Below, piece by piece: positions 1-32,507 of a stretch of DNA of 32,507 bases. Both the position numbers and the translations under genes were made by a program. Each line of letters begins with the position of its first letter. The first letter of the stretch is position 1. The stretch lies in the NCBI GenBank assembly GCA_026417275.1, contig JAOADO010000012.1, positions 1 through 32,507 of the forward strand. The letters are read 5' to 3'. Source of the DNA: Verrucomicrobiia bacterium. Lineage in GTDB: Bacteria; Verrucomicrobiota; Verrucomicrobiae; Limisphaerales; JAKPVM01. Below the pieces are notes generated by a model that was not told the origin of the DNA, ran no database searches, and saw only the letters and a program-made list of their open reading frames with translations.

Positions 1-1182
1 GCAATTGGCGGCGACAGTGACGGGCTGGTTGTTCCTTACAATAAAAAAGTCCACAAGCAATTCGGCGAGTTTGCTGGTTTTGCTTCAAAGTGGGCGCAGA
101 CATTTGTAGCGCAAGGTGAAGGATTAGCCGGGGTCGTTCTTTACGCCGCAGTGGGCGGTGCTCAGCCACCTTTGCACAGACAAAGGCTTAAAGTTGCTCT
201 CCACAAGGATAATTCAGGTGGGGAAATCGTCGGAATTCCAAAAATTGCCATCGGCAACGGAAATTACACAGGTGACGCTTCATGGGGGATATTCGGAACA
301 GTATTTGCTCCGGGCGAGGTTCCGCTTGAGAAGGGGAAGACGTACGCAATTGTTTTTGAGACAATGGAGTCGAAGGAGACGATTGGGAATTTTGTCAATA
401 TCAAGGGGGACAGGAGCGATGGGAGAGCGGGGTTCAATCCATATAAAAAACATCCTTCTGATGATTATCCGCATGGGGGAGCATTTTTGAACGGCGTCAG
501 GGAGATGGATTTTGACCTCGACATGCAGATTATTGAATATGATAGAGATACATCGAATAGCAAAATAATTCAAAAGAACCTTGTACGAAATGGAGATTTT
601 CAATCTGGTGTTGAGCCGTTTAATCTGCAGGAAATTTTATCGGAGACTTCAATTCCCCCACGAGGTTCATCAGGTTTTATCAAATACAATAAAGCGTATA
701 AAAGGGAGCCGCAAGATTGGAAAACAATCAAACTTACCGCGACGACAAAGATTGCCACTTATGTTGAACTTCCTTCTGTAACAAATTTTGTTGCGAGGAT
801 TTACGGTGAGGCGGGGACTGACATTGACGGTGTCCTTGTTCAGAAAGTTGAAGGCTTGAGCAGGCATGAAACATATATGATGCGTTGTCTTGTGCGTTCA
901 TCCCGGGCGCTTGACAGGGAGAACGTAACGATGGTTGGATATGACCCAACGGGACAGGACATTGATGGGAATGCAAAAACGATTATCTGGACAAACTTGC
1001 CTTCAATTCATAGCCAGTTTCTGGTAGTCCAGACGCAGGCAATAAGACCGAAATCTGACAGTATTTCCATCTGGTTGAGAGGGAAATCCACATTTAAAGG
1101 CGACACATATGCACCATTTTACGCAGATTTCGATGATGTAAGATTATTAGAGATAAAAAGGGAATTGAATAACTCAGAATAG
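1..1182 (+). CDS. Secreted beta-sandwich (carbohydrate-binding-like) protein, 5'-truncated
   Basis: The reading frame is open from base 1 to a TAG at 1180-1182, so the gene starts before the window; the Met codon at 151 lies inside a continuous domain and is not the start. The visible 393 residues show two modules. The first (about residues 1-180) has the alternating hydrophobic pattern of a jelly-roll, with phrases such as WAQTFVAQGEGLAGVVLY and PLEKGKTYAIVFE. The second begins at LVRNGDFQSG, a typical opening of galactose-binding-like or CBM-type modules ('NGDFE..W'), and runs to the C-terminus. No catalytic motif is visible. I infer an exported, possibly glycan-binding protein; the N-terminal part, where an enzyme domain could lie, is missing. 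It converges with the efflux operon on the other strand, about 100 bp away. Confidence 0.7.
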   Translation, partial: AIGGDSDGLVVPYNKKVHKQFGEFAGFASKWAQTFVAQGEGLAGVVLYAAVGGAQPPLHRQRLKVALHKDNSGGEIVGIPKIAIGNGNYTGDASWGIFGTVFAPGEVPLEKGKTYAIVFETMESKETIGNFVNIKGDRSDGRAGFNPYKKHPSDDYPHGGAFLNGVREMDFDLDMQIIEYDRDTSNSKIIQKNLVRNGDFQSGVEPFNLQEILSETSIPPRGSSGFIKYNKAYKREPQDWKTIKLTATTKIATYVELPSVTNFVARIYGEAGTDIDGVLVQKVEGLSRHETYMMRCLVRSSRALDRENVTMVGYDPTGQDIDGNAKTIIWTNLPSIHSQFLVVQTQAIRPKSDSISIWLRGKSTFKGDTYAPFYADFDDVRLLEIKRELNNSE

Positions 1183-1280
1183 TCCGTGTTTGCGATTGAA
1201 CTGTTTTTTCAAGGAATGGAGGCGATTAGGTCGCAAAGCAACAGGGAGACACAGTTATATTTCAGACGCACTTTTGATGT

Positions 1281-2750
1281 TTAATTCTTGTGGGACAAAT
1301 CTGTCGTCTCCGGTGGTGAAACAGACCAGTCGCCGCCAAGGGCTTTGTAGAGTGCAATGACGGCGGTGGAAATATTTCTGCGGGATTGGGCGAGGGAATC
1401 TTCGGACGATAGGAGTGAACGCTGGGCGCTGATGACATTGAGAAAGTCTGTTTGCCCTTCTGTGTAAAGTTTGAGGGCAATCTGGACAGCCTCGCGGTTT
1501 GAATCTACGGCTTTCTGAAGTGAGGCGGCATGTTCCTGCTCTTTTGCGAGGGTTACAATTGCGTTTTCGACCTCGGCTATGGCGTTTAAAACAACCTTCT
1601 GGTAATTGATAAAAGATTCGTCCCGGAGGGCTTCTTGAAGTCTTATATTGGATTTTATGGCGCCAGCGCTAAAGATTTGCCAGTCAATTGAAGGACCGAA
1701 TGAGCCTGAACGAACGGGATGGGTGAAAAGTTCACCGAGGGAAGTTTCTTGCAAAGTTAATCCTCCTGTAATTTTGAATTTTGGAAATAGGTCTGCGGTT
1801 GCGACGCCGATTTTAGCGGTAGCAGAATGGAGTTGCGCCTCTGCACGCCGGATGTCTGGTCTGCGTCTGAGAATCTCGGAAGGGACACTGAGTACAATAT
1901 TCTGAGATGGTTCTGGTATGACTGGCGAAACGGGTTGTTTCCATTCCAATTCTTCGATTAACTCCGATGGTTGTTTGCCGAGCAAGAAGGCGATATTGTG
2001 CATTGTTTGACGCATGGATGATTCGAGTGTGGAAACTTGTGATTCTGTGGTTGCCGCTTGAGCTTCTGCGTTTGCGACATCGAGTTTGCTGACAAATCCG
2101 GCTTTGTATCGTTGTCTTGTAATGTTGAGAGTCTGAAGTTGCATCTTCAGGTTGTTTGTAGCAATTGAGATTTGTTGCTGAACTGCTCTTAAATTTATGT
2201 AATTAAGGGCAACTTCTGCGGCAAGGGCAACCTGGACGTCGCGGAAATACTCAACCGCCGCGTTTATGTTAGCCATTGCGGCTTCGACAGAACGTCTGTT
2301 TCCACCGAAGAAGTCCAGTTCCCATAGGGCGTCTATGCCTGCGCGGAATGAATCTGCGCTCTGGGATGGGCGATTTTGATAGGAGCGACTGTAAGATGCG
2401 GATGCCTGGCTGGATGGGAATAAAGAGGCGCGGGTAATTCCATAACTTTCGCGCGCCTGGCGGATTCGTGAGATTGCAATTTTAATATCAAGGTTTTGTT
2501 CAAGAGCAGATTCAACAAGTTTGGTTAAAACAGGGTCATTAAAATTTGTCCACCACCTGGCGAACTCTGATTTTTCAGATATGGTTGGTTTTATATTCTG
2601 ATTCGAAACAAGGCTCGTTGCTACCCATGTTTGAGGAACTTTTGCCTGAGGCGATTTGTACTCGGGGCCCACTTTGCATCCAACCAATAATAAGAGGACG
2701 GTTGATAGAACCATGACAGATATGTGCGAAAAAAATGTATTTTGTTTCAT
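1281..2750 (-). CDS. Outer-membrane efflux lipoprotein (NodT/OprM-type OMF), likely partner of the MacAB-type pump
   Basis: A 489-residue TolC-family exit duct of the lipidated OprM/NodT branch. The start at 2750 is chosen because it gives a clean lipoprotein signal peptide with lipobox LVGC (Cys25) followed by KVGPEYKSP, the usual beginning of this family. An upstream Met codon at 2876 would overlap the permease gene by about 90 bp and add a non-signal extension. Two repeated OEP halves are visible, including WELDFFGGNRRSVEAA in the first and the conserved LRRRPDIRRAEAQL and ATADLFPKF in the second. It is the last gene of the minus-strand efflux operon, directly after the MacB-type permease, so I infer it serves that pump. 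A paralogous OMF is fused to the RND pump in the same operon. Confidence 0.93.
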   Translation of the reverse strand: MKQNTFFSHISVMVLSTVLLLLVGCKVGPEYKSPQAKVPQTWVATSLVSNQNIKPTISEKSEFARWWTNFNDPVLTKLVESALEQNLDIKIAISRIRQARESYGITRASLFPSSQASASYSRSYQNRPSQSADSFRAGIDALWELDFFGGNRRSVEAAMANINAAVEYFRDVQVALAAEVALNYINLRAVQQQISIATNNLKMQLQTLNITRQRYKAGFVSKLDVANAEAQAATTESQVSTLESSMRQTMHNIAFLLGKQPSELIEELEWKQPVSPVIPEPSQNIVLSVPSEILRRRPDIRRAEAQLHSATAKIGVATADLFPKFKITGGLTLQETSLGELFTHPVRSGSFGPSIDWQIFSAGAIKSNIRLQEALRDESFINYQKVVLNAIAEVENAIVTLAKEQEHAASLQKAVDSNREAVQIALKLYTEGQTDFLNVISAQRSLLSSEDSLAQSRRNISTAVIALYKALGGDWSVSPPETTDLSHKN

Positions 2751-2784
2751 TGTTTCTCTGATGTTGAAATTTTTAGTATAGAAT

Positions 2785-4158
2785 TTATTCATAACGAAGT
2801 GCTTCAATTGGGTCGAGACGCGATGCTTTCCATGCTGGATAATAGCCAAATACAACGCCAACAGCGACTGAGACAACTACAGATGCGACGATAGCCTCGA
2901 TTGAGGTTGCGGTGGGCCAACCCAAAACCGCCGTCACAATATGTGAACTTAATCTACCAAGAGAAATCCCGATTGCTCCGCCGAGGAGACAGAGGACAAT
3001 TGCTTCGGTGAGGAATTGTTTTAGAATATCGCCTGGTTCGGCACCGACAGCCATGCGGAGACCGATTTCGCGTGTTCTTTCGGTGACTGAGACAAGCATG
3101 ATGTTCATGATGCCAACGCCTCCGACAATAAGAGATATCATTGCAACGGCCAGAAGAAGCCGGGTCATCAGACGAGTGGTACTGCTCATAGTGCGAGTGA
3201 TTTCTGTCATATCGCGGAGGTTGAAATCTTCCGGTTCACCTGGGCGAATTCTGTGACGCTCTCTTAACAGCGCGGTAATTTGCTCCATAGCCGCTTGGAT
3301 ATGTTCGGGAGTTCTGGTGGCAACGAGTATCTGGTCAACATTCGAAAAGCGGACTGGCTGGGGCGCATAAGCGTTTTTGGAAGAAGTTTCAGGGTACAAA
3401 CCGCGCGAACTGCCTGGATAAAGTTGGTCTAGATAACTGCTGGAGGAAGAACTGGAGGAGGATGTTGATGAACTTTGATTTGAGACTGTTGCGGATGTGC
3501 CGCTTACACGATATTTGATAGTTGTCCATGGAGCGAGTATGACATCGTCCTGGTCCATTCCCATCATGTTGGCACCTTTTGGTTTTAAAACGCCGATGAC
3601 TTTGAATGTAACATTTTTAATTCGTATTTCTTTTCCGATTGGCGATTGTCCTTCGAATAGTTCGCGGACGAGGGTTTGACCGAGGAGGCAAACTTTGCTG
3701 GAGTTGCGGATATCGCGTTCGGTAAAGGCTTCGCCTTCCGCAAGGTCTTCCCATTCGCGCACAGTTAAATATTCAGGAGTTGTGCCGTAGATGAAATTTG
3801 GCACCCAGTTGCGATTACCATAGACAACCTGAGAGCGGACACGAACGATTGGCGCCGCGGCGCTGACTGCAGGACATTCGTTTGCAATTGCCTCAGCATC
3901 CTGCGGGGTAAGCGTGAGAGCGCTGCCCATGCCAAAAGTAACGCCGCCACTTGCCGCTGTGCCTGGAAGGACGAGCAGAATATTTGCGCCCATTGAGGCA
4001 ATAGTTTTTTGAATCGCCAGTGAAGAACCATTGCCGATTTCCATCATGGCAATAACTGCCGCGATACCTATGACTATGCCGAGCGTTGTGAGAGCGGCGC
4101 GCATCAGGTTTCTTCTGAGCGCTCGCAAAGATGTTTTTATTGTGCGGATGGATTTCAT
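2785..4158 (-). CDS. macB: MacB-type ABC transporter permease (FtsX/MacB_PCD)
   Basis: A 457-residue permease with the MacB topology: a first membrane segment (about residues 20-42), a long periplasmic domain (about 45-325), then three C-terminal segments forming the FtsX domain (about 330-358, 380-402 and 420-445). Family phrases include RAALTTLGIVIGIAAVIAM, GGVGIMNIMLVSVTERTREIGLRMAVGA and the C-terminal AWKASRLDPIEALRYE. The ATPase is a separate gene, unlike E. coli MacB where both are fused. The start ATG overlaps the ATPase stop by 4 bp (ATGA), indicating coupled translation. The periplasmic domain carries a serine-rich insert (about 229-241). By family, the complex is a mechanotransducer that drives substrate from the periplasm out through an OMF; the substrate cannot be told from sequence. 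The symbol reflects family, not proven function. Confidence 0.93.
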   Translation of the reverse strand: MKSIRTIKTSLRALRRNLMRAALTTLGIVIGIAAVIAMMEIGNGSSLAIQKTIASMGANILLVLPGTAASGGVTFGMGSALTLTPQDAEAIANECPAVSAAAPIVRVRSQVVYGNRNWVPNFIYGTTPEYLTVREWEDLAEGEAFTERDIRNSSKVCLLGQTLVRELFEGQSPIGKEIRIKNVTFKVIGVLKPKGANMMGMDQDDVILAPWTTIKYRVSGTSATVSNQSSSTSSSSSSSSSYLDQLYPGSSRGLYPETSSKNAYAPQPVRFSNVDQILVATRTPEHIQAAMEQITALLRERHRIRPGEPEDFNLRDMTEITRTMSSTTRLMTRLLLAVAMISLIVGGVGIMNIMLVSVTERTREIGLRMAVGAEPGDILKQFLTEAIVLCLLGGAIGISLGRLSSHIVTAVLGWPTATSIEAIVASVVVSVAVGVVFGYYPAWKASRLDPIEALRYE

Positions 4159-4898
4159 TTGATGCCATCCTCCTTTTGAACTTGTTTGATTGAATTTGTT
4201 ACAGAGCCAGAATTACCATTGCCGTTTTCGATAAGCCCGTCTTTTATTCTTATTATTCTTTGAGCGTATTTAGCAACATTGGGGTCGTGAGTTACAAGGA
4301 GAATAGTGAGTCCTTCGGTTTTGTTAAGTTCCTGAAACATTTGAAGGATTTCTACGCTTGTTTTGGAATCAAGATTTCCGGTGGGCTCATCAGCTAACAA
4401 AAGGCGTGGATTATTTATTAATGCTCGCGCAATGGCAACTCTTTGCTGTTGACCGCCCGAGAGCTGGGACGGATGATGGTCCATTCTGTCTGCAAGTCCA
4501 ACTTTTTCGAGTAATTTTATTGCTCGTTCTTTCATCGCTTTTTCGGAAATGTGCTCGTGCGCGTAAGTCAACGGCATTAATACATTTTCGAGGGCGCTTG
4601 TTCGAGACAACAAGTTAAAACTTTGAAAAACAAACCCGATAAGGCTATTTCTTAATCTGGCTCGTTCGTTTACAGAGAAATTCGAGATTTCCTTTCCGTC
4701 GAGTCGGTATTTTCCCGAGGTAGGTCTATCAAGACAACCGAGGATGTTCATCAGGGTGCTTTTCCCGGAGCCGCTTGCGCCCATGAGAGCCACAAGTTCG
4801 CCATAGGCAACTGACATTGTGATGCCTTTGAGAACCTGGAGTTCAACTTCGCCCAGTTTGTAAACTTTGGTCAGATTTTCTACTTCAATTAAGTTCAT
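4155..4898 (-). CDS. MacB/LolD-type ABC transporter ATP-binding protein
   Basis: A 247-residue nucleotide-binding subunit. Walker A GASGSGKST spans residues 40-48, the Q-loop Gln is at 92, the signature LSGGQ at 146-150, Walker B LLLADE at 166-171 and the H-loop His at 204. The motif set and the opening MNLIEVENLTKVY are those of the LolD/MacB ATPase group, which pairs with FtsX-type permeases. It overlaps the permease start by 4 bp and lies 18 bp after the MacA-like adaptor, so the three form one ATP-driven tripartite pump. The last 25 residues are a poorly conserved polar tail. Confidence 0.95.
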   Translation of the reverse strand: MNLIEVENLTKVYKLGEVELQVLKGITMSVAYGELVALMGASGSGKSTLMNILGCLDRPTSGKYRLDGKEISNFSVNERARLRNSLIGFVFQSFNLLSRTSALENVLMPLTYAHEHISEKAMKERAIKLLEKVGLADRMDHHPSQLSGGQQQRVAIARALINNPRLLLADEPTGNLDSKTSVEILQMFQELNKTEGLTILLVTHDPNVAKYAQRIIRIKDGLIENGNGNSGSVTNSIKQVQKEDGIK

Positions 4899-4916
4899 TT
4901 CAACAGGGCATTAATT

Positions 4917-6350
4917 TTACATTCTTCCGCCTCCGAATGAGCCGCCGCGTTGACCCGCACCCGAGCCGCCTGCGCCAGGAGTTGTTCCGCCACCGGTAGC
5001 GCCGCCTGGTCTTTGACGGGTCATTCGCGGAATGAATGGGCTTGAGGTACCACCGGCGGTGTTATCCACCTGAGCAATTTGTTCGCCAACAACAATTTTT
5101 ATTCCCTCCGAAATAGCGTCGCCCTGGATTTCAGTGAATGAACCGTCCGTTAAACCGGCCAGGACTTTTATCGGTTCTACAAAGCCGCCTTTTTCAATCC
5201 ATACGGTAGCCTCGCGGAATTTGGAGGCAACAGCGTCTGGTTGTGGTCTTTGTTTTTTCCGTTCACCGTTTGAGGACATTTGAGTTTCACCGACTTTTTG
5301 TTTGAACGCTGGCGAAATGTATTCCTCTTTTGGAGTCCAGCGAATAGCGGCATTTGGGACCATTAGCACATTTGTGCGTTTGCCAGTTTCAAATTGAACA
5401 TTTGCGGTAAGATAAGGAAGGAGTTTTTGGTCCGGGTTTTCAGTGCTTACTTCAACAGTGTAAGTAACCACGTTCTGAGTCATTGTGGCGTTAAGCCGAA
5501 TTTTTCTGACTTCGCCATGAAACTCAAGCCCCGGGAAGGCATCCACTGTAAAATGGACAGGCATGCCTGGATAAATCATTCCAACGTCCGCCTCGTTTAC
5601 AGCCACCCAGACCTGGATTTTCTTGAGGTCTTTTGCAATCAAGAACAGACTGGGTGCGTTCAGGCTAGCTACAACTGTTTGACCGATGTCTACTTTGCGG
5701 TCAATAATCACACCTTTTACAGGGGATTTGATGACGCAGTAGCTCAAATTTCTTTTTGCGCGGGAAAGGCTTGCTGTAGATTGTTCGACAGCGGCTTTAG
5801 CCTGTTCTATTGAGGCTTTTCCGACTGCGACATTGGCAAGTGCGATTTCGTAAGCGGCTTTGTAACTATCGTAGGCAGATGGGGAGAGTGCCTCAGACGG
5901 ACCTAATTTTTGGGCGCGTTCCCAATCGCGGCGCGCTTGTTCGAGTTTTGCCTGGAATTGTTGAAGGTCGGCTTCGGCTTTCAATTGAGCAGCTTTTGCC
6001 TGGGCAAGTTGCGCGGTCGCCATTTCGACTTCTGCGCTGTAGATTGAATCGTCAATATAGGCAAGTATCATTCCTTCTTCGACTTCTGAGCCGTAGTCAA
6101 CCAGATTGCCGTTTTTATCCTTGCCAAAGGCAATGATTCTTCCGGCTACCTGGGCACCAACGTCCACAAGTTCCTCCGGTTCAATTACACCTGTTGCTGT
6201 TATTGTGGCAATAATATCGCCGCGCGTTATTTCAGCAGTTTTAAATTGGGTTCCTTTACCATTCTTTTTATTAGACTGAAAATACTGTACACCGGCAAAG
6301 CCAGCCGCCGCAAGCAACGCTAACACAATTATCCATTTAACCGCTTTCAT
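4917..6350 (-). CDS. macA: MacA-like periplasmic adaptor (HlyD/RND-MFP family)
   Basis: A 477-residue membrane-fusion protein anchored by an N-terminal hydrophobic segment (residues 5-23) with no lipobox. The order is typical: a first barrel-sandwich half with TAEITRGDIIATITATGVIEPEELVDVGAQVAGRI, an alpha-helical hairpin (about 115-205, rich in Ala, Gln, Glu and Lys), the second lipoyl half with SPVKGVIIDRKVDIGQTV, a beta-barrel with VNEADVGMIYPGMPVHFTVDAFPG, and a membrane-proximal domain. The 'DVGAQVSG.I' and 'VNEADIG.I' phrases are characteristic of MacA. The last 35 residues are an unusual Gly/Arg-rich tail (GGATGGGTTPGAGG and onward). There is no good ribosome-binding site, and a 78 bp gap separates it from the RND gene upstream, the largest gap in the operon, so a secondary promoter there is possible. 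Confidence 0.92.
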   Translation of the reverse strand: MKAVKWIIVLALLAAAGFAGVQYFQSNKKNGKGTQFKTAEITRGDIIATITATGVIEPEELVDVGAQVAGRIIAFGKDKNGNLVDYGSEVEEGMILAYIDDSIYSAEVEMATAQLAQAKAAQLKAEADLQQFQAKLEQARRDWERAQKLGPSEALSPSAYDSYKAAYEIALANVAVGKASIEQAKAAVEQSTASLSRAKRNLSYCVIKSPVKGVIIDRKVDIGQTVVASLNAPSLFLIAKDLKKIQVWVAVNEADVGMIYPGMPVHFTVDAFPGLEFHGEVRKIRLNATMTQNVVTYTVEVSTENPDQKLLPYLTANVQFETGKRTNVLMVPNAAIRWTPKEEYISPAFKQKVGETQMSSNGERKKQRPQPDAVASKFREATVWIEKGGFVEPIKVLAGLTDGSFTEIQGDAISEGIKIVVGEQIAQVDNTAGGTSSPFIPRMTRQRPGGATGGGTTPGAGGSGAGQRGGSFGGGRM

Positions 6351-6428
6351 AAGATTGTATTCTCGTATTATTTTAAGTTCCTCATTTATATCTTTGACGT
6401 TATCAATTTAAAATTTGTTACGAAAAAT

Positions 6429-9400
6429 CTATTTTTTATTTGTGGCGAGATTTTGATTATTTGGTGAATTCTCAATATTTTCCCACCCGCCGCCAAGGGC
6501 TTTGTAAACCGCGACAAGCGCGGTTGCCATTTTTGTTTTTGCCTGGGCAAGTTGGCTCTGGGCGGAGAGTTGAACACGCTGAGCGTCAAGGACCGTGAGG
6601 TAATCTGCCACGCCGTGTTCAAAACGCTGTTGGGCAAGGGCAAGCGCTTGTTCGGCGGCAATTGCAGAGTCTTCAAGGTATTTGAGCTGGGCAAGCGTTT
6701 TTCCGTACTGGACAAGGGTGTTTTCTGTTTCTTCAAGCGCGGTGATTACAGTTTTTTCGTAACTTGCAAGTTCAGCTTCGGCGCGGGCGTTTGCGGCTTT
6801 GATTCTTGCGCGAACTCTGCCAAGGTCAAGCGCCGCCCAGCTTATGCGCGGTCCGAATGAATATGTGTCGGCGCCAGCCTCTGTGAATCCACTCAAATTT
6901 TTTGCTTCGAGTCCAAGACTGCCAGTGAATGTGACTCTCGGGAAGAGGTCGGCAGTAGCAATACCGATACGAGCGGTTGCCGCGGCAAGAGACCGCTCCG
7001 CCATTCTAATATCCGGTCTGCGTCTTAATAAATCGGACGGATTTCCGATGTAGATGTTTGTCGGGGTTTTGGGCAATGCGAATGGTTGAGCAAGTTCGTT
7101 TTCAAGAGCCGTTGGCTGACGACCTGTTAGGACGGCAAGTCTGTGTATGGCGTATTTTACGCGTGTTTCTAGCGCAGGAATCATTGCTTCTGTAGCATTC
7201 CATTGAGATTCGGCGCGTTTTACATCAAGTTCTGTGCCGCGTCCGCTATTGAATTTTGATTTAATAAGTTCGTAAGTTTCTTTTTGGCTTTTTGCGTTTT
7301 GTTTTGCAATTTCCAGTTCATTATACGCGCCGCAGAGTTCGAAATAATTTCGCGCCACTTCGGACACCACGCTTACGTAAACAAAGCGTCGATATTCTTC
7401 CATCATGGCGAGTTCCGCGTTTGCGGCTTCGACAGACCTGCGGACTCTTCCGAAGAAATCGAGTTCCCATGTGGCGTCGAAGCCTGCGTCGAAGAGTTCA
7501 TATTCGCGGCTGTCGCGCGACAGACCGCCACTGCCGTCCTTGCTACGGACGCCTTTTGTGTAACCGCCATCGGTGCGAATTGTCGGAAACTGGTCGAATT
7601 TCGTTAAATTACGCATAGCGCGAGTTTCTTTTACTCTGGCAAGGGCGATTTTAAGGTCGTGGTTGTTGGTAATTGCTTCGGAAACAAGACGTATGAGCGT
7701 TTGGTCATCAAACTGTTTCCACCAGTCCACGACTATTGGTTCGGACACAAAGTTTGTCCCTGTGTTAGAGTAACTCTGGTTGATTGAGATGGATGGTTGT
7801 TTATAGTTTGGTCCAACGGCACAACCAGAGAGGAGCATTGTTCCAACGAGCGCCATCAATGCGATGATTGTGAGCGCACCTTTTATTGGAGCGGATGAAT
7901 GATTGTTGGGTTTGGATTTTTCGCCAGTGACTCTTCTTATAACGACGTAGAACACTGGCGCAAGGAAGATGCCGAATAAGGTTACGCCAATCATCCCCCA
8001 GAATGTGGCAGTGCCGATTGCACGGCGGAGTTCAGCGCCTGCGCCGGTGGCAATCATCAGTGGCAGGACGCCAAATGTGAACGCAAACGACGTCATAAGA
8101 ATTGGACGCAAACGGAGTTTGGATGCTTCGAGTGCGGCTTCAAAGCGGTTCATGCCTTTTTCTTGCAATTGACGCGCAAACTCGATGATTAGAATTGAGT
8201 TTTTGCAGGCAAGCCCGATAAGGGTGACCATCCCGATCTGGGTGAACAGGTTGTTTTCCATGCCGCGGAACCAGACGCCGAGGATTGCGAAGAGCAGAGC
8301 CATTGGCGTAATGAGGATGATGGCAAACGGCAGAGACCAGCTTTCATACTGCGCCGCAAGGACAAGGAATACCATGAGCACGCAGATTGGAAATATCAGG
8401 ATGCCAGTTTTACCAGCCATGATTTCAAGAAGGCTCAGTTCCGTCCACTCAATTGCCATGCCAGGTGGCAGTAGTTTTTGCGCCAGTTCTTCCATAATTT
8501 TTATTGCATCGCCGGAACTTACACCCGGGGCTGTTGCACCGTTTAAATCCGCGCTTGGGTAAAGATTATAATGATTCAATGAAGTTGGACCTGTAATTTC
8601 TTTGATTGAGACAACTGTGCCAAGTGGAACCATCTCTCCCGCAAGGTTGCGGGTCTTAAGTTTAAGAACATCACGCGGATATGCTCTGAACGGGGCATCC
8701 GCCTGTGCTCGAACCTGAAATGGTCTTCCAAAGAGTGTGAAGTCGTTTACGTAAACACCGCCCATATAAATACCGAGTGTGTCCCAGATGTTTCCGAGTG
8801 GCACCTGGAGTTTCTTTGCCTTTTCGCGGTCAACTTCGAGCAGAATTTGCGGTTCATTTGCGCGGAAGGTTGTGATAACACCCGAAAGTCGTGGGTTCTG
8901 ATTCGCCGCCCCCATCATGGCGAATGCGGCGCTTTGCAAAGCCGCCGACCCAAGATTTGCCCTATCTTGAATCTGAAGTTTGAATCCACCCACAGAACCA
9001 AGCCCATCCACAGCAGGAAGGTTAAATGCCGTGGCGAAGCCTTCGTTAATCATTGCAAGGCGAGGACGAACCATCGCAAGAATTTTTTCGGCGGTTAGTC
9101 CCTGTTTCTTTCTTTCTTCATAGTCAGCGAGTCTCAAAATAAATGTCGCAGAGTTTGGTTTGCTTCCAAAGGAAAGCATAGAAAAACCATCCAGTTTAAT
9201 AACCGCCTGAACACCAGGGATTTCTTTAAGAATATTATAAATTTTTGTACTTACAACGCGAGTTCGCTCGAGCGAAGCACCATCTGGAAGTTGAACATAG
9301 CCGATTAAAGCACCTTTATCCTGTTGCGGGATGAATCCTGTTGGAACAGTTTTAAAACCAAGATATGTGAATCCGAGCAGACCGCCGTAAACTATCAGAG

Positions 9401-11045
9401 CAATAACACCGTGACGAATAATGTGTTTAAGCGCTTTAGTATAACCATTTCTCGAACTTTCGAAAAACTTGTTGAAGCCTTTGAAGAACCAGCCGAGCGT
9501 TCCATGAATGATTTTTGAGAACAGGTCTGTTTTTTCATGATGGGGTTGAAGGATAAGAGCGCAAAGCGCGGGGCTAAGAGTAAGAGCATTGAACGCCGAT
9601 ATAACTGTAGAGACAGCGATTGTCAGCGCGAACTGCTGATAGAATTTGCCCTGAATGCCGGGTAGAAATGCCGTTGGAACAAACACGGCGCTCAAGACAA
9701 GCGCAATGGCAACGACTGCTCCGCTGATTTCTTCCATAGCAATTTTTGTTGCTTCAACAGGGTCTTTGCCTTCAGAAATGTGGCGTTCAACGTTTTCGAC
9801 AACTACGATTGCGTCGTCAACGACAATACCGATTGCAAGTACAAGACCGAATAGAGTCAGGTTGTTAATCGAGTAACCGAGTGCCGCCATGACCGCAAAT
9901 GTTCCTATCAGTGAAACCGGTACAGCTATGAGCGGAATTATTGAGGCTCGCCAGGTTTGAAGAAATAGAACAACAACGATTGTTACAAGGACCATTGCTT
10001 CGAACAGAGTTTCAAAAACCTCCTTTATTGATGCGCGGACGTATTCAGAGTCGTCGCGCGGGATTCTGTATTCAAGACCTTCAGGAAAGCGTTTGCTTAA
10101 TTCTTTCATCGCCTTTTTAACAGCATCTGCAGTTTCAATCAGGTTCGACCCCGGCAATTGAAACACAGCAATTCCAACCATCGGCGTACCATCGAGATAA
10201 CTTTCCATGCTGTAATCTTTTGCCGCGAGTTCAACGCGGGCAACATCTTTGAGACGTGTGATTTTGCCGTCGCTATCTGTTTTAATGATTATATTTCCAA
10301 ATTCTTCTTCTGAAGCTAAACGTCCTTTTACCAGCGCAACCAATTGCATTGGAACGCCTGGAGGCGCGGGTTGTTGACCAAAGACGCCGCCCGCAACTTC
10401 AACGTTTTGTTCTCTTATTGCTGCGATAATATCTGTGGAGGCAAGGTTGCGGGATGCGGCTTTATCGGGGTCAATCCAGATTCGCATACTGTAATCACGC
10501 GCTCCAAATACAAACACATCGCCGACACCAGGCAAACGGGAAAGAACGTCTTTTACCTGCAGATATGCGTAATTGCTGATGAACACCTCATCCAGCGTTC
10601 GCTTTGGAGAAACGAGCGATACAAGAATAGTCATGCTCGGGGAACGTTTGCGAACGTCAACACCAAGACGACGAACTTCTTCAGGTAGTTTGGGAAGCGC
10701 TGTTTGGACACGGTTTTGAACCTGAACCTGCGCCATGTTAATGTCTGTGCCAACCTTGAACGTTACCTGGATTGACATAGAACCATCCGCGCTACATGCG
10801 GAGGACATATAGAGCATGTTTTCAACGCCGTTGATTTCCTGCATGAGGGGCGTTGCAACTGTGTCGGCAACTGTTTGGGCGCTTGCTCCTGGATATTGCG
10901 CTCTAACGAAAACGGTGGGCGGGGCGACATCCGGAAACGACGCAATCGGCAGATTATAAAGCGAAATTAATCCAACAACCACGATAAAAATCGAAAGCAC
11001 GCTTGCGAATATCGGGCGTCTAATAAAGAAATGCGAGAATTTCAT
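6429..11045 (-). CDS. RND multidrug pump (AcrB/HAE1) fused in frame to an outer-membrane efflux lipoprotein
   Basis: One uninterrupted 1538-codon frame holds two full-length proteins. Residues 1-1036 are an AcrB-type pump: FFIRRPIFA at the N-terminus, the TM4 proton-relay pair Asp410-Asp411 in GIVVDDAIVVVENVER, the TM10 relay Lys948 in ACKNSILIIEFA, and TM12 ending about residue 1036. Residues 1037-1055 form a basic linker, 1056-1075 a hydrophobic segment with lipobox LSGC (Cys1075), and 1075-1538 a complete NodT/OprM-type OMF (CAVGPNYKQP, WELDFFGRVRRSVEAAN, LLRRRPDIRMAERSL, ATADLFPRVTF). AcrB alone is about 1050 residues and OprM-type OMFs about 470, so neither half is shortened. A strong GGAGGG ribosome-binding site lies just upstream of the ATG. 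The gene follows the AcrA-like adaptor by 30 bp. A sequencing or assembly error that removed a stop and start is the main alternative. Confidence 0.92.
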   Translation of the reverse strand: MKFSHFFIRRPIFASVLSIFIVVVGLISLYNLPIASFPDVAPPTVFVRAQYPGASAQTVADTVATPLMQEINGVENMLYMSSACSADGSMSIQVTFKVGTDINMAQVQVQNRVQTALPKLPEEVRRLGVDVRKRSPSMTILVSLVSPKRTLDEVFISNYAYLQVKDVLSRLPGVGDVFVFGARDYSMRIWIDPDKAASRNLASTDIIAAIREQNVEVAGGVFGQQPAPPGVPMQLVALVKGRLASEEEFGNIIIKTDSDGKITRLKDVARVELAAKDYSMESYLDGTPMVGIAVFQLPGSNLIETADAVKKAMKELSKRFPEGLEYRIPRDDSEYVRASIKEVFETLFEAMVLVTIVVVLFLQTWRASIIPLIAVPVSLIGTFAVMAALGYSINNLTLFGLVLAIGIVVDDAIVVVENVERHISEGKDPVEATKIAMEEISGAVVAIALVLSAVFVPTAFLPGIQGKFYQQFALTIAVSTVISAFNALTLSPALCALILQPHHEKTDLFSKIIHGTLGWFFKGFNKFFESSRNGYTKALKHIIRHGVIALIVYGGLLGFTYLGFKTVPTGFIPQQDKGALIGYVQLPDGASLERTRVVSTKIYNILKEIPGVQAVIKLDGFSMLSFGSKPNSATFILRLADYEERKKQGLTAEKILAMVRPRLAMINEGFATAFNLPAVDGLGSVGGFKLQIQDRANLGSAALQSAAFAMMGAANQNPRLSGVITTFRANEPQILLEVDREKAKKLQVPLGNIWDTLGIYMGGVYVNDFTLFGRPFQVRAQADAPFRAYPRDVLKLKTRNLAGEMVPLGTVVSIKEITGPTSLNHYNLYPSADLNGATAPGVSSGDAIKIMEELAQKLLPPGMAIEWTELSLLEIMAGKTGILIFPICVLMVFLVLAAQYESWSLPFAIILITPMALLFAILGVWFRGMENNLFTQIGMVTLIGLACKNSILIIEFARQLQEKGMNRFEAALEASKLRLRPILMTSFAFTFGVLPLMIATGAGAELRRAIGTATFWGMIGVTLFGIFLAPVFYVVIRRVTGEKSKPNNHSSAPIKGALTIIALMALVGTMLLSGCAVGPNYKQPSISINQSYSNTGTNFVSEPIVVDWWKQFDDQTLIRLVSEAITNNHDLKIALARVKETRAMRNLTKFDQFPTIRTDGGYTKGVRSKDGSGGLSRDSREYELFDAGFDATWELDFFGRVRRSVEAANAELAMMEEYRRFVYVSVVSEVARNYFELCGAYNELEIAKQNAKSQKETYELIKSKFNSGRGTELDVKRAESQWNATEAMIPALETRVKYAIHRLAVLTGRQPTALENELAQPFALPKTPTNIYIGNPSDLLRRRPDIRMAERSLAAATARIGIATADLFPRVTFTGSLGLEAKNLSGFTEAGADTYSFGPRISWAALDLGRVRARIKAANARAEAELASYEKTVITALEETENTLVQYGKTLAQLKYLEDSAIAAEQALALAQQRFEHGVADYLTVLDAQRVQLSAQSQLAQAKTKMATALVAVYKALGGGWENIENSPNNQNLATNKK
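7821..7880 (-). other. Internal signal-peptide-like segment with lipobox inside the RND-OMF fusion
   Basis: This stretch encodes residues 1056-1075 of the fusion: a hydrophobic core starting GALTIIALMALVG and ending in LLSGC, a good lipoprotein lipobox. The preceding 19-residue linker carries several Lys/Arg and no acidic cluster. TM12 of an AcrB protein ends in the cytoplasm, so the linker would be cytoplasmic and this segment would re-enter the membrane in the orientation of a signal peptide. The residue after Cys is Ala, not the Asp that retains lipoproteins in the inner membrane of enterobacteria. No ATG or GTG lies between TM12 and the hydrophobic core; a TTG-ATG pair inside the core would give too short a signal peptide. 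Confidence 0.7.
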
Positions 11046-11075
11046 AAGCTTTCCCTCCAGAGGTTAAAAATCACC

Positions 11076-12407
11076 TTATTTTTTGGGATTTGCCGAGCCC
11101 TGTGGCGCTCCCTGCGCTGCTTGTTGTTGGGAATCGGCAGCGTGTTGTTTTGTTTGCCCTTGCGGTTGTTGTCCCATACCAGGCATTTGCGCTGGTTGGT
11201 TCGGGTCAACCACTTGAACTTTAATACCTGGACGCAACATGAGCAAACCACTCACAACTATATCGTCTTCGGGCGATAGTCCTCCAACCACAACCCGTTG
11301 CATTCCTTGCTGGATACCAAGTGTCAGCACACGCGGGGCGATAGTCTGGTCTTTGTTCACCACATAGACGTATTTACGGGTTTGTTCTGAAAGAATGGCG
11401 CCTTCGGGGATTAACAACGTTGAATCGAATTTCTCAATAGGCAGACGAATCCTCGCGAATGCGCCAGAAATAAGTGAGCGGTCTTTGTTTTCAAACACGC
11501 CACGGAGTTTGATTGTGCCGCTGGTTGAATCAATTTTATTGTCTGTGAAATCAATTGTTCCTTTATGTGGAAAACCTTCTTCGCCATCCAGGGCGGCTTC
11601 GCAAGGCAGAACGAGTTTCCCATCTTTTGATATGGCAAGTTTTCGATATTTTAAATAAGAACGTTCGGGGACATCAAAGTAACAGTATATCGGGTCCAAT
11701 GAAACAAGTGTGGCAAGAACAGTTCCCGGTGCGGCTCCGCCACCCTGGACAAGGTTACCCACAGTAACAAGTCGACGTCCAATTCTGCCGTTTATCGGCG
11801 CGGTGATGCGCGTGTATTCGAGATTCAACTCGGCAAGACGAACAGCGGATTGAGCAGAGTGAACTGCAGATTCTGCGGCGCTCACCGCCGCGTTTGCCGC
11901 TTCAACGGCGGCGGTAGCTTCGCGAAAGGTTTTGGAGCGCAGGTCATATTCTTCTTCAGAAATCGCCTTCGCCGCACGCAGACTCTCGGCTCGTTTTAAA
12001 TCGTTATTTGCAAGTTCAAGCCGTGTCCCAGCCTGTGTTTTGTTGGCGCGCGCCTGTTCGAGCGAGGCTTTGGCGCGGGCAAGTTCGGCGTTTGCGCGGG
12101 CAAGTTCGGCTTCAAAAGGTTTGGGGTCAATTATGAACAGAAGGTCGCCGGCTTTCACTTCTGCACCATCCTGGAAATGAATGGATTCAATGTAACCGGA
12201 AACGCGAGGTCTTATTTCGACGAATTCGACTGAATCAAATCTCCCAGGATATTCGTCCCAGTTTGTCACTGTTCCCACGATGGGTTTCGCCACCGAAACC
12301 ATTGGAGCCATTTGCGCTGAAGAATTTTGTTTAGGCGAACACGCCGTAAGTCCAAGAATCGCAATCGTTCCTGCTATGGATATTTTAACCCAGTTAATGT
12401 TTTTCAT
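11076..12407 (-). CDS. AcrA/MexA-type RND adaptor lipoprotein
   Basis: A 443-residue periplasmic adaptor for the RND pump encoded next. The N-terminus is a lipoprotein signal with lipobox LTAC (Cys23). Following domains are a lipoyl half with DEYPGRFDSVEFVEIRPRVSGYIESIHFQDGAEVKAGDLLFIIDPKPFEAEL, a long alpha hairpin (about 95-190), the second lipoyl half (ITAPINGRIGRRLVTVGNLV), and a beta-barrel with the typical LVSLDPIYCYFDVPE phrase. The C-terminal 40 residues are a Gln/Pro/Ala-rich tail with no known role. Its ATG overlaps the TetR stop by 4 bp. Distinct adaptors for the RND and MacAB pumps argue that two complete pumps are encoded. Confidence 0.94.
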   Translation of the reverse strand: MKNINWVKISIAGTIAILGLTACSPKQNSSAQMAPMVSVAKPIVGTVTNWDEYPGRFDSVEFVEIRPRVSGYIESIHFQDGAEVKAGDLLFIIDPKPFEAELARANAELARAKASLEQARANKTQAGTRLELANNDLKRAESLRAAKAISEEEYDLRSKTFREATAAVEAANAAVSAAESAVHSAQSAVRLAELNLEYTRITAPINGRIGRRLVTVGNLVQGGGAAPGTVLATLVSLDPIYCYFDVPERSYLKYRKLAISKDGKLVLPCEAALDGEEGFPHKGTIDFTDNKIDSTSGTIKLRGVFENKDRSLISGAFARIRLPIEKFDSTLLIPEGAILSEQTRKYVYVVNKDQTIAPRVLTLGIQQGMQRVVVGGLSPEDDIVVSGLLMLRPGIKVQVVDPNQPAQMPGMGQQPQGQTKQHAADSQQQAAQGAPQGSANPKK

Positions 12408-13117
12408 AATTTTCCCTTAAATTGATTGTTGTTGTTTAAATCCTTTTTGTTTTCTGAATTTTTATTCTGTGAATCTTCTCCAACGCCGGGAGCCTTTAAA
12501 CCAGCAGAGCAAAATCTGACCAATTGTTTAAGCACCTGAGCAGTGTCTGATGGATTGCACAAGCCGCCGCTCATATATTCGACTTTCTGGGGATTGCAGA
12601 GGATGAAAAACAGGGCGCCCCAGATAAATTCAAACCGCCATTGCAGGTCTTTTTCATCAAGATATGGGAGTTTGGATTTTATTAAATTGATGAATCCATC
12701 GCGCAAATCTTTGTGCCGCCTTTTGTTTGCCTCCTGGGTCATCCTGTGGGGTTCTGTAACCATTCTGCCGATTAGACGACGAATAATCTGGCTTCGAGAC
12801 GGTTCGGATTCAGCTATTCTGAGCGGGGTTCGGAGCATGCAGACGATAAGATCCTCGAGGGTATATTTATCCGGTTCTTCCTGGAGTTTTTTAAGCGCTT
12901 CCTTTTGTTCTTTAAAAAACGGGTCGAACCGCCTGTCCAGCACCGCCCATAGAAGTCCCTCTTTGGATTCGAAATAATAATAGACAGTGGCAAGGTTCAC
13001 CTTTGCAGCTCTGACGATTTCGCGCATAGAGGCGCCTTCAAAACCGCTCTCGGCGAAGATTTTTTCCGCCACATCGAGTATACGCTCTTTCGGATCTATT
13101 TTTTCATCTTTTCCCAT
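12404..13117 (-). CDS. TetR/AcrR-family transcriptional regulator
   Basis: A 237-residue one-component repressor and first gene of the efflux operon. The N-terminal helix-turn-helix is clear: ILDVAEKIFAESGFEGASM followed by REIVRAAKVNLATVYYYFESKEGLL (about residues 13-60). The rest is an all-helical ligand-binding/dimerisation domain (about 70-215) ending in a polar Asn/Lys-rich tail. The position in front of the pumps, the 4 bp overlap with the adaptor gene, and the palindrome over its own promoter suggest autoregulation of the whole cluster and derepression by a pump substrate. The ligand is unknown. Confidence 0.95.
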   Translation of the reverse strand: MGKDEKIDPKERILDVAEKIFAESGFEGASMREIVRAAKVNLATVYYYFESKEGLLWAVLDRRFDPFFKEQKEALKKLQEEPDKYTLEDLIVCMLRTPLRIAESEPSRSQIIRRLIGRMVTEPHRMTQEANKRRHKDLRDGFINLIKSKLPYLDEKDLQWRFEFIWGALFFILCNPQKVEYMSGGLCNPSDTAQVLKQLVRFCSAGLKAPGVGEDSQNKNSENKKDLNNNNQFKGKL

Positions 13118-13127
13118 ATCATTATTG

Positions 13128-13150
13128 AACGTTCGTTTAAAACGAACGTT
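13128..13150. promoter_or_regulatory. Candidate TetR operator, perfect inverted repeat
   Basis: Two perfect 10 bp arms, AACGTTCGTT and AACGAACGTT, are separated by TAA. It starts 11 bp upstream of the tetR ATG and covers the predicted transcription start. Sequences of the AACGTTCGTT type are common TetR-family half-sites. This is the best-supported regulatory site in the window. Confidence 0.8.
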
Positions 13151-13153
13151 TGA

Positions 13154-13182
13154 AAAGTAATATAACAGTTTAAATTTGTCAA
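13154..13182 (-). promoter_or_regulatory. Sigma-70-type promoter of the efflux operon
   Basis: On the minus strand a perfect -35 TTGACA (13177-13182) is followed after 17 bp by TACTTT (13154-13159) as a -10 with 3 of 6 consensus bases. Transcription would start near 13147, inside the palindrome, so bound repressor would block initiation. Confidence 0.6.
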
Positions 13183-13347
13183 TAGAGGAAAATGTTTTTT
13201 GCAGCGCGTCCGTGAAGGCTGGTTTAAAAGTTGGTTTAATGAGTTTTAAAAAGGTTTAAGCGCAGTTATTGGCAATTGTTGAAATTTTTGAAATCTCGGG
13301 GGGCATAACATATAAACCATAGGGCGGGGCATCATTATTTTAGATTG

Positions 13348-13378
13348 CTGGTGGAGACTCCACAGTTTTTTATTTTTT
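13348..13378 (+). terminator. Intrinsic-terminator-like hairpin on the + strand, no + gene upstream
   Basis: CTG, a bulged G, TGGA, a GAC loop, then TCCACAG form a 7 bp stem (13348-13365) followed by two runs of T (13366-13371 and 13373-13378). On the + strand this has the shape of a rho-independent terminator, but both flanking genes are on the minus strand. It may end a small or antisense RNA, or be chance. Confidence 0.35.
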
Positions 13379-13394
13379 GCGGGATACGGGGTAA

Positions 13395-13865
13395 TTATGT
13401 TTCTTTTTTATCTGGATGATTTTCTGAGAGGCGGCGGAGATTTTCTTGTTTTGTTTTTAATTTCTGAAGTTTGTCTTCGTTGGTTTCTTCTGGTTTAAAA
13501 TGGGACTCGATGCATTCGACTATTTGTTCGATAGGCGCGGGTTTGGCGATAAAATACAGTCCGCCGCGGTTAATTCCTTTTTCTCCAGCCTCTCGGCGGC
13601 TGACCGTGGCTGTTAGAAAGATTATCGGAATATCCTTGAAATTTGGGTCAGCCTTTATTCTTGCGGCAACTGCTCCGCCATCGGCATCTGGCATCAACAC
13701 GTCAAGTAATATCACATGCGGTTTAAATTCTTTTAATACGGCAGGAACGCGTCTCCCTTTATTTTCCTCGCGTACCTCGTAAAGACCGGTCTTTTCGAGG
13801 CTTAACCGCAGTGTACGGGTGAACGCGACTTCGTCATCCACTATTAGCACTCGTTTTTTCTCCAT
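13395..13865 (-). CDS. Receiver-only response regulator (CheY-like)
   Basis: A 156-residue protein holding one REC domain (about 4-125): acidic pair Asp10-Asp11, phosphoacceptor Asp55 in VILLDVLMPDADGG, switch Thr85 in IIFLTA and Lys108 in FIAKPA. After the REC domain there is only a charged helical tail (about 126-156), with no DNA-binding or enzymatic output domain. It lies 27 bp downstream of the histidine kinase and is surely its partner. A receiver without output may act by protein-protein contact, as in CheY, or relay phosphate to another protein; which one cannot be told here. Confidence 0.93.
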   Translation of the reverse strand: MEKKRVLIVDDEVAFTRTLRLSLEKTGLYEVREENKGRRVPAVLKEFKPHVILLDVLMPDADGGAVAARIKADPNFKDIPIIFLTATVSRREAGEKGINRGGLYFIAKPAPIEQIVECIESHFKPEETNEDKLQKLKTKQENLRRLSENHPDKKET

Positions 13866-13892
13866 AATGACCGCCAGTTTTTTTGCTCATAA

Positions 13893-15635
13893 TTATTTTA
13901 TATTTGCTCTGAATGTTAGTTTTGCCAGAACACCGCCCTCAGGGCGGTTTGTAATTTGTATTTCTCCGCCGTGCATTTCCATTATTTTCTTGGCGACAGC
14001 AAGCCCGAGTCCTGTGCCTTTTGATGATTTTTTAGATGTGCAAAAAGGCTCGAACAATCTCGCCATAACTTCTTTTGGTATGCCAGAGCCGGTGTCTTCA
14101 ATTTCGGCAACAACCACGGTTTCGCCAACTTCAAATCGTCTCAGTCCCCACATTTGTGTTTCGCCTGGCGCTTCTTCCGGAGGGATTACTCTCGAATATG
14201 TCCTTACCGTCAATACTCCGCCGTGTGGCATCGCATGCATGGAGTTCATTATCAAATTCACTAACACTTGTTCTATCCTTGTACGGTCTGCCAGGATTTG
14301 CGGCAATGTTGATGAAAAATTTTTGACAACAGTGATTTTATTTCTGTTTAAGTCGTGTTTTAACAGGTTTAGAGAGGTTTCCATGATTGCGTTTAGATTT
14401 TCCGAGTTTACTCCGAGTTCTTGAGATGCGGCAAAGTCGAGCATGCCGCGGACCACACCGTCTGCACGCACTAAAGCTTCGCGCATGTCTTGAATGACGG
14501 ATGCCACTGTTTCGTTTTCTATCGCTTCTGTTTGTCGCAAATAATCTATGCCAGATTGAATGATGGCGAGCGGGTTTTTCACTTCATGCGCCACACCAGC
14601 GGCAAGTCTTCCGACGCTTTCCATTCGTTCCGCTTGAATCAGAAGATTCTGGGCGGCTTTTAGTTCTTCATGAGATTTTTCTAATTCATTTAACGCTTTG
14701 AGCAATTCCTGTTTGCGTTTTTCAAGTTCAATATTCGCCTCAATCAGTTTATCTTTAGCGAGTTTTTGTTCTGTAATGTCCCAGAAAATCCCCTGGATTC
14801 CGATTATCCTGCCGTCGGCATCCAGAATTGGCGTTTTACACACTTGAACATACATTTTGTTTCCACCTGGCGGCTGATGTTCTTCAATGGTTTCAAATGT
14901 TTTTCCTGTTTTAATTACATGTTGGTCGTCATTAGAATATTTTTTTGCAAGTTCTGGCGGATAAAAATCGAAGTCGCTCTTACCAACAAGGTTCTCAAGG
15001 CGTATGCCAAGCGATTGACAGAATCTTTTATTAGCAAACGTGAATCGTCCTTCAAGGTCTTTGCGAAAAATATTCTGAGGTAAAGTTTCGACAAGTGAAT
15101 GGTAGAATGCTTCGGATGCGCGTAATTTTTCCTCCGCTGTTCTTTGAACGGTAACATCGCGTGCCACAACAGCAATTCCAATTAAAGTGTTATTATTATC
15201 TTGACCAACAGGAATTACAGTTAACATCAGTTTAACAGACTTATTATCTTTTCTAACATACTCATAATTAATGCTCTGTATTCCTTCGCAATTTTTAAAC
15301 AGTTCCCGCAATTTGCCATTTTCAGTCTTGTTCTCCCTGTCCAGTATAAATTCGAGTTTTTTGCCAATTGCTTCAGATTGATTTATCCCGAAAATTCTTT
15401 CTGCCGCCTTATTCCATAAAAATATTGTTCCTGTTGTGTCTGCGCATACAATCGCGTCATCCGAGCCTTTGAATATCGCGCGGAAAAAATCGCATTCTTC
15501 AATTTCTGCAGGAGAGGCTAAAGCTATCGGGTATTTGCTTGCACTATCTTTTGGTAAGGAAGATGTTTTACCATTATTTTGAGGACATGTTGTCCTTTTT
15601 TTTCGTTTGTTTGAGGCTTTGTTCTCTTCTGGCAT
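13893..15635 (-). CDS. Soluble double-PAS sensor histidine kinase
   Basis: A 580-residue kinase with no membrane segment or signal peptide. The order is: a basic, low-complexity N-terminus (1-40), PAS1 (about 48-165; GSDDAIVCADTTGTIFLWNKAAERIFG), PAS2 with PAC (about 172-292; ENIFRKDLEGRFTFANKRF-like opening and DITEQK end), a coiled coil (about 293-338), a HisKA helix with phospho-acceptor His350 in GVAHEVKNPLAII, and a HATPase domain with N-box Asn464, G1 DTGSGIP (514-520) and G2 GTGLGL (540-545). The second PAS matches the PAS_4 style often bound to small ligands. The absence of membrane anchors points to a cytoplasmic signal. It forms a two-gene operon with the receiver protein downstream. 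Confidence 0.95.
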   Translation of the reverse strand: MPEENKASNKRKKRTTCPQNNGKTSSLPKDSASKYPIALASPAEIEECDFFRAIFKGSDDAIVCADTTGTIFLWNKAAERIFGINQSEAIGKKLEFILDRENKTENGKLRELFKNCEGIQSINYEYVRKDNKSVKLMLTVIPVGQDNNNTLIGIAVVARDVTVQRTAEEKLRASEAFYHSLVETLPQNIFRKDLEGRFTFANKRFCQSLGIRLENLVGKSDFDFYPPELAKKYSNDDQHVIKTGKTFETIEEHQPPGGNKMYVQVCKTPILDADGRIIGIQGIFWDITEQKLAKDKLIEANIELEKRKQELLKALNELEKSHEELKAAQNLLIQAERMESVGRLAAGVAHEVKNPLAIIQSGIDYLRQTEAIENETVASVIQDMREALVRADGVVRGMLDFAASQELGVNSENLNAIMETSLNLLKHDLNRNKITVVKNFSSTLPQILADRTRIEQVLVNLIMNSMHAMPHGGVLTVRTYSRVIPPEEAPGETQMWGLRRFEVGETVVVAEIEDTGSGIPKEVMARLFEPFCTSKKSSKGTGLGLAVAKKIMEMHGGEIQITNRPEGGVLAKLTFRANIK

Positions 15636-15792
15636 GGTGTTCTAATCAAATATACCACACAATATGAAAATTCGACGAAAATATTTGTTCAATCATTCAC
15701 TCGTTTTATTTCCGGTAAGAAGGATTAATTAACAAGGTTTTTGCTTAATATTTCGGGTTGTTTACATTACCAATCATACATTCGGATATATG

Positions 15793-15821
15793 TTGATAAT
15801 AAAAAATTAAATATTTAAATT
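15793..15821 (+). promoter_or_regulatory. Possible sigma-70 promoter for the DUF151 gene
   Basis: TTGATA (15793-15798), a 17 bp AT-rich spacer and TAAATT (15816-15821). Transcription would begin about 35 bp before the ATG at 15864. The region is very AT-rich, so chance matches are likely. Confidence 0.35.
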
Positions 15822-15863
15822 CTCAAACCTTGTTTTTATTATTTAGTGGGTTTAGATTTACGT

Positions 15864-16331
15864 ATGAAAAGCAATGTGGTCGCAGTGCGCGTTCGGGGAT
15901 TACTGCCTTCTGACGGCGGGGTGGCGATTTTTTTGGGAAACGAGGACAAGGTTTTTGTTGTTCAGGTCGAGCATGGCATTGGCATGATGATAAGTATGCT
16001 GTTGCGAGAAATTCCCCGTGAACGTCCATTGACGCACGATTTGATGACTAATATTTTCAAGGGGTTTGGCATAAGTGTGGAAAATGTAGTCATTACCGAA
16101 CTTAGAAATTCCGTGTATTATGCCCGTTTATTCCTGAAACAGGAAAACGAACTTGGAACAAAGATTGTGGAAATTGATGCCCGTCCAAGCGATTGCATTG
16201 CTATTGCCATAGCCAATAAAAAACCGATTTACGTCACAAGAACATTATTCGACCAGGTCGAGGATATGTCCGCTTTTCTAAGTCAGATTGAAAAGGAGGA
16301 ACAGGGCGAAGAGGATGAAAGTTCGCAATAG
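15864..16331 (+). CDS. Bifunctional nuclease family protein (BFN, DUF151)
   Basis: A 155-residue single-domain protein of the DUF151/BFN family, found widely in bacteria and plants; a plant member has been reported to act on DNA and RNA, but the bacterial role is poorly known. Family features are the opening VVAVRVRGLLP, the HGIGMMISMLL helix, RPLTHDLM (the 'RP.THDL' signature), a VVITEL strand, and IDARPSDCIAIAI ('DARPSDAIALA' signature). The ATG at 15864 is preferred; an in-frame GTG at 15846 would add six residues, and neither has a Shine-Dalgarno. The acidic C-terminus (EEQGEEDESSQ) is typical. It is divergent from the sensor kinase and does not obviously belong to an operon. Confidence 0.9.
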   Translation: MKSNVVAVRVRGLLPSDGGVAIFLGNEDKVFVVQVEHGIGMMISMLLREIPRERPLTHDLMTNIFKGFGISVENVVITELRNSVYYARLFLKQENELGTKIVEIDARPSDCIAIAIANKKPIYVTRTLFDQVEDMSAFLSQIEKEEQGEEDESSQ

Positions 16332-16713
16332 TTTTTATTTCCGTCCTGGCAGGCAATTTATTAAAAGGGGTTAAATCTGATTGCCATTCAATTATTAGCG
16401 GTTAGATAGAAGCCGTATTTCAGGATATTTCAGGATATAACAGATTTTTCGTTGTTCCCCTGAGTGTCCACTATTATTTCGGAGAATGTAAAATTTTTTT
16501 AATCTTTTGATTTTCCCTTCTTTGAACTCTCAATTGCTTGAACAAAACATTGGATGCCATTCTGGAGTTTTTTCTGGGGAGTGCGGCGATAGCAATACTG
16601 CTCTATTAGGGTCGGGAATAAATGAAGTTTCCAACATGTTTCAGTAAACACCGTGTTGATTTAATTTTTTCTGGCTAAATTGTGTAGAATTATTATTGTG
16701 GTTTTAATCCATT
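16332..16713. other. Intergenic region, 382 bp, no gene seen
   Basis: No convincing ORF or RNA gene. It contains a tandem 10 bp repeat (16416-16438) and AT-rich stretches. The sequence TTGATT near 16657 and TAGAAT near 16686 resemble promoter boxes for the next gene, but their spacing is too long for a normal sigma-70 promoter. Confidence 0.5.
16416..16438. repeat. Short tandem repeat, two 10 bp units
   Basis: The unit TATTTCAGGA occurs twice head-to-tail, followed by TAT of a third. It could be a binding site for a protein acting as a direct-repeat dimer, or slippage. Confidence 0.6.
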
Positions 16714-18153
16714 ATGAAGATAGAGGAATTGTATCAACAGAGGTTGCGTCGTTATGTGGCGGCGATGAGAAATGAAAAGCCGGATTGTGTTCCAATAAGA
16801 CCGTTTGTCGCTGAGTTCACGGCAAAATACGCCGGCTACACCTGTCAGGAAGTTGTTCATGATTATACAAAAGCGTTCGATGCCGCGGTTAAATGCGCAA
16901 AGGATTTCGACTGGGATGCCGTGGTACCCAACATGGTTTATGTGTGGACTGGTTTGGCGCAGGCTATCGGGCTTAAATATTACGGTATTCCCGGAATTGG
17001 CATTCCTCATGATGTCGGCTTCAACTATATAGAACCATCGGAAGAAGACGCCTTCATGAAGGCAAATGAATATGACGAATTGATAAAGGACCCAACAGGA
17101 TTTTTATATAATGTGTGGTTGCCAAGGGTTTCCACAGAGGTGAGCAAGATTGGCGAGCCCTCAACTTATCGAAATAATTTGTCTTTTGTAAAAGGGGCAA
17201 TGGCAATGCTTTCTTATTTCTATGCATTTGGTCCGCAGGTGGAAAAACTCAGAAGAGAATGCGGCGTAGTGTCTGCAATTTCTGGAATTTTTAAAGCCCC
17301 TTTTGATATAATAGCCGATAAACTGCGCGGCTATGTTGGGTTGATGATGGACATGCATTCTCAGCCGAAAAAGGTCCTCCAGGCGTGCGAGGCGCTGATG
17401 CCGCATTTGTGCCATGTAGGTTTAACCACTGCAGACCCGAACAAACTTGTTCCCATAGGCTTCTGGATGCATCGTGGGTGTGTTCCGTTTATAAATCCAA
17501 GACAATTCGAAACCCATTACTGGTCCACTCTAAAGCCAATTATAGAAGAATTCTGGAAACACGGACATCAAACGCTGTTCTACGCCGAGGGTAAATGGGC
17601 AGCGCACTTAGACGCATTTCGTCAACTGCCAGAGAGAAGTATAGTTTTCCACACGGATAGAGACGATGTTTTTGAGGTTCACAAAAAACTCGGTGACAAA
17701 TTCTGTATCAGCGGCGGTATACCCAATGTATTATTAAGTTATGGCAAACCAGAAGAGGTGAGGGAATTCTGCAAACGGGTCATTGACGAAGTTGCTGTGG
17801 ATGGCGGCTACATCATGGATGCTGGCGCTATCATGCAAAATGATACCAGCATTGAAAATTTGAAAGTTATGACGGAATTCACGCGTCAGTATGGTGTTTA
17901 TTCCACGCCATCTTACAATCCCGAAATTATACCGCCTGCGGAATTGCCAGACTCTGTTTCTTCTCGAGAAAAAATTCATGGTATGCCAGAGCATATCAAA
18001 CCGGTGGTCAAACCGGGCGTCTGTTTTCCATGGGAGGAAAAGGTCAAAGAATTGCCACAGTTGACAGGTGACGTTGACTTGCTCAGACAAGTCTGGGAAA
18101 ACATTGATTCGATGGCGAACATGTACATCTGGCAAATATTACTAAGTTTTTAA
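16714..18153 (+). CDS. Uroporphyrinogen decarboxylase (URO-D) superfamily protein, not HemE
   Basis: A 479-residue member of the URO-D superfamily, which covers heme-pathway decarboxylases and corrinoid/CoM methyltransferases. Recognisable parts are the N-terminal RYVAAMRNEKPDCVPIRPF (cf. 'R...ALRGE.PDRVPV') and the end of the TIM barrel, LGDKFCISGGIPNVLLSYGKPEEVREFCKRVIDEVAVDGGYIMDAG (residues 326-371). It is about 130 residues longer than HemE, mostly from an insertion before residue 250 and an 80-residue C-terminal extension after residue 400. I see no H-x-C zinc motif of the MtaA/MtbA methyltransferases, and no corrinoid protein gene is adjacent. The reaction is therefore unassigned; demethylation or decarboxylation of an unknown substrate is only possible by family. 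It is monocistronic or loosely linked to the next lipoprotein gene. Confidence 0.88.
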   Translation: MKIEELYQQRLRRYVAAMRNEKPDCVPIRPFVAEFTAKYAGYTCQEVVHDYTKAFDAAVKCAKDFDWDAVVPNMVYVWTGLAQAIGLKYYGIPGIGIPHDVGFNYIEPSEEDAFMKANEYDELIKDPTGFLYNVWLPRVSTEVSKIGEPSTYRNNLSFVKGAMAMLSYFYAFGPQVEKLRRECGVVSAISGIFKAPFDIIADKLRGYVGLMMDMHSQPKKVLQACEALMPHLCHVGLTTADPNKLVPIGFWMHRGCVPFINPRQFETHYWSTLKPIIEEFWKHGHQTLFYAEGKWAAHLDAFRQLPERSIVFHTDRDDVFEVHKKLGDKFCISGGIPNVLLSYGKPEEVREFCKRVIDEVAVDGGYIMDAGAIMQNDTSIENLKVMTEFTRQYGVYSTPSYNPEIIPPAELPDSVSSREKIHGMPEHIKPVVKPGVCFPWEEKVKELPQLTGDVDLLRQVWENIDSMANMYIWQILLSF

Positions 18154-18168
18154 TATAACAATTAGCCA

Positions 18169-18215
18169 GATGAAGTTAAGATAACGACTGTTTATTTATT
18201 AACTTTACATCTTTT
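18169..18215 (+). terminator. Possible terminator hairpin after the URO-D gene
   Basis: GATGAAGTTAA (18169-18179) pairs with TTAACTTTACATC (18199-18211) allowing a two-base bulge, with a 19-base loop and TTTT after it. A further outer pair, ATTAGCC (18161-18167) with GGCTAAT (18229-18235), encloses it. The low GC content and long loop make it weak as a terminator. Confidence 0.35.
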
Positions 18216-18240
18216 CAAATATTTGTAAGGCTAATTTATT

Positions 18241-18624
18241 ATGCAAAGATTTAGCGTTTTAGCATTAGTCTGTATAGGAATGATATTGGGAGCGGGATGT
18301 ACGACGATTACAAACCTTACACCGTCTCAATTGCCCCGCGACCCAACCAACATGTATCGAGTTGAAGCGGCATGGAAGACTCACCAACAGACAATTCGTG
18401 AAAACACAATTAAAGCGTATGTAATGATTGGGACGAATTTTTATCCGATGGAGCGAACCCCGTTAATGACTAATAGGTGGGAGGGTGTTATACAGGTGCC
18501 GCCAGACCAGGACATAATCTATTATCGTTATAAATTTGAATATATGGTGAACTCCATTCCGAGTCCTTACCCAGACAGCAAACTTTCTTCTGAATATAAG
18601 CTTAAGGTTTCAAATCAAAAATAA
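18241..18624 (+). CDS. Small outer-membrane-type lipoprotein, unknown function
   Basis: A 127-residue lipoprotein. The signal peptide ends in lipobox LGAGC (Cys20), followed by Thr, so outer-membrane sorting is likely. The mature part begins with TTITNLTPSQLPRDPTNMYRVEAAW and ends with beta-rich text (YYRYKFEYMVN), suggesting one small immunoglobulin- or CBM-like beta domain. Proteins starting 'NLTPS.LPR.P...Y' recur in verrucomicrobial genomes to my memory, with no assigned role. A GTAAGG sequence shortly upstream may serve for ribosome binding. The next gene begins 75 bp downstream. Confidence 0.8.
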   Translation: MQRFSVLALVCIGMILGAGCTTITNLTPSQLPRDPTNMYRVEAAWKTHQQTIRENTIKAYVMIGTNFYPMERTPLMTNRWEGVIQVPPDQDIIYYRYKFEYMVNSIPSPYPDSKLSSEYKLKVSNQK

Positions 18625-18699
18625 AGGATTCAGCCTTTTGGGATTGGACGCAATAACTATTGTGTTGCCGATTTTATGGGCTTGAATTAATTTTAGACT

Positions 18700-19539
18700 A
18701 TGAATTTATTCCATAAAAAAGGGTTGTATGCCATAATTGCAATGAGTATTGGAATGCTATGGATGAATTGTTTTTCACAGACACAACCGCAATCTGGATG
18801 GCCCCAACCGTCGTTTCAATACAATTATATTCCTACAAACGTGCTTGTCTTTGATGCAGAGGCAAAAGAATACAACGCAAAAGCTGGCGAACTGGACATT
18901 CCGTTTTCTTTTTACGTAACCAACGTTTCCACAAACGAAGTTACAATTAACAGCGTGCACACATCCTGCGGTTGCACGGTTGCGCAGTTGCCATCGTTGC
19001 CGTGGAAACTGGCGCCTGGTGAAAACGGGGAAATAAAAGTGAAAATGGACGTTCGCGGCAAAACCGGGCAGATAACCAAGACTATCTCGCTGAATTCATC
19101 GCACGGTATGAAAATACTCGCCGCAACTGCGCGGGTTCCATTTCCGGACTTGATGAGCACCACTCCAGAAGAACGGGAAAGGAACCAACTTATTGCAAGG
19201 GTTAATAGACAGTCCGTTTTCAGAGGAGATTGCGCAAGATGCCATGCAACGCCGTCGATTGGCAAAATGGGTGCTGAACTTTACAAAACTACATGCGCTG
19301 TCTGTCATGACGCCGAAAAGCGCGCCAGCATGGTTCCAGACCTTCGTAATCCGCCCCGTCCGAAAAACCGCGATTACTGGGCTCAAATCATCATGTACGG
19401 CAAGCCAGACTCGCTTATGCCAGCATTCTCCAGAGCTAACAACGGGATTTTGGACGACGAACAAATTTTCTCCCTTGTCGAATACATGGTCGGAGATTTC
19501 CAAAAAAACACTGCACCGACTTCATCCAACCGCCGTTAA
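18700..19539 (+). CDS. DUF1573 domain fused to c-type cytochrome with two CXXCH motifs
   Basis: A 279-residue exported protein. After a signal peptide (about residues 1-27) comes a DUF1573 Ig-like domain (about 45-145) with its hallmark SCGC (Cys90, Cys92) and the phrase LAPGENGEIKVKMDVRGKTG. A cytochrome c part (about 172-268) carries heme-binding CARCH (178-182) and CAVCH (199-203) only 16 residues apart, plus Met240 in LMPAF as a likely distal ligand. The second motif, with the downstream Met and the 'DDEQIFSLVEYM' helix, fits a standard class I monoheme fold; whether the first binds a second heme is unclear. The protein would act in the periplasm in electron transfer. The next gene, thymidylate kinase, begins one base after its stop. 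Confidence 0.9.
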   Translation: MNLFHKKGLYAIIAMSIGMLWMNCFSQTQPQSGWPQPSFQYNYIPTNVLVFDAEAKEYNAKAGELDIPFSFYVTNVSTNEVTINSVHTSCGCTVAQLPSLPWKLAPGENGEIKVKMDVRGKTGQITKTISLNSSHGMKILAATARVPFPDLMSTTPEERERNQLIARVNRQSVFRGDCARCHATPSIGKMGAELYKTTCAVCHDAEKRASMVPDLRNPPRPKNRDYWAQIIMYGKPDSLMPAFSRANNGILDDEQIFSLVEYMVGDFQKNTAPTSSNRR

Positions 19540-19540
19540 G

Positions 19541-20236
19541 ATGCGTAAAGGATTTTTCATAACATTCGAAGGTACGGAATGTAGCGGCAAATCCACTCAG
19601 ATTAAAATTCTTTCAGAAAAAATTAAATCGGAGGGATTTGACGTAATTTGCCTGCGCGAACCTGGTGGAACGCCAATTGGTGAAGAAATCCGTCATATTT
19701 TAAAACACAGCATCAACGGTTTTGCAATGGTGCCTGAAACCGAACTTTTGCTCATGAATGCAAGCAGGGCGCAGATAGTCAGAGAAATAATCCGTCCTGC
19801 ACTTGCAGAGGGTAAAATCGTCCTTTGCGACAGATTTTACGATTCTACAATTGCTTATCAGGGCTTTGGGCGTGGATTAAATTTGGAAGACGTTTTGAAA
19901 ATCATTGATTTCGCTGTTGGGAATACAATACCAGACCTGACCATCCTTCTTGACATCCCGATTGAAATAATCTATCAGCGGCAAAAATTGCGCAATTCAG
20001 AGTTAAATTCTGCGTCTACTTTGCATAATAACAATCAGAACCTTCGAATCCGCGATAGATTTGAAGAAGCCGATCTGGAATTTTTCAAGCGCGTTCATGA
20101 AGGATTCGAGTTTATCTCAAACAGGGAACCACAGAGGATAAAGAAAGTTGATGCAACCCGTGAAATAGAGCCAATAGCCTCGCAAATCTGGGAGATTGTT
20201 GGACCGCTAATTCAAAAAATTAAAACTAATCGCTGA
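19541..20236 (+). CDS. tmk: Thymidylate kinase (dTMP kinase)
   Basis: A 231-residue enzyme phosphorylating dTMP to dTDP with ATP. The P-loop is GTECSGKST (residues 11-19); REPGGTPIGEEIR (39-51) is the dTMP-binding signature, and DRFYDSTIAYQGFGRG (97-112) the DR(Y/F) motif. The LID region reads RIRDRFEEADLEFFKRV. The start at 19541 is fixed by homology: the open frame extends upstream to 19193, but only as a shadow of the cytochrome gene, whose TAA ends at 19539. This near-contact suggests translational coupling with that gene, although their functions are unrelated. Confidence 0.96.
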   Translation: MRKGFFITFEGTECSGKSTQIKILSEKIKSEGFDVICLREPGGTPIGEEIRHILKHSINGFAMVPETELLLMNASRAQIVREIIRPALAEGKIVLCDRFYDSTIAYQGFGRGLNLEDVLKIIDFAVGNTIPDLTILLDIPIEIIYQRQKLRNSELNSASTLHNNNQNLRIRDRFEEADLEFFKRVHEGFEFISNREPQRIKKVDATREIEPIASQIWEIVGPLIQKIKTNR

Positions 20237-20242
20237 TTGCCA

Positions 20243-20270
20243 TTGACAAATTATTAAAATTGAGTAGTTT
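20243..20270 (+). promoter_or_regulatory. Probable rpsT promoter
   Basis: A perfect -35 TTGACA (20243-20248), 16 bp spacer and TAGTTT (20265-20270, 3 of 6 bases). Transcription would start about 50 bp before the S20 ATG. Confidence 0.5.
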
Positions 20271-20328
20271 TAATTTCCTTGTTATTATATATTTGTTTTA
20301 ACCTTAAAAACACGGATAAGAACGGATT

Positions 20329-20613
20329 ATGCCGAACACATTAAGTGCAGAACGCAGAATGAGAAAAAGCGAACGACGGCACATGAAAAATCATGCCGTC
20401 AAATCGCGCCTTAAAACGATTGAAAAGAAATTTAATACACTGTTAAAAGAAAACAAAGTAGAAGAGGCTAAAAAATTCCTCTCAACTGTTTATTCAGCTT
20501 TTGACAAAGCCGTTAAATATGGCGTCGTTAAAAGAGGCACGGCGGACAGAAAAAAATCCAGAATAGCGGAAAGGCTGGCTAAAACTGCTCCCTCGAAAGC
20601 CGTGGCTAAATAA
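20329..20613 (+). CDS. rpsT: 30S ribosomal protein S20
   Basis: A 94-residue, very basic helical protein that binds 16S rRNA in the small subunit. Conserved parts are MPNTLSAERRMRKSERR, NHAVKSRLKT and YSAFDKAVKYGVVKRGTADRKKSRIAERLAK, the last matching the usual 'LDKA..KGVIHKN.A.RKKSRL..RL'. It has its own candidate promoter in front and a strong terminator 40 bp after the stop, so it is probably transcribed alone. Confidence 0.97.
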   Translation: MPNTLSAERRMRKSERRHMKNHAVKSRLKTIEKKFNTLLKENKVEEAKKFLSTVYSAFDKAVKYGVVKRGTADRKKSRIAERLAKTAPSKAVAK

Positions 20614-20653
20614 TTAATCGCCGCCGACTTTTTAATATTTTAATAAACGCCAG

Positions 20654-20690
20654 AAAGCCAGGATTTTAAACCTGGCTTTTTACTTTTTTA
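20654..20690 (+). terminator. Rho-independent terminator of rpsT
   Basis: AAAGCCAGG (20654-20662) pairs perfectly with CCTGGCTTT (20671-20679) around an 8-base loop, followed by a T-rich tail. Confidence 0.9.
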
Positions 20691-20759
20691 GCCAACACGC
20701 TTTTTAAGTTTTCAAAAATAATTTGCGATATTTTCGCTTCTAAATAAGAATGTTATACA

Positions 20760-23420
20760 ATGGCAAGAAACAAAAAAACGCATGAGTCTTTTAATTTGAG
20801 GACAATTGAAGACTTGAGGGAAAAAATCCGCCAGCTGGATGTTGACCTGTGGGTTAGCAAAAATATTGATTGTTTGTTCCAGAAGGTAGAATGCGGAAAA
20901 TTTACCCTTCCAAATCGGTTTGTTGTTCTTCCGATGGAAGGTTGCGATGGCAAATCAGATGGCTCTCCGGATGAATTGACATTTCGACGGTACCGTCGTT
21001 TTGCGGCTGGCGGTGCAGGCGTTCTATGGTTTGAAGCCACAGCGGTAGTTCCAGAAGCTCGGGCAAATCCGCGCCAACTCTGGCTTAATAAAAACTCACT
21101 ATACGGTTTCAAACAGCTTGTGGATGAAACACTTAAGACGGCAAAACAAACATTCGGAGAAAAACACAGACCATTGCTTGTTGTCCAATTGACTCATTCT
21201 GGCAGATACAGCAAACCAGGACGAAAGCCATCCCCCATTATTGCTCATCACTCGGTTTATCTTGACCCCACGCACAATCTGCCGTCGGACTATCCGCTTA
21301 TTACAGATGAAGAACTGATGAGGCTCGAGGATGCCTATGTAGAAGCCGCTGTACTTGCCTACAAAGCAGGATTTGACGCTGTGGATATAAAAGCGTGCCA
21401 TCGTTATCTAATTTCTGAACTCCATGCATCGCATATCAGAGAAAACAGCATTTACGGGGGGGCGTTTGAAAATCGCGTTCGTTTCTTTAAAAATATAATT
21501 AAAAAAATTCGCTCCGCTGTTCCCAAACTGATTGTTACATCCCGAATGAACGCCTACGACGCAATGCCTTATCCATACGGTTTCGGGATGAAAACCGATG
21601 GGTCAATGGAACCAGACCTTTCAGAACCCATTGAACTTGTTAAGTTTCTGATGGAAAATGGCGCTCCGCTTGTGAACATTACCATTGGAAACCCGTATTA
21701 CAATCCGCATATAAATAGACCATTCGATAAACCAACGATTGGCGCCCCAGTTCCCAAAGAACATCCTCTTATTGGAGTTGAGCGTTTTATCCATATTGTT
21801 AAACAAATTCAACAAACATTCCCAAAGCTACTGGTCGTTGGTGGAGGTTACTCATGGCTAAGGCATCTTTTCCCGTATGTTGCCGCGGCATCTGTGGAAA
21901 AAGGGTGGGCATCCCTAATCGGAATTGGCAGAATGGCGTTTGCATATCCTGATTGCGTCCGAGACCTGAAAGAATTTGGCTTAATGTTCAAAGAAAAATC
22001 CTGTATTGCCTGCTCTGCGTGCACTCAGATTATGAGAGACGGCGGCAAAACAGGTTGTGTTCCAAGGGATTACAAAGTTTATTCGCAAATATACAAAAAA
22101 TGCCGTGAAGATGCTACAGATACAATTATCCAGCTTGCCAATCAATGCAGACAATGCGAACCACCTTTGTGCGCTGAAAATTGTCCCGCAGGTGTTAACA
22201 TTCCAAAATTCATCAGTCAGATTGCCGAACGTCAATTTCGGGATGCCTATGAAACACTCAGAACATCAAACATACTTTCAACAATTTGCGGCTACGTTTG
22301 CCCCGCTGAAGTCCAGTGTGAAAAAGGGTGCCTTAACCAACACTTCAACCAGTCTATATCCATCAGACGTCTTCAAAAATGGGTAAGCAAGATGGCTCTT
22401 GACGAAGGTTGGACGCGCGAACCACGCAAAATACCAATCTCCACGGACAAAAAAGTGGCAGTTATAGGTGCAGGCCCAGCCGGAATTGCCGCCGCGGCAA
22501 AATTGGCGGAAGCAGGTCATAGAGTAACAATCTACGAGAAAGAAAACCCGGGCGGACTTGTAGAATCTGTAATTCCGGAAATGCGCGTGCCCTCAGACAT
22601 TTTGCGAACGGAAATTAAAGATGTTCTGAACTCTTATAACGGGCTCATTGAAATTCAACATGGTAGTCTTGGTAAAAATTTAAACATCAAAAAACTATTC
22701 AAATCTGGATTTCACGCGATAATAATTGCTTCAGGTTTGCAAGAATCTTTAACACTCCAGAACGGACCACGTCCTGAAAAAGGTGTTGTTGGCGCACTTG
22801 AATTTCTCAGAAGAGTAAAACATGGGGAAAAATGCTCAGGAACAATACTCGTTATTGGTGGTGGGAATACTGCCCTTGATGCCGCATGTTGTGCAAAACT
22901 TGCTGGGGCAAAAGATGTTTTCATTGTTTACAGGAGGTCATTTAAAGAAATGCCAGCATGGCACGAATCAATACATTTTGCTTTTGAACTTGGCGTGAAT
23001 ATACTCACCAATATTATGCCAGTTTCGTATGATATTGATAATAAAGGTGTTGCAAAAGGATTAAAAGTTGTCTTTACGCTACCTGGCGAAACAGATGCTT
23101 CTGGTAGAAGGAAACCTATTCCCCTGCCCCAAACCGAACACACACTTCCCGGGGATTTATTCGTGGAAGCCATCGGACAAAAAATAGATTCACAAACTCA
23201 TTCAGCGCTTGAAGACCTGAAATTTACTGAAAATGGCTTGCTCTGGGTGGATAAATCAACATTTCAAACCTCCTGCCCGAATGTTTTTGCCGCAGGAGAT
23301 ATAATTAATGGCGGTGGAACCGTGGTGCAGGCTGTGGCAGATGGTGTAAAAGTTGCCGAAAATATCAATAAGATGTTCCAACAAAATCAAGTTGCTGTGC
23401 CAATATCAAAAACTAAATAA
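20760..23420 (+). CDS. Fused flavin oxidoreductase: OYE/2,4-dienoyl-CoA reductase-like half plus GltD/NfnB-like half
   Basis: An 886-residue cytoplasmic flavoenzyme. Residues about 38-410 are an Old Yellow Enzyme barrel (FTLPNRFVVLPMEG, QLTHSGRYSKP, DIKACHRYLISELHASH, YGGAFENRVRF). The catalytic-pair position that reads H-x-x-H in dienoyl-CoA reductase is Lys211-A-C-His214 here. Next come four Cys (415, 418, 421, 433), as for the 4Fe-4S cluster of dienoyl-CoA reductase. Residues about 455-545 are a GltD-type ferredoxin domain with two further Cys sets (463, 466, 471, 475 and 510, 514, 520, 524). The C-terminal half has FAD-binding GAGPAG (570-575), NAD(P)-binding GGGNTA (700-705) and NVFAAGDI (841-848). 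Electrons would flow NAD(P)H-FAD-FeS-FMN to an unknown acceptor. There is no Shine-Dalgarno before the ATG. Confidence 0.92.
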   Translation: MARNKKTHESFNLRTIEDLREKIRQLDVDLWVSKNIDCLFQKVECGKFTLPNRFVVLPMEGCDGKSDGSPDELTFRRYRRFAAGGAGVLWFEATAVVPEARANPRQLWLNKNSLYGFKQLVDETLKTAKQTFGEKHRPLLVVQLTHSGRYSKPGRKPSPIIAHHSVYLDPTHNLPSDYPLITDEELMRLEDAYVEAAVLAYKAGFDAVDIKACHRYLISELHASHIRENSIYGGAFENRVRFFKNIIKKIRSAVPKLIVTSRMNAYDAMPYPYGFGMKTDGSMEPDLSEPIELVKFLMENGAPLVNITIGNPYYNPHINRPFDKPTIGAPVPKEHPLIGVERFIHIVKQIQQTFPKLLVVGGGYSWLRHLFPYVAAASVEKGWASLIGIGRMAFAYPDCVRDLKEFGLMFKEKSCIACSACTQIMRDGGKTGCVPRDYKVYSQIYKKCREDATDTIIQLANQCRQCEPPLCAENCPAGVNIPKFISQIAERQFRDAYETLRTSNILSTICGYVCPAEVQCEKGCLNQHFNQSISIRRLQKWVSKMALDEGWTREPRKIPISTDKKVAVIGAGPAGIAAAAKLAEAGHRVTIYEKENPGGLVESVIPEMRVPSDILRTEIKDVLNSYNGLIEIQHGSLGKNLNIKKLFKSGFHAIIIASGLQESLTLQNGPRPEKGVVGALEFLRRVKHGEKCSGTILVIGGGNTALDAACCAKLAGAKDVFIVYRRSFKEMPAWHESIHFAFELGVNILTNIMPVSYDIDNKGVAKGLKVVFTLPGETDASGRRKPIPLPQTEHTLPGDLFVEAIGQKIDSQTHSALEDLKFTENGLLWVDKSTFQTSCPNVFAAGDIINGGGTVVQAVADGVKVAENINKMFQQNQVAVPISKTK

Positions 23421-23590
23421 CATCTCGTTTTAAAATAAACCTGAATTGTAAAAAACGGGATCAAATGTTTCTTCATTTGCAAGACACACAATCTGAACTG
23501 TTTCCTTATTAATTAAAAATTAAAAAATTTGATGCTAAACTGTAACCAAAATTAGAAAGCCTTCGTCTTAATTTATGAAGAGGTTAAAAT

Positions 23591-24304
23591 ATGAAAAAAA
23601 CTATTTTTGTTGGAACAACATTGCTGGTGACGAGCGCCTTTTTAGCCATTGGCGCGGCGATAGATGAGGTCAAATCCGCTGTAAAAAACCTTGCGGATAA
23701 ACCAAATTACAGTTGGACATCCACAACTCAAACCGCAACGGGACAAGGAAGAGCTGGTGGGCCAACCGAAGGCAAAACCGAAAAAGATGGTTTTACCTAT
23801 CTGAAGATGACGCGAGGAGACCAGACAACCGAAGCGGTTTTGAAAGGTGAAAAGGTTGTTGTTAAAACACAAGAGGGCGCATGGCAAGAACCGCCACAAC
23901 CTGGTGCTGGTGGTGGTCAGGGCGGCAGAGGAGCGTTCATGGGGAGGATGTTAAGAAACTTTAAAGCCCCCGCCGCGCAAGCAGATGAGTTGATTAAAGC
24001 CGCAAAAGAAATTAAAAAAGAAGGCGATGTTTATACTTGTGAACTAACTGAACAAGGCGCCCGTCAATTTTTGATGTTTGGCGGTCGTGGAGGCGCTAAC
24101 CAGCCTGAAGCGTCAAACGCAAAAGGTTCGGCAAAATTCTGGATAAAAGACGGTCTTCTTACTAAATACGAATATCGCGTTCAGGGGACAGTTACATTTA
24201 ACAATAACGACGTGAACATTGACCGAACCACTACGGTGGAAGTCAAGGATGTTGGGACAACTAAATTGGACATTCCTGCTGAGGCAAAACAAAAATTGCA
24301 ATAA
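23591..24304 (+). CDS. Secreted Gly-rich protein of a verrucomicrobial type, unknown function
   Basis: A 237-residue exported protein with a signal peptide (residues 1-22, likely cleavage near GAA). The mature protein opens with IDEVKSAVKNLADKPNYSWT and alternates beta-strands with two Gly-rich inserts (about 105-115 and 165-172). Its end, FWIKDGLLTKYEYRVQGTVTFNNNDVNIDRTTTVEVKDVGTTKLDIPAEAKQKL, resembles the closing half of LolA/LppX-like lipid-carrier folds, but this is only a pattern impression. I recall close relatives in Verrucomicrobiota genomes, all of unknown function. GAAGAGG a few bases before the ATG is a good ribosome-binding site, one of the few in the window. Confidence 0.85.
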   Translation: MKKTIFVGTTLLVTSAFLAIGAAIDEVKSAVKNLADKPNYSWTSTTQTATGQGRAGGPTEGKTEKDGFTYLKMTRGDQTTEAVLKGEKVVVKTQEGAWQEPPQPGAGGGQGGRGAFMGRMLRNFKAPAAQADELIKAAKEIKKEGDVYTCELTEQGARQFLMFGGRGGANQPEASNAKGSAKFWIKDGLLTKYEYRVQGTVTFNNNDVNIDRTTTVEVKDVGTTKLDIPAEAKQKLQ

Positions 24305-24315
24305 CATTTTCCTCC

Positions 24316-24343
24316 ATTCAGAGGTAAGGGGTTGCCTCTGAAT
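24316..24343 (+). terminator. Stem-loop after the secreted Gly-rich protein gene
   Basis: ATTCAGAGG (24316-24324) pairs perfectly with CCTCTGAAT (24335-24343) around a 10-base loop. It starts 12 bp after the stop codon, but only two T follow, so it may be an mRNA-stabilising hairpin rather than a terminator. Confidence 0.5.
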
Positions 24344-24360
24344 TATCCTCCGCGAACTAC

Positions 24361-24403
24361 GGGCGGCATCGTGTGTGACCGAGCGATGCCGCTCCCATTT
24401 TTT
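24361..24403 (+). terminator. Strong GC-rich hairpin with T-tract (terminator or REP-like palindrome)
   Basis: GGGCGGCATCG (24361-24371) pairs with CGATGCCGCTC (24384-24394), 11 pairs including one G-T, followed by six T at 24398-24403. It fits a rho-independent terminator for the gene at 23591. Its GC content, far above the surroundings, also fits a dispersed palindromic element. Confidence 0.65.
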
Positions 24404-24936
24404 ACTGAATGTTCATCTAATATCCAAAAAAACGCCAACTATACGCGAAAAAAATCTACACGATAATACTTTTACCAAATCGCTAATCCAGATTCGGCAT
24501 TGAGTTATAATTCTTCTATATAAGTAGACGTTGTAGTCTCAATAATTTATCAAAAAAAATTTAGAGTGGGGTGGGCGCTTTTGTGGGAAACGTGGAGGGC
24601 GGCGGCAATTTCATATTGCGAAGCTGGAAGAGAAGTTCTCTTGATGGGTGTTAGTTTTTAACAAATCTAAAGATATAAAATGTCGAATTTAAGATATTGC
24701 GCGAAGTGGTGTTTTTCCAGTGTTGCGAGATTTTTTGCCGCCACAGTCCAGAGGTGATGGTTGGATTTCTGCTCGGGCAAACTTTTCTTTGCTTTATCTA
24801 TGGTGTATTTGTTATTAAGCATGAGTTATGCCGACATGATATTAATTTTTGTGCGCCGCGTATGGTTTTTATATGCATAGTCTTTCTGAATGTTTTTAAA
24901 TTTGTCAGGATTGATTTTGGAGGAATTATTTGGTAA
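24404..24936. other. Intergenic region, 533 bp, no supported gene
   Basis: AT-rich at first, then G-rich patches around 24560-24610. A 79-codon open frame from a TTG at 24697 to 24936 encodes a Cys- and Phe-rich product with no domain and is not accepted. GGAGG at 24919-24923 is the likely ribosome-binding site of the glycosidase gene, at a long 13-base spacing. No promoter stands out. Confidence 0.5.
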
Positions 24937-26385
24937 ATGTGGCATAATATGAAATCCATTTCCCATTTGTTATTCATTGTTTTTGTTTGTGTATTTGTTC
25001 TGATTTCTTCTCAAGTTATCAGGGCATCGGAGGTTTCCAGTATGTTTGTACGGGTAAGTCCTCGTGATTCGCGATACTTTGAGTTGAGCGACGGTAAGGC
25101 GTATATTCCAATCGGGCTTAATCTTATTCACCCAGACACTGTTGATGCTAAGGGGCTGGCGCGAATGGAGGAGTGGATGGGAAAACTGTCTTCGAATGGT
25201 GGAAATTATATTCGTGTCTGGATAAGTTCGCCTTTCTGGGATGTGGAGCATCAAAAGAGCGGTGTTTATGATGGGGAAAAGGCAAAGCGGATTGATGCAA
25301 TGCTCGAGATGGCAAAACGGTATGGGATAAAGGTTAAACTTACGATGGAGCATTTTCGGACGATTGAAGTGGATGGGCGTCAGAAATGGGCACACAAACC
25401 AATTCATCATATTTCGATGGGGGGGCCGGCAACAAATCTTGCGGATTTTTTTGCCGGTGAGAAGAGTCGGGAGCAGTTTAAGAGGAAGATTGAATGGTTT
25501 CGGAGTCGGTATGGAGATAATCCTGCAATTTTTGGATGGGAGTTATGGAACGAGGTCAATGCGGTTGCAACAGGGGATAGGTATTATATGCCGTGGACTG
25601 AGGTTATGCTTGGCGAGTTGCATCGGCTATTTCCCAAGAATATGGCAATGCAGAGTTTGGGAAGTTTTGATAGGTCAGGGGCGCGTGATTTATATCGTCG
25701 GCACAGTTTATTGAAAGGGAACGATATTGCGCAGGTTCATCGGTATCTTGACCTCGGGGCTGAGTTGGAGGTGTGTCATGGTCCGGTTGATGTTCTTGCG
25801 GCTGATGCGGTTCGTGAATTGTTAAGTTATAATCCTGGCAAACCGGTTATTCTTGCGGAGAGTGGCGCCGTTGAGCCGCGCCACACGGGTCCTTTTAAAC
25901 TTTATGGAAAGGATAGAGATGGGATTATATTGCACGATGTTTTGTTTGCGCCGTTTTTTGCGGGGGCAGCAGGGGCTGGACAGATATGGCACTGGGATGT
26001 TTATGTTGACCGCAATAATTTGTGGTACCATTTCGGGAGGTTTGCGGAGGCGGTGAAAGACGTTGACCCGGCGTATGAACATTTTATTCCTTCAATGTTG
26101 GAGAATGGGCGGTTGCGTGTTTATGTGCTCAGTGGGGAGAAAACAGTTCTTGTATGGTGTCGGGACAGTAAGAATGATTGGATGAGCGAATTGCGAGATG
26201 GCGTTTCGCCGGAGCTTGTAGTAGAGGAAAAGGTTGATTTAACAAAGATTTTGGGGAAACCGCATCCGAAGGGCGCTCTTATTTATGACCCATGGAAGAA
26301 TGCGTGGACGGAAAAGGAAATAAGCAATGGGATGATTGTTCTGCCACAGTTTACAAGGTCGGTGGTTGTAAAAATCAAGAAGTGA
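24937..26385 (+). CDS. Secreted clan GH-A glycoside hydrolase (GH5-like)
   Basis: A 482-residue exported enzyme, with a signal peptide of about 30 residues (cleavage near IRA-SE). The TIM barrel shows the clan GH-A pattern: YIPIGLN strand, YIRVWISS, acid/base Glu206 in GWELWNEVNA, His268 in QVHRY, nucleophile Glu308 in VILAESG, and a Trp-rich GQIWHWDVYVDRNNLW at the end of the barrel. A small C-terminal beta domain follows (about 385-482). The closest families known to me are GH5-like mannanase/cellulase types, but the substrate cannot be fixed. An in-frame stop sits immediately before the ATG at 24937; a second Met at 24949 is an alternative start. Codons are visibly more G-ending than in the flavoenzyme gene upstream. 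No transporter or other CAZyme gene is adjacent. Confidence 0.88.
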   Translation: MWHNMKSISHLLFIVFVCVFVLISSQVIRASEVSSMFVRVSPRDSRYFELSDGKAYIPIGLNLIHPDTVDAKGLARMEEWMGKLSSNGGNYIRVWISSPFWDVEHQKSGVYDGEKAKRIDAMLEMAKRYGIKVKLTMEHFRTIEVDGRQKWAHKPIHHISMGGPATNLADFFAGEKSREQFKRKIEWFRSRYGDNPAIFGWELWNEVNAVATGDRYYMPWTEVMLGELHRLFPKNMAMQSLGSFDRSGARDLYRRHSLLKGNDIAQVHRYLDLGAELEVCHGPVDVLAADAVRELLSYNPGKPVILAESGAVEPRHTGPFKLYGKDRDGIILHDVLFAPFFAGAAGAGQIWHWDVYVDRNNLWYHFGRFAEAVKDVDPAYEHFIPSMLENGRLRVYVLSGEKTVLVWCRDSKNDWMSELRDGVSPELVVEEKVDLTKILGKPHPKGALIYDPWKNAWTEKEISNGMIVLPQFTRSVVVKIKK

Positions 26386-26401
26386 TAATGTGTGTAAATA
26401 A

Positions 26402-26430
26402 ATACACTCAGGCTATTTGCCTGAGTGTAT
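26402..26430. terminator. Bidirectional hairpin between convergent glycosidase and bacterioferritin genes
   Basis: ATACACTCAGGC (26402-26413) pairs perfectly with GCCTGAGTGTAT (26419-26430) over a 5-base loop, a 12 bp stem. It lies 16 bp after the glycosidase stop. The T-rich flank is on the minus-strand side (TTTATTTA), so it best terminates the bacterioferritin transcript, but may serve both. Confidence 0.75.
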
Positions 26431-26496
26431 ATGAAACTGTGTTTGTATTTGCGATTATAATTTATCCACGCAAATAATTTTGCGTTTAGGGGGTAA

Positions 26497-26961
26497 TTAA
26501 ACTTTTGAATGGAGATAGTTTTGCAAGCCGAGTTGTTCGATTTGGTCTTTTTGTGTTTCTTCCCAGTCGAGGTGGTCTTCTTCCATCTTCAAAATTTTAG
26601 TGAGCAGGTCGGCTGTGCCATAGTCTTTGAGTTCCTGGGCTTCAGCGATGGCGTCGTTGTACATTTTAACCGCGGAGAGTTCAGCGTTTCCGTCGTTTGA
26701 TACCATTTCCGGCACGGTTTTGCCAATTTTCATAGGATTTAGTTTTTGGACAATCGGTGTACCCTCGAGAAATATGATTCTCTGGATAAGCCATTCGGCA
26801 TGGAGCATTTCGTCTTTTGCCTGTTTTTCGATGGCTTCGTGAAGTTTTTCATATCCCCAGTTTGCGCACATTTCAGAATGAACCATATATTGGCTTATGG
26901 CTGTTAGTTCTTCTGCAAGCAGGGTGTTAAGGGTTTTAATGATTTTCTCGTTGCCTTTCAT
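26497..26961 (-). CDS. bfr: Bacterioferritin
   Basis: A 154-residue four-helix iron-storage protein. All six ferroxidase ligands fall at the same positions as in E. coli Bfr: Glu18, Glu51, His54, Glu94, Glu127 and His130. Met52, the axial ligand for the heme between two subunits, is also kept, so this is a heme-binding bacterioferritin and not a plain ferritin. It would form a 24-mer shell oxidising Fe(II) and storing Fe(III). It is a single gene with its own candidate promoter. No Bfd ferredoxin gene is adjacent. Confidence 0.97.
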   Translation of the reverse strand: MKGNEKIIKTLNTLLAEELTAISQYMVHSEMCANWGYEKLHEAIEKQAKDEMLHAEWLIQRIIFLEGTPIVQKLNPMKIGKTVPEMVSNDGNAELSAVKMYNDAIAEAQELKDYGTADLLTKILKMEEDHLDWEETQKDQIEQLGLQNYLHSKV

Positions 26962-27010
26962 ATAGTCCTCGGTTGTTTGGTTTATTTCTTATTTGATTAT
27001 TTGTTAAATT

Positions 27011-27038
27011 AGTTTAAATCATAAAAACGCAAAGTCAA
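27011..27038 (-). promoter_or_regulatory. Probable bfr promoter
   Basis: On the minus strand TTGACT (27033-27038), a 16 bp spacer and TAAACT (27011-27016, 4 of 6 bases). Transcription would start near 27004, about 40 bp before the ATG. I see no clear Fur box. Confidence 0.5.
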
Positions 27039-27076
27039 ATTAAACCATCTGAACGTATCCGATTTATAAAATTTGT

Positions 27077-27886
27077 TCAAATGGTTCTGATAAACCTGCC
27101 GAATAATCTGAGGAAATTGTTTTCGATGATTGAGGTAAATTCCGTGGAATTTATATTAAAAAATTGGGCAAGATAATGATAGATTCTCGGCAGGTTGAGC
27201 GGGCTGTTAATTGGTTTAGCGGAGTTGTCTGAAATTTTGTGTGTGATCAGGAAGTCCGGCGGCAGTTGGTCTGGAGCGTCTGTTTCGACTAAGATTCGTT
27301 CAAGTGGGATTGATTTAAAACTTTCGCGTTGAGGGAGTTTGTTTTCGCGGGCAAAATATCCCGGGAATGAGAAATAAGCGCCAAGTTTTGCGAGTGGTTG
27401 GATATATTTTTCTAATCCGCCGTAAGAATGAATCAGTATGCCGCATTGAGGGAGTGGATTAGATTGAAGAACTTCTAATAACAAGTCCCATGCTTTTACG
27501 CAGTGTATGCTCGCTGGAATGTTGAGTTCAGCGGCAATTTTTAATTGCGCGATGAATAACTGGAGTTGTTTTTCGATATTATGATTTTTAATATAGGTGT
27601 CCAAGCCAATTTCGCCTATGCAACCTCCGAATTTATTGAGCGCAGAATGCAGGGTGTCAAGATAGCGATGGGAGGTTTTTTCCGCATACCAGGGGTGAAT
27701 TCCGAATGATGGAATCATCCATTTGTATTGTATGGAAAGTGAACCAACAATTTCGAAGTGGTTTTCTCTGGCGCTGTTTACAACCATTGCGGAGATTGGA
27801 AGCAGAGGAATTTGAGGAATAATTTGAGGGAGGAATGGTTCCAAACGCTTGTCATAAATGTGATTGTGCGCGTCGAAAAATTTCAT
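27077..27886 (-). CDS. TatD-family metal-dependent hydrolase
   Basis: A 269-residue TIM-barrel metallohydrolase, related to the TatD DNases. Metal ligands are His7 and His9 (DAHNH), Glu92 (GEIGLD), His128 (SIHC), His153 (HSYGG) and Asp203 (ETDAPD), a full set. Bacterial members act as 3'-5' nucleases or have unknown substrates. The start is 30 bp after the lon stop, so the two form an operon; the pairing with lon is not one I can tie to a known pathway. Confidence 0.93.
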   Translation of the reverse strand: MKFFDAHNHIYDKRLEPFLPQIIPQIPLLPISAMVVNSARENHFEIVGSLSIQYKWMIPSFGIHPWYAEKTSHRYLDTLHSALNKFGGCIGEIGLDTYIKNHNIEKQLQLFIAQLKIAAELNIPASIHCVKAWDLLLEVLQSNPLPQCGILIHSYGGLEKYIQPLAKLGAYFSFPGYFARENKLPQRESFKSIPLERILVETDAPDQLPPDFLITHKISDNSAKPINSPLNLPRIYHYLAQFFNINSTEFTSIIENNFLRLFGRFIRTI

Positions 27887-27916
27887 TCGAGTTGGAGAAA
27901 GGATGATTTATCGGGA

Positions 27917-30325
27917 TTAATTATTTGATTTTCCAAATATAACCGGGAAAATCTCGTCAATTTTTTTGATAAAATGTGGTGTGAGTTTCTTTTTGACTTC
28001 ATCCGGGACTTCATGCCAATCGGATTTGTTATCTTCTGGTAGAATGACTTCTTTGATTCCGTGGCGAGCGGCAGCAAGCACTTTTTCTTTAATGCCGCCG
28101 ACTTTTAGAACTCTGCCGCGAAGACTTATTTCGCCCGTCATGGAAACTTCTGAACGCACGGGTTTTTTCATTAGAACAGAAGTAATGGCGGCAATGATGG
28201 TCACGCCTGCGCTTGGTCCGTCTTTTGGTGTGGCTCCGGCAGGGACGTGGATATGAATGTCTGTTTTATCGTAATTAGAAAAATCAAGCCCGAGTCTATC
28301 TGCCTGGCTTCTGAGGTAACTGAGGGCTGTCTGGGCGCTTTCTTTCATGACATCGCCGAGTGAACCTGTAAGAATTAGTTTGCCGGAGCCTGGCATTTTT
28401 GTGGCTTCGACGAATAATATTTCGCCCCCGACGGGAGTCCATGCCATTCCAAGGGCAATTCCACAGTCTGAGATTTTTTCGGCTTCTTCTGATTTAAATT
28501 CTGGTTGTCCCAATTGGTTTACAAGGTCTTCTGGCTTGAATACGATTTTTTTGCTTCCATTTCTTGAAATATCGAGGGCGGCTTTTCGCATGAGGGCGGC
28601 GAGTTCGCGTTCGAGTTGTCTGACGCCTGCTTCGCGTGTGTAATCGGTGATTATGGATTTTATTGTGGATGGGTGGATTTTTATCTGTCGCGGTTTTAGT
28701 CCGTGTTCATCTAAAAGACGCGGTATTATGTGACGATTGGCAATATGATATTTTTCCTGTGTGGTGTAACTCGGGATATTGATGATTTCCAATCTGTCTC
28801 GGAGGGCTGGGTGGACCGGTTCAAGCCAGTTAGCGGTGGTTATAAACAGGACACGGGAGAGGTCAAATGGGATATCAAGGTAATGGTCAACAAAGGAATT
28901 GTTTTGTTGTGGGTCGAGCACTTCAAGAAGGGCAGAAGCAGGGTCTCCGCGAAAATCGGAGCCGATTTTGTCCAGTTCATCAAAGAGGATGACAGGGTTT
29001 CTGGATTCAACGCGGCGAAGGCTCTGGATGATTCTGCCTGGCATTGCGCCAACGTAGGTTCTACGGTGTCCACGAATTTCCGCTTCATCGCGAAGTCCGC
29101 CGAGTGATATTCGGATGAATTTGCGACCGAGGGCGTCTGCCACGCTTTTGCCAAGGGATGTTTTTCCGGTTCCCGGTGGTCCAACGAGGCAAAGGATGGG
29201 TCCTTTTATTTCCTGTCTTAGTCGTAAAACAGCCAGAAATTCAAGGAGTCTGTCTTTTACTTTTTGCAAACCGTAGTGTTGTTTATCGAGTATCTGGGCG
29301 GCTTTTTCGAGGTCGTAGTTGTCCTGTGTGGTTTTATTCCATGGAAGACTTAAAATCCAGTCCAGATAGTTGCGGGAAATTGAGTATTCGGCAATCGCGG
29401 GGTTAAGTTGTTGAAGTCGTTCGAGTTCTTTATTGGCTACTTTGCGGGCTTCTTCCGGTAGGTTGGCTTTTTCGAGCGTTTCTTTAAGTTGCTTGATTTC
29501 AGCGGCGTTTGGGTCTTCTTCTCCTAATTCTTTTTGGATTGCGCGCAGTTGTTCACGAAGGTAATAATCGCGCTGGCTTTTGCTCATTGCGTTTGCGACT
29601 TCGGACTGGATTTTAGAGCCAATGTTGAGGACTTCAATTTCGCGAGCAAGCAATGGCAAGAGTTTGGACAGCCTTTGTTTAACTTCGGTAGTTTCGAGCA
29701 AGGTTTGTCGTTCTTCTAAATTGATATTTACATGGGAAGCGATTAAATCCGCCAGGCGTCCAGGGTGGTTTGTATTGAGAGCGGCAACTTTTACTTGCTC
29801 GGCAAGGGCTGGCGTCATTTTTACAATTTGTTGAAATTGTTCGAGTGCTTTTCGCGCCATTGCCTCGATTTCGAGCGAACTTTCAACTTTTTCTTCCAGG
29901 ATTTCTATATTTGCGCGCAAGTATGGAGTGGTGGATTCAAACGAAACAATTTTGAATCTACGAACGCCTTCGATTAGAATTCTAACTACGTCCTCCTGGT
30001 ATTTAAGCATTCTGACAATTTTGCCTGCGCAACCGATTTTATACAAGTCATCGGGGCCGGGATTTTTTGATTCAACATTTTTTTGAAGGACAAGACCTAT
30101 CCAGCGATCGCCACCCACAGCATCGTCTATGAGTTGTGCGCTTTGATGAGATTCAACTATCAGCGGCGCAAGCATCCCAGGGAAAATGACAATATCTTCA
30201 AGCCCGAGGATAGGAAGGATTTTGGGAATCTGTTTTGACGCTGTTTTTTGTTGTTGCGCTTCTTCCGAACTTCCCTCCCGTTTCTGGGTTAATATTCTTA
30301 TAAACTCTGTATCGGGTTCGGTCAT
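27917..30325 (-). CDS. lon: ATP-dependent protease Lon
   Basis: An 802-residue LonA protease. The N-terminal substrate domain (about 32-235) opens with ILPILGLEDIVIFPGMLAPLIV. A coiled-coil helix follows (about 240-310), with the conserved QRDYYLREQLRAIQKELGE. The AAA+ domain has Walker A GPPGTGKT (382-389), Walker B VILFDE (445-450) and GLRDEAEIRGHRRTYVGAMPG. The protease domain carries the catalytic dyad Ser705 (PKDGPSAG) and Lys748 (GGIKEKVLAA). It degrades misfolded and regulatory proteins in the cytoplasm. A sigma-70-type promoter lies upstream; no CIRCE element is visible. The length is normal for the family. Confidence 0.98.
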   Translation of the reverse strand: MTEPDTEFIRILTQKREGSSEEAQQQKTASKQIPKILPILGLEDIVIFPGMLAPLIVESHQSAQLIDDAVGGDRWIGLVLQKNVESKNPGPDDLYKIGCAGKIVRMLKYQEDVVRILIEGVRRFKIVSFESTTPYLRANIEILEEKVESSLEIEAMARKALEQFQQIVKMTPALAEQVKVAALNTNHPGRLADLIASHVNINLEERQTLLETTEVKQRLSKLLPLLAREIEVLNIGSKIQSEVANAMSKSQRDYYLREQLRAIQKELGEEDPNAAEIKQLKETLEKANLPEEARKVANKELERLQQLNPAIAEYSISRNYLDWILSLPWNKTTQDNYDLEKAAQILDKQHYGLQKVKDRLLEFLAVLRLRQEIKGPILCLVGPPGTGKTSLGKSVADALGRKFIRISLGGLRDEAEIRGHRRTYVGAMPGRIIQSLRRVESRNPVILFDELDKIGSDFRGDPASALLEVLDPQQNNSFVDHYLDIPFDLSRVLFITTANWLEPVHPALRDRLEIINIPSYTTQEKYHIANRHIIPRLLDEHGLKPRQIKIHPSTIKSIITDYTREAGVRQLERELAALMRKAALDISRNGSKKIVFKPEDLVNQLGQPEFKSEEAEKISDCGIALGMAWTPVGGEILFVEATKMPGSGKLILTGSLGDVMKESAQTALSYLRSQADRLGLDFSNYDKTDIHIHVPAGATPKDGPSAGVTIIAAITSVLMKKPVRSEVSMTGEISLRGRVLKVGGIKEKVLAAARHGIKEVILPEDNKSDWHEVPDEVKKKLTPHFIKKIDEIFPVIFGKSNN

Positions 30326-30369
30326 CTTTGTTGCCCTAAGGGTCTTCCACTTTATTTTTTAGAGTCCTT

Positions 30370-30397
30370 ATTATCTCAAATACTAAAAAGCCGTCAA
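30370..30397 (-). promoter_or_regulatory. Probable lon promoter
   Basis: On the minus strand TTGACG (30392-30397) and GATAAT (30370-30375), each 5 of 6 consensus bases, with a 16 bp spacer. Transcription would start about 35-40 bp before the lon ATG. Confidence 0.65.
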
Positions 30398-30713
30398 TTA
30401 ATTTGACACTCTAAATTTCTTAATGTTCTTAAAAAAAATTAAGAATCTTTTCTATATCAGGATTGAATGGGTGTTTGTGTTGTTCTGGTTTTTTATGGAA
30501 TATTTTTTGGAGGTTCTAAAAAGAGAGTCTCATGCATCTAAATTGCGGGATAATAAATATGTTTTTAAAAGCAGGGGATTAAATTGGCTGAGATTATGAA
30601 GAGAGAATATTTTCCCCATCATATTGGGTAATTTTCCCCAACAGCAGGATAAACACATTTGATTGTTTTTTATAATATATTGATAATGAGTAAATTATAA
30701 ATTTATATGAAAC
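30398..30713. other. AT-rich intergenic region between lon and the Pro-rich protein gene
   Basis: About 316 bp with no credible ORF or RNA gene. It is very AT-rich and could hold upstream activator sites for the sigma-54-type promoter at 30714, but I could not identify an inverted repeat that stands out. Confidence 0.4.
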
Positions 30714-30728
30714 TGGCATAATAGTTGC
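30714..30728 (+). promoter_or_regulatory. Sigma-54 (RpoN) type -24/-12 promoter
   Basis: TGGCATAATAGTTGC matches the TGGCA-N6-TTGC core exactly, with the required spacing between GG and GC. The predicted transcription start is near 30740, about 70 bp before the ATG at 30809. Such promoters need an enhancer-binding activator; none is encoded in the window, since the only response regulator has no AAA+ domain. Confidence 0.6.
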
Positions 30729-30748
30729 GGTATAAAAGGCTCAAATAT

Positions 30749-30773
30749 CGTATCAATTATGAAGGTTGATACG
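30749..30773 (+). promoter_or_regulatory. Stem-loop in the 5' leader of the Pro-rich protein gene
   Basis: CGTATCAA (30749-30756) and TTGATACG (30766-30773) form a perfect 8 bp inverted repeat with a 9-base loop. It could be an RNA hairpin in the leader or a protein-binding site just after the transcription start. The ATG of a small upstream ORF lies in its loop. Confidence 0.5.
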
Positions 30774-30794
30774 AAGAAGAGTAAAAACAAGTAA
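30759..30794 (+). CDS. Possible 11-residue leader peptide
   Basis: ATG at 30759 opens an 11-codon frame, MKVDTKKSKNK, ending in TAA at 30792-30794, 14 bp before the next gene. Five of 11 residues are Lys. The start codon is inside the leader hairpin loop and has no Shine-Dalgarno. Frames this short arise often by chance. Confidence 0.25.
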   Translation: MKVDTKKSKNK

Positions 30795-30808
30795 TAACAA
30801 GCAACACT

Positions 30809-31381
30809 ATGAAAAAATTAACATTATTGGCAATTCTGGGACTGGCGTTAGCCGGTTATACAGTATTGGCGCAAGACAGCGGAAATGGGAGCGGCGATTC
30901 GAATCCGCCGACACAACCGCCCGAAGTTCAGCCTACTGATAATGGCGGTACGCCGCCGAGCGAACCTCCGACAGAACCGCCTGCTCCCCCACAGAGGGAG
31001 CGACATGGCAAAGTAATGCCGTCGCCATCGAAGCCTGAGATTCCTGGTATTCCAAAATTGCCGGATATTTCTCAGTTGCCGCAGGAAGTCCAGGATTTAA
31101 TAAAGCAGTTTGAACAAGCGCGTCAGGAATTTCTGGATTCGCAAAAGCAATTGCTGGAGCAGTTGAAGAACGCTACCACGGATGAAGAAAAGGCGGCTAT
31201 CCGTGAGCAATTGAAAGCCGCGCGCGATGCGTGGATGGAACAAGTGAAAGAGATGCGTCAGCAGATTCGCGAAGCGTTGCAACAGTTGAAAGACCAATTG
31301 CCTACTCGCCAGGAAGTTCTTGAAAAAGTCCGCGAACAGAAACAACAGCGTCCACGTCGTGGCGATGACACCCAGCAATAA
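30809..31381 (+). CDS. Secreted Pro-rich / coiled-coil protein, unknown function
   Basis: A 190-residue exported protein: a clean signal peptide (cleavage after VLA, residue 21), a Pro/Gly/Ser-rich linker (about 22-90) with PPSEPPTEPPAPP, then a long Gln/Glu/Lys/Arg helix (about 92-182) likely to form a coiled coil, with KNATTDEEKAAIREQLKAAR in its middle. The charged helical part resembles periplasmic CpxP/Spy-like or stalk proteins only in composition; I claim no homology. The Pro-rich stretch would let the helix stand off from an anchor. No Cys or enzyme motif is present. It lies behind the sigma-54-type promoter and is followed by a strong terminator. Confidence 0.8.
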   Translation: MKKLTLLAILGLALAGYTVLAQDSGNGSGDSNPPTQPPEVQPTDNGGTPPSEPPTEPPAPPQRERHGKVMPSPSKPEIPGIPKLPDISQLPQEVQDLIKQFEQARQEFLDSQKQLLEQLKNATTDEEKAAIREQLKAARDAWMEQVKEMRQQIREALQQLKDQLPTRQEVLEKVREQKQQRPRRGDDTQQ

Positions 31382-31440
31382 ATAGTGACCTCCTCCTTCT
31401 CGCCGTAAATAAGACTGGACGTGAAAGGTAAGGACAAGTA

Positions 31441-31475
31441 AAAAGGTCAGGCGGTGAATAGCCGCCTGACTTTTT
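31441..31475 (+). terminator. Strong rho-independent terminator, abutting the next start codon
   Basis: GTCAGGCGG (31446-31454) pairs with CCGCCTGAC (31462-31470), extended outward by A-T pairs, and is followed by five T (31471-31475). The ATG of the next gene is only 6 bases later. Confidence 0.9.
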
Positions 31476-31481
31476 ATTCGT

Positions 31482-32507
31482 ATGGGCAGATTTTTAAAGG
31501 GAGTTTTAATAGTCTGGGTGTGGGTAACTGGTTACGGATTTGCGGCAAATTATCAGACTAATAAAACTCAAATAAATACAAATTTACCCTCTGTTTTAGG
31601 CAAAGAATGGAGAGATTATTGGAAGGTTTCTCCATGGGGATATAATGTTATTTTAACTACCGGGGCAGGTTATCGGGATAATGCTACTTTAAGCCATTAT
31701 AACGTTCAGCCGTCTTCATACATTCAAAATGTTCTGGAAGTTAATGTGTACAGGGCTTCGACATCCGGTCCGCAGGTTGTTTTTTATCTGATGGGGGATG
31801 ATCTTCATTATCTGCATGAAATTGATGTTGTTCAGGAACAGACATTGTATGGTTTTGCGCAGATTAAGCAGAAATTTTCCTCTGGTTTTACGCCTGGATT
31901 GACCGCGCAGTATGTGTATCAGGATAGGATGGTTGATGTGTCTGGAGACCCTGTGAATGTGAGTTCAATCCATGTTATTGGACATACTTATCTGGTAAAA
32001 CCATCTTTGCGTTATGATTTCTCTGATTCAAAAACAAGAAAGGCGATTCCGTATCTTGAACTTTCAACGACTCTGATGCGGCAGGATTATGACTCGCCAC
32101 TGGATGATTATTGGGAAACAGGACCAAATTTAAGTATTGGGTTAAATTACAGGATGAATACAAAACAACGGTATTATTCGGATATTTCAATTTCGGGAGG
32201 TTTTTCCAAGAGGGTTTATGATAGCATGCTGGCGACAGACAGGGATGGCGTCAGAATAGCTGGAAACGGACTTGAGTATGACCAATTCAGGGCAATGCTT
32301 TCGTGGCGGCATTATTTTGATGTTCGTTGTTTTTGGCGAAACACAGCAAAGCTCGGGATATTAAGAAATGAAGACAATGGAAGTGGTTTTTATAATTACA
32401 CAAGATATTCGTTGAGTGAACAGGTTGGTTATAGGGATGAGCATTGGAATGCGCAGGTTGAAATGAGGGTGTCGCTTTATGATTACGACTTTCATCCAAC
32501 CGTATAT
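31482..32507 (+). CDS. Outer-membrane beta-barrel protein, 3'-truncated by window end
   Basis: The frame is open from the ATG at 31482 to the end of the window (342 codons seen). The N-terminus is a signal peptide, MGRFLKGVLIVWVWVTGYGFA. The rest is a long run of amphipathic beta-strands with many Tyr, Trp and Phe girdle residues and polar turns (YNVILTTGAGYRDN, TPGLTAQYVYQDRMV, LSIGLNYRMNTKQRYYSDISISGGF), typical of a porin-like or surface barrel. No known family was recognised. The in-frame TGA at 31467 and the signal peptide fix the start near 31482, although there is no Shine-Dalgarno and a strong hairpin ends 12 bases before it. Confidence 0.8.
   Translation, partial: MGRFLKGVLIVWVWVTGYGFAANYQTNKTQINTNLPSVLGKEWRDYWKVSPWGYNVILTTGAGYRDNATLSHYNVQPSSYIQNVLEVNVYRASTSGPQVVFYLMGDDLHYLHEIDVVQEQTLYGFAQIKQKFSSGFTPGLTAQYVYQDRMVDVSGDPVNVSSIHVIGHTYLVKPSLRYDFSDSKTRKAIPYLELSTTLMRQDYDSPLDDYWETGPNLSIGLNYRMNTKQRYYSDISISGGFSKRVYDSMLATDRDGVRIAGNGLEYDQFRAMLSWRHYFDVRCFWRNTAKLGILRNEDNGSGFYNYTRYSLSEQVGYRDEHWNAQVEMRVSLYDYDFHPTVY

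Follow-up and report, generated by a model that had tools for sequence, protein, structure and literature searches.

The closest described systems to the locus reported here are the tripartite pumps MexEF-OprN, BpeEF-OprC and OqxAB. The resemblance extends to the pump itself, whose nearest solved structures by sequence are the HAE-1 permeases 8yr0, 7wlv, 8zxs and 7cz9 (three of these are titled AdeG, BpeF and OqxB), to an OprN-like duct and to a MexE-like adaptor encoded directly upstream. The gene order adaptor-pump-duct is also the same. In systems of the MexEF-OprN type, the pump and the duct are two genes, whereas in the locus described here a single frame encodes both, and the signal peptide lies inside it. 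For tripartite pumps, the matching of pump, adaptor and duct numbers is an open matter, as is the use of a shared duct (TolC) as against a dedicated one.

Two other kinds of protein are comparable. In Bacteroidota, an RND pump of the CusA type, a linker, a hydrophobic segment, a cleavage-type site and a TolC-type duct follow one another in a single frame. These proteins differ from the present fusion in that they belong to the heavy-metal RND family, carry a signal peptidase I- (SPase I-) type and not a lipoprotein site, and apparently represent a separate fusion. The cytochrome b/c1 polyprotein FbcH of Bradyrhizobium unites a polytopic membrane protein with its periplasmic partner in one chain, which contains an internal signal peptide and is cut to release the two. 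It differs from the present fusion in the use of SPase I, in a partner that belongs to the inner membrane and in its role in a respiratory complex.

Among the open-access papers listed in literature searches (titles and abstract openings), none describes an RND-duct fusion; as the searches covered open papers only, this is weak evidence. The open-access papers listed likewise include no bacterial precedent for a cut at an internal signal, or for a cut by signal peptidase II (SPase II) after a twelve-helix protein. The passages on fusions in two reviews contain no pump-duct fusion (PMC8277102; PMC4446572), and the second review mentions fused dimeric adaptors. Databases list the fusions under pump or duct names, some of them in one source as 'HAE1 family protein/NodT family efflux transporter ...'. 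Naming such proteins by the pump family alone hides a whole outer-membrane duct.

The fused frame and its gene neighbourhood

The window, which is the whole stretch of DNA analysed (32,507 nucleotides from a Verrucomicrobiia bacterium), contains the fusion and the neighbouring genes listed in Table 1.

Table 1. Position of the fused frame, its parts and the surrounding genes in the window
Feature	Coordinates	Strand	Basis
RND pump/outer-membrane duct fusion ORF, 1538 aa	6429-11045	-	ORF, Pfam and NCBIfam matches
Residues 1-1038, complete HAE-1 RND permease (MexF/OqxB/AdeG type)	7932-11045	-	Profile matches, relay residues
Residues 1039-1056, basic linker with predicted disorder, presumed cytoplasmic	7878-7931	-	Charge count, AF2, AcrB topology
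Residues 1057-1071, hydrophobic segment (putative signal-peptide H-region), low-confidence modelled helix	7833-7877	-	AF2
Lipobox LSGC (L1072-S-G-C1075); Cys1075 codon at 7821-7823	7821-7832	-	Motif, alignment
Residues 1075-1538, putative mature NodT/OprN-type outer-membrane duct	6432-7823	-	TIGR01845, alignment, AF2
Gene for a MexE-like periplasmic adaptor, upstream of the fusion with a gap of 30 bases	11076-12407	-	Pfam/NCBIfam
TetR-family regulator, 4-base overlap with the adaptor gene	12404-13117	-	Pfam/NCBIfam
Individual genes immediately downstream of the RND fusion for a MacA-like adaptor, a MacB-like ATPase and an FtsX/MacB permease	2785-6350	-	
Last gene of the MacAB-like cluster, a separate NodT duct that has an N-terminal lipobox of its own (MKQNTFF...LLLVGC)	1281-2750	-	
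Genes for a response regulator and a PAS-domain histidine kinase, immediately upstream of that for TetR	13395-15635	-	

The fused frame is open over 1538 codons and starts with an ATG, just upstream of which lies GGAGGG. In the pump half, the Pfam family ACR_tran spans residues 3-1037 (profile positions 1-1021 of 1021). The NCBIfam model RND_permease_1 (NF000282) matches residues 4-1038 with 1399.5 bits against a cut-off of 1250, TIGR00915 reaches 1206.9 bits (cut-off 940.35), and the HAE-1 matches together span residues 3-1051. The proton-relay places are occupied by D410, D411, K948 and R980, which we take to correspond to residues 407, 408, 940 and 971 of AcrB. When the protein is aligned with its best 120 homologues (see below), K948 and R980 are kept in all 121 rows and D410 and D411 in 116; the other five rows have gaps at the latter two places and are proteins of 929-1105 aa.

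In the duct half, the Pfam family OEP is matched twice, and the NCBIfam model TIGR01845 (outer_NodT) covers residues 1067-1520 with 370.3 bits (cut-off 210.05). The closest solved structures by sequence are those of OprN (5azo and 5iuy), and the modelled duct half compares with OprN at a target TM-score of 0.88-0.90. Both halves are full length and lie above curated cut-offs, which bears out the claim of the sequence-only reading that a complete AcrB-type pump and a complete OprM/NodT-type lipoprotein occupy one 1538-codon frame; the basic linker, the hydrophobic segment and the lipobox LSGC (Cys1075) that it had placed between them are all present in the translated frame. Taken singly, the pump, the duct and the adaptor are unremarkable representatives of known families. 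The unusual feature is that a single frame joins pump and duct and that the signal peptide inside it is conserved.

The RND fusion and the MacAB-like cluster amount to two tripartite pumps with different energy sources in one gene run. For the separate NodT duct of this cluster, the TTG start at 2876 given in the ORF list is probably wrong, and the ATG at 2750 fits better.

Fused and split relatives

A homologue search with residues 900-1538 scored 7999 candidates, limited in length to 0.55-1.75 times 1538 aa, of which 5871 reached E <= 0.001. Because the query covers both halves and the candidates are limited in length, this search favours fusions and provides no estimate of how frequent split genes are. 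Both domains occur in each of the best 120 of the 5871 homologues; 112 of these are at least 1400 aa long, and the other eight have 929-1285 aa. An NCBI name is available for 11 of the 120, of which ten are labelled Verrucomicrobiota (spellings vary) and one Candidatus Acidoferrum. Near homologues share 83%, and 76% (Verrucomicrobiia), identity with the fusion of the window, in keeping with a verrucomicrobial origin.

The query and these 120 homologues (23 clusters below 75% identity) have an invariant lipobox Cys (121/121). The residue at -1 is Gly in 119 proteins and Ala in two, Leu occupies -3 in 94, and at +2 the proteins have A, T, M, S or V but in no case Asp. The N-region before the hydrophobic stretch has a net charge of +1 to +5 in every protein, the linker is variable, and the distance from the pump end to the Cys ranges from 29 to 43 residues.

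Fusions of another type are found on a contig titled Woeseiaceae (L003/L059), which carries a partial fused frame of 740 aa. Three genomes of the family of this contig have fused frames of 1502, 1511 and 1625 aa, and partial ones lie at contig ends. At the strict limit, 8 of 101 genomes have any match, and in two of the eight the pump or the duct occupies a frame of its own. The pump half of the Woeseiaceae type is far below the cut-offs of NF000282 and NF033617 (one protein tested) and is therefore of a different RND subfamily; the junction of L062 reads LSGC. A search with one Woeseiaceae-type protein returned 198 proteins at E <= 0.001, and 59 of the best 120 were new, 49 of these being at least 1400 aa long. 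The 59 include window-type relatives, two proteins labelled Acidobacteriota and one labelled Entotheonellia. The lipobox Cys is present in all 59, where it is preceded by Gly and followed by A, M, T, V, K, L or R. In total, the Cys is kept in 180 of 180 fused proteins and is never followed by Asp. The sequence-only reading had pointed to other proteins with ACR_tran, OEP and an internal lipobox as the place to look, and by these comparisons the architecture is widespread and not a curiosity of one genome.

Split relatives are also found. In G303, a genome of the same family as the Woeseiaceae-type fusions, the pump stop and the duct start overlap as ATGA (L072, 3529-3532, minus strand), and a gene pair overlapping in this manner is, from its sequence, a likely forerunner of the fusion. 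In three proteobacterial plasmid relatives, pump and duct are adjacent separate genes. This last arrangement would fit an assembly or frameshift artefact that joined two neighbouring genes in the window, an explanation whose probability is negligible and which is already refuted by the fused relatives, given the length of most of the best 120 homologues, the many records in which fusions occur and the conserved fusions elsewhere. A stop or frameshift at 7881-7937, or relatives that are always split, had been named as signs of such an artefact. Neither a stop nor a frameshift lies there in this record, the relatives share the architecture, and the gene is not a lone case.

In a Chlamydiota-type set, 152 of 232 genomes have a duct match and no fusion is among the matches listed, where the frames have 414-643 aa, with one further frame of 901 aa that has a stop inside the match. 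One scan of genome contigs gave 24 loci, which do not include the fusion of the window.

In Bacteroidota, the CusA/CzcA model TIGR00914 was searched over 118 genomes and the frames were counted by eye. Frames of 1437-1523 aa number at least 54, in at least 45 genomes, and the others among the matches listed have 949-1159 aa. ACR_tran and OEP are over their cut-offs in nine of nine tested genes (eight pieces and L077, the whole gene of L078), the test being passed weakly in L095 (27.9 bits vs 22). An OEP scan of 61 Bacteroidota genomes gave no frame above 893 aa in the best matches listed, an absence that means little because the CusA profile did find long frames. Junctions were read in 20 of the 54 long frames, and each shows K/R residues and a hydrophobic stretch followed by x-x-A/Q (19 junctions) or A-Y-S/Q (one), the slash marking the presumed cut in a pattern that we defined ourselves. 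SPase I prefers a small residue at -3. This residue is small (A, S, T, G or V) in 18 of the 20 junctions and is Phe in L083 and Leu in L095, and the sites appear to be of the SPase I type. The type of site seems to follow the duct, since in the 20 junctions read the fusions with a TolC-type duct carry an SPase I-type site and not a lipobox.

The junction and its proposed maturation

The signal peptide of the duct is internal (residues ~1039-1074) and does not stand at the N-terminus of a gene product of its own. Ahead of the hydrophobic stretch, the linker has four K/R against one D/E. In the AF2 model of residues 937-1538 (37 sequences; mean pLDDT 80.7, pTM 0.66), helices of the last pump segment are followed by a linker in disorder, by a low-confidence helix at 1057-1072 (block pLDDT ~54) and by an OprN-like duct that is modelled with confidence. 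The topology of AcrB places the pump C-terminus in the cytoplasm, and for this reason the helix is given the orientation of a signal peptide. The junction thus appears to hold an internal N-in/C-out signal peptide with a cleavage motif, and the predicted SPase II cut site lies between G1074 and C1075. The N-terminus of OprM-type ducts is lipidated and located at the outer membrane. In sequence alignments, Cys1075 falls on the first residue of the mature OprN (5azo) and OprM (1wp1) chains as crystallised, and the structure 4y1k is titled as palmitoylated OprM.

On sequence grounds, the fusion is very probably a polyprotein in which SPase II cuts at the internal signal peptide to give a pump and a lipidated duct in a 1:1 ratio. 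We infer its topology, lipidation, cleavage, outer-membrane delivery, stoichiometry and efflux function along the following lines. The C-terminus of the MexF-type pump would continue through the basic linker into the internal lipoprotein signal peptide and then into the OprN-type duct. A thirteenth helix, oriented N-in/C-out, would be formed by the signal peptide, which would carry the duct into the periplasm through Sec. Lgt would lipidate Cys1075 and LspA (SPase II) would cut before it. The freed lipoprotein, which has no Asp at +2, would move to the outer membrane and assemble into trimers, which would pair with trimers of the pump and with the MexE-like adaptor from its own gene. As parts of one chain, pump and duct would be produced in the same number and, in principle, next to each other; the equal supply would hold only if both halves are equally stable.

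The earlier proposal that SPase II may cut the chain gains support from the comparison, namely from the Cys kept in 121/121 and 59/59 proteins, the net positive linker in 121/121, the lack of Asp after the Cys in all 180, the position of Cys1075 at mature residue 1 and the SPase I-type sites of the CusA-TolC fusions. The conservation of the lipobox could in part reflect ancestry: free-standing NodT ducts have a lipobox as well (45 of the 46 in the tree set by a loose pattern, the 46th by eye), and the NodT model covers the signal peptide.

The same reading had also considered that the chain stays uncut, so that one polypeptide links the inner and outer membranes. This would agree with the single uninterrupted frame, yet it is highly improbable. 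The modelled helix ends at 1072 and Cys1075 aligns with residue 1 of mature OprN and OprM, and for this reason an uncut chain would have no usable spacer and the N-terminus of its duct would be held at the inner membrane; nor would there be a reason to keep the lipobox Cys in 180/180 proteins or the A-x-A/Q-like sites in the CusA-TolC fusions. It is quite unlikely that the chain is cut by another protease (SPase I or a quality-control enzyme) or is cut only partly, with both forms coexisting. SPase I is the likely cutter in the CusA-TolC fusions, but in the window-type proteins the invariant Cys, the Gly or Ala at -1 and the prevailing Leu at -3 are as would be expected of an SPase II site.

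A further alternative to the SPase II-cut polyprotein is that the duct arises mainly by internal initiation of translation and that the read-through fusion is incidental. The split relative of G303, with its duct start in the ATGA overlap, is in keeping with this, as are Met residues placed like an ancestral duct start in 4 of the 121 window-type proteins and in 9 of the 20 Bacteroidota junctions (L081, L082, L084, L085, L087, L090, L091, L092 and L096), where an ATG stands 17-24 residues before the site. Some Bacteroidota relatives may also start the duct separately, and one frame would then possibly be doubly used. For the window, internal initiation is very unlikely. ATG, GTG and TTG codons are absent from residues 1032-1062 of its gene, which leaves no way to start the duct on its own with a normal basic N-region; start codons at residues 1063, 1064 and 1070 would leave the duct without a basic N-region, and the GTG at residue 1031 stands 44 residues ahead of the Cys, where the last helix of the pump ends. 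An internal duct start was rejected here for want of a suitable codon. A suitable Met is likewise missing in 117 of the 121 proteins, the count referring to protein sequences except in the gene of the window, where GTG and TTG were included.

If matured by SPase II or SPase I as proposed, fusions with conserved internal signal peptides would represent a natural case of enforced 1:1 supply, and the peptidase would become a maturation factor for the exit of the pump.

Origins of the fusions

The origin of the fusions was addressed with a tree of 91 duct halves, 45 fused and 46 free-standing, from which near-copies had been thinned and in which group labels were set by the search list and not by taxonomy. 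The window-type ducts group together (n = 23; support 95/75), and the Woeseiaceae-type ducts form another group (n = 15; support 100/99). Other fused ducts fall elsewhere with weak support, namely six (two of them labelled Acidobacteriota) and one single duct. One group of all 45 fused ducts is rejected (p-AU 0.0003), and a single origin of the NodT fusions is thereby rejected on the duct tree, a result weakened by long branches and uneven composition. The fusions probably arose more than once, and at least three separate origins are favoured when the CusA-TolC fusions, with a pump of another family, are included. Halves may later have been exchanged between fusions.

The balance is even for the wider proposal that RND pump-duct polyproteins are a convergently evolved class that arose independently in several lineages. 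In such a class, the two chains would be parted by the peptidase suited to the duct in question (SPase II with NodT, SPase I with TolC) once the duct is across the inner membrane, the supply would be 1:1, the halves would meet in cis, and the duct would be dedicated and not shared.

Length varies among the window-type fusions. The members of one subgroup (P0151-P0174) have ~1590-1600 aa and are about 55 aa longer, and the pump half of P0154 has an insert of ~75 residues, since its NF000282 match covers residues 4-1106 for 1028 model positions.
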